Source: an uncultured Geobacteraceae bacterium (GTDB lineage Bacteria; Desulfobacterota; Desulfuromonadia; Geobacterales; CAIOGM01). From it: DNA of 42,492 nucleotides. A model generated the notes under the pieces. The model was given only the letters and a program-made list of their open reading frames with translations. It was not told the DNA's origin and searched no databases. Where the stretch lies: positions 1-42,492 of the forward strand of contig CAIUUR010000460.1 in the NCBI GenBank assembly GCA_903902345.1. Reading direction: 5' to 3'. Positions 1 through 42,492 of the stretch are shown piece by piece (within the stretch, counting starts at the first letter, position 1; the number at the start of each line of letters is the position of its first letter). The position numbers and the translations under genes are program-made.

Positions 1-558
1 GCCTTCAGCAGCATCGCCCGGTGGTCCATCTTCAATGACCCCACCTGGCGCAAGGGGGAGTACCACAAAAATCCCAAGGACGGTCTGGCGCTGGCCCGAG
101 GGATCGGCCATATCTGTTTTCTTTCCGACGAGTCCATGACCGGCAAATTCGGTCGTCGTTTCTCGGCCCGTGACGGTCAGTTCGACTTCTTCGGCCAGTT
201 TGAGGTGGAACGGTACCTCAACTACAACGGCTACAACTTCGTGGACCGTTTCGACGCCAACTCCTTCCTCTTTCTGGCCAAGGCCCTGGATCTCTACGAT
301 GTGGCCTGGGATTGCGAGTCGCTGGAAGAGGCCTTCGCCCCGGTGACTGCCCCTCTCCAGTTCTTCGCCTTCACCTCCGACTGGCTCTACCCCCCTTATC
401 AGACCGAGGAGATGGTGACGGCGCTGAAGAATGCCGGGAAGAGTGCGGAGTACCACCTCATCACCTCCGCCTACGGCCACGACGCCTTCCTGCTGGAACT
501 GGAGACCTTCACTCCTATGGTGCGAGAGTTTATCCAGCGAGCGGAAGAGCAGGTATAA
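1..558 (+). CDS. metX: homoserine O-acetyltransferase, C-terminal part (5' end outside window)
   Basis: Frame 1 is open from the first base to the TAA at 556-558, so this is the last 185 residues of a gene that begins upstream. MetX acylates homoserine at the start of methionine synthesis; it is an alpha/beta-hydrolase fold enzyme in the cytoplasm. Visible family features are the '[19 protein letters not shown]' stretch (residues 31-49 of the fragment), the KFGR segment soon after, the strand with the probable catalytic Asp (FTSDWLYPP) and the probable catalytic His in YGHDAFLLE near the C-terminus. I see no metW-like gene behind it, although metX is often followed by metW in related bacteria; a restriction-modification remnant lies there instead. 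Family assignment is firm. The acyl donor (acetyl or succinyl) cannot be settled from the fragment. Confidence 0.9.
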
Positions 559-773
559 CCCCGCACCGGACCATTCCGAGACCAAGTTCCTCCCCCCTCC
601 TGTGCCGAACCGCCTCTCCGTAGCAATTCACAAACATCTTTGTCCCGACGTCGTTTGTCGTTGTCCACTGCTTCTATTCAATTTGTCTTGTTGTTTGTTG
701 TGTGCTAATGTTTAGCGGTTACCTATTCGGTTGAGTCCTACGGAACCTCATCACCGCATTCAGGATATACCCC

Positions 774-1445
774 ATGCCAAAACTCTCCCTTGCCAAACTT
801 GAGCGCCATCTCTATGGCGCAGCCGACATCCTTCGCCGATCAGGGTTGGATGCCGCAACCTATAAGGATTATATCTTCGGGATGCTGTTCCTGAAGCGAA
901 GTTCCGATGTGTTCGAGGCTGCACATGACGACATTATCGACCGCAAGGTGGAACAGGGCGTCGCCAAGGAAGATGCCGAAACTCACTATGGTGAGAACCC
1001 TGACTACTATGATGAGTTTTTTGTCCCGGAACGGGCTCGTTGGTCGTATCTTCAAGCCAAGCTGAATGATGCCACGGTCACCTTCGGAAGTGTTCTGGAC
1101 ACGGCCCTGGCGGCATTGGCCGAACAGAATGAGACCCTGGAGCATGTTCTTGACCACATCAGCTTTTTAAAGGTACAGAGTAACAAGCGGGTGGTTCCCG
1201 ACGAGGCATGCAAAGATCTCGTCAGACATTTCAGCCGCTACCGGCTCCGTAACGAGGATTTCCAGTTTTCCGACTTGCTTGGCGCCGCCTATGAGTTCCT
1301 GATCAACATGTTTGCTGAGTCGGCGGGAAAAAAGGGGGGGGATTTCTACACTCCTCGTGACGTAATCCGGCTCATGGTTCGTATTCTCAAACCGCGACCG
1401 GGGTTAACGGGGTTATTGCGAGGGTCGAGTGGGAATATGAGATAG
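774..1445 (+). pseudogene. hsdM: truncated type I restriction-modification methylase subunit HsdM
   Basis: The 223-residue frame matches the N-terminal helical domain of HsdM (LERHLYGAADILRRSGLDA, DYIFGMLFLKR, LGAAYEFLINMFAESAGKKGG) and the beginning of the N6-adenine methylase domain (GGDFYTPRDVIRLMVRILKP, about residues 188-207). It then breaks off into an unrelated tail, TGLLRGSSGNMR. An intact HsdM is about 500 residues and would continue with the SAM-binding DPxCGSGG motif and the NPPF catalytic motif; both are missing. No hsdS specificity gene follows, and only a remnant of hsdR is found at 2991. The aberrant tail starts almost where the first copy of a 41-bp repeat begins, so a deletion or recombination end lies there. 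The start ATG has only a weak upstream AGGATA. The product should be inactive as a methylase. Confidence 0.88.
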
Positions 1446-1458
1446 CCGAGAAACCTTT
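1418..1458 (+). repeat. 41-bp direct repeat, left copy
   Basis: These 41 bases, starting GCGAGGGTCGAG and ending GAGAAACCTTT, recur without mismatch at 2994-3034. In the right copy they are codons 2 onward of the hsdR remnant (ARVEWEYEIAEKPF), so the left copy is a displaced piece of the hsdR 5' end fused to the broken hsdM. Sequence diverges immediately on both sides of the two copies. Confidence 0.93.
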
Positions 1459-1744
1459 TTTTCTCGTTCCCAAGTTCCAGAGTGAGAACGTAGCAGTGAA
1501 GCGTAGGTTGGGGTGAACAGGTTTATCGTGAACCCCAAAATGCCGCGTTGGGGTTCACGGTGAGGCCGTTCACCGCCAACCTACAGATGTTTAATTCCAA
1601 CATGATATAGTGGACAAGTTCCGCATCCCAGACAGATGAAAGCATTCACTATCTCGTTAAAAGGGTTCGTGCAACTCGATCTGGCACCGTTGGGAGACGC
1701 CACTGCGTGGCAAACGTGAATAGTCAGGGTGTAGGTGGCCATTT
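1446..1744. other. non-coding stretch with palindromic elements
   Basis: No convincing gene is seen between the hsdM fragment and the small ORF at 1745. The stretch contains a nested palindrome (1503-1584, listed separately). Further on there is a loosely self-complementary stretch, GATATAGTG near 1610 against CACTATCTC near 1655. Confidence 0.5.
1503..1584. repeat. nested palindromic repeat element (REP/MITE-like)
   Basis: The outer arms GTAGGTTGGGGTGAAC (1503-1518) and GTTCACCGCCAACCTAC (1568-1584) are near-perfect inverted repeats. Inside them CGTGAACCCCAA (1527-1538) and TTGGGGTTCACG (1548-1559) form a perfect 12-bp stem with a 9-base loop. It has no coding capacity. It resembles small intergenic palindromic elements that are common in bacterial genomes. 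Confidence 0.8.
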
Positions 1745-1915
1745 ATGAATCGTCAGGAATACCTCTATGTTTTGAGTGAGCGGGGACAGCTTCTGCGAAT
1801 GCTCGAAGAGATACCCGAAGAAGACATCCTCGACCGCATGAGCGTTGAAGGCCGGTTGCTGTCAGTTGAAGCTGAACTGGCAGAGATGTCGGTACGTAGC
1901 AAAGTACAGGAATAA
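1745..1915 (+). CDS. small conserved-looking protein, 56 aa, function unknown
   Basis: ATG at 1745 is preceded by AGGTGG at a spacing of about 7 bases and opens a 56-codon frame ending at TAA 1913-1915. The product (MNRQEYLYVLSERGQLLR... ending SKVQE) is acidic and helical, with regularly spaced Leu and Glu. Its pattern of 'EIPEEDILDRMSVEGRL' resembles small proteins I have seen annotated only as hypothetical, often as the first gene of a pair. Here the frame that follows (GTG 1918) is short and not recognisable, so a partner may have been lost. It lies inside the segment bounded by the 41-bp repeats. Confidence is moderate because the frame is short. Confidence 0.42.
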   Translation: MNRQEYLYVLSERGQLLRMLEEIPEEDILDRMSVEGRLLSVEAELAEMSVRSKVQE

Positions 1916-2020
1916 TTGTGATCACTCTGACCTGCGGGAATCGTCTGAAAGCCAAGGTAGAGGCTCTGGTGAGCCTAACACAAACTCATGAGCGGTGGCG
2001 CGTCACACCTGACTTAGCGT

Positions 2021-2605
2021 TTATTTTGTCAGCCACCAAACGAGGAATGATGATGCGACGCCCGTTATGAAACCGATGAATATCCCACGCCACGTATCTT
2101 TGTTAATCCATCGGAAAGTTTGGTGTTTCGCCCAATCAAATTTCTCGCCTTGGGTAAGGTACTTCTCTGAAAATTCATCCATTTTCAAGGAGGCTTCCAC
2201 CCAGGGACTGAATGCTTGTTCGAGATCTTTTTGGGATTCGCGAAGGCGCGCCTTCTTGGCAAGTTGAACGATCATGCTTCTGTCAGCGAGGAGATTGGGC
2301 AGGAAATTACCATTATCGATGAGTGAAAAGTCAATACCACTGTTGAGAAGAGATTCAACATCGCTATTGAAGTATTTTAGCTTCAGCTTGAAAGCATCGA
2401 GCATGCCTCTTTTGATGTGAGAATGCGCTTTATGTGAAGCGAGATCTTCAGTCTCTTCTCCGATGTAATACCTTTTCAGGTGATCAAAAGCGGCGTGGAT
2501 TTCAAAGAGTAGTTCGACGGGAATGGTGTTGTTACGCGCTTCTATTTCGCAGTAGAGGGGCTTGGCATACTCATCATAAAACCGATAAACTTCGTCTACT
2601 CGCAC
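2021..2605 (-). CDS. unknown tail-anchored membrane protein, 194 aa
   Basis: I do not recognise this protein. It is mostly alpha-helical and charged (MRVDEVYRFYDEYAKPLY..., then AAFDHLKRYYIGEETEDLASHKAHSH), and it ends in one hydrophobic segment, about residues 174-192 (IFIGFITGVASSFLVWWL), followed by TK. This predicts a cytoplasmic domain anchored by its C-terminus. Its start overlaps the end of the upstream gene by 10 bases, so the two are probably translated together. Base composition is clearly more AT-rich than the surrounding chromosome, which suggests acquisition by transfer. Its place inside a restriction-modification remnant would suit an immunity or toxin-type gene, but nothing in the sequence proves such a role. 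Confidence 0.7.
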   Translation of the reverse strand: MRVDEVYRFYDEYAKPLYCEIEARNNTIPVELLFEIHAAFDHLKRYYIGEETEDLASHKAHSHIKRGMLDAFKLKLKYFNSDVESLLNSGIDFSLIDNGNFLPNLLADRSMIVQLAKKARLRESQKDLEQAFSPWVEASLKMDEFSEKYLTQGEKFDWAKHQTFRWINKDTWRGIFIGFITGVASSFLVWWLTK

Positions 2606-2841
2606 ACTCGTCCCAAAATAGTATCGATATCGGCATTTATCTCTTGCGAACTTGCGAGGCCGTCACGTAAGACGCCACCACGACCAATAATTGGGTGTTC
2701 ACTGTTGATTTGAAACGGCTTAAGCGTCCGTTTCGTGAGGTACTCACGGTACTCCTCAGGCGACTTTGTTCGTAACTCTGATGCAGAGAGTCCTGTTTTT
2801 TTCTCGATGTTACCAAGGAGTCTTTGAAACAATGCCGTCAT
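2596..2841 (-). CDS. unknown small protein, 81 aa, first gene of a two-gene module
   Basis: The frame is open from a GTG at 2922, but the ATG at 2841 is the better start. It has GGGAGG seven bases upstream and opens with MTALFQRLLGNIEKKTGLSA. The product is a short soluble protein with a charged helical core (SASELRTKSPEEYREYLTKR) and a Gly-rich turn (IIGRGGVLRDGLASS). I do not recognise the family. A good promoter lies upstream (2941-2968), and the stop codon region overlaps the start of the 194-residue membrane protein gene, giving a compact bicistron. Codon use and AT content differ from the flanking housekeeping genes. A role as regulator or partner of the downstream membrane protein is only a guess. 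Confidence 0.6.
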   Translation of the reverse strand: MTALFQRLLGNIEKKTGLSASELRTKSPEEYREYLTKRTLKPFQINSEHPIIGRGGVLRDGLASSQEINADIDTILGRVCE

Positions 2842-2940
2842 AACCATGCCTCCCAGCCCTTTTTCAATACCCACTGGTGGTGGCTCAAAAGAAAAACCTC
2901 CGCCACTTAAAGAAGTCAACACCGGTGTTGAATTTTTTAA

Positions 2941-2968
2941 AATATAAGCTTGTCAGTTGAATTGTCAA
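2941..2968 (-). promoter_or_regulatory. sigma70-type promoter for the minus-strand pair
   Basis: On the minus strand TTGACA (2963-2968) is followed after 16 bases by TATATT (2941-2946); TATTTT two bases further on would give an 18-base spacer. Transcription would begin near 2934, upstream of the ATG at 2841. Confidence 0.65.
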
Positions 2969-2990
2969 TAAATTTTTAAAGGGGCACGTC

Positions 2991-3356
2991 ATGGCGAGGG
3001 TCGAGTGGGAATATGAGATAGCCGAGAAACCTTTCTGCCTGCAGCTCAAGGGAATGGGGTGAGAGTGGCTGGAAGGGGATAAGGATGTTCCTGAGCTCAC
3101 GGAGAGAGTATCTTTTCGCGAGGTGTTACTCAAGGGACGTCTGGCTGCGGCGTTGACCCGGATCAACTTGAGGGATGGTGTGCCGTGGCTGGATGAAAGC
3201 CGAACGGCTAAGGCTATTCGCGACGTGGAACAGGCAGCCGGACACCGGCTGATGGAGATCAACCAAGCCGCAACGGAACTGCTCCTCAAGGGGACCGTGG
3301 CCGACAACAGCCGGTGCGATTCATTGATTACGAAACCCCCGCCAACACCTCAGTAA
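2991..3356 (+). pseudogene. hsdR: remnant of type I restriction subunit HsdR (N-terminal end)
   Basis: ATG at 2991 opens MARVEWEYEIAEKPFCLQLK, the typical beginning of an HsdR subunit. An in-frame TGA stands at 3060-3062, where the family would have a Trp codon. The same frame then continues (EWLEGDKDVPELTERVSF, then KGRLAAALTRINLRDGVPWL) to about 3305. After 'LLLKGTVAD' the homology shifts to another frame (VRFIDYETPAN, from the GTG at 3314) and ends near 3350. Intact HsdR is about 800-1000 residues with nuclease and helicase domains; all of these are absent. Three lesions are therefore visible: a nonsense codon, a small deletion with frameshift, and loss of everything after about residue 120. 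With the broken hsdM this marks a dead restriction system. Confidence 0.85.
2994..3034 (+). repeat. 41-bp direct repeat, right copy
   Basis: This is the right partner of 1418-1458, identical over 41 bases. Here the repeat is in its native context as codons 2-15 of the hsdR remnant. The segment between the two copies is about 1.5 kb and holds the 56-aa ORF and the minus-strand gene pair. Confidence 0.93.
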
Positions 3357-3464
3357 GGCGAGAGATCTGTTCTGGTGCGGGGTAATGACTGGGGGGTGAT
3401 CTCCCAGCGGCATTAGAGGTCATAAGGAAATGAATATGAGATTAATGAATGGTACGGCGCCACC

Positions 3465-4379
3465 ATGAGTATGGCGCGCAAGCCTCTGGACCAGACCGGC
3501 ATGGCCGTCATGCTCCTCCTCTGCATCGTCCTGGGACTTCACCAGGTTGCCCTCAAGGGAGCGGCCCCCTACATCGCCCCGGTGCTGCAGATCGCGCTTC
3601 GCTCCGGAATCAGCGCCTGCCTCATCGGCCTGGTCATCCTCCGGCGTCGGGAAGGTTTTTCCCTGCGAGACGGGACTCTCCGTCCCGGACTGCTCCTGGG
3701 AGTTCTCTTTTCCTTGGAGTTTTTCTTCGTGGCCCAGGGGCTCCGCTACACCACTGCTGCCCACATGTCGGTCTTTCTCTACACTGCTCCGCTCTTTACC
3801 GCCCTGGCCCTGCACCGTCTGCTCCCCGCGGAGCGGCTTCAGCGCCACCAGTGGATCGGTATCGTTCTCGCGTTCAGTGGAATTGTTGCTGCCTTTGCGG
3901 GGGGCTTTTTTGCAACGGACGTCAACCTCCGGATCGTGCGGGGGGACCTGCTGGGGATTCTTGCCGGAGCTGCCTGGGCCGCCACGACGGTGGTTGTTCG
4001 CTGCAGCAACATGGCGGAGGCGCCGGCCACCAAGACGCTGTTGTACCAACTGGTCACCGCCTTCGTGCTGTTGCTGGCGGTGGCCTTCCTCACCGGGCAG
4101 GCGCGGCCGACCATGGTTCCCCTTGCCTGGGGAAGCGTGCTGTTTCAGGCGACCGTGATCACCTTTGCCGCCTACCTCGCCTGGTTCTCTCTCCTTCGCC
4201 GCTACAACGCCTCGCAACTCTCCGCGTTCATGTTTCTGAGCCCTCTCTTCGGCGTCTCCTTCGGCGTACTCCTGCTCCACGAAACCATCGACTGGTTCTT
4301 CGGTCTGGGGACCATTCTCGTTCTCTCGGGGATTACTCTGGTGGGGAGAGTTCGCCCTCCGCTCCGCCGCGGGAGATGA
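3465..4379 (+). CDS. DMT-superfamily permease (EamA domains)
   Basis: The 304-residue product is an inner-membrane protein with about ten hydrophobic segments arranged as two EamA repeats (about residues 12-140 and 160-295). Examples of segments are MAVMLLLCIVLGLHQVALKG, LLLGVLFSLEFFFVAQGL and LLGILAGAAWAATTVVV. The ending LGTILVLSGITLVGR is typical of the family. These permeases move small metabolites such as amino acids, nucleotide sugars or drugs by secondary transport, but the substrate cannot be inferred. I chose the ATG at 3465; the methionine at 3471 is an alternative, and neither has a strong Shine-Dalgarno sequence. The stop codon lies inside a 16-bp tandem repeat that continues downstream. 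Confidence 0.87.
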   Translation: MSMARKPLDQTGMAVMLLLCIVLGLHQVALKGAAPYIAPVLQIALRSGISACLIGLVILRRREGFSLRDGTLRPGLLLGVLFSLEFFFVAQGLRYTTAAHMSVFLYTAPLFTALALHRLLPAERLQRHQWIGIVLAFSGIVAAFAGGFFATDVNLRIVRGDLLGILAGAAWAATTVVVRCSNMAEAPATKTLLYQLVTAFVLLLAVAFLTGQARPTMVPLAWGSVLFQATVITFAAYLAWFSLLRRYNASQLSAFMFLSPLFGVSFGVLLLHETIDWFFGLGTILVLSGITLVGRVRPPLRRGR

Positions 4380-4416
4380 GGAAGGTGGGTGATGAGGAGG
4401 GTGGGTGATGAGGAGG
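4375..4416 (+). repeat. 16-bp tandem repeat over a stop codon
   Basis: Two full units (GATGAGGAAGGTGGGT at 4375, GATGAGGAGGGTGGGT at 4391) and a partial third unit (from 4407) run in tandem. The first unit contains the TGA of the permease gene at 4377-4379. Confidence 0.85.
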
Positions 4417-4490
4417 AGTTGACGGCAGTGTCTGTTTAATGGTAGTATGGGCGCCGTTTGAAGCCACTTTTACCTCAGTAAGGAGTAACG

Positions 4491-4922
4491 ATGAAGCGAC
4501 TTATCATTGCAGCGGTTGCCACCATGCTTGCGGTTCCGGCACTGTCCGGAGCAGACGACGCCATCAACAAGGCCGCCAAGGAAAAAGGGGCCGTGAAAAC
4601 CTCCTCCGGAATGGTATACCACTCCCTGAGGGATGGTTCGGGAAAATCCCCCACGGCTGCCAGCACCGTAGAAGTAAACTATCGCGGTACCCTGACCAAC
4701 GGCAAGGAGTTCGACAGCTCCTACAAGCGGAAGCAGTCCATCAGCTTTCCCCTTTCCGGAGTCATTCCCTGCTGGACCGAAGGGGTGCAGAAGATGAAGG
4801 TTGGTGGCAAGGCCAAGCTGGTTTGTCCCCCTGAGCTGGCCTACGGTTCCGCCGGAGCGGGGAGTGATGTCCCCCCCAATGCGACGCTCATCTTTGAAGT
4901 GGAACTCCTCGCCATCAAATAG
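4491..4922 (+). CDS. FKBP-type peptidyl-prolyl cis-trans isomerase, exported
   Basis: This 143-residue protein starts with a cleavable signal peptide (MKRLIIAAVATMLAVPALSGAD), so it probably works in the periplasm. A short helical linker leads into an FKBP domain. Family features seen are VEVNYRGTLTNGKEFDSSY, FPLSGVIPCWTEGVQKMKVG, KLVCPPELAYG and the final strand ATLIFEVELLAI. FKBPs speed the cis-trans change of Xaa-Pro bonds during folding. The protein resembles a short Mip/FkpA type with a reduced dimerisation arm. The start is set by TAAGGAG seven bases before ATG 4491. It appears to be a single-gene unit; a palindromic element separates it from the convergent glgA. Confidence 0.92.
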   Translation: MKRLIIAAVATMLAVPALSGADDAINKAAKEKGAVKTSSGMVYHSLRDGSGKSPTAASTVEVNYRGTLTNGKEFDSSYKRKQSISFPLSGVIPCWTEGVQKMKVGGKAKLVCPPELAYGSAGAGSDVPPNATLIFEVELLAIK

Positions 4923-4941
4923 TCTCTACATGTAAACCTTT

Positions 4942-5128
4942 AAAACGGAGTCCACCACAGAGACACGGAGACACGGAGACACGGAGAAAAAACTCTACTG
5001 AAATAACAGATAGCCATAGTTTCGCATGCAGTACGTTACTGTCAGCTTTTTGGTTGAGAATAATAAAATCTGTTTTTCTCTGTGATTTCCTCCGTGTCTC
5101 TGTGTCTCCGTGGTTGAACTGCCGTTTT
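4942..5128. repeat. MITE-like inverted-repeat element, copy 1
   Basis: About 187 bases are bounded by inverted ends (AAAACGGAGTCCACCA at 4942 against TGGTTGAACTGCCGTTTT ending at 5128). Long subterminal arms are built from the motif GAGACACGGAGACACGGAG on the left and CTCCGTGTCTCTGTGTCTCC on the right. The core has no coding capacity. The ends match those of the element at 12869-13052. It occupies the gap between the convergent FKBP and glgA genes. Confidence 0.82.
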
Positions 5129-5142
5129 CAGGGTTATAGACT

Positions 5143-6651
5143 TCATTCCGGGAACCGCTTGTTGAACTCTTCCCACCCCAACTTTTTTTCCACAGCCCAA
5201 TAATACAACTCCTCGTACCTCTCTGCGGCCTTTTCCCAGGTGAAGCGCCGGGCCATGCCGCTTTTGATCAGGGCCGCTATTCCCGGTTTGTTCTGATACC
5301 AACTCCAGACGGCCCAGCCGACCGTGTCCACCAGAGCGTCGGGGGTCAGCGCCCGGAACTTGAAACCGGTGCCGGTGAGGGTTCGCTCGTCGAAATTTTC
5401 AACACTATCGTTGAGTCCCCCCACGGCCCGGACCACGGGAATTGTCCCGTAACGGAGGCTGTACATCTGGTTGAGGCCGCAAGGTTCGAAGGCCGATGGC
5501 ATGAGAAAGAAGTCGCTTCCCGCTTCGATAAGGTGGGCCAGCGGGTTGGAAAAACCGATGTGGCAGCGGAATTTATCCGGGTAGCGCGCCGCAATGTCGC
5601 TGAAGTAAAAATGTGTCCATGGTTCGCCGCTCCCCAAAAGGACGATCTGGAGGTCGAGTTCGAGAATCCGGTGGATGGCAGCGGCCAGGACGTTTATCCC
5701 TTTCTGGTTGACGAGGCGGGAAACTATCCCGAAAACCGGTGTGTCGCTTCGTTTCGGCAGGCCGAAGCGGCGTTGCAGTTCCTGCTTGCAGACCCCCTTC
5801 CCGGAAAGGTCAACTGACGAGTAATGGGCAGGGATGAAGGGGTCGCTACCCGGGTCCCACTCGGCGTAATCCACTCCGTTGAGTATTCCCACCAGGTCTC
5901 CGACCCGTTCCCGGATGACCCCCTCCAGTCCCCAGCCGAACTCGGGGGTCTGGATCTCCCGGCTGTACCCCTCACTCACCGTGGAGATTTTGGTGGCGTG
6001 CTGTATCCCCCCCTTGAGAAGGTTTGTCTGGTTATCTTTTTCCAGCTCCAGATGGGTAAAGTGTTCCCAGCCGATCCCCAGTACGTCCATGAGTCCCGGA
6101 TAGAAATTCCCCTGATGTTGCAGGTTGTGCAGGGATAGTACCGATGCCGCATCCCCCACGTAGGGATCGTGGCGATAGAGGGTATTCATGAATATGGGGA
6201 CGGCTGCCGTGTGCCAGTCGTGGGCATGGATGAGGTCCGGCGTAAAGTCCAGCATTCTGCAGAGTTCCAGAGTCGCTCGGGCAAGGAAGACAAACCGGTT
6301 GTCGTTATCTCTGAACCCTTCATTGTCCGAGCCGTAGACACCGGCCCGGCCATAGAACGATTCATGCTCCAGGAAATAGACGGGGACGCCGGAGTCGGGA
6401 AGAACCCCCTCGTAAACGGAACAGTACATATCACCGATGATCCCCATGGGGACGACGAGGGTGCCGGGGAGTGGTTTCAGGTTATGGAGATCCCGGTCGA
6501 TGGCGTAGTAGCGGGGGAGGACAATCCGGACATCATGTCCTCGTGTCTTCAGTGCCCGGGGAAGGGAGCCGGCCACATCTCCCAGTCCCCCTTCCTTCAC
6601 AAAGGGAGCTGCTTCTGATACGGAAAAGAGGATGGATAGTTTTCGTTTCAT
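5143..6651 (-). CDS. glgA: glycogen synthase (ADP-glucose type)
   Basis: This 502-residue GT5 glycosyltransferase adds glucose from ADP-glucose to growing alpha-1,4-glucan in the cytoplasm. The N-terminal ADP-glucose-binding loop appears as KEGGLGDVAGSLP (residues 19-31; many homologues have KTGGL here). HAHDWHTAAVPIF and SLHNLQHQG follow, and the C-terminal GT-B half carries GIVSRLVNQKG and the donor-site segment PSAFEPCGLNQMYSLRYG with the conserved Glu and Gly residues. Length is normal for bacterial GlgA. The start ATG follows AAGGTCTCTCC. No other glycogen gene is next to it in the window. The gene diverges from the Tim44-like gene on the other strand. Confidence 0.95.
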   Translation of the reverse strand: MKRKLSILFSVSEAAPFVKEGGLGDVAGSLPRALKTRGHDVRIVLPRYYAIDRDLHNLKPLPGTLVVPMGIIGDMYCSVYEGVLPDSGVPVYFLEHESFYGRAGVYGSDNEGFRDNDNRFVFLARATLELCRMLDFTPDLIHAHDWHTAAVPIFMNTLYRHDPYVGDAASVLSLHNLQHQGNFYPGLMDVLGIGWEHFTHLELEKDNQTNLLKGGIQHATKISTVSEGYSREIQTPEFGWGLEGVIRERVGDLVGILNGVDYAEWDPGSDPFIPAHYSSVDLSGKGVCKQELQRRFGLPKRSDTPVFGIVSRLVNQKGINVLAAAIHRILELDLQIVLLGSGEPWTHFYFSDIAARYPDKFRCHIGFSNPLAHLIEAGSDFFLMPSAFEPCGLNQMYSLRYGTIPVVRAVGGLNDSVENFDERTLTGTGFKFRALTPDALVDTVGWAVWSWYQNKPGIAALIKSGMARRFTWEKAAERYEELYYWAVEKKLGWEEFNKRFPE

Positions 6652-6686
6652 GGAGAGACCTTATCCTATATTACGTTGAAAGTCAC

Positions 6687-6715
6687 TTGACATTGTACGC
6701 GATGCTCCCCATATT
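6687..6715 (+). promoter_or_regulatory. sigma70-type promoter ahead of the Tim44-like gene
   Basis: TTGACA (6687-6692) is followed by a 17-base spacer and CATATT (6710-6715). The gene start is about 40 bases downstream, behind a strong AGGAGG. Confidence 0.5.
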
Positions 6716-6763
6716 GAAAGGGTTTCCTACGAACTCTTACCTATCACGCACTCAGGAGGAATC

Positions 6764-7711
6764 ATGAGCGGAAAATTATTCAGAATGTTGACCCTGGTCG
6801 CACTTATTGCCGGTATGACAGCCGTCATCGGCGCGAGTCAGGCGGAGGCCCGGGCCGGCGGCGGAAGATCCATGGGGAGCAGGGGGACCCGCAGCTACTC
6901 TCCTCCGGGGCAATCGTACTCTCAGCCGTATCGCCCCGCCGCCCCCACGTACCAGCCTTCTCCCTCGACGCAGCCGCGATCGGGCGGCTTTCTCCGGAGC
7001 ATGGCCGGCGGGATGGTGGGCGGTATGCTGGGGGGGATGCTCTTCAGGGGACTCGGTTTTGGAGGGGGCGGAATGGGCGGCATGGGCGGAGGTGGTATCG
7101 GTCTGTTCGAGATCATCCTCCTGGCCGGTATCGGTTACCTGATTTACCGTTTTGTCAAGAGTCGGCGTGAAGAGGCGCCCACCGCCAGCTACCGGGATAT
7201 ATCCCCCGTTTCCTATTCTCCCCCCGCGTATCCGGCAATTGCTCCAACGCCCGATCCGGCGGCGGACCTGGACCAGGGTCTGTCTCATCTTCGGCAGATG
7301 GATCCGGCCTTCGACGAAGAGCGATTCTGTGATAACGCCATGGATATCTTCTTCAAGATCCAGGGTGCCTGGATGAATCGCGATCTGGCTCCGGTGAGCG
7401 GACTTCTTGCCGATGAGATGAAGCGGACGCTCCAGGGTGATGTGGAGCAGCTCCTCCGGGAGAAGCGGGTCAACAAGCTGGACAATATCGCTGTGCGTAA
7501 TGTGGAAATTGTCGAGGCCTGGCAGGAAAGCGGTGAGGACTACCTCATGGTGCTGATTACCGCCAACCTCCTGGATTACACCACTGACGACGCCACCGGA
7601 CAGGTGGTGGCGGGAAGCAAAACCGATCCGGTCAAGTTTCAGGAGTTCTGGACCTTCCGCCGTTCCGTCGGCCCCAACCCCTGGCGGCTTACGGCCATCG
7701 ACCAGAAATAG
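6764..7711 (+). CDS. Tim44-like domain membrane protein
   Basis: This 315-residue protein begins with a hydrophobic leader (about residues 7-28). A low-complexity Ser/Pro/Tyr/Gln region follows, then a Gly/Met-rich stretch (GGMVGGMLGGMLFRGLGFGG) and a transmembrane segment, FEIILLAGIGYLIYRFV. The C-terminal part (about residues 165-315) fits the Tim44-like fold of the mitochondrial import motor family: MDPAFDEERFCDNAMDIFFKIQ, then AWMNRDLAPVSGLLADEM and a final strand, FWTFRRSVGPNPWRLTAIDQ. In bacteria these proteins are membrane-associated and their role is not settled. AGGAGG upstream fixes the ATG at 6764. It is transcribed alone and followed by a hairpin. Confidence 0.88.
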   Translation: MSGKLFRMLTLVALIAGMTAVIGASQAEARAGGGRSMGSRGTRSYSPPGQSYSQPYRPAAPTYQPSPSTQPRSGGFLRSMAGGMVGGMLGGMLFRGLGFGGGGMGGMGGGGIGLFEIILLAGIGYLIYRFVKSRREEAPTASYRDISPVSYSPPAYPAIAPTPDPAADLDQGLSHLRQMDPAFDEERFCDNAMDIFFKIQGAWMNRDLAPVSGLLADEMKRTLQGDVEQLLREKRVNKLDNIAVRNVEIVEAWQESGEDYLMVLITANLLDYTTDDATGQVVAGSKTDPVKFQEFWTFRRSVGPNPWRLTAIDQK

Positions 7712-7721
7712 TCATTCTTAG

Positions 7722-7758
7722 CCCGCAAACGGCAGTCACTTGGACGGTCGTTTGCGGG
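7722..7758 (+). terminator. hairpin after the Tim44-like gene, possible terminator
   Basis: CCCGCAAACG (7722-7731) and CGTTTGCGGG (7749-7758) form a perfect 10-bp stem with a 17-base loop just after the stop codon. No clean T-run follows, so efficiency as an intrinsic terminator is uncertain. Confidence 0.5.
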
Positions 7759-7823
7759 TCAGGCACTACTCTTCTTCTTCCTGATTGTCCGTTCACCACT
7801 CCCGAGGGTGAGGAGGGAAAAAG

Positions 7824-9452
7824 TTATTTGGTTGCGTACAACAGCAGGATTATGAACCCGCACATTCCCAAGGGGATATAGGTAAAAAGGCGTTTTCGTC
7901 GCACTCTGGAGATCTGTTGCTGCATCAGGGTACGTGCTTCGATTTCATGGTCCAGTCGGGCCCTTTGTTCGCCGGTTTGCCTGCCGATGTTTTCCACCTC
8001 ATCAGTAAGTTCCTTCCGTAATGTTTTCACCTCTTCGAGAATATCGGCGATACCCCGACTCAATTCATCATCCATCCGGACCAGAGCATTTCTGTCGGAT
8101 TCGGACTCTTCCCGGGGCAAATCATCTTCCCCCAGGTCATATAAACGCGGCAGTTCCCGTACCAAGACGCGATGCCCCGCTCCACGTTGGGGCCATACTT
8201 GTGAAAAAGCCATGAATGTTCCCCAGGTATCGCCGGGAACGATGTTGTCTGCGAGAAATTTAAGGCTTCCGACGGGAGGGGACCCTTTCGCTTCCGGTTC
8301 CCAAGGTACGGCGGTTCTGGCAAGGCGGTATAAGCGTAACTGATCAAATTCGCGATATTTTTTTTCTTGCTCAAGCTCTTTCAGCCGCCTGGCCATGGCC
8401 CCGCAAGCAAGTGAGCTTTCAAATGAGGTTACCGTGCCGCTTCCATCGGAAGCGATGACGACATCGTGAATGGCTTCGTAGAGACATAATTCCAGGTCCG
8501 GGGCCATTGTTCCCAAAAGTTTCAAAGTCGCCACTCTTTCCTGGGGTGCTCCAGCCAGAATCTCCGCAAATTCCGAGTAATCCAGCGTGAAATGTGATCT
8601 CACTGCCGCTCCTCTCAACTCGGCATCTTCACGGAAAATTTTCTTGCGAAAAGCAACCAATTCAATATCTTGCCGATCGAGCAGGCTCTCCAACTGGTTA
8701 ATTGTCATGGCTTTTATCACATTTTCGGGTACGCAGTGCGGTTGGGACAGCTTGGGAAGATTATCGACGAGTACCTGGGCAATGCGTGGCGGGAGGAGAG
8801 GTACCAACTGCCATAACCGCTGAATGAGGTTATCCCCCTCATGATCGCAGTCGTCGGGTGGGAGATGATTGTCCGCATCTCCTGTTCGGAACTTTGGTTT
8901 GACCAGATAATCGGTTATGATTTCATAAAGTTCTGTTTCTGACACCGAGCCGTCCTGAAGCTGTCGCACGGCGGCTTCTTCCAGAATTCCGGTCACCTTC
9001 TCTCCATATCCGCGGAGCATTCGTACTTTTGCCAGTCGAGCCTGGTGTGGCAGGGCGAAAAAAGAGTCGGCATCCTTAAGGTCGTCATCATCTAAAAAGA
9101 CGGAAGTGATTTCCGAAAGATTTTCAAAATGAGAATATTTAACTAACGGAGAGGAATCATTTTCTATCATCTCTCGCAGTTCCTTGTCTTTGCTTGAGTA
9201 ATTATTTTTTGAGTTGAATCTGTGTGCTGCAAGGTACCGGATGTAGGCGTTATGACTACTCAGTGCTTTAGTCTCGACACGTTCAATAAGGTATACTGGG
9301 GTTGGCACCTTGTCCAGTTTTAACAAAATAGCTGCTTGTGTCTCGACGCTGAGTCCATCCCATGCCGCCAGTAGTTTCTCGATGCTGCTGGGAGTCGGTT
9401 GCAGCAGATCTTTCAGATAATCAGGGAGCTCGTGCGGTGCTCTGGTGGTCAT
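7824..9452 (-). CDS. unknown 542-aa protein with coiled coil and C-terminal membrane anchor
   Basis: I do not recognise this family with certainty. The frame is open from 9521, but the ATG at 9452 is preferred: it has GGAGGC at a suitable distance, and the good promoter at 9521-9549 would start transcription near 9514, below the upstream start. The N-terminal two-thirds consists of repeated alpha-helical pairs reminiscent of HEAT or DUF2336-type repeats (LSVETQAAILLKLD, AYIRYLAAHRF, LPPRIAQVLVDNLPKLS). Near the C-terminus a charged coiled coil (about residues 460-520) precedes one hydrophobic segment (FTYIPLGMCGFIILLLYATK) that should anchor the protein in the membrane. It is divergent from recG. 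Composition is somewhat AT-richer than its neighbours. Confidence 0.75.
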   Translation of the reverse strand: MTTRAPHELPDYLKDLLQPTPSSIEKLLAAWDGLSVETQAAILLKLDKVPTPVYLIERVETKALSSHNAYIRYLAAHRFNSKNNYSSKDKELREMIENDSSPLVKYSHFENLSEITSVFLDDDDLKDADSFFALPHQARLAKVRMLRGYGEKVTGILEEAAVRQLQDGSVSETELYEIITDYLVKPKFRTGDADNHLPPDDCDHEGDNLIQRLWQLVPLLPPRIAQVLVDNLPKLSQPHCVPENVIKAMTINQLESLLDRQDIELVAFRKKIFREDAELRGAAVRSHFTLDYSEFAEILAGAPQERVATLKLLGTMAPDLELCLYEAIHDVVIASDGSGTVTSFESSLACGAMARRLKELEQEKKYREFDQLRLYRLARTAVPWEPEAKGSPPVGSLKFLADNIVPGDTWGTFMAFSQVWPQRGAGHRVLVRELPRLYDLGEDDLPREESESDRNALVRMDDELSRGIADILEEVKTLRKELTDEVENIGRQTGEQRARLDHEIEARTLMQQQISRVRRKRLFTYIPLGMCGFIILLLYATK

Positions 9453-9520
9453 GGTCTGCCTCCGGAGGTCGTATCGGGTGCTGGATATGCTGTTGCCTAA
9501 ATTATTAATAATATTTTGCA

Positions 9521-9549
9521 AAGATAAGCCAGTGGTAATATTTCGTCAA
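9521..9549 (-). promoter_or_regulatory. sigma70-type promoter for the 542-aa protein gene
   Basis: Read on the minus strand, TTGACG (9544-9549) is followed by a 17-base spacer and TATCTT (9521-9526). It supports the start at 9452 rather than the upstream start at 9521. Confidence 0.55.
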
Positions 9550-9616
9550 GAGGTTATTTTGTTTACGGATGTAATAGTTGACGTCGTCTTCTGTATGCAT
9601 TACATTTGCTGATGTT

Positions 9617-11926
9617 ATGACTGTCACCCTCCTTACTCTTTCCCCCGACAACACTCTGACTCTCCCCGAAGAGCTCCGCGAACTGCTGGGCATCCGTCCC
9701 GGAGACGAGCTTACTCTGGAGCCGGGGGAAGGCTCTGTCACCCTCCGTCGTCATCTCCCTACTCATGTGGCGTCCCCCATCACCCCTTTTCGCCAGGCCG
9801 TCAAACGGAAGAACCTGGAGAGTCCCATCCAGTTCATCAAGGGGGTGGGGCCGAAGCTCGCCGAGAATCTGGGGCGCCTGAATATCGCCACGGTGGAAGA
9901 TGCCCTCTATCTGGTTCCCAACCGGTACGAGGATCGAAGGGAGCTGCATACGATCGTGGAACTTCGTCCCGGCAAGGTGGAGTCCTTTGCGGGAACGATC
10001 CTTGCCGCCGGGAGCCAGCTGAGCAAGGGGGGGAAGAGTTACTTTGAGGCGGTCATCGGTGACGGCAGTGGCTCCATCACCTGCAAGTGGTTCCGCTTCA
10101 ACGCCCGGTACATGACGAACAGCTGGAACGTGGGGCGGAGGGGGCTCTTTACCGGTGAGGTGTCTCAGTTCGGTTATCAGCGGGAGCTGCACCACCCGGA
10201 TGTGGAGTGGCTGGTGGAGGGGGAGACGCCGGCCGAGCTCATGGCAAAGGATCCCCTGAACTTCGGGAGGATACTTCCGGTCTATCCGCTCACCGAGGGA
10301 CTCCAGCAGAAGTCGCTGCGCAAGATCATGAAGGAGATTGTGGAACTTCATGCCGGGGAGCTGGAAGAGACCCTCCCGGCAGGGATTGTGCGGCGTCAGG
10401 GACTCTTGCCGTTGGAACAGGCGCTTCGTCAGGTCCATTTTCCGGATAGCGATCTGGATTTCCAGTCGTTGGAGGAGGGAGCCTCCCCCGGGCACCGGAC
10501 TCTGGTGTTCGATGATTTCTTCTTTCTGGAGCTGGGGATGGCGCTCAAGCGGCGGGGGGTTGCCCTGGAGGAGGGAATACCCTTCAACGTGACCCACCGT
10601 TATACCCGGGAGCTCCTGAAGCTTCTCCCCTTTCAACTCACCGGGGCTCAACGGCGAGTGCTGTCGGAGATCAAGGAGGAGATGATGGCGCCGCATCCCA
10701 TGCACCGGTTGGTACAGGGGGATGTGGGGAGCGGCAAGACGATCGTGGCGCTCATGGCGGCTCTGGTGGCGGTGGAGAACGACTATCAGGTGGCTATCAT
10801 GGCTCCCACGGAGTTGCTGGCGGAACAGCATTATTTGACGGTTCATCGCTGGTGTCAGCAATTGGGGGTGACGGCGGTCCTTGTGACTTCCGCGTCACTT
10901 CGGGGGAAGAAAGGGGCCGGGCCTCTGGCGGAAATCGCTGAAGGGCGCGCACGGATCATCATCGGCACCCATGCGGTGATTCAGGAGAGGGTGGAGTTCC
11001 ACAAGCTGGGGCTGGGGGTCATCGATGAGCAGCACCGTTTCGGAGTGCTTCAAAGGGGACTCCTCAAGAAAAAAGGGGGTAACCCCGATATTCTTGTCAT
11101 GACCGCCACCCCTATCCCCCGGACCCTGGCCATGACCGTTTTTGGCGATCTTTCCCTCTCCGTCATCGATGAACTCCCTCCGGGGCGGACCCCCATTGAG
11201 ACCTCCGTCCGCTCCGAAGCGCACCGGGAGCAGCTCTACGGACTCATTCGGAGCGAGGTCGCCTCCGGAAGGCAGGCCTATGTTGTCTATCCCCTGGTGG
11301 AGGAGTCGGAAAAGAGCGACCTTAAGGCCGCCACCCAGATGGAGGAGCAGCTCCGGCTGGAGGTTTTTCCCGAACTACGCATCGGACTCCTTCATGGCAG
11401 GTTGAAGCCGGAGGAGAAGGAGGCGGTCATGCGCTCCTTCAAGGAGCAGGAGTTGGACATCCTGGTGGCCACCACCGTCATCGAGGTGGGTATCGACGTT
11501 CCCAATGCCACGGTCATGTTGGTGGAGCATGCCGAGCGGTTCGGTCTTTCCCAGCTGCACCAGCTCCGGGGGAGGGTGGGGCGGGGGAGCGCCCGTTCCC
11601 GCTGCATCCTACTGGCCGGCCCCAAACGGAGCGAAGATGCCCGCCGGAGGCTACAGGTTATGACCGAGACAACGGACGGTTTCCGGATCGCCGAGGCTGA
11701 TCTGGAAATTCGCGGCCCCGGTGATTTTCTGGGGATACGGCAAGCCGGTATTCCCGATTTCCGGGTGGGGAACATCCTGCGCGATGGTCGTATCCTGGAA
11801 GAGGCCCGTAAGGAGGCGTTCGCCCTGGTGGAACTCCATCCTGACCTGGGGAGCGCTTATCCCCGGCTCATGGTGGAACTTGCCCGGCGTTGGGGGGGGC
11901 GGCTGGAGTTGGCGGGGATTGCCTGA
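9617..11926 (+). CDS. recG: ATP-dependent DNA helicase RecG with AbrB-like N-terminal extension
   Basis: RecG remodels stalled replication forks and branched DNA. Of 769 residues, about 1-43 look like a SpoVT/AbrB swapped-hairpin domain (LTLSPDNTLTLPEELRELLG, then GIRPGDELTLEPGEGSVTLR). From about 70 the usual RecG begins: QFIKGVGPKLAENLGRLNI, the OB-fold wedge domain (about 115-220), Walker A GDVGSGKT (about 370), the DEQHRFGV box (about 470), TATPIPRT and RGRVGRG in the helicase domains. The ATG at 9617 is preferred over the TTG at 9578, which would add only 13 unlike residues; no good Shine-Dalgarno precedes either. A TTGACG-17-TACATT promoter-like pair would start the message only about four bases before the ATG. 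All helicase motifs appear intact. Confidence 0.95.
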   Translation: MTVTLLTLSPDNTLTLPEELRELLGIRPGDELTLEPGEGSVTLRRHLPTHVASPITPFRQAVKRKNLESPIQFIKGVGPKLAENLGRLNIATVEDALYLVPNRYEDRRELHTIVELRPGKVESFAGTILAAGSQLSKGGKSYFEAVIGDGSGSITCKWFRFNARYMTNSWNVGRRGLFTGEVSQFGYQRELHHPDVEWLVEGETPAELMAKDPLNFGRILPVYPLTEGLQQKSLRKIMKEIVELHAGELEETLPAGIVRRQGLLPLEQALRQVHFPDSDLDFQSLEEGASPGHRTLVFDDFFFLELGMALKRRGVALEEGIPFNVTHRYTRELLKLLPFQLTGAQRRVLSEIKEEMMAPHPMHRLVQGDVGSGKTIVALMAALVAVENDYQVAIMAPTELLAEQHYLTVHRWCQQLGVTAVLVTSASLRGKKGAGPLAEIAEGRARIIIGTHAVIQERVEFHKLGLGVIDEQHRFGVLQRGLLKKKGGNPDILVMTATPIPRTLAMTVFGDLSLSVIDELPPGRTPIETSVRSEAHREQLYGLIRSEVASGRQAYVVYPLVEESEKSDLKAATQMEEQLRLEVFPELRIGLLHGRLKPEEKEAVMRSFKEQELDILVATTVIEVGIDVPNATVMLVEHAERFGLSQLHQLRGRVGRGSARSRCILLAGPKRSEDARRRLQVMTETTDGFRIAEADLEIRGPGDFLGIRQAGIPDFRVGNILRDGRILEEARKEAFALVELHPDLGSAYPRLMVELARRWGGRLELAGIA

Positions 11927-12257
11927 GTTGCTTCCGAGGAGTTGGACAACTTTCTTGACAATGTCACCCATTCCTTTATGATTACAGATACTTTTAACCA
12001 CTTCGTTCAGGATGACAAAAAGTAGGGTGCGCACGGGTTATTGTGCGCACCATGAACCGTGTACACTCTACAAACTGTCGAACCACCCCCCGACCCCCTC
12101 CTTAGCCAAGGAGGGGAGTGTTTGGTCGGGTTTAGCTCTTGGGGGGTGGTAAGGTTTTCGGTGGTAGTCGTAGGTCGGGTTAGCGGCTTCATCGCGTAAC
12201 CCAACAGCCTTTGACGAGCAAAGAACAGGATGACAGACACGGAATAAGGAGCTTTCC
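11927..12257. other. 331-bp intergenic region filled with palindromes
   Basis: No gene is seen. The stretch from about 12020 to 12206 is a row of four palindromic elements, listed as a separate repeat entry. The final bases carry AAGGAG, the ribosome site of the Uma2 gene. Confidence 0.7.
12021..12206. repeat. cluster of four palindromic intergenic repeats
   Basis: In order: GGTGCGCAC (12026-12034) with GTGCGCACC (12043-12051); an outer pair ACCACCCCCC (from 12082) with GGGGGGTGGT (12141-12150); nested in it CCCCTCCTT (12095-12103) with AAGGAGGGG (12108-12116); and GGGTTA (12177-12182) with TAACCC (12197-12202), which sits in a GGGTTAGCG...CGCGTAACCC context. Each resembles a widespread class of small intergenic palindrome. 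Their side-by-side packing suggests repeated insertion at one permissive site. Confidence 0.75.
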
Positions 12258-12836
12258 ATGGGACCGCTTGCGTATCAATTGGAACAAAAATGGACCTATG
12301 CCGATTACCTGACCTGGGATGATGGTCAGCGGTGGGAGATTATCGACGGCGAGGCCTACAACATGTCGCCGGCGCCGGTACTGCGCCATCAGGCGATCAT
12401 CGGGAATATCTTCTCTTCTTTTCACGGCTTTCTGCGGGGCAAGTCGTGTCGTCCCTTCATTGCTCCCACGGATGTGGTTTTTGATGACGAGAATATTGTT
12501 CAGCCCGACATGCTTGTGGTATGTGATCCCAGCAAGCTCACCGGCGCCAACGTCCAGGGGGCTCCTGACCTGATTGTCGAGATTCTCTCTCCTTCGACAA
12601 ATCTCCGGGACCGGCGGCAGAAAAAAGCGCTCTATGAGCGGTTCGGGGTGAAAGAGTACCTCATCGTCGATCCGGTTGCCGAGAGTGTTGACCGGTATCT
12701 CCTCGTGGACGGTCGATACGGCGGCCCGGAGATTTTCGACTGGTCGGAACCGCTGACACTGAATCTCTTTCCCGAACTGACTCTGAACCTGTGGGAGGTT
12801 TTTGAGAAGGAGTTGCCGGAAGTGAGGCAAGGTTGA
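12258..12836 (+). CDS. Uma2 family (DUF820) putative endonuclease
   Basis: The 192-residue protein has the PD-(D/E)XK-like core of the Uma2 family. Visible features are WEIIDGEAYNMSPAP near the N-terminus, the acidic strand NIVQPDMLVVCD, GAPDLIVEILSPST, and the Lys/Tyr helix KKALYERFGVKEYLIVDP (about residues 122-139). These carry the expected acidic and Lys active-site candidates. Members are common and multi-copy in cyanobacteria and some other bacteria, and their biological role is unproven. AAGGAG precedes ATG 12258. It stands alone between recG and ovoA in repeat-rich DNA and is closely similar to the copy at 20762. Confidence 0.85.
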   Translation: MGPLAYQLEQKWTYADYLTWDDGQRWEIIDGEAYNMSPAPVLRHQAIIGNIFSSFHGFLRGKSCRPFIAPTDVVFDDENIVQPDMLVVCDPSKLTGANVQGAPDLIVEILSPSTNLRDRRQKKALYERFGVKEYLIVDPVAESVDRYLLVDGRYGGPEIFDWSEPLTLNLFPELTLNLWEVFEKELPEVRQG

Positions 12837-12868
12837 GGTTAAGGTTTAGGTTGAGAAATATATTTTGT

Positions 12869-13052
12869 CCTGAAAACGTCATTTGAACCACGGAGACACT
12901 GAGACACGGAGAAATCACCGAGAAAATCAGACATATTTTTTTGCTAAAAAAGCTTAGCTTCTTGGCAAAAAGTACAGAGTCATAACAGCTGATGTTCCTG
13001 AAAGTTTTTCTCCGTGTCTCCGTGGCTCTGTGGTGGACTGCTTTTTCTAGGA
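12869..13052. repeat. MITE-like inverted-repeat element, copy 2
   Basis: The left end CCTGAAAACGTCATTTGAAC with CCACGGAGACACTGAGACAC (from 12869) is matched in inverted orientation by TCTCCGTGTCTCCGTGGCTC and GTGGTGGACTGCTTTTTC on the right (ending about 13052). The terminal and subterminal motifs match the element at 4942-5128, while the core differs. No coding frame is present. It ends just upstream of the ovoA ribosome site, so it lies in the ovoA promoter/leader region. Confidence 0.82.
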
Positions 13053-13070
13053 TTATTCCAGGAGGGAACC

Positions 13071-15185
13071 ATGGACCCGTTGCGCAACACAAAGACCATT
13101 ATCCTCAACGAAGGTGACCCTGAGGCCAAACGGGCCGAGATCCTTGATTATTTTCACAAAACCTTCGAAATCGACGAGCGGCTCTACGATATGGTCAGCG
13201 CCCCCGAGGCCTTCTTCCTTCGGGCGGAACCGCTTCGCCATCCCCTCATCTTCTATTTCGGCCATACCGCTACCTTCTATATGAACAAGCTGGTCATCGC
13301 CAAGATCCTCCCCCAGCGGATCAACCCCCGCTATGAATCCATGTTTGCCGTGGGGGTGGACGAGATGTCCTGGGACGATCTCAACGAAGCCCACTACGAC
13401 TGGCCAACTCGCGAGGAGGTACAGACCTACCGGAACGAGGTCCGGGAGGTCGTGGGTCAGCTCATCCGGACCATGCCGCTGAGGCTCCCCATTCACTGGA
13501 ACGACCCGTTCTGGGCGATACTGATGGGGATCGAACATCAGCGGATTCACCTGGAGACTTCGTCGGTGATCATCCGCCAGCTCCCCATCGATCTGGTGCA
13601 ATCGCTCCCCCTCTGGGAGATCTGCGGAGAGTCGGGAGAGGCCCCGATCAATGAACTGCTCCCGGTTCCCGGTGGAACAGTCCGGCTGGGGAAGGAGCGG
13701 AGTCATCTCCTCTACGGTTGGGACAACGAGTACGGCCGTCATGAAGCGGAGGTGACCGATTTCGGGGCTTCCCGGTTCCTGACCAGCAACGGCGAATTCA
13801 AGGAGTTCGTGGATGATGGCGGCTACGGTGAACGGCTCTGGTGGAGCGAGGAGGGGTGGAGTTGGCGGAGCTTCAAGGAAGCGGAGTTTCCCCTCTTCTG
13901 GATCAAGGATACCGACGGCTCCTTCCGGTTACGGACGGTGGCGGAGATCATCCCCATGCCGTGGAACTGGCCGGTGGAGGTGAACTGCCTGGAGGCCAAG
14001 GCTTTCTGCAACTGGAAGGCTGCCCGGACGGGAAGGGCGCTTCGTCTCCCCACGGAGGAGGAGTACGGCCGGTTCAGCGATCTGGCCCAGGTTCCGGACC
14101 AGCCCTGGTGGGAAGTGGCCCCGGGGAATATCAACCTGGAGCAGTTCGCCTCTCCCTGTCCGGTGGACCGGTTTCGCTTCGGCGATTTCTTCGATGTCAT
14201 CGGCAATGTCTGGCAATGGACCGAGAGTCCCATCTATCCCTTCGACGGGTTCGAGATTCACCCCTGGTATGATGATTTCTCGACTCCTACCTTCGATACG
14301 CGGCATAACCTGATGAAGGGGGGCTCCTGGATCTCCACGGGGAATGAGGCGACCAGGGATTCCCGCTACGCCTTCCGCCGGCACTTTTACCAGCATGCCG
14401 GTTTCCGCTACGTGGAAAGCGAGGCGCCGGTGGTGATCGTGGATGACGCCTACGAGACCGATTCCCTGGTGGCTCAATACTGCCATTTTCATTACGGTCC
14501 CGACTATTTCGGTGTACCGAATTTTAACGTTGAGATGGCTCGACTCTGCCGTGGTATCGTGGGGGGACGTCCCGGGTTGAAGGCTTTGGATCTGGGGTGC
14601 GCCCTGGGGCGGGCCAGCTTCGAACTGGCCAGGAGCTTCGATCATGTCACCGGGTTGGACTTCTCCACCCGCTTCTTCCGGCTGGCCGCCGACCTGCAGG
14701 AGCGGGGACACGTCCGCTATGCCCTCCCCGAGGAAGGGGAACTGGTCTCCTATCACGAGGTGAGCCTGGAGCAGTTGGGGCTCACCGGGGTCAGGGAGAA
14801 GGTGGAGTTTGCCCAGGCCGATGCCTGTAACCTCCCCACGAAGTTCACCGGTTACGACCTGGTCCTGGCGGCCAACCTCATCGACCGGCTCTACTCCCCC
14901 CGTCGTTTCCTGGAGAGTATTTCCGACCGGATGAATCCCGACGGGATCCTGGTGGTCGCCTCCCCCTACACCTGGCAGACGGAGTTCACCAAGCGGGAGG
15001 AGTGGCTGGGGGGGTATCGCTTTGGTGGCGAGAACTTCACCACCCTGGAGGGGTTGAAGGAGGTTCTTGAACCTCGCTTCCGGCTGATTTCCGGTCCGCA
15101 GGAGATCCCCTTCGTCATCCGTGAGCACAAGCGGAAGTATCAGCATACCTTGTCGGAAGTGACGGTGTGGGAATTGAAAGAGTAG
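13071..15185 (+). CDS. ovoA: OvoA: 5-histidylcysteine sulfoxide synthase / mercaptohistidine N-methyltransferase
   Basis: This 704-residue protein has the three-part OvoA architecture. A DinB-like N-terminal domain contributes the non-haem iron ligands: His65 in FYFGHTATFY, and His156, His160 and Glu162 in the HxxxHxE motif of MGIEHQRIHLE. A formylglycine-generating-enzyme-like middle domain follows (LPTEEEYGRF, NVWQWTESP, MKGGSWISTG, FRRHFYQHAGFRYV). The C-terminal class I methyltransferase domain has the SAM motif ALDLGCALGRASFELA. OvoA couples cysteine and histidine with O2 to form a sulfoxide that leads to ovothiol, a thiol antioxidant, and the last domain methylates the imidazole. AGGAGG before ATG 13071 defines the start; the same frame is open back to 13014 but that part lies in a repeat. 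The lyase OvoB is not next to it. Confidence 0.93.
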   Translation: MDPLRNTKTIILNEGDPEAKRAEILDYFHKTFEIDERLYDMVSAPEAFFLRAEPLRHPLIFYFGHTATFYMNKLVIAKILPQRINPRYESMFAVGVDEMSWDDLNEAHYDWPTREEVQTYRNEVREVVGQLIRTMPLRLPIHWNDPFWAILMGIEHQRIHLETSSVIIRQLPIDLVQSLPLWEICGESGEAPINELLPVPGGTVRLGKERSHLLYGWDNEYGRHEAEVTDFGASRFLTSNGEFKEFVDDGGYGERLWWSEEGWSWRSFKEAEFPLFWIKDTDGSFRLRTVAEIIPMPWNWPVEVNCLEAKAFCNWKAARTGRALRLPTEEEYGRFSDLAQVPDQPWWEVAPGNINLEQFASPCPVDRFRFGDFFDVIGNVWQWTESPIYPFDGFEIHPWYDDFSTPTFDTRHNLMKGGSWISTGNEATRDSRYAFRRHFYQHAGFRYVESEAPVVIVDDAYETDSLVAQYCHFHYGPDYFGVPNFNVEMARLCRGIVGGRPGLKALDLGCALGRASFELARSFDHVTGLDFSTRFFRLAADLQERGHVRYALPEEGELVSYHEVSLEQLGLTGVREKVEFAQADACNLPTKFTGYDLVLAANLIDRLYSPRRFLESISDRMNPDGILVVASPYTWQTEFTKREEWLGGYRFGGENFTTLEGLKEVLEPRFRLISGPQEIPFVIREHKRKYQHTLSEVTVWELKE

Positions 15186-15209
15186 GGGCACGGCGTGCCG
15201 TGCCCTCAC
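15182..15209. repeat. 28-bp palindromic repeat, overlaps ovoA stop
   Basis: The arms GGGCACGG (15186-15193) and CCGTGCCC (15198-15205) surround CGTG. The repeat begins with GTAG, which supplies the TAG stop of ovoA, and ends CTCAC. A diverged member of the same 28-bp family lies at 17554-17581. Confidence 0.75.
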
Positions 15210-15222
15210 GGGGATTGTTGTT

Positions 15223-15975
15223 ATGGCGGAAAAAGAGCGGATTGACAAGCTGGTGGTGGAGCGGGGACTGGCGCCGTCCCGAGAGAAGGCGCGGGCGCTG
15301 ATCATGGCCGGTCAGGTGGTGGTGGGGGATCATGCCGTTTCCAAGGCCGGCCAGCTGGTACCCCTGGATGCGGAGATTCGACTGAAGGGGGAGCCGCTCC
15401 CCTTCGTCAGCCGTGGGGGTCTCAAACTGCAGAAGGCGTTGGACGAGTTTGCACTGGACGTCACCGGGCTCACCGCCCTGGATGTGGGGGCCTCCACAGG
15501 GGGGTTCACTGACTGTCTTCTCCAACGGGGGGCGGCCAAGGTTTTTGCCGTGGATGTGGGGTATGGTCAACTGGCGTGGAAGCTCCGGGAAGACCCCCGG
15601 GTGGTGAATCTGGAAAAGACCAACATCCGCTATCTGGAGCCGGCTACACTGGGCGTTGCCCCCCACTTGGCGGTCATCGACGCTTCTTTCATCTCCCTGG
15701 GTAAGGTTCTCCCCTCAGTCGTCCGGCTGCTTCGAGCCGATGGTTTCATCGTGGCCCTCATCAAGCCCCAGTTTGAGGTAGGGAAGGGGGAAGTGGGGAA
15801 GGGGGGGGTGGTCCGGGATGAGGCGAAACATAAGCGGGTCATCGATGAGGTGGCTGGGGAGGCCGTCGTGCTGGGATTGACCGTTGGCGGTCTGGTGGAA
15901 TCACCCATCACCGGCCCCAAGGGGAACCGGGAATTCCTGATGCTGCTCACACGTACTCTTTCCCCCTTTGCTTGA
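15223..15975 (+). CDS. tlyA: TlyA family rRNA 2'-O-methyltransferase
   Basis: The 250-residue protein has an N-terminal S4 RNA-binding domain (RIDKLVVERGLAPSREKARA, residues 6-65) and an FtsJ/RrmJ-like methyltransferase domain. The SAM motif is ALDVGASTGGFTDCLLQRGA (about 86-105), followed by FAVDVGYGQL, VIDASFISLGKVLP and ALIKPQFEVGKGE. TlyA proteins methylate ribose in 16S and 23S rRNA, and the older name 'hemolysin' is misleading. Length is normal, and the catalytic Lys/Asp/Lys positions look preserved (SRGGLKL, DASF, IKPQFE). It lies 37 bases after ovoA and 82 bases before trpE, so it may share transcription with either. Confidence 0.93.
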   Translation: MAEKERIDKLVVERGLAPSREKARALIMAGQVVVGDHAVSKAGQLVPLDAEIRLKGEPLPFVSRGGLKLQKALDEFALDVTGLTALDVGASTGGFTDCLLQRGAAKVFAVDVGYGQLAWKLREDPRVVNLEKTNIRYLEPATLGVAPHLAVIDASFISLGKVLPSVVRLLRADGFIVALIKPQFEVGKGEVGKGGVVRDEAKHKRVIDEVAGEAVVLGLTVGGLVESPITGPKGNREFLMLLTRTLSPFA

Positions 15976-15992
15976 CTCCCTGGTGGGGGAGT
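15975..15992 (+). terminator. weak hairpin between tlyA and trpE
   Basis: ACTCCC (15975-15980) pairs with GGGAGT (15987-15992) immediately after the tlyA stop. It is followed only by GATAATTT, so it is at best a weak terminator. No Trp-rich leader peptide is seen in the 82 bases before trpE. Confidence 0.3.
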
Positions 15993-16057
15993 GATAATTT
16001 GCCCGCATCATATACGCCGTATTGGATATCATCGAAGGACTTTATCCCGGAGAGCCG

Positions 16058-17536
16058 ATGTACTCACCTGATTTTAATACATTTCAACAACTCGCGAACC
16101 AGGGCACCCTGATCCCCGTTTATCGGGAAATCATGGCCGATATGGATACCCCCGTCACTGCCTTCAAAAAGATCGACGACGGCCGTTACTCCTTTCTTCT
16201 GGAGAGTATCGAGGGGGGCGAAAAGTGGGCCCGCTACACCTTTCTCGGCTCATCTCCTTCCATTGTTGTCCGCTCCCGTGAAAAATATGTGGAGATACTG
16301 ACAGAAGGTAAAGAGACGCAGAGGTTGGAGAGTGATGACCCCCCTTCGGTGATTCGCGACCTCCTGGCCCGGTATACTCCGGTGCAGGTGGAGGGGCTCC
16401 CCCGCTTCTTCGGCGGGGCCGTGGGGTACTTTGGCTACGATATGGTCCGCCATTTTGAAGATCTCCCAACAAGCAAGCCGGCGGTCATCGGTGGTTGGGA
16501 TTCGCTCTTCATGATTACCGATACCATCATTATCTTCGACACCATGTCCCAAAAGATCAAGGTGGTCTCCAACGCCCATCTGGACGGCGGTATTTCACCG
16601 GAGGGAGCTTACGCCGAGGCCAGCGCCAAGATCGAGTTCCTCATCCAGCGACTCCGTTCAACCCTTCCTTCTCCCTCCACGACTCCCCGTGTCGGTAAGG
16701 TCTCCTTCGCCTCGAATATCTCCCGCCAGGAGTTCGAGGATTCGGTGGAGAGGGCCAAGGAGTATGTGCGGGCTGGAGACATCATTCAGGTGGTCCTCTC
16801 CCAACGATTTTCCGGCGATGTCTCCGCCGACCCTTTCGATGTCTACCGGGTGCTCCGGACGTTGAACCCCTCTCCCTACATGTTCTTTCTCCGGTGCGAC
16901 GATACCCTGGTGGTGGGGGCCTCACCGGAGGTGATGGTTCGCAAGGAAGGCCATCGGGTGGAACTGCGTCCCATCGCCGGGACCCGCCCCCGGGGGAAGA
17001 GTCCGGAAGAGGACCGGCGTCTGGGGGAAGAGCTTTTGGCCGACCCCAAGGAGCGGGCCGAGCATGTCATGTTGGTGGACCTGGGGCGCAACGACCTGGG
17101 ACGGGTCTGTCGCACCGGCACGGTGAAGGTGACGGAGCTGATGGTGGTTGAGCGCTACTCCCACGTCATGCATATCGTCTCCAACGTCTCCGGTGAATTG
17201 AGCGGAAACAGGGACGCTTTTGACCTGGTCCGGGCTACCTTTCCGGCCGGTACCCTCTCCGGCGCCCCCAAGGTGCGGGCCATGGAGATCATCGACGAAC
17301 TGGAGCCGGTCCGCCGGGAGATCTACGGCGGCGCCGTGGGGTACGTCTCCTTTTCCGGCAACATGGATCTGGCCATCGCCATCCGTACCCTGGTGGTGAA
17401 GGATGGCAAATTCCATCTTCAGGCCGGCGCCGGTATCGTGGCCGATTCGGAGCCGGCTGCCGAATACCAGGAGACGGTGAACAAGGCCATGGCGGTTATC
17501 AGTGCCATCGAGATCGCGGAGAAGGGGCTGGAGTAG
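16058..17536 (+). CDS. trpE: anthranilate synthase component I
   Basis: TrpE (492 aa) converts chorismate to anthranilate, using ammonia delivered by TrpG; it is the first committed step of tryptophan synthesis. The N-terminal region contains the Trp-binding LLES element (SFLLESIEGGEKWARYTFLG), which suggests feedback inhibition. The chorismate-binding core shows DIIQVVLSQRFS, PSPYMFFL, ELRPIAGTRPRG, DLGRNDLGRV, GTLSGAPKVRAMEIIDELEP and AGAGIVADS. ATG 16058 has GGAG five bases upstream; the alternative TTG at 16022 would add 12 unlike residues. It opens the trp gene cluster. A VapBC-like pair separates it from trpG, where the two would usually be adjacent. Confidence 0.96.
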   Translation: MYSPDFNTFQQLANQGTLIPVYREIMADMDTPVTAFKKIDDGRYSFLLESIEGGEKWARYTFLGSSPSIVVRSREKYVEILTEGKETQRLESDDPPSVIRDLLARYTPVQVEGLPRFFGGAVGYFGYDMVRHFEDLPTSKPAVIGGWDSLFMITDTIIIFDTMSQKIKVVSNAHLDGGISPEGAYAEASAKIEFLIQRLRSTLPSPSTTPRVGKVSFASNISRQEFEDSVERAKEYVRAGDIIQVVLSQRFSGDVSADPFDVYRVLRTLNPSPYMFFLRCDDTLVVGASPEVMVRKEGHRVELRPIAGTRPRGKSPEEDRRLGEELLADPKERAEHVMLVDLGRNDLGRVCRTGTVKVTELMVVERYSHVMHIVSNVSGELSGNRDAFDLVRATFPAGTLSGAPKVRAMEIIDELEPVRREIYGGAVGYVSFSGNMDLAIAIRTLVVKDGKFHLQAGAGIVADSEPAAEYQETVNKAMAVISAIEIAEKGLE

Positions 17537-17553
17537 GTGAAGGAGGGTGAAGA

Positions 17554-17581
17554 GTAGAGGCAAAGCATGCCCTGTCTCTAC
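17554..17581. repeat. 28-bp palindromic repeat after trpE
   Basis: Ends GTAGAG (17554-17559) and CTCTAC (17576-17581) are inverted, with GGCAAAGCATGCC between them. Spacing and conserved positions match the element at 15182-15209, so both probably belong to one repeat family. Confidence 0.6.
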
Positions 17582-17677
17582 CGTGAAGGGTGAAAAGAGC
17601 TGTAGAAGTTGGATCGATGGATTTTTATTGGGGATGGTGGTAAGATGAGGCATATTTCAGCGCAGGAGGATTAGTTC

Positions 17678-17917
17678 ATGGCTACTGTCAAAGCGTTAGA
17701 CCTGGAACGGCTTCCAGAGCATGCCCGAACGGAGCTGTCGGACTTTTACTCATTTCTGGTCAAAAAGTACGGTGTGTCCGCCAAAAAGAAACATTCACGT
17801 CGAATGACGTCGAGTTTGGCGGACAGCAAATCACGTTTCTTCGAGAAGGTCGCAGTTCATCTTGTCACTATTCCTCCAGACTATCAGTTTGATCGTGACG
17901 AACTTCATGAGCGGTAA
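17678..17917 (+). CDS. probable antitoxin of a VapBC-like pair
   Basis: This 79-residue protein, started by ATG 17678 behind a strong AGGAGG, lies directly upstream of a PIN-domain gene and overlaps it by 11 bases. That is the classic layout of a toxin-antitoxin operon. Its N-terminal half (ERLPEHARTELSDFYSFLVKKYG) resembles the helical DUF2281-type antitoxins; the C-terminal half is basic and then acidic, as expected for a toxin-wrapping tail. The antitoxin would neutralise the toxin and repress its own promoter. Composition is AT-richer than the trp genes around it, so insertion into the trp cluster is likely. Assignment rests mainly on context. Confidence 0.7.
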   Translation: MATVKALDLERLPEHARTELSDFYSFLVKKYGVSAKKKHSRRMTSSLADSKSRFFEKVAVHLVTIPPDYQFDRDELHER

Positions 17918-18326
17918 GGTCTTTCTTGATACCAATCTCTGGGTTTATCTTCATGGAGGAGATGCGAAGGGACAATTAGTCCGGTCTCTGGTTGACCTGC
18001 GTTTTCTGGATATTACTATAAGTTCCCAAGTTCTCGGGGAGCTGTACCAGGTTCTGACGCGCAAGAAAATCATGGATGTGGTGTCGGCACGTGATGTTAT
18101 TGCGAATCTCAGGGGTTCGTTTGTCGTTTTACCGATACAACCGGATGACTGCCTAAGGGCGGTAGATATCTCCATGATGTATGGCTACTCATACTGGGAT
18201 AGCCTTATTGTTGTTTCAGCCCTATCCAGCGGTTGCAATACACTTTTCTCTGAAGATATGCATCATGGTCAGGTGATCGACAAGCGGCTTACGATCTTGA
18301 ATCCTTTTGTTCGTAGCGACTCCTGA
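17907..18326 (+). CDS. PIN-domain ribonuclease toxin (VapC-like)
   Basis: The 139-residue protein has the PIN nuclease fold. The first acidic residue sits in KVFLDTNLWVYLH, the conserved Glu in SSQVLGELYQVLTRK, the third acidic position in YSYWDSLIVVSAL and the last in TLFSEDMHHGQVI. Such proteins cleave RNA, often tRNA, when not bound by their antitoxin. The start at 17907 overlaps the end of the antitoxin gene by 11 bases and gives the standard beginning MSGKVFLDTN; an upstream start at 17862 in the same frame is unlikely. All four acidic positions appear present, so the toxin is probably active. It interrupts the trpE-trpG order. Confidence 0.85.
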   Translation: MSGKVFLDTNLWVYLHGGDAKGQLVRSLVDLRFLDITISSQVLGELYQVLTRKKIMDVVSARDVIANLRGSFVVLPIQPDDCLRAVDISMMYGYSYWDSLIVVSALSSGCNTLFSEDMHHGQVIDKRLTILNPFVRSDS

Positions 18327-18499
18327 ATTGCGATTAAATTGTTTGACTCCTCCGTAAGCTCTTCCCGTAACTCCGCTAAAACTTTCTTGAATTTGACGGC
18401 CAAAACGTCTATATATGTTCCTCCGTTGGGACTCTCCGGTGTTGCGTGGCGCCGACCGCGCCGCGCAGGAGACAATGCTTTCCAGAGGCCGGGTGTTCA

Positions 18500-19069
18500 A
18501 TGTTACTGATGATCGACAACTACGACTCCTTCACCTACAACATCGTCCAGTATCTCGGCGAACTTGGTGAGGATGTCCGTGTCCACCGCAACGACCGGAT
18601 CACCATCCCTGAGATCGAGGCGTTAAAGCCGGAGCGGATCGTGGTCTCTCCCGGTCCCTGCTCGCCGGAAGAGGCGGGGATCTCGGTGGCGGCCATCCGG
18701 CATTTCGCTGGGAAAATTCCGCTTTTGGGGGTCTGCCTGGGTCACCAGGCCATCGGTGCCGCCTTCGGTGGCAACGTGGTTCGCAGTGCAACCCTCATGC
18801 ATGGCAAGACTTCCCCCATTCATCATTACGGGCAGGGACTCTTTCGAGGACTCCCCAATCCCTTCGACGCCACCCGCTACCACTCCCTGGTAGTGGAACG
18901 GGCTACCTTTCCTGACTGCCTGGAAGTCACCGCCTGGGTGGAAGCTGGTGAAGTCATGGGGTTGGCTCACCGGGAGCTCCCCGTTTGGGGGGTGCAGTTC
19001 CATCCGGAGTCGATCCTCACCGTGGGGGGGATGGAGCTTTTGAAGAATTTCCTGGAAATGAGCAGGTAG
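18500..19069 (+). CDS. trpG: anthranilate synthase component II (glutamine amidotransferase)
   Basis: TrpG (189 aa) hydrolyses glutamine and passes ammonia to TrpE. The class I amidotransferase triad is visible: Cys79 in [12 protein letters not shown], and His and Glu in VQFHPES near residue 170. [11 protein letters not shown] and [14 protein letters not shown] are further family signatures. ATG 18500 gives the normal N-terminus [12 protein letters not shown]; the same frame is open to 18446 but that part is unlike the family. Shine-Dalgarno matching is poor near the start. A second amidotransferase partner (pabA) is not seen, so this subunit might also serve folate synthesis, as in some bacteria. 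Confidence 0.95.
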
Positions 19070-19091
19070 CTGGTCCTCAAGGAGAGATTCC

Positions 19092-19673
19092 ATGGCGCTT
19101 CCAAAGATTCGTCCGGATGAGAAGTGGAGTTATAGGGACTATCGAGAATGGCCCGATGAAGAACGGTGGGAACTAATCGATGGTAACGCCTACGATATGA
19201 GTCCGGCCCCGTCTCAGCGGCACCAGGATATCGTGCTGGAGTTGGGGCGCCAGTTCAAGAATTATCTCCTGGACAGGATGTGTAAGGTATTCATTGCCCC
19301 TTTCGATGTTCGTTTTCCTGAAGCTGATGAATCTGGTGATGACGCATCCAATGTGGTGCAACCCGATATTTTTATCGTCTGTGATCGGAAAAAACTTGAT
19401 GGAGCCGGTTGTGTCGGCGCACCTGATATGGTAGCGGAGATCCTCTCTCCATCCACTGCCCGCAAAGATATAAAGGAGAAATTTCTCCTCTATGAACGGC
19501 ACGGAGTGAAGGAGTACTGGATTGTTGACCCGGAGTCGCAGATTACCCATGTCTACACGCTAGGGAGCGACAACCGGTATGGCCGTCCCGACATCTACTC
19601 CCCGGATGACAAGCCCACTGTCGGCACCCTGCCGGAGCTTGTCATCAACCTGTCGCTGCTCTTTCGCGAATGA
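19092..19673 (+). CDS. Uma2 family (DUF820) putative endonuclease, between trpG and trpD
   Basis: The 193-residue protein has the Uma2 signatures WELIDGNAYDMSPAPSQRHQ, SNVVQPDIFIVCD, APDMVAEILSPST and KEKFLLYERHGVKEYWIVDP. The acidic and Lys positions of the PD-(D/E)XK-like site are kept. It is more diverged from the copies at 12258 and 20762 than those two are from each other. AAGGAGAG precedes ATG 19092, and only 22 bases separate it from trpG and 18 from trpD, so it should be transcribed as part of the trp operon. Its contribution to tryptophan synthesis, if any, is unknown. Insertion as a passenger gene is the simplest reading. Confidence 0.85.
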   Translation: MALPKIRPDEKWSYRDYREWPDEERWELIDGNAYDMSPAPSQRHQDIVLELGRQFKNYLLDRMCKVFIAPFDVRFPEADESGDDASNVVQPDIFIVCDRKKLDGAGCVGAPDMVAEILSPSTARKDIKEKFLLYERHGVKEYWIVDPESQITHVYTLGSDNRYGRPDIYSPDDKPTVGTLPELVINLSLLFRE

Positions 19674-19691
19674 AGTGAAAGGAGGTTGTGC

Positions 19692-20744
19692 ATGATCCGT
19701 AAAGCCATTGCCAAGGTTGTCGACCGGATTGACCTCTCCGAGGGGGAGATGATCCAGGTCATGAACCAGATCATGTCGGGAGAAGCGACTCCGGCCCAGA
19801 TCAGCTCCTTCATCACCGCCCTCCGGATGAAGGGGGAAACGGTGGCCGAGATCACCGGCGCGGCCAGGGTCATGCGGGACCGGGTCACCCCCATCCGGGT
19901 GGGACGGGATGTCCTGGACATGGACCGGGACGACATCAATATCGACCAGGAGACAATCCTGGATGTGGTGGGAACCGGGGGAGATGGCACCAATACCTTC
20001 AACATCTCCACCACCGTCTCCTTCGTGGTGGCTGCCTGCGGCGTCAAGGTGGCCAAGCATGGCAATCGCTCCGTCTCCTCCCTCTGCGGCAGCGCCGATG
20101 TGCTGGAGTCCCTTGGCGTCAATCTGGATGTGTCGCCCCGGACCGTTGAGCGTTGTATTTCTGTGATTGGCCTCGGTTTCCTCTTCGCCCCGGCCCTTCA
20201 CGGCGCCATGAAGCACGCCATCGGTCCGCGGCGGGAGATCGGCATCCGGACCATCTTCAACATCCTCGGCCCTCTCACCAACCCCGCCGGCGCCCAGTGT
20301 CAGGTCATGGGGGTCTATCGCGAGGATCTGGTGGCGACGCTGGCCCAGGTACTTCATAAGCTCGGTTGCAAGCGGGGGTTCGTCGTTCACGGACTGGACG
20401 GCATGGACGAGATTACTCTGACAACGGAAACAGCTCTTGCCGAGGTTACGACCGACGGCGTGCAGCTTCGTCGTTTTGCCCCGGAGGAGCTTGGTTTTAC
20501 CCGTTGTTCCATGGCGGAGCTCCGTGGCGGCAACGCGACGGAAAATGCCACCATCGTCAGGGAGGTTCTTGCCGGCGCATCAGGAGCGAAGCGGGAGATA
20601 GTTCTGATCAACGCCGCTTTCGCCCTGGTCGCCGCCGGAAAAACCGACAGCCTTGCCCAGGGGGTGGAGATGGCGGCCCAGGCGGTTGATTCGGGGGAAG
20701 CTCTGACTGTCATGGGACGGCTGGCGGCCATGACCAACGAGTAG
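19692..20744 (+). CDS. trpD: anthranilate phosphoribosyltransferase
   Basis: TrpD (350 aa) joins anthranilate with PRPP to form phosphoribosylanthranilate. Family features are [20 protein letters not shown] (N-terminal helices), the PRPP loop [66 protein letters not shown] and [15 protein letters not shown] 19692 has AAAGGAGG at a suitable distance; the TTG six bases earlier is not needed. The sequence appears complete and functional. It is a stand-alone TrpD, not fused to TrpG, and is flanked on both sides by Uma2-family genes. Confidence 0.96.
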
Positions 20745-20761
20745 CAGTCAGGAGGTACTTC

Positions 20762-21370
20762 ATGCCGTCAACAGCCCGAAAACTTGACGATCATTTTACC
20801 TATGCCGACTATCTGACCTGGGATGACGGGAAACGGTGGGAGATCATTGACGGAGAGGTATGGGATATGACACCGGCGCCGACGCTGAAACACCAGAGAA
20901 TCTCGCGTAATCTCTTTTACCGTCTGGTCGCCTTCCTGGATGGGAAAACGTGCGAGGTGTTTGACGCTCCCACCGACGTGGTTCTTGACGAAGATACCGT
21001 GGTGCAGCCCGATATTCTGGTAGTCTGCGACCACTCCAAACTTACCGATGCCTGTGTCAAGGGGGCCCCGGATCTCATTGTGGAGATTCTCTCACCCTCC
21101 ACCGGGGTCAAGGATCGGCGGGAGAAGAAGAAGCTCTATGAACGATTCGGGGTGCTGGAGTATATTCTGGTGGACCCCATGAACGAGACCGTGGAGCGGT
21201 ATACCCTGACGGAGGGACGCTACGGCTCTCCCGATGTTTTTGGCTGGAATGAAACGATGACGCTGACACTCTTCCCGGAACTGGAACTCAAGCTCTGGGA
21301 AATTTTTGACAAAGAAAGGATCACGGCCGTCAATGAGCAACCTACCCGATATTCTCGCCAGCATCGTTAG
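20762..21370 (+). CDS. Uma2 family (DUF820) putative endonuclease, between trpD and trpC
   Basis: The 202-residue protein matches the Uma2 pattern (TYADYLTWDDGKRWEIIDGE, VVQPDILVVCD, GAPDLIVEILSPST, KKKLYERFGVLEYILVDP). It is strikingly similar to the copy at 12258, sharing runs such as TYADYLTWDDG and GAPDLIVEILSPST and a similar C-terminal ending. A strong AGGAGGT precedes ATG 20762, 17 bases after trpD. Its last 38 bases overlap the start of trpC in another frame, so the C-terminal residues (about AVNEQPTRYSRQHR) are encoded over the trpC 5' end and probably arose by insertion. Translational coupling to trpC is likely. Function in this operon is unknown. Confidence 0.85.
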   Translation: MPSTARKLDDHFTYADYLTWDDGKRWEIIDGEVWDMTPAPTLKHQRISRNLFYRLVAFLDGKTCEVFDAPTDVVLDEDTVVQPDILVVCDHSKLTDACVKGAPDLIVEILSPSTGVKDRREKKKLYERFGVLEYILVDPMNETVERYTLTEGRYGSPDVFGWNETMTLTLFPELELKLWEIFDKERITAVNEQPTRYSRQHR

Positions 21371-22139
21371 CCATAAGAAAGAAGAGGTTGCGGCGTTGCG
21401 CCGTGATGAAACTCTGGAATCCGTCATGAGACGGGCCGCCGAAGCCGAGGACACCCCGCGCGGTTTCGCCGCGGCGCTCCGCTCGGCCCGTGACTCGGGG
21501 TGGACCGCAATCATCGCCGAGGTAAAGAAGGGCTCCCCCAGTAAGGGGATCATCCGGGCCGACTTCGATCCGGTGGAGATCGCCATGATCTATGAGGCCC
21601 ACGGCGCCTGCTGCCTCTCGGTTCTCACGGACGAGCGGTTTTTTATGGGAAACCTCCGTTTTCTGGGACTTATCCGGGAGCGGGTAGGGCTGCCGCTCCT
21701 GCGCAAGGATTTCATCATCGATCCGTTTCAGATTTACGAGGCGCGGGCTGCCGGGGCCGACGCGGTGCTTCTCATCGCCGCCATCCTGGAACCGGGCCAG
21801 CTGGCGGAGTTGTCCGGAGTGGCTCGGGAACTTCACATCGATGTCCTGCTGGAGGTCCATGACGAGGCCGATCTGGATAAAGCCCTGGCCACGGAGTGCG
21901 AACTCATTGGCATTAATAACCGAGACCTCCGGAGCTTCGTCACCGATCTGGGGGTGACCGAGCGGCTCATATCCCGGATCCCGGCGGAGCGGTTTGTGGT
22001 CTCCGAGAGCGGTATCATCTGTCGCGCCGATATCGAACGTCTCCTGGCGGCCGGCGCCGGAGGGTTCCTGATTGGCGAGTCGCTCATGCGGGAAGAGGAT
22101 ATGGGCGCGAAGCTGGATGAGCTCCTCTGTTCGGAGTGA
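21333..22139 (+). CDS. trpC: indole-3-glycerol phosphate synthase
   Basis: TrpC (268 aa) closes the indole ring by decarboxylation of CdRP. TIM-barrel signatures are IIAEVKKGSPSKGIIR, the ACCLSVLTDERFFMG loop, LPLLRKDFIIDPFQIYEARAAGADAVLLI, DVLLEVHDEADLDKA, LIGINNRDLRSF and VVSESGIICRADIERL. The catalytic Lys and Glu residues in EVKKGSP, LRKDF and EVHDE are present. I chose ATG 21333, giving MSNLPDILASIVSHKKEEVA; the TTG at 21306 lies within the overlapping Uma2 gene. GAAAGGA lies about 15 bases upstream, further than usual, so translation may depend on coupling with the Uma2 gene. Confidence 0.96.
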   Translation: MSNLPDILASIVSHKKEEVAALRRDETLESVMRRAAEAEDTPRGFAAALRSARDSGWTAIIAEVKKGSPSKGIIRADFDPVEIAMIYEAHGACCLSVLTDERFFMGNLRFLGLIRERVGLPLLRKDFIIDPFQIYEARAAGADAVLLIAAILEPGQLAELSGVARELHIDVLLEVHDEADLDKALATECELIGINNRDLRSFVTDLGVTERLISRIPAERFVVSESGIICRADIERLLAAGAGGFLIGESLMREEDMGAKLDELLCSE

Positions 22140-22158
22140 AAGTCGTAAAGGAAGAGTC

Positions 22159-23988
22159 ATGAGCGAAACGAAGAGAGTACTGATGCAGGGGAACGAGGCG
22201 CTGGCGCGGGGGCTTGTGGAACACGGTTGTGCCGTTGCCACCTCCTACCCGGGGACCCCTGCCTCGGAGATTCTGGCGGTCATCAAGGCTCTGCAGCAGA
22301 CGGAAGAGCTCCCCATGCATGTGGAATGGGGGGTGAACGAAAAGGTCTCCTTCGAGATCGCCTATGCCGCCAGTCAGAGCGGGCTGCGGGCAGTTACCGC
22401 CATGAAACAGGTGGGGCTCAACGTGGCGGCCGACCCGCTGGCCAGCGCCGCCTATCTGGGAACGGTGGGCGGTTTCGTGGTGGTCTGCGCCGATGATCCC
22501 GGACCGCACTCATCCCAGACCGAGCAGGATTCACGCCTCATGGCTATGTTGTACAAGGTGCCGGTCCTGGACCCATCTTCACCGGCGGAGGCAGGGGAGC
22601 TGGCGGGGAAGGCCTTCGAGCTTTCCGAGGCGTTCCGGCTTCCCGTGATGCTCCGTCCTACCACCAGGGTCTGCCATGCCTGTCAGGATGTTCTTCCCGG
22701 CCCGGTGCAGCGGCTCAACAGGATCGCCGATTTCCGCAAGGAGCCCAGCCGTTGGGCCGCCACTCCGGTTCACCGTTACCGGTTGCACCTGGAGCTGAAC
22801 GAAAAGCTTGTGAAGATTGCGGCCTGGGGACCCACCGCTCCCTCGTTACTCAATCCCCGTTCCGGGGGGAAGAAAGCGGTCATTGCCTCCGGTGTTGCCG
22901 CCGCTCACGCCCGCGAGCTGCTCCGGGGACTCGGCCTCTGGGACCTTCTCCCCCTGTATCAGGTGTTTCAGCCCTATCCGCTCCATACCGCATTTATTGA
23001 GGAGATCCTCAGCTCCTATGATGAGGTTCTGGTCCTGGAAGAGACGACCGGGGTCATGGAGATGCAGTTGCGTGACCGGTCCCGGGTCAAGGGTAAGCTC
23101 TCCGGAGCAGTACCGGAAGCGGGAGAGTTGCTCCCCGAGATTGTGGAGCGCACGCTGGCGGAGTTTGCCGGTCTCCCTCTTCCGGCGCTCCCCATCCCCC
23201 CCACGGGAGGCGGTCGGCGACCTACTCTCTGCCCCGGCTGCCCGCACCGCGCCAGTTTTTATGCCATCAAGAAGGCCGCTCCCCAGGGGATCTACCCCTC
23301 GGACATCGGCTGCTATACCCTGGGGCTCAATCTGGGGGGGGTGGATACTGTCCTCTGCATGGGGGCGGCGGTGGGGCAGGCCGCGGGTTTTTATCAGGCC
23401 TATCGGATCACGGGGCAGCAGCAGGACATCGTCGCCACGGTGGGTGATTCCACCTTTTTCCATGCCTGTATCCCGCCGCTGGTGGATGCGGTGGTCCAGG
23501 GGGCCCGCTTCGTCCTGACGATCCTGGACAACAGCACCACGGCCATGACCGGTAACCAGCCGACTCCAGCCCACGGGACACCCCAGGGGAGGCCCGTGAA
23601 CATCCAGGAGCTGGTGAAGGGGTGCGGGGTTCAATTCTGTCGCATCGCCGATCCCCTGGATCTCCCCGGGTTCACGGCTATCATGAAAGAGGCGGTTGCC
23701 TTTGCCCGGAACGAAGGGGTGGCGGTGGTCATCGCCCGTAGTCCCTGCCTGGTGGACCGGAGCGTTAAACAGACCCGACGTGGTCAGGCGGTTGTTCAGG
23801 GGGAGGCGTGCATTGGTTGTCAGATTTGCACCAAGCAGTTCGAATGCCCGGCCCTGGTTTATGATCCGGTGGCTAAAAAGGTGACGGTGGATGTCATGAT
23901 CTGCACCGGTTGTGCCGTCTGCCGGGAAGTTTGCCCCACCCTCGCCATAGGTGCGGTTCAAGGTTCAATGTTCAAGGTTCAATGTTGA
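22159..23988 (+). CDS. iorA: indolepyruvate:ferredoxin oxidoreductase, alpha subunit
   Basis: IorA (609 aa) with IorB oxidatively decarboxylates arylpyruvates, chiefly indolepyruvate, to arylacetyl-CoA with ferredoxin as acceptor; the reaction is reversible in anaerobes. Visible parts: an N-terminal pyrimidine-binding domain (VATSYPGTPASEILAVI, EWGVNEKVSFEIAYAASQSG), the TPP domain with TLCPGCPHRASFYAIK, SDIGCYTLG and GDSTFFHACIPPLVDAV, and two [4Fe-4S] motifs at the C-terminus (CIGCQICTKQFECP and CTGCAVCREVCP; the first has wider spacing before its last Cys). ATG 22159 follows AAAGGAAGAG. The final residues VQGSMFKVQC come from a repeat that ends the gene. It sits 19 bases behind trpC. Confidence 0.95.
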   Translation: MSETKRVLMQGNEALARGLVEHGCAVATSYPGTPASEILAVIKALQQTEELPMHVEWGVNEKVSFEIAYAASQSGLRAVTAMKQVGLNVAADPLASAAYLGTVGGFVVVCADDPGPHSSQTEQDSRLMAMLYKVPVLDPSSPAEAGELAGKAFELSEAFRLPVMLRPTTRVCHACQDVLPGPVQRLNRIADFRKEPSRWAATPVHRYRLHLELNEKLVKIAAWGPTAPSLLNPRSGGKKAVIASGVAAAHARELLRGLGLWDLLPLYQVFQPYPLHTAFIEEILSSYDEVLVLEETTGVMEMQLRDRSRVKGKLSGAVPEAGELLPEIVERTLAEFAGLPLPALPIPPTGGGRRPTLCPGCPHRASFYAIKKAAPQGIYPSDIGCYTLGLNLGGVDTVLCMGAAVGQAAGFYQAYRITGQQQDIVATVGDSTFFHACIPPLVDAVVQGARFVLTILDNSTTAMTGNQPTPAHGTPQGRPVNIQELVKGCGVQFCRIADPLDLPGFTAIMKEAVAFARNEGVAVVIARSPCLVDRSVKQTRRGQAVVQGEACIGCQICTKQFECPALVYDPVAKKVTVDVMICTGCAVCREVCPTLAIGAVQGSMFKVQC

Positions 23989-24040
23989 AACCCTGAACCC
24001 TGAACCTAGAACCCTGAACCCTGAACCCTGAACCTAGAAC
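23955..24040. repeat. short direct/inverted repeat array at the iorA 3' end
   Basis: The array consists of GGTTCAA and GTTCAATG units up to about 23985, then repeated AACCCTG and AACCTAGA units to 24040. The left part (GGTTCAAGGTTCA) is inverted against the right part (TGAACCCTGAACC), so the RNA could fold into a long hairpin. The TGA of iorA (23986-23988) lies inside it. Confidence 0.8.
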
Positions 24041-24062
24041 TAGCTTCACCGGAGTGAAAAAA

Positions 24063-24605
24063 ATGACAGGTAACGCGCAGCAACTGATCATCTCCGGCGT
24101 CGGTGGCCAGGGAATCCTCTTCATTACCCGCTTGCTGGCCGAGACCGCCATCGCCATGGGGATGCCGGTTCTCACCTCCGAGACCCACGGCATGGCCCAG
24201 CGGGGGGGGATTGTTGTTTCTCATCTGAAAATCGGAGACTACAGCAGCCCCCTGGTCCGGCCGGGCCAGGCTGACGGTTTGATTTCCCTCAAGGGGGAAA
24301 CGGTGGCGCTTCACCGACACTTCATCCGGCCGGGGGGGTGGAGCGTGGCCAACAGTGTGACTGCCGGGACGGCGCAGGTTACGGTGGACGCGGATGCCGC
24401 GGCCCTTGCCCTGGGGAACCCCCAGGCGGTGAACCTCATCGTCCTGGGGCGGGTACTGGCTGTTCCCGGGCTCCTCTTTTGCCATCGGGATGAGGTGGAA
24501 AGAACGTTAGCGGTGAAGCTGGCCGCAAAGCCGAAGCTGCTGGAAGGGGCGCTGGCAGCGCTGCAAGCCGGCGGCATAGATTCTACGGAGATTTCTTCAT
24601 GCTGA
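24063..24605 (+). CDS. iorB: indolepyruvate:ferredoxin oxidoreductase, beta subunit
   Basis: IorB (180 aa) is the gamma-type domain partner of IorA in 2-oxoacid:ferredoxin oxidoreductases. Family features are QQLIISGVGGQGILFITRLLAE at the N-terminus, PVLTSETHGMAQRGGIVVSH with the conserved HGMAQRGG loop, and a C-terminal helical part. The ATG at 24063 has CCGGAG about nine bases upstream; the GTG at 24054 in the same frame is less likely. It follows iorA after a repeat-filled gap and overlaps the ligase gene by seven bases, so iorA, iorB and the ligase form one functional unit. Confidence 0.94.
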   Translation: MTGNAQQLIISGVGGQGILFITRLLAETAIAMGMPVLTSETHGMAQRGGIVVSHLKIGDYSSPLVRPGQADGLISLKGETVALHRHFIRPGGWSVANSVTAGTAQVTVDADAAALALGNPQAVNLIVLGRVLAVPGLLFCHRDEVERTLAVKLAAKPKLLEGALAALQAGGIDSTEISSC

Positions 24606-25903
24606 AACGTTTCCCTCCTGCCGTCGCTGACGCCGCAGGCCTGGCACTTCACCAACTTGCCGGATTGCAATGGACTCTGGCTCATGTACAGGAAAATTCA
24701 CCCTTCTATCGTGAACGACTCTCCTCTGCCGGCATCACCCCGGAGGAGATCCGCACTATGGACGATCTGCAACGGCTTCCCTTCACCACGGCGGACGACC
24801 TGCGACAGGAATATCCCTTTCCGTTGCGCTCCGTCCCCTTCGAAAAACTGGTGAGGGTTCACTCCTCCACCGGCACCACGGGGAAGCGGAAAATGCTCTG
24901 CTACACCCAAAAAGATATCGACGATTGGGCGGAGATGTTCGGCCGCTGTTATGAGATGGCGGGAGTCACGGAAACTGACCGGGTGCAGATTTGTGTGGGC
25001 TACGGACTCTGGACCGCCGGGATCGGCTTTCAGCTGGGGTGCGAACGTTTCGGCGCCCTGGCCATACCGGTGGGGCCGGGAAACCTGGAGATGCAGGCCG
25101 GTTTCCTGGTTGACCTGCAGACCACGGTGATCTGTTGTACCGCCTCCATGGGGCTCCTTCTGGCGGAAGAAGTGCAGAAGCGGGGGTTAAGGGACAAGAT
25201 CGCCGTGCGGAAGGTTATCCTGGGGGCCGAGCGCTCCAGCGATGCCATGCTGGCCAAGATTCGTGACGCACTGGGGGCCGAGTCGGTTCACGACATCCCC
25301 GGACTCACGGAACTCTACGGCCCCGGTATCGGACTCTCCTGCGGCCATCCGGGTGCAAACAGCGCCATCCACTACTGGGCCGACTACTATATTCTGGAGA
25401 TCATTGATCCCGAAACACTCCGGCCGGTTGGGCCCGGCCAGGTGGGGGAGATGGTGGTGACCACCTTACGCAAGGAAGGGGCGCCGCTGATTCGTTATCG
25501 TACCCGGGATCTGACCCGTCTGGTGCCGGGTGACTGTCCCTGCGGCTGTTCCCTTCCACGTCATGACCGGATTCTCGGCCGTTCCGATGATGTGGTCATC
25601 TTCCGGGGGGTCAACATTTACCCCGGCCAGATAGACGAGCTACTGGCCACGGTTCCCGGCCTCGGGAGCGAATTCCAGGTGGTGCTGGATCATCGTCCCG
25701 ATGGTAAGGACTACATGACCATCCGCATCGAGCGGACCGAAGAAACTCCGGCCACCTGCGATTCCCGGATGGCCAAGGCTATTGCGACCATCATCAAACA
25801 TAAGCTCATGGTTTCCTGCGAGACGGAGATCCTTCCCTATGGCGAACTTCCCCGTTCGGATCGGAAAACCAGGAGGATGTTCGACAATCGTCGCTTCGAG
25901 TGA
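24599..25903 (+). CDS. paaK: phenylacetate-CoA ligase family (arylacetate-CoA ligase)
   Basis: The 434-residue protein is an ANL-superfamily ligase of the PaaK type. The ATP loop is VHSSTGTTGKRKMLCYTQ (about residues 85-102), then VGYGLWTAGIGFQLGCE, VILGAERSS, GLTELYGPG, PLIRYRTRDLTRL and the C-terminal hinge RILGRSDDVVIFRGVNIYPGQI. A CPCGC motif (PGDCPCGCSLPRHDR) precedes the hinge. It activates an arylacetate to its CoA thioester with ATP. Next to iorAB the natural partner reactions are arylacetyl-CoA to or from arylpyruvate, so indoleacetate or phenylacetate are likely substrates; the sequence alone does not say which. It overlaps iorB by seven bases, implying coupled translation. Confidence 0.9.
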   Translation: MLKRFPPAVADAAGLALHQLAGLQWTLAHVQENSPFYRERLSSAGITPEEIRTMDDLQRLPFTTADDLRQEYPFPLRSVPFEKLVRVHSSTGTTGKRKMLCYTQKDIDDWAEMFGRCYEMAGVTETDRVQICVGYGLWTAGIGFQLGCERFGALAIPVGPGNLEMQAGFLVDLQTTVICCTASMGLLLAEEVQKRGLRDKIAVRKVILGAERSSDAMLAKIRDALGAESVHDIPGLTELYGPGIGLSCGHPGANSAIHYWADYYILEIIDPETLRPVGPGQVGEMVVTTLRKEGAPLIRYRTRDLTRLVPGDCPCGCSLPRHDRILGRSDDVVIFRGVNIYPGQIDELLATVPGLGSEFQVVLDHRPDGKDYMTIRIERTEETPATCDSRMAKAIATIIKHKLMVSCETEILPYGELPRSDRKTRRMFDNRRFE

Positions 25904-25930
25904 AATGAAAAGCAGACAAAGGATAACGCC

Positions 25931-27286
25931 ATGAATACGAAGATTCTTCTGGGTGAAGAGCAGATCCCTAAACAGTGGTATAACATCATCCCCGATATGC
26001 CTGGGCCGCTGCACCCGGTTATTAATCCCCGGACCCTAAAGCCGGCTACGCCGGAAGATATGTTGGCCATCTTCCCCCTGGCGATTCTTCAGCAGGAGAC
26101 CTCCACCGACCGGTGGATCGACATTCCCCCTGAGGTTCGGGAGATCTACCGCCTCTGGCGGCCATCCCCCCTCTACCGGGCTCGCCGACTGGAGCTGGCT
26201 CTGCAGACCCCCGCCAAGATCTACTACAAATACGAGGGGGTATCACCGGCCGGCTCCCACAAGCCCAACTCCGCCGTTCCCCAGGCCTGGTACAACAAGC
26301 AGGCGGGGATCCGTCGCCTGGCCACGGAGACCGGCGCCGGACAATGGGGGAGCTCTCTGGCCTTGGCGTGCAGCATGTTCGGTTTGGAGTGCACGATCTA
26401 CATGGTCAAGGTCTCTTGCCAGCAGAAGCCGTACCGCAGGAGCATGATGCAGCTCTGGGGCGCCCAGGTCATTCCCTCCCCCTCGGAGTTTACCAACTCC
26501 GGCCGCTCCATCCTGGCCCACGATCCTGACTGTCAGGGTAGTTTGGGGATTGCCATCTCCGAGGCGGTGGAGGATGCCGCGACCCACGCCGACACCAACT
26601 ATGCCCTGGGGAGCGTGCTGAACCATGTCTGCCTCCATCAGACGGTCATCGGCCTGGAGGCCAAGGAGCAGATGAAGATAGCCGGCGACTATCCCGACGT
26701 GGTCATCGCCTGCTGTGGCGGTGGTTCCAATTTTGCAGGGCTGGCCTTTCCTTTCATCGCCGATCGCGCCGCCGGCAAGCAAGTTCGTGCTTTGGCCGTG
26801 GAGCCGGCCTCCTGTCCGACCCTGACCAAGGGGGTCTATGCTTTCGACTACGGCGACACCGCCCAGGTTGCCCCCATAGCCATGATGTATACTCTTGGTC
26901 ACGATTTCATGCCGCCGGGAATTCATGCCGGAGGGCTTCGCTATCACGGCGAGTCGCCGCTGGTTTCCCAGCTACATCATGCCGGCCAGATTGAGGCCAA
27001 GTCGTACAAGCAGAACGCCTGTTTCGAAGGGGCAATCCTCTTCTCCCGGAGCGAGGGGATTGTTCCGGCGCCGGAATCATCCCACGCCGTTCGTGCCGCC
27101 ATCGACGAAGCGATGCTGGCCAAGGAGGAGGGGAAAGAGAGGACTATTCTCTTCGGTCTTTCCGGCCACGGTCAGTTGGATATGGGGGCATATGACGCCT
27201 ATCTCTCCGGAAACCTGGAGGATTACGAATATCCTGAGGCCAAGATCCGCGAGGCGCTGGAGCGGTTGCCGAAAATAAATTTGTAG
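25931..27286 (+). CDS. trpB2: TrpB2-type tryptophan synthase beta chain
   Basis: This 451-residue PLP enzyme belongs to the TrpB2 group, longer than the canonical TrpB (396 aa at 28070) and different in its N-terminus ([20 protein letters not shown]). The PLP-binding Lys lies in [17 protein letters not shown]; the catalytic-loop region reads [17 protein letters not shown]; the phosphate-binding loop is [15 protein letters not shown]. TrpB2 proteins combine indole and serine to tryptophan and can act without TrpA, or serve for indole salvage. AAAGGA precedes ATG 25931. Its presence beside a normal TrpB and the apparent absence of trpA is notable. Confidence 0.93.
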
Positions 27287-27304
27287 TAACGGTCAACGGA
27301 ACTT

Positions 27305-27916
27305 ATGATTCGAGTCAAGATCTGCGGAATTACGTCCAAAGAGGATGCCCTCATGGCGGCGGAGGGAGGGGCTGACGCACTGGGTTTCGTATTCTACGAG
27401 AAATCACCCCGTTATGTCTCCCCCCAGAAGGCTGCGGCCATTATCAGGGAGCTTCCCCCCTTTATCCAGAGCGTCGGTCTCTTCGTTGATGAAGAGGCGG
27501 ATCAGGTAAACTGGACCGCCGGGTTTTGTGGCCTCGACCTGGTGCAGTTGCACGGCGAGGAAGATCCGGAGTACTGTCTCGGCATCAACCGGCGAATCAT
27601 CAAGGCGTTCAGGGTGAAGGATGCCGCCACTACGGCAGGAGTCAGCCGCTATCAGGCGGCCGGGTATCTTCTGGATGCCTGGTCTCCCCTGGCGCCGGGG
27701 GGGACCGGCCAGAGCTTTGATTGGGAGTTGGCACGCAGCGTCGTCTCCACCGGCAGGCTGATCCTCGCCGGTGGGCTCACCCCCGAAAATGTCGGCGACG
27801 CGGTTCGCGTCGTGGCCCCCTATGGTCTGGATGTCTCCAGCGGGGTGGAATCTACACCGGGCCGCAAGGACGCCGATAAAGTCAGGGAGTTCATCCGGCG
27901 CGCCAAAGGCGCCTGA
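27305..27916 (+). CDS. trpF: phosphoribosylanthranilate isomerase
   Basis: TrpF (203 aa) isomerises phosphoribosylanthranilate to CdRP, the substrate of TrpC. The (beta/alpha)8 fold shows MIRVKICGITSKEDALMAAE with the catalytic Cys7, ADALGFVFYEKSPRYVSP, VGLFVDEEADQV, LDLVQLHGEEDPEYC, the catalytic Asp in YLLDAWSP, LAGGLTPENVGDAV and LDVSSGVESTPGRKD. The sequence is complete and of normal length. It lies 18 bases behind trpB2 and is followed by the triplicated trpB start region. Confidence 0.96.
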   Translation: MIRVKICGITSKEDALMAAEGGADALGFVFYEKSPRYVSPQKAAAIIRELPPFIQSVGLFVDEEADQVNWTAGFCGLDLVQLHGEEDPEYCLGINRRIIKAFRVKDAATTAGVSRYQAAGYLLDAWSPLAPGGTGQSFDWELARSVVSTGRLILAGGLTPENVGDAVRVVAPYGLDVSSGVESTPGRKDADKVREFIRRAKGA

Positions 27917-27971
27917 CCTGGGTCGAAACTCTTTATCTCGATGCCGGACAACTGTAAAAACTGGAGTTCAT

Positions 27972-28037
27972 ATGCGCTTTCCCGATAACGTTACCGATAC
28001 ATTTCAACCCTGGAGTTCATATGCGCTTTCCCGATAA
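27972..28037 (+). CDS. upstream short ORF 1 of the trpB leader (21 codons)
   Basis: ATG 27972 has the same CTGGAG ribosome site as trpB and opens [17 protein letters not shown]..., ending at TAA 28035-28037. Its end overlaps the start of the second copy by 17 bases. It arose from the 49-bp duplication. It contains one Trp codon. Whether it is translated is not known, but a ribosome site of trpB quality precedes it. Confidence 0.4.
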
Positions 28038-28086
28038 CGTTACCGATACATTTCAACCCTGGAGTTCATATGCGCTTTCCCGATAA
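28021..28086 (+). CDS. upstream short ORF 2 of the trpB leader (21 codons)
   Basis: An identical second copy of the 21-codon frame starts at ATG 28021 and ends at TAA 28084-28086, 17 bases inside trpB. Stop and restart in this overlap could couple its translation to trpB. Confidence 0.4.
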
Positions 28087-29260
28087 GAATGGTCACTTTG
28101 GCGAGTTTGGCGGCAGGTATGTGCCTGAGACGCTCATGCCCGCCCTTCTGGAGTTGGAGCGGGCTTACACTCACTTCAGCCATGATCGTGAATTCAGAGA
28201 GGAGTTCGACTATTACCTCCGCCAGTACGTGGGACGTCCCAATCCCCTCTACTACGCCGAAAAACTGACTCGCAAGCTTGGTGGGGCAAAGATCTACCTG
28301 AAGCGTGAAGATCTGAATCACACCGGCGCCCACAAGATCAACAACACCATCGGTCAGGGGCTTCTTGCCAAGAGGATGGGTAAACAACGGGTCATTGCCG
28401 AGACCGGAGCAGGGCAGCATGGAGTGGCGACAGCTACCATTGCTGCTCTCATGGGGATGGAGTGCGAAGTCTTCATGGGTGAAGAGGATATTCACCGGCA
28501 GTCACTCAACGTTTTCCGGATGAAGCTTCTCGGCGCCACGGTTACCCCGGTAAACTCCGGCACTGCAACCCTCAAGGACGCCATGAACGAGGCGATGCGT
28601 AACTGGGTCACTCACGTTGCTTCTACCTTCTATGTAATCGGAACCGTGGCAGGGCCGCACCCGTATCCCCTGATGGTGCGTGACTTCCAGTCGGTTATCG
28701 GCAAGGAAGTCCGGGTGCAGCACCGCAAGGCCGAAGGGAGGCTCCCCCACATTCTTGTGGCGGCAGTGGGTGGCGGTAGCAATGCCCTGGGGCTCTTTCA
28801 TCCCTTTCTCAAGGATAAAGAGGTTAAACTGGTGGGGGTCGAGGCCGCCGGCCACGGCATTCATTCGGGCAAGCACGCCGCGCCCCTCTGCGCGGGGAGC
28901 GTGGGGGTCCTCCATGGGAACAAGACCTACCTGCTTCAGGATCAGTTTGGCCAGATCTCTCATGCTCACTCCATCTCCGCCGGTCTCGACTATCCCGGAG
29001 TTGGTCCCGAACATGCCTGGCTCAAGGATACCGGACGGGCAGAGTACGTCTCCGTCACCGATGATGAGGCTCTGGCTGCGTTTACCACTCTGACCAGGGA
29101 GGAGGGGATCCTGCCGGCCCTGGAGTCGGCCCATGCCATCGCCCACGTCATCAGATTGGCCCCGACCCTGTCTGCCGACACGACCATTGTCGTCTGTCTT
29201 TCGGGGCGGGGAGATAAAGATATTCACACTGTGGCTGAGATAATGGGAGTAAAATTGTAA
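28070..29260 (+). CDS. trpB: tryptophan synthase beta chain
   Basis: Canonical TrpB (396 aa) condenses indole with serine. Features: [20 protein letters not shown] at the N-terminus, the PLP Lys in [20 protein letters not shown], the catalytic Glu in [13 protein letters not shown], the phosphate loop [27 protein letters not shown], and [16 protein letters not shown]. The segment that usually contacts TrpA is present, so it should be able to bind an alpha subunit, yet no trpA follows. The start ATG 28070 lies in the third copy of the 49-bp repeat. After the stop comes about 85 bases before the next promoter. Confidence 0.97.
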
Positions 29261-29345
29261 AGTTGAGGGCTTGGTTCAAAATTTTCACATGAACGCTTGA
29301 CAGTTTTCGTGTTGTACTGTAGTGTAGTGTGCTCTTTCACATTCA

Positions 29346-29351
29346 TATAAT
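29346..29351 (+). promoter_or_regulatory. -10 element ahead of the structured leader
   Basis: TATAAT (29346-29351) matches the consensus. Transcription would begin near 29358, exactly where the folded leader starts. The -35 position (TGTAGT) is poor. A second candidate upstream, TTGACA (29297-29302) with TAGTGT 17 bases later, is an alternative. Confidence 0.5.
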
Positions 29352-29359
29352 AGTAAAGG

Positions 29360-29428
29360 AGGTTGAGCCGGAAACGATCCGTCCAAACCGTGGGTCCCTG
29401 AGGACCACTCAGCGTTGCTGAGCAACCT
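29360..29428 (+). ncRNA. structured 5' leader RNA, candidate cis-regulatory element
   Basis: A closing stem AGGTTG (29360-29365) / CAACCT (29423-29428) encloses three hairpins: CGGA-TCCG (29369-29381), GTGGGTCC-GGACCAC with one bulged G (29390-29408) and CTCAGC-GCTGAG with a GTT loop (29408-29422). This makes a compact multi-branch junction directly before the lipoprotein start at 29442. The start codon has no Shine-Dalgarno sequence close to it, and the only AGGAGG (29357-29362) lies in or beside the closing stem. Unpaired AAAC and CCAAACC segments between stems would be candidate conserved loops. I could not match it to a known riboswitch class. Confidence 0.5.
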
Positions 29429-29441
29429 GCGAAAAAAAACT

Positions 29442-30086
29442 ATGAAAAATTCCGCCATTCTTGTCGTCGCCTGTATGCTGATCCTGATGTCGTGTGACCA
29501 GACGCACGTTCAGCAGGCACAGATTCCCCTTAAGGCGGCGGAATCAGAGCTGGACAAAGAGATCCGGCAGGTGATGGAGAAGGGGATCAACCTGGAAGAA
29601 CGTAAATGTCAGGTCCCCGCCATTGCCGAAGTCTTTGCCCGACGGGCTGAACCGAAACGGGCCCGGTGGCTGGCTGCGCTTTGTTACTTCAAGACGCTTG
29701 GCACCTCCCTGATGCCCATTGATCTGGCCGAGATAGCCCTGGCCGAGACCGGAGCCTACGGATTATCCGCTGATCTGGTCTCCAAGTCCGGTGCGCTGGG
29801 GGTCTGGCAGTTAATGCCGCGGCGCGCCAAGAGCCATGGGTATACACCGGAAGAGATGGAAAATGATGAGAAGTGCGCTGAGGCGGCTGTCCGGGAACTG
29901 ATGAACAAGCTGAGCATGACCCATGGCAACCTGGATAAGGCGAAGAAATATTACTGTGGTGTCGGTCCCCAGGCGAACGCCTATGAGGTGAAGCGTCGGG
30001 AATTTCGCCGGGAGATCCTTGAAGGGCTCAAGCTGCAGAATGGCGAACCCAAGAAGAGTACAGGAACTCTTTTGAGCCGATCCTGA
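29442..30086 (+). CDS. lytic transglycosylase-like lipoprotein
   Basis: The 214-residue product starts with a lipoprotein signal (MKNSAILVVACMLILMSC, lipobox LMSC with Cys18), so the mature protein should be lipid-anchored. The SLT-like domain shows DLAEIALAETGAYGLSADLVS (ALAETG carries the probable catalytic Glu) and KSGALGVWQLMPRRAKSHGY, the typical 'GALGxWQLMP' motif. A helical tail with YYCGVGPQANAYEVKR follows. Such enzymes cut the glycan strands of peptidoglycan. The start at ATG 29442 is fixed by the signal peptide, although no ribosome site lies in front of it, only a run of A. A strong hairpin terminator follows. Confidence 0.85.
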   Translation: MKNSAILVVACMLILMSCDQTHVQQAQIPLKAAESELDKEIRQVMEKGINLEERKCQVPAIAEVFARRAEPKRARWLAALCYFKTLGTSLMPIDLAEIALAETGAYGLSADLVSKSGALGVWQLMPRRAKSHGYTPEEMENDEKCAEAAVRELMNKLSMTHGNLDKAKKYYCGVGPQANAYEVKRREFRREILEGLKLQNGEPKKSTGTLLSRS

Positions 30087-30104
30087 TGATAAACTTTGAC
30101 GTTA

Positions 30105-30152
30105 CAAACAAAAGAGCGGATGACCCAGAAGGGTTATCCGCTCTTTTGTTTG
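30105..30152. terminator. bidirectional intrinsic terminator
   Basis: CAAACAAAAGAGCGGATGAC (from 30105) pairs with GTTATCCGCTCTTTTGTTTG (to 30152), giving a GC-rich core flanked by A- and T-rich arms, which can end transcripts from both sides. Confidence 0.9.
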
Positions 30153-30225
30153 ATCTTTAAGGGGGAGGTCTGGAGGGGGATGGGGTTGTTATGGGGCCCT
30201 CCCCTTGAAAAGGAGGGAGATTCTG
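30153..30225. repeat. G/C-rich palindromic intergenic repeat
   Basis: A G-rich run (GGGGGAGGTCTGGAGGGGGA) is followed by CCCTCCCC-TTGAAA-AGGAGGGAG (30197-30219), an imperfect hairpin. It resembles the CCCCTCCTT/AAGGAGGGG element at 12095-12116 and is probably a related small repeat. Confidence 0.5.
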
Positions 30226-30267
30226 TTAGTCGCAGAATGGTAGCAATCAGGAAGTAAAATGAGGAAA

Positions 30268-30298
30268 CGAAAAAACCCACTGAAAAAATCAGTGGGTT
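30268..30298 (-). terminator. intrinsic terminator of the tRNA-Leu unit
   Basis: On the minus strand AACCCACTGA and TCAGTGGGTT (30274-30283 / 30289-30298) form a perfect 10-bp stem followed by a T-run. It lies just after the 3' end of the tRNA gene. Confidence 0.92.
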
Positions 30299-30309
30299 AC
30301 TTCGTTTGG

Positions 30310-30396
30310 TGGTGCCGAAGGCGAGACTCGAACTCGCACGAGCAAAAACCCGCCACCCCCTCAAGATGGTGTGTCTACCAATTCCACCACTTCGGC
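30310..30396 (-). tRNA. tRNA-Leu (anticodon GAG)
   Basis: Read on the minus strand this is an 87-base class II tRNA. The acceptor stem GCCGAAG pairs with CTTCGGC, discriminator A is followed by an encoded CCA. The D arm contains GGAATTGGTAGACAC, the anticodon stem CCATC/GGTGG carries loop TTGAGGG with anticodon GAG, a long variable arm follows, and the T arm holds GTTCGAGTC. GAG reads CUC and CUU. It is the last gene of the gap-pgk-tpiA-secG run and has its own terminator. Confidence 0.95.
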
Positions 30397-30444
30397 AAGG
30401 ATTTATCTTGTACCATATGATCTTCTTGATGTCAAGAAAAGTTA

Positions 30445-30870
30445 CTACTTTTTTTGCGGTACCGGCACTGCCGTTGTGTTTCCGGCAGGAGCGGCAGGGG
30501 TAGCCGGCGCCTTGGCTGCAGGCGCCATCGCACCTTGGGGGGACGACGCTGCCGGTTTAGCGGGTAGAGCTCCACCCGTGGGGGCTGCAGGAGCCGGTTT
30601 CGCCGCGGCACTCTTGCTCGGCATGATGGACGTTGAACCGCTCTTTCCGCCAAGGTATGCCAGAGTCAGAGAGGTAAGCATGAAGATGATTGCCGCACTG
30701 GTGGTCAGTTTGCTCATGAAGGTGTTGCTGCCGCCGGCGCCAAAGACGGACTGACTACCACCACTGCCGAAGGAAGCCCCCATTTCAGCCCCCTTGCCCG
30801 ACTGCAGGAGGACGATGACGATGAGAGCGAGTGAAACAGTGATGTGGAGCGCCATTAATAAATAAATCAT
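30445..30870 (-). CDS. secG: preprotein translocase subunit SecG
   Basis: SecG is a small partner of SecYE in the inner-membrane export channel. Its N-terminal hydrophobic segment (residues 1-22) is followed by the typical cytoplasmic loop LLQSGKGAEMGASFGSGGSQ with the motif FGAGGSNTFMSKLT, then a second membrane segment (about 54-72). The rest (about 75-141) is an unusually long Ala/Pro/Lys-rich tail that is probably disordered; family members range from short to extended at this end. GGAGGT precedes the start. The position behind tpiA is conserved in many bacteria. Confidence 0.94.
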   Translation of the reverse strand: MIYLLMALHITVSLALIVIVLLQSGKGAEMGASFGSGGSQSVFGAGGSNTFMSKLTTSAAIIFMLTSLTLAYLGGKSGSTSIMPSKSAAAKPAPAAPTGGALPAKPAASSPQGAMAPAAKAPATPAAPAGNTTAVPVPQKK

Positions 30871-30937
30871 GTTGGATAATACCTCCGTTCGCGAAAAACC
30901 TCAGACCTTTACCACGAACGCTGTAAAAAGAAAAGAA

Positions 30938-31693
30938 TTATTTTTGAAAATTGACTATTCCCGCGAAAGAGTCGGCCTTGAGACTCGCTCCACCAACAAG
31001 GGCGCCGTCGATGTTTGGGCGGGACATGAGCCCCTTGACGTTCTCGGGTTTGACGCTGCCGCCGTAGAGTATCCGGATGGCGTCGGCGGTACCCTGATCA
31101 TACAATCCGGTCACCAGACCACGGATGAAGGCGTGAGCTTCCTCGGCCTGGTCATCGGAGGCGGTCTTGCCGGTGCCGATGGCCCAGACCGGCTCATAGG
31201 CGATGATGATCTTGGCAAGTTCAGCGGCGGTGATGCCGGCGAGACCGTCGGTCACCTGAGTACGGAGGACATCGAAAGTACTGTCGGCTTCCCGCTGGGC
31301 CAGGGTCTCGCCGATGCAGAAGATGGCAACGAGTCCTCCCTTGAGGGCAGCCTTGATCTTTTTATTAACCGTTTCGTCAGTTTCACCAAAATACTGGCGC
31401 CGTTCCGAGTGGCCGATGATGACGTGGCTACAGCCGGCGTCTGCCAGCATCCCCGGAGCTATTTCGCCGGTGAAGGCGCCTTCTTCCTCCCAGTAGCAGT
31501 TCTGGGCCGAGAGGTTGATATTTGTGCCGCTGATCTTCTCGCACACCGCTGACAGAGACGTGAAGACCGGGGCCACCACGATTTCCACCCCGACGGTATC
31601 CTTGACGAGGGGGATGAGTCCTTCAACGAGGGCCACGGCATCTCCCTGTTTCTTGAAAAGTTTCCAGTTGCCGGCAATGACCGGAGTTCTCAT
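30938..31693 (-). CDS. tpiA: triosephosphate isomerase
   Basis: TpiA (251 aa) interconverts dihydroxyacetone phosphate and glyceraldehyde 3-phosphate. Catalytic features are visible: Lys in [11 protein letters not shown], His in [15 protein letters not shown], Glu in [16 protein letters not shown] and the phosphate loop [12 protein letters not shown]. Length is normal. GGGAG lies upstream of ATG 31693. It is transcribed with pgk and gap upstream and secG downstream, so one minus-strand unit codes for three successive glycolytic enzymes. Confidence 0.97.
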
Positions 31694-31778
31694 ATGATCT
31701 TCTCCCTGGGTACGTCTATTTGGTTGCTCCGGGAGCGGCCGGAGGCCTCTCCCGGGTTTCTGTTTTTCCCGGTGAATG

Positions 31779-32966
31779 TTACCGGTCCAGTGCCTGGACT
31801 CCCGGCAGGATCTTCCCTTCCAGCAATTCCAGGAAGGCGCCGCCGCCGGTGGAGATGTAGCTCATCTTGTCATCCACCTTGGCTTTCCGGACTGCGGCAT
31901 CGGTGTCACCGCCGCCGATGATGGTGATGGCGTTCAGTCCGGCCACCACGTCTGCTACGGCAAAGGTTCCTCCGGCAAAGGCCTCCATCTCGAAGACCCC
32001 CATGGGACCGTTCCAGATAACGGTTTTCGCGTCCTGCAGCGCTTCGCCGAAGGCCTTGGCCGAGGCGGGCCCCACATCCAGGGCCATCCACTCTGCGGGG
32101 ATATCCTTGATCTCCACCGTACGCTTGTCGGCATCGGCAGCGAACCGGTCGGCCACCACGCAGTCGGTGGGGAGAAGAAACCGGACGTTCTTGGCCTTGG
32201 CATCGGCGAGGATCTTTGTCGCGGTGTCCAGAAGATCATCCTCAACCAGGGACTTGCCGATGGAATACCCCTGGGCCTTGAGGAAGGTGAAGGCCATGCC
32301 GCCGCCGATGATGATGATGTCGACCTTGGAGACGAGTTTCTGAAGTACCTCGAGTTTGCCGGAGACCTTGGCTCCCCCCAGGATCGCCGCAAGAGGGCGC
32401 TCCGGAGATGTCATCGCCTTGTCGAAGTAGGTTAATTCGTTCTTCATAAGGAAGCCGCCGCCGACGACGGGAATCACCTTGGTGATCGCCTCCACCGAGG
32501 CATGTGCCCGGTGGGAGACGGCAAAGGCGTCATTCACGAAGATTTCACAGCCATTAGCCAGGTTCCGGGCGAAGCCGGCATCGTTTTTCTCCTCCCCTGG
32601 GTAGAAACGGACGTTTTCCAGCATCAGCACCTGACCCGGTTGCAATCCGTCCACCAGGGAGGTTACCTCGGGGCCGAAGCAGTCGGGGGCCTGTGTCACT
32701 GGGGTTCCCAGCAGTTCGGAGAGCCGTTGGGCGGCCGGAGCCATGGTGTACTTGGGCTTCTTCTCTCCCTTGGGACGTCCCAGATGGGAGGCGAGGATCA
32801 CTTTGGCTCCCTGTGCCAGGGCGTACTTGATGGAGGGGACCGCGCCGACAATGCGGGTATCTTCGGTTACGTTTCCCTGTTCATCCTGGGGGACATTGAA
32901 ATCCACCCGAATGAAGACTTTTTTCCCCTGGAGGGAACCGAGTTCATCGATGTAGCGGACAGCCAT
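31779..32966 (-). CDS. pgk: phosphoglycerate kinase
   Basis: Pgk (395 aa) transfers phosphate from 1,3-bisphosphoglycerate to ADP. Signatures are [82 protein letters not shown] and the nucleotide-binding [12 protein letters not shown] followed by [26 protein letters not shown] precedes the ATG. A strong hairpin lies between gap and pgk, so transcription of pgk may be partly separated from gap. Confidence 0.97.
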
Positions 32967-32995
32967 GGCATATCTCCTCTGAAGAATTTATAAAG

Positions 32996-33025
32996 AAAAA
33001 GGGGGAAGTTTAATTCCCCCTTTTT
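32996..33025. terminator. hairpin terminator between gap and pgk
   Basis: AAAAAGGGGGAA (32996-33007) and TTCCCCCTTTTT (33014-33025) form a perfect 12-bp stem with a 6-base loop and T-run arms. Lying inside the glycolytic run, it probably attenuates rather than ends transcription, so that gap mRNA exceeds pgk and tpiA mRNA. Confidence 0.85.
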
Positions 33026-33046
33026 CGGTTTACATCAAATGGTAGC

Positions 33047-34136
<1,090 letters not shown>

Positions 34137-34157
34137 CTAATTATTTGTCTCATTAAT

Positions 34158-35234
34158 TTACGCCGTTATAGGGCGGCCACCGTTTTTGCGGAGTCGCCCG
34201 GCCGCCTCCCGGAGCATCTGTTCGGTTGTGGGCCAGTCCACGCATTTATCGGTGATGGAGACCCCGTATTTGAGCCGGGTCACCTCCGTGGGGATCGGCT
34301 GGTTTCCCTCTTCGATGTTGCTCTCGATCATGACCCCGGTGATGGAGCGGTTGCCGGCCATGATTTGATCGATGACGCTTGTCAGTACCGTCGTCTGTTG
34401 GAGATGATCCTTATTGGAGTTGCCGTGACTGCAATCGACCATCATGGTGGGGAAGAGTCCCGACTTCTCCAGCATCTCCTCGGCGTAGCGGATATCTTCC
34501 GGGAAATAGTTGGGCTTGCGGGAGCCTCCCCGGAGGACCAGGTGGACATCGGGGTTGCCGGTGGTTCGGACGATGGAGGTCCGTCCCTCGCGGTTGACCC
34601 CCAGGAAACTGTGGGAGTGGAGGGCTGCATTCATGGCGTCCAGGGCTACCTGAAGGTTGCCGTCGGTGCCGTTCTTGAAGCCGATGGGGAAGGAGAGACC
34701 GCTGGCCATTTCACGGTGGGTCTGGGACTCGGTGGTCCGGGCGCCGATGGCGCCGAAGGTGAGGTGATCGGCCAGATACTCGGGAGTGATGGGATCCAGC
34801 ATCTCCGTGGCGATGGGGAGCATCATCCGGGTGATATCGCAGAGGAGGTTTCGGGCAATCCCCAGCCCCTTGGATATCTGGTGGGTGCCATTCATGTCCG
34901 GGTCGTTGATGAGCCCCTTCCAGCCCACCGTGGTGCGGGGTTTCTCGAAATAGAGCCGCATGACGATGAAGATCTGATCGGCGATCTCCTCGGCCAGACG
35001 CGCCAAGCGTCCGGCATACTCCAGGGCGCCCTTGGGGTCATGTATGGAGCAGGGGCCCACCACCGCCATGAGCCGGTGATCCCGGTTACGGATGATGTTC
35101 TTCACCTGGCTCCGGCTGGCGCTGACGAACTCGCTGGATTCAATGGAAATAGGAAAGACTTGACGCAGGTCGGCCGGAGCGATGATGGGGGTAATGGAGG
35201 CGACTTTCAGGTTGTTGGTCTTGAGAATGGTCAT
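34158..35234 (-). CDS. 3-deoxy-7-phosphoheptulonate synthase, class I (AroG/F/H type)
   Basis: DAHP synthase (358 aa) condenses PEP with erythrose 4-phosphate, the entry step to aromatic amino acids. Typical features are LMAVVGPCSIHDPKGALEYA, IVMRLYFEKPRTTVGWKGLI, NDPDMNGTHQISKGL, GARTTESQTHREMASGLSFP, FKNGTDGNLQVALDAM, VLRGGSRKPNYF and MVDCSHGNSNKDH. ATG 35234 is chosen because upstream residues are unlike the family, and AGGA lies nearby. Class I enzymes are usually feedback-inhibited by Phe, Tyr or Trp, but which one acts here cannot be read off. It follows a small unknown gene with a gap of 49 bases. With the trp genes 5 kb away it adds precursor supply to the same neighbourhood. Confidence 0.95.
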   Translation of the reverse strand: MTILKTNNLKVASITPIIAPADLRQVFPISIESSEFVSASRSQVKNIIRNRDHRLMAVVGPCSIHDPKGALEYAGRLARLAEEIADQIFIVMRLYFEKPRTTVGWKGLINDPDMNGTHQISKGLGIARNLLCDITRMMLPIATEMLDPITPEYLADHLTFGAIGARTTESQTHREMASGLSFPIGFKNGTDGNLQVALDAMNAALHSHSFLGVNREGRTSIVRTTGNPDVHLVLRGGSRKPNYFPEDIRYAEEMLEKSGLFPTMMVDCSHGNSNKDHLQQTTVLTSVIDQIMAGNRSITGVMIESNIEEGNQPIPTEVTRLKYGVSITDKCVDWPTTEQMLREAAGRLRKNGGRPITA

Positions 35235-35283
35235 GGAGTATCCTGTATACGTAAATTGGGTATAATCTAGCCCTTTTCCGGGG

Positions 35284-35826
35284 TCATGTAAAGGGATTTG
35301 GCTGTCGGGGCTGAAATCGCAGAACAATGTCCGCCGGCATGAGCGATCTGTCGAAGTTGTAATACCAGACATGGTTTCCCTTGGGTCCCATCCCCAGATA
35401 GTTCCAGCCGTGCCTCCCCAGGTAGCGTCGGTAACCTTTGCGCCAGATTTTTTGATTTTCAGCTATGATCAGTATCCCCTTGGGGGAGGATGCGGAACTC
35501 CGGTACGTTTCCAAAAAACTGATGGTTTTGGTAGAGAGGGAAAGGAGCAGGCCTGAAACGCCGCGATCCTCACTCCGGATGAAGGCCCTCATATAATAAT
35601 AGTAGTTACCTTTCGCCATGAAACTGTCGACGTAAACAGTGTTTACTCCGCAAAGCAGACCCGATGAATTTTTTATTGTAAAAAGCACTTCATGCACCCT
35701 GTTTTCTGCTCCCTGGCTATCCAACACCCGGGCAGTCGTCCAGAGATCGATTATTTCAGTTTGCGTCACGGGGTCGATGTTCTGATATACGTTTTCCATG
35801 ATATAGTTGTTGCATTTCGACAGCAT
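35284..35826 (-). CDS. unknown protein, 180 aa, possible acetyltransferase-like fold
   Basis: I do not recognise this protein firmly. It has strand-turn features such as VHEVLFTIKNSSGLLCGVNTV, YYYYMRAFIRSEDRG and the later segment KGILIIAENQKIWRKGYRRY, which recall the layout of N-acetyltransferase-like proteins, then GHHW-type aromatic strands (GNHVWYYNFDRSL). No signal peptide or membrane segment is present. The start is uncertain: ATG 35826 has GGAG 13 bases upstream, and ATG 35799 in the same frame is also possible. It lies 49 bases upstream of DAHP synthase on the same strand, so the two may be cotranscribed. Divergent transcription leads to the PEP-CTERM gene. Confidence 0.6.
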   Translation of the reverse strand: MLSKCNNYIMENVYQNIDPVTQTEIIDLWTTARVLDSQGAENRVHEVLFTIKNSSGLLCGVNTVYVDSFMAKGNYYYYMRAFIRSEDRGVSGLLLSLSTKTISFLETYRSSASSPKGILIIAENQKIWRKGYRRYLGRHGWNYLGMGPKGNHVWYYNFDRSLMPADIVLRFQPRQPNPFT

Positions 35827-35917
35827 AAGTGGTAGCTGACTCCACGATATTTATCCAACTGTCTTCAGGTACATCCAAATAGTGCCGGAGTCAAGCCCCT
35901 AATACGGAGTGTCTGCC

Positions 35918-36589
35918 ATGAAAGCCAGGAATACATTGAACAGCCTGAAGGTTGATGAAAAGCGATTGCTGGCCTATGCGGCCGCGGCAGGGGCGCTGCT
36001 GGCTGCGGCTGGTCCGGCGGATGCCTCGGTGGTGTACGGTGCTGTGGTCAACGGAACGGTGGATGTTGGTACTCCTGTTACCGTCGCTATGGGGGCCGGG
36101 ACGGCGTTTTCTTTCAACCTGACGAATACCAACAATCATCTCTATGGGAACGTAAAGGGGATCGGCTCGGGTGCATCCATCAGGAAATACAATGGTGCGA
36201 CTAATCCTAAAGCGCTGAAGTTTGATCGAAGTGCGTACCTTGCCAATGGCAAATATCAATATGCCACCCATGCAAAACTATTCGGAAATGTCGGCACGTT
36301 ATATCCGTATCAATTTGCACCTTCCAACGGTGGTTACATCGGCGTCAAATTTACCTCTGCCGGCAATCACCACGGCTGGATTAATATCGATACCATAGCG
36401 AGCGATTACAGCTCATATCACGTAAACGATTGGGCCTATGAATCCACTCCCGACGCAGCAATCAAGGTTGGCGACACCGGGGCGGTTACGGTTCCCGAGC
36501 CTGGGTCTTCTGCTCTGGCACTCCTGGCCATGGCTGTCGGGGGGGTGGCGCTCTTTCGCAAGCGCAAGCAGGATGAACAGGGGGAGTAA
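35918..36589 (+). CDS. PEP-CTERM sorting-domain protein
   Basis: This 223-residue protein has an N-terminal export signal (AYAAAAGALLAAAGPADASV) and a mature part rich in Gly, Asn, Tyr and Ser with several beta-strand segments (AFSFNLTNTNNHLYGNV, GYIGVKFTSAGNHHGW). It ends with a PEP-CTERM sorting signal: VPEPG, a hydrophobic stretch SSALALLAMAVGGVALF, then RKRKQ. Such proteins are processed by an exosortase and are linked to extracellular polysaccharide. No exosortase gene is in the window. GGAG eight to nine bases before ATG 35918 sets the start. It appears to be transcribed alone. Confidence 0.88.
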   Translation: MKARNTLNSLKVDEKRLLAYAAAAGALLAAAGPADASVVYGAVVNGTVDVGTPVTVAMGAGTAFSFNLTNTNNHLYGNVKGIGSGASIRKYNGATNPKALKFDRSAYLANGKYQYATHAKLFGNVGTLYPYQFAPSNGGYIGVKFTSAGNHHGWINIDTIASDYSSYHVNDWAYESTPDAAIKVGDTGAVTVPEPGSSALALLAMAVGGVALFRKRKQDEQGE

Positions 36590-36696
36590 CCCTTTATCGA
36601 ACCGCCGTTTTATTCATATTGACAGTCATGTCTCCTCTATAGTATCTTTCCTGTTCTCATTTTACCCTATTTCACCTTCGAGGTAACCTAGATAGC

Positions 36697-38355
36697 ATGC
36701 GCAGCGACATGATCAAGAAGGGGCTGGAGCGGACCCCCCACCGGGCGCTTCTCAAGGCCACCGGAATCCCCCACAGCGAGATGGAGAAGCCGTTCATCGG
36801 CGTGGCCACCAGCTTCACCGACCTGATTCCCGGCCATGTGGGGATGCGCGACCTGGAGCGGTTCATCGAGAAAGGGGTCCATACGGGGGGGGGGTATTCC
36901 CTCTTTTTCGGTATCCCCGGCGTCTGCGACGGAATCTCCATGGGGCACAAGGGGATGCACTACTCCCTCCCCACCCGGGAACTCATCGCCGACATGGTGG
37001 AATCGGTGGCCGAGGCGCACCGCCTGGACGGCCTGGTGCTTCTTACCAACTGCGATAAAATTACCCCCGGCATGCTCATGGCCGCAGCCCGGCTGGATAT
37101 ACCCTGTATCGTCGTCACCGCCGGCCCCATGATGAGCGGACGGGGAGAGGCGGGGCGCAAGTTCTCCTTCGTCACCGACACCTTCGAGGCCATGGCCCGC
37201 TACCGTGCCGGGGTCATCGACGCCAAGGAGTTGCAACTATGCGAGGATAACGCCTGTCCCGGCATGGGCTCCTGTCAGGGGCTCTTCACCGCCAACACCA
37301 TGGCGATCCTCACCGAGACCATGGGGATGAGCCTCCCCCGCTGCGGCACGGCCCTGGCGGTTTCCGCCCTCAAGCGGCGGATAGCCTTCGCCTCGGGAGA
37401 AAAAATCGTCGAACTGGTGAAAAACAACGTTACCCCCCGGAGCATCCTGACCCGGGCCGCCTTCGAGAACGCCATCCGGGTGGATCTGGCCCTGGGTGGC
37501 TCGTCCAATACGGTTCTCCATCTCCTGGCCATTGCCCATGAGGCCGGGGTGGAACTTCCCCTGGAGACCTTCGACACCCTGGCCCGGGAAACTCCCCAGA
37601 TCGCCTCCATGAACCCGGCAGGGAAGCACTTCATGGAAGACCTGGACACCGCGGGTGGGGTCATGGGGGTCCTCAAACAGCTGGGGGACAAGATCATCGA
37701 CAACCCCACGGTCTTCGGCCTTACGACCCACCAACTGGCCGCCAGCGTGAAACAGGTGGACGAAGAGGTCATCCGTCCTCTTTCCAATCCGGTGAAGCAG
37801 GAGGGGGGGATCGCAATTCTTTTCGGCAACATCGCTCCCCAGGGGGCGGTGGTGAAGCAATCCGGCGTCTCCGACGCCATGATGAAGTTCCAGGGGACGG
37901 CCCGCTGTTTCGACGCCGAAGAGCTGGCCATGGCCGCCATCATGGAGGGTCGAATAGTCGCGGGGGACGTGGTGGTTATCCGCTACGAGGGGCCCAAGGG
38001 TGGTCCGGGGATGCGGGAGATGCTGGCCCCCACGGCGGCCATCATGGGGATGGGGCTGGGAGAGTCGGTGGCGCTTATCACCGACGGCCGTTTCTCCGGC
38101 GGCACCCGTGGTCCCTGCATCGGCCATATCTCTCCAGAGGCGGCGGAAGGTGGTCCCATCGCTCTCATCAAGGATGGCGACCGGATAGAGCTGGATATCC
38201 CCAACCGGAAGCTGGAGCTTCTGGTGGATGGTGCGACCCTGCAGGAACGGCTGAGCGGGTGGGTCGCCCCGGAGCCGAAGATCAGTAGTGGCTGGTTGGC
38301 CCGCTACGCCAAGTCGGTTACCTCGGCGTATACCGGCGCGGTGATGAAGGCCTGA
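36697..38355 (+). CDS. ilvD: dihydroxy-acid dehydratase
   Basis: IlvD (552 aa) makes the 2-oxoacid precursors of valine and isoleucine. Iron-sulfur and active-site segments are visible: [93 protein letters not shown] and [22 protein letters not shown]. Length and the [20 protein letters not shown]-terminus are typical. No Shine-Dalgarno sequence is obvious directly before ATG 36697. It begins the ilv block; a repeat region separates it from ilvB. Confidence 0.97.
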
Positions 38356-38562
38356 TCCACTGAGGACACTGAAAACACTGAATAAACCGATTACACCGAG
38401 GACACTGATCCACTGAGGACACTGAGCACACTGAAAAGACCGATTACACCGAGTAAAATGATTTTTGGGGACGCAGGCTGCTGCGGAATTTGCATGCAAG
38501 ACAATTAATGACCCGGACTGTCCTCAAGATTTTTCAGTGTATTCAGTGAAATCAGTGGATGG
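38354..38562. repeat. tandem and inverted repeat region between ilvD and ilvB
   Basis: A 53-bp unit (starting GATCCACTGAGGACACTGA) is present twice, 38354-38406 and 38407-38459, with small differences. The right end (TTTTTCAGTGTATTCAGTGA to about 38562) is inverted relative to the CACTGAA motifs in the left part, so the region has MITE-like ends around a 70-bp core. No coding frame is seen. Its structure recalls the elements at 4942 and 12869 but with a different motif (ACACTGA instead of ACACGGAG). Confidence 0.75.
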
Positions 38563-38584
38563 TTAGGGGTTCTGGAGGTTGGCC

Positions 38585-40285
38585 ATGAAAATGAACGGAG
38601 CACGGATACTGCTGGAGTGCCTGAAGAAGGAAGGGGTGGATACCATTTTTGGCTATCCCGGCGGTACCGTCATCAATATCTATGATGAACTCTTCTCCTG
38701 CAAGGAGATACGGCATATCCTGCCGCGTCACGAGCAGGCCGGTACCCATGCCGCTGACGGCCTTGCTCGGGCCACGGGGAAGGTGGGGGTGGCCATCGCC
38801 ACTTCGGGGCCCGGCGCCACCAATACGGTGACCGCCATCGCCACCGCCTACATGGATTCCATCCCCATGGTGATCATCACCGGCCAGGTTCCCACCCCCC
38901 TCATCGGTAATGACGCCTTCCAGGAGGTGGATATCATCGGCATCACCCGTCCCTGCACCAAGCACAGCTTCCTGGTGCGGGATGTGAAGGAGTTGGCGAC
39001 CATCATGAAGAAGGCGTTTCATATCGCCCGGACCGGTCGCCCTGGCCCGGTGCTGGTGGATCTTCCCAAGGATGTCCAGATCGCCCAGACCGAATTTCAT
39101 TATCCCGACACCATCGAACTCCGGAGCTACAAACCCACTGTGGAAGGGCACCCCAGGCAGATCGAGCGGGCCATCTCCATGCTCCTCGCTTCCAAGAAGC
39201 CGGTGGTCTACGTGGGGGGAGGGGCCATTCTGGCCGAAGCGGCCGGTGAACTGACCGCCTTCTGCGACCTTCTGGGGGTTCCGGTGACCACCACCCTCCT
39301 AGGACTGGGGGCCTATCCCGAGGATCGCCCCAATTCGCTCCGGATGCTGGGGATGCATGGCACCTACTACGCCAACATGGCCATGACCGATACGGATATG
39401 TTGGTGGCGGTGGGGGCGCGGTTCGACGACCGGGTAACCGGCAAGCTCTCCACCTTCGCTCCCCACGCCAAGATCATCCATATTGACGTGGACCCCACCT
39501 CCATCAAGAAAAACGTCCGGGTGGATCTTCCCATCGTGGGGGATGTGAAGGATGTGCTGATCAAGATGATCAAGGAAGTCCAGGCCCATCCCGAGAAGGT
39601 GGCTGCGTTCAAGGAGTCGATTCTTCCCTGGAGTGCACAGATCGAGGGGTGGAAGGCCAAGCACCCTCTCACCTACAAGCATGCCGCCTCGGTCATCAAA
39701 CCCCAGTATGTCATCGAGAAACTGCGGGAGCTTTCCGACCCCGATGTCATCGTTACCACCGACGTGGGGCAGCACCAGATGTGGACCGCCCAGTTCTTCA
39801 CCTTTACCAAACCCCGGACCCTCCTGACTTCCGGTGGTCTGGGAACCATGGGGTACGGCCTTCCCGCGGCAATGGGGGCGCAGGCTGCTTTTCCGGAGCG
39901 TCAGGTCATCACCATCTGCGGTGACGGCGGGGTGCAGATGAATATCCAGGAGATGGCGACCCTGGTGCAGAACAAGCTCCCGGTGAAGATCGTCATTCTC
40001 AACAACAACTTCCTGGGGATGGTGCGCCAGTGGCAGGAGCTCTTCTTTGACAAGCGGTACTCCCAGACCTGTATGGAGTTTCCCATCGATTATATCAAGC
40101 TTGCCGACGCCTACGGCGCCAAGGGGTTTCGGGCGACGAAGACCGAGGAAGTTGAAGATATGATCAAGCAGGGGCTCGCCCACGACGGTCCGGTTATCAT
40201 GGAATTCATGATTGCCCGGGAGGAGAAGGTGCTCCCCATGGTCCCGGCAGGGGCTTCCCTGAATGAAATGGTACTGAATGCTTAA
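38585..40285 (+). CDS. ilvB: acetolactate synthase, large (catalytic) subunit
   Basis: IlvB (566 aa) condenses two pyruvates, or pyruvate and 2-oxobutyrate, using TPP, FAD and Mg. The catalytic Glu lies in ILPRHEQAGTHAADGLARAT; GPGATNTVTAIATAYMDS, LIGNDAFQEVDIIGITRPCT, GMHGTYYANMAMTDTDML, ARFDDRVTGKL and the TPP/Mg motif GDGGVQMNIQEMATLVQNK with LNNNFLGMVRQWQELFF are all present. ATG 38585 follows TGGAGGTTGGCC. It is complete and of normal length. The regulatory subunit gene follows after 11 bases. Confidence 0.97.
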   Translation: MKMNGARILLECLKKEGVDTIFGYPGGTVINIYDELFSCKEIRHILPRHEQAGTHAADGLARATGKVGVAIATSGPGATNTVTAIATAYMDSIPMVIITGQVPTPLIGNDAFQEVDIIGITRPCTKHSFLVRDVKELATIMKKAFHIARTGRPGPVLVDLPKDVQIAQTEFHYPDTIELRSYKPTVEGHPRQIERAISMLLASKKPVVYVGGGAILAEAAGELTAFCDLLGVPVTTTLLGLGAYPEDRPNSLRMLGMHGTYYANMAMTDTDMLVAVGARFDDRVTGKLSTFAPHAKIIHIDVDPTSIKKNVRVDLPIVGDVKDVLIKMIKEVQAHPEKVAAFKESILPWSAQIEGWKAKHPLTYKHAASVIKPQYVIEKLRELSDPDVIVTTDVGQHQMWTAQFFTFTKPRTLLTSGGLGTMGYGLPAAMGAQAAFPERQVITICGDGGVQMNIQEMATLVQNKLPVKIVILNNNFLGMVRQWQELFFDKRYSQTCMEFPIDYIKLADAYGAKGFRATKTEEVEDMIKQGLAHDGPVIMEFMIAREEKVLPMVPAGASLNEMVLNA

Positions 40286-40296
40286 GGAGATTAACC

Positions 40297-40788
40297 ATGA
40301 AACATACCATCTCCGTTCTTGTGGAGAATGAATTCGGGGTACTGGCGCGGGTCTCGTCGCTCTTTTCCGGGCGGGGATTCAATATCGACTGTCTGTCCGT
40401 GGCCCCCACCAATGACGAGACCATCTCCCGGATTACCCTGGAGACCAGGGGGGACGAGCAGATCCTGGAGCAGATCAATAAGCAGCTCAACAAGCTCATT
40501 GACGTCATCAAGGTCATCGACTTTACCGACGGGAGCGGCATTGAGCGGGAGATGGCGCTGATCAAGGTGACAGCGGAAGACGAGAGCCGGGCGGAAGTCC
40601 TGCGCATCGTGGATATCTTTCGGGCCAAGATCATCGACGTCACTCCCCGCTCCTATACCATCGAAACTACCGGATCACCGGCAAAAATCAACGCCATCCT
40701 GGAACTGCTCCGCCCCCTGGGACTCAAGGAGCTGGTCAGGACCGGTCCCGTGGCCATCGGTCGTGGCGCCAAGGGATGGAAGGGATAA
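40297..40788 (+). CDS. ilvN: acetolactate synthase, small (regulatory) subunit
   Basis: This 163-residue regulatory subunit (also called IlvH) binds valine through its N-terminal ACT domain (HTISVLVENEFGVLARVSSL, FSGRGFNIDCLSVAPT) and activates the catalytic subunit. The C-terminal domain reads DIFRAKIIDVTPRSYTIE and ILELLRPLGLKELVRTGPVA. AAGGAG precedes ATG 40297. Length matches the usual 160-170 residues. It lies between ilvB and ilvC in one tight operon. Confidence 0.96.
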   Translation: MKHTISVLVENEFGVLARVSSLFSGRGFNIDCLSVAPTNDETISRITLETRGDEQILEQINKQLNKLIDVIKVIDFTDGSGIEREMALIKVTAEDESRAEVLRIVDIFRAKIIDVTPRSYTIETTGSPAKINAILELLRPLGLKELVRTGPVAIGRGAKGWKG

Positions 40789-40813
40789 CAACTAACTACC
40801 ATGGAGGAAGTAA

Positions 40814-41824
<1,011 letters not shown>

Positions 41825-41847
41825 TCGTTTTGCCGTAACAACAGCAA

Positions 41848-41890
41848 AGGCCGGAGGAGTCGCCTGCAGCCGCAGTGCTACCTCCGGCCT
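41848..41890 (+). terminator. long hairpin between ilvC and psd
   Basis: AGGCCGGAGG (41848-41857) pairs with CCTCCGGCCT (41881-41890) around a 23-base loop. No T-run follows, so it may act as a processing or attenuation site rather than a clean terminator. Confidence 0.45.
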
Positions 41891-41916
41891 CGCCTTACCG
41901 TTTCCAAGGGACGTCC

Positions 41917-42492
41917 ATGCGTAACCGTACTACCCTCATCGCCGCCGAAGGATTACAGTTTCTCGTTCCGTCTCTGGGGCTGACCCTGTTGCTGTTCGTT
42001 TTGGCCGACAGCCTCCCCTTTCTCTATTATGTGGGGGGATTCACCTCCGTCGTTTCCCTCTTCATCGCCTTCTTCTTTCGTAATCCCAAGCGGGACTGCT
42101 CCGCTGCGGGAAATGCCGTGGTTGCTCCTGCCGATGGTGTCGTCATCTACCTGGGACCGGCCCTGGAGGAGCGCCTGGGAATGGAGATGACCAAAATCAG
42201 CATCTTCATGTCGGTCTTTAACGTCCATATCAACCGCGTGCCGGTATCTGCCAGAGTCTTGGATACCTTTTATACTCCCGGTAAATTTCTGGATGTGCGG
42301 GACGATCGCGCCACCTTCGAAAACGAGCGGAGCGGGATGGTTCTGGAAACCGCCAAGGGATTAAAAATGGTGGTGGTACAGGTGGCTGGTCTCATCGCCC
42401 GACGGATCGTCTGTTATGCGAAGCAGGGGGATCAATTGGCGCGGGGACAACGGTATGGGCTGATCCGTTTCGGTTCGCGACTGGACGTCTAC
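41917..42492 (+). CDS. psd: phosphatidylserine decarboxylase, short form (3' end outside window)
   Basis: ATG 41917, behind AAGGGA, opens a frame that remains open to the window edge (192 codons). The protein has an N-terminal hydrophobic hairpin (about residues 13-50: LQFLVPSLGLTLLLFVLA, VGGFTSVVSLFIAFFF), then FRNPKRD, VVAPADGVVIYLG, KISIFMSVFNVHINRVPV and the C-terminal LIRFGSRLDVY. The Gly-Ser in RFGSR is the expected self-cleavage site that makes the pyruvoyl cofactor. It decarboxylates phosphatidylserine to phosphatidylethanolamine in the inner membrane. This is the short (archaetidylserine-decarboxylase-like) group. In Geobacter-type genomes ilvC-psd adjacency is usual, with pssA expected next. 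Confidence 0.92.
   Translation, partial: MRNRTTLIAAEGLQFLVPSLGLTLLLFVLADSLPFLYYVGGFTSVVSLFIAFFFRNPKRDCSAAGNAVVAPADGVVIYLGPALEERLGMEMTKISIFMSVFNVHINRVPVSARVLDTFYTPGKFLDVRDDRATFENERSGMVLETAKGLKMVVVQVAGLIARRIVCYAKQGDQLARGQRYGLIRFGSRLDVY

Follow-up and report, generated by a model that had tools for sequence, protein, structure and literature searches.

The leader and its gene in the window

The window, that is, the whole stretch of 42,492 nucleotides analysed here (uncultured Geobacteraceae bacterium, contig CAIUUR010000460.1), carries a gene for a lipoprotein with an SLT (lytic transglycosylase-like) domain. The Pfam PF01464 match of the protein was 4.8e-6, with 26.6 bits against a cut-off of 21.3, no NCBIfam match was obtained for it, and it was matched in 94 of 97 genomes, its own included. 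Two TrpB-type genes, at 25931-27286 (TrpB-like NF009057, 740.1 bits) and 28070-29260 (TrpB TIGR00263, 648.1 bits), lie just upstream of the SLT gene, with a TrpF-looking gene, recognised by eye, between them at 27305-27916. A strong inverted repeat follows the SLT gene at 30105-30152 and by eye is probably its terminator, and a tRNA-Leu (gag) gene adjoins on the - strand (30310-30396). A structured leader ahead of the lipoprotein gene had been predicted, rightly: judged from its sequence, the element at 29355-29444 is a diverged copy of a conserved leader family. Its parts are the following.

29355-29362, + strand: distal Shine-Dalgarno (SD) sequence AAAGGAGG, near-perfect
29360-29365, + strand: 5' strand of stem P1 (AGGUUG) in the window fold, overlapping the SD
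29367-29372, + strand: GCCGGA, the 5' strand of the family stem P2 (alignments A1-A3, pair counts), its partner diverged in the window
29369-29381, + strand: hairpin H1 of the window fold
29393-29406, + strand: hairpin H2 (GGUCC/GGACC) of the window fold, common to the closest subfamilies
29408-29413, + strand: CUCAGC, aligned to the UCCGGC (P2 3' strand) of relatives and pairing downstream within H3 in the window
29408-29422, + strand: hairpin H3 (CUCAGC-GUU-GCUGAG) of the window fold, a local alternative to P2, mean pair probability 0.98
29423-29428, + strand: 3' strand of P1 (CAACCU) in the window fold
29429-29441, + strand: A-rich stretch from P1 to the start codon, without an SD (sequence, aSD energies)
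29442-30086, + strand: SLT-domain lipoprotein gene, downstream of the leader (Pfam PF01464)

The minimum free energy of 29346-29445 was -29.1 kcal/mol (z -2.80), a stability equalled in 1 of 200 shuffles, and the predicted fold has the stem 29360-29365/29423-29428 enclosing hairpins 29369-29381, 29393-29406 and 29408-29422. This bore out the compact multi-branch shape, a closed stem holding three hairpins, of the original prediction, which had also correctly placed the coding start 13 nt past the stem (ATG, 29442-29444) and an AGGAGG, located at 29357-29362, in the closing stem. The lack of an SD near the ATG was confirmed as well, since the aSD energy over the last 20 nt was +0.1, compared with -12.4 kcal/mol for the duplex at 29354-29364. 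From the end of AAAGGAG to the start codon there are 80 nt.

P2 is broken in the window, where GCCGGA against CUCAGC gives C.A and A.C mismatches and a mean pair probability of 0.0. In the predicted fold, P1 with H1, H2 and H3 replaces it and would set the SD, partly paired, beside the start region (13 nt after P1). As a predicted fold of the window copy the structure first proposed is right; for the family it is invalid, as the tests described below indicate. Within 29362-29422, CUCAGC is able to pair either with an upstream GUUGAG, just 3' of the SD, or with the downstream GCUGAG, a choice parallel to that of UCCGGC in relatives, which is able to pair with GCCGGA or with GCCG(A). A three-strand switch may have been kept in the window with changed letters, although in one sequence such a likeness could be due to chance.

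Distribution of the leader family

The upstream DNA of 94 SLT loci was fetched and read by eye. A pattern search found a common plan in 78 of the 94, in which AAAGGAG is followed, after a few nt, by GCCGGA or a similar string, then by a segment that varies, a GGCAAAGC-like motif and finally a linker leading to the ATG. By eye, the plan can be recognised with more changes in the window and in most of the remaining 16 loci. The window has the distal SD, no proximal SD and the SLT gene downstream. Then, a covariance model (R1) was made from 35 leaders, the window among them. Searched against the window genome, R1 returned the window as its single match at E<=10 (41.8 bits, E 5.3e-5), which is not an independent result because the window had trained the model, and which ranked 89th of 93 matches at E<1e-3. 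Of 141 genomes of the order, 102 had a match at E<=1 and, counted from the rows, 93 at E<1e-3, with 35 of the leaders having trained R1, and no genome among the 141 held two matches at E<1e-3. The genus g13, which has a different P2, was missed by R1. Of 195 genomes of the class, 67 had a match at E<=0.1, and all matches fell within the same order. Two weak adjacent R1 matches (E 0.009 and 0.026) at G109:C111:26969-27186 are perhaps a tandem or expanded leader.

An exact pattern gave 58 stretches in a collection of 84,980 species, in records labelled as Geobacter, as allied genera or as wider Desulfuromonadales, Delta- and Proteobacteria bins. An ATG opening a reading frame was found 87-103 nt past the first base of the SD in all 58, and the window SLT protein was matched within 1000 nt downstream in 57; the remaining case, cut by a contig end, matches a relative of the SLT protein. 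Because all 58 pattern matches precede the SLT gene, the leader appears to be single-gene rather than regulon-wide, and as far as these searches reach it belongs to one gene and not to a class spread over a regulon.

No match at gathering score was obtained with Rfam 15, either in the window or in 15 homologous loci. A permissive Rfam search of 29250-29500 returned PreQ1 (17.9 bits, gathering 39) and lncRNA (12.3 bits, gathering 45), none credible, and in four further loci two matches, both below gathering. This Rfam search, one of the checks proposed with the original prediction, agreed with it that known RNA classes are absent, no family having reached threshold. Letters resembling those of the hammerhead motif (GAAAC, CUGAGGA) were noticed and dropped by eye because the stems do not form. 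Our literature searches turned up no published report of the leader; the unnamed or low-ranking candidates of PMC11109978, a source available to us in part, could include it. On sequence comparison, the leader is real, gene-specific and absent from Rfam.

In the genus of the window, loci L006 (genome G002) and L007 (genome G003) have the SLT gene and no leader, and genome G001 gave no match to the SLT protein. That two same-genus genomes keep the gene without the leader, together with the single target gene and the broken P2 of the window, would fit an inherited leader that is unregulated, its structure tuning a constant enzyme output and sensing nothing, with the window copy decaying. We regard this as decidedly improbable, as the order retains the SD, P2 and the geometry in members of several of its families, which suggests selection, and the fold predicted for the window remains strong (z -2.80).

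The distal Shine-Dalgarno sequence and the leader geometry

In 51 leaders the spacing from SD to P2 was 5.8 ± 0.7 nt (3-7) and that from P2 to AUG 30.1 ± 1.4 nt (26-34), so that the total length outside P2 was 35.8 ± 1.6 nt (32-40), the P2 interior measuring 37.2 ± 5.2 nt (32-52). The linker between P2 and AUG was poor in G (9%, and 5% in its last 18 nt).

Start codons could be set independently of the SD at 59 of the 94 loci. AAGGAG or AAGGGGG was present at -60..-125 in 55 of these 59; the two intervals adjoining upstream held it in 1 and 5 loci, respectively, and a proximal aSD energy of -4 or better was reached in just two. The four misses, inspected by eye, were the leaderless L006 and L007, a wrong start call (L098) and an ambiguous case (L026). 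Of 102 rows selected because they bear the distal SD (the window being counted twice), one, L047, had a proximal SD, and that row is itself doubtful. The two leaderless same-genus loci showed weak proximal SD-like matches (-3.5 and -3.0, against a median of +0.75 for the 102 rows). It should be considered that -4 was reached by 46.6% of 500 random 20-mers from the window and, at the longest-ORF start, in 23 of 32 long window ORFs, so that the measure says little about any one gene and is informative only across the family.

A hidden leader peptide was also considered and rejected. An ATG 4-11 nt past the SD occurred in none of the 102 rows (ATG, GTG or TTG in 16), and the spacer length fell in all three frames among 78 leaders (30, 28 and 20). 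Stops were present in frames 0, 1 and 2 of 42, 26 and 40 of these leaders, and in 16 there was none in any frame. Judged by sequence, the leaders hold no conserved small ORF, and individual ones are possible.

Covariation and the helices of the leader

Alignment A3 was made from rows picked by SD, ATG and protein signs, plus seven rows offered from the first set (L039, L046, L078, L085, L088, L089 and L094), of which five were retained. Removal of rows at least 90% alike reduced the pool from 108 to 60, and the final number was 51 after exclusion of L047, whose element is unclear, and of eight rows from a genus type in which P2 differs; the boundaries of L020 were cut anew. On these 51 leaders, P2 (GCCGGA/UCCGGC) was paired in 97.4% of cells and had changed on both sides at 4 of its 6 pairs (6 cells). 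None of 500 shuffles reached it on any of the five measures, the best slid version paired 48.0% of cells, and RNAalifold on A3 returned exactly this helix. P2 is the only helix common to nearly all 51 leaders. A further compensatory change, GCCAGAG/CUCUGGC, was found outside A3 in L074. In the narrower alignment A1, P2 did not covary (0 of 6 pairs changed on both sides), because A1 rows had been picked partly by the 3' strand. An unbiased column covariation scan placed the P2 columns among mostly complementary pairs, but it adds little, since the highest-scoring column pairs do not pair.

The leaders of one genus gathered in A4 (e.g. L067, L082 and L051) have a different P2, GGGCUU/AAAGCC. By eye, an apparent outer helix UGAUUGGC/GCCAUUCA, with variants, directly follows the SD there and would leave about 10-14 nt to the AUG; ACCGAC, located in the linker elsewhere, is inside the loop in this genus.

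P1, H2 and H3 failed as family features. For P1, the closing stem of the original prediction, 200 of 200 partner swaps were as good or better (58 leaders), and once the SD had been omitted, 230 of 300 shuffles equalled it (51 leaders); its pairing reaches 79.5% of cells in the set of the 11 closest leaders. The covarying helix is P2, the one lost in the window. Sequestration of the SD did not hold up either, its mean unpaired probability being 0.35, compared with 0.33 in partly shuffled leaders, and the start region was barely more open (0.76 vs 0.75). H2 was paired in 49.5% of cells of the wide alignment, not above chance, and its register shifts between subfamilies, as indicated by a one-column slide of the partner that pairs 72.3%. 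H3 was rejected as a universal helix: 87.7% of its cells were paired, with covariation at chance (46-76 of 500 shuffles reached the measures, and A1 gave the same). The mean fold z was -0.9 for the 51 leaders and -0.7 for 18 leaders belonging to another type, and fold stability by itself would not have revealed the leader family.

Since one helix, P2, covaries above shuffles in the comparison of homologues and no Rfam family was reached, neither of the two outcomes named as contrary to the original prediction (no covariation, or a hit to a known non-regulatory RNA) occurred. The ligand-responsive role that it had put forward found no support, given the one target gene, the one strong copy per genome and a P2 interior that differs between subfamilies. 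A small-molecule riboswitch with P2 and H3 as alternative states is, in our estimation, very improbable. The two helices do share a strand, with mean predicted probabilities over the 51 leaders of 0.50 for P2 and 0.37 for H3, but H3 does not covary above chance, the unconserved interior leaves no conserved aptamer core and there was no Rfam match at threshold. The occurrence before one gene (58 of 58 pattern matches) lowers this reading further, even if single-gene riboswitches are conceivable.

Letters conserved beyond pairing needs, those of P2 and of CAAAGCYGA, and the single target gene would suit an operator for autoregulation, somewhat as in thrS: a putative protein or sRNA acting in trans would attach to P2 and to the linker with its conserved CAAAGCCGA/ACCGAC, so barring the way of the 30S subunit. 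Such an operator seems to us distinctly unlikely, because some subfamilies (L033, L043 and L049) retain the length of the linker and not its letters.

Promoter and upstream hairpin

Two candidate promoter elements precede the leader in the window.

29297-29302 and 29320-29325, + strand: likely promoter TTGACA, 17-nt spacer, TAGTGT (by eye)
29346-29351, + strand: TATAAT, the -10 box of the original prediction, by eye absent at this place in the relatives read

In the original prediction, this -10 box made the transcript begin with the opening base of the closed stem. We consider that start doubtful: a consensus promoter scan of 29200-29460 found no promoter-like site, neither the TATAAT nor the TTGACA candidate passing, and by eye the upstream candidate is better. 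TTGACA-N17-TAGTGT is preferred over TATAAT because its counterpart in L006, of the same genus, reads TTGACA-N17-TAGGGT.

Among 79 non-redundant upstream regions, a stem of at least 8 pairs was present in 52 and a TTGAC-type promoter, scored within 250 nt upstream of the SD, in 51, compared with rates of 4% and 1%, respectively, in 395 shuffles. The promoter lay 20-35 nt ahead of the hairpin in 35 of the 79 regions, and of the 52 regions that bear a hairpin, 25 had only 22-25 nt between its end and the SD. These 25 hairpins should be part of the leader transcript, because the gap to the SD is too small for another promoter of usual size. A hairpin tail TTTTGGCGTTT, with variants, was found in 61 of 101 rows. 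The string TTTGGCGTTT, preceded by C or T, was matched 28 times across 8 genomes, where the reversed control was matched 50 times, and is hence not frequent elsewhere; when coordinates were compared, 5 of the 28 lay just upstream of the SLT leader. A sigma-70-type promoter and, behind it, a terminator-like hairpin whose tail is often GCGUUU-like can be seen before the distal SD in, for example, L029, L031, L008 and L020. The upstream hairpin resembles an intrinsic terminator, and a role in attenuation of the SLT gene is possible; it is absent from the window.

A split, distal ribosome-binding site as candidate function

The leader combines a distal SD about 85 nt before the AUG, no proximal SD, a covarying P2, a G-poor linker of about 30 nt and near-fixed outer lengths. 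The explanation we favour, tentatively and with somewhat less than even confidence, is that it is an inherited, gene-specific 5' leader working as a split, distal ribosome-binding (standby) site. The 30S subunit would dock on the far SD, the folded hairpin would shorten its path, and the subunit would then pass to the open AUG region by standby or bridged initiation, with P2 folding setting the amount of lipoprotein. As the P2 3' strand also pairs locally, in H3, the leader may have two states.

Several points speak against a split site. Its main weakness is that, with P2 alone folded, about 36 nt would remain between SD and AUG, far above the 11 and 5 nt of the T4 sites described below, and a second helix that could close this gap, P1, is unsupported across the family. 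The fixed outer lengths may partly be sequence conservation, the predicted start region is hardly more open than in shuffled leaders, the mean probability of P2 in the predicted ensembles is no more than 0.50, and the window itself, by its sequence, has no proper P2.

The strongest competing explanation is a stabilising SD of the cry3A kind (STAB-SD). A 30S subunit parked on the far SD would block 5'-to-3' decay (RNase J), the AUG would be used without an SD, and P2 would be a helper hairpin. A-rich bases just upstream of the SD in many relatives, noticed by eye, are a candidate processing site, and TIGR00649, which we take to be of the RNase J type, was matched in the window genome with 620.6 bits against a cut-off of 400. 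The presence of TIGR00649 says little, however, because 13 of 14 control genomes also gave a match, 9 of them above the cut-off. Moreover, a stabiliser would not need the near-fixed 30-nt distance from P2 to AUG, and the usual ribosome-binding site (RBS) that it predicts at the AUG is missing, though SD-less initiation is possible. On balance we consider it unlikely.

An extension of the split-site explanation, to which we likewise attach a low probability, is a two-stage gate retained through much of the order. The promoter-proximal, terminator-like hairpin would meter transcription, a 30S subunit at the SD about 85 nt off would cross a bistable P2/H3 to the SD-less AUG, and envelope or growth conditions would set the lipoprotein dose.

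If initiation depends on an SD about 85 nt away, the leader would offer, across much of the order, a natural test bed for standby and split-site models, and it would be a post-transcriptional control point on cell-wall cleavage in Geobacter-type bacteria. If it is instead a stabiliser, it would represent a STAB-SD-like element in a Gram-negative group.

Comparison with known systems

The split-site and standby examples that we encountered come from phage T4 and from a small number of genes in E. coli. By analogy, T4 genes 25 and 38 are the tested precedent for a split site, thrS is another, and tisB is a precedent for standby. E. coli thrS reportedly has a split RBS interrupted by a hairpin essential for autoregulation, and thrS has a tRNA-like operator. 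The leader resembles thrS in its proposed hairpin-interrupted RBS and differs in the gene concerned and in being without a known repressor.

The AUG of cry3A has its own RBS. Its STAB-SD is, like the distal SD of the leader, an SD-like sequence far upstream of the AUG, and it does not direct initiation; the part of the source available to us describes for cry3A no covarying hairpin at a fixed distance (PMC4113751). The YjbJ motif (WRC-39-1) of Streptococcus is, according to the excerpt seen, an RNA motif before a lytic transglycosylase gene, and differs in being restricted to Streptococcus and in its position, some 30 nt ahead of an ordinary SD and AUG, with two hairpins and a terminator-like feature (PMC11109978). 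In E. coli tisB, the accessible portion of the paper reports that the 30S subunit loads about 100 nt upstream and requires 5' structure (PMC7708055). There the loading site is single-stranded, with a proposed pseudoknot and a sequestered RBS, whereas the leader has a strong upstream SD and no proximal RBS (PMC7708055). In the split sites of T4 genes 25 and 38, SD and AUG are too far apart and intervening RNA structure shortens the distance, as it would in the leader: as given in the part of the source at hand, the structure between them cuts 27 and 22 nt to 11 and 5 (PMC3014915). P2 alone would take the leader from about 85 to about 36 nt; the two are likened by geometry.
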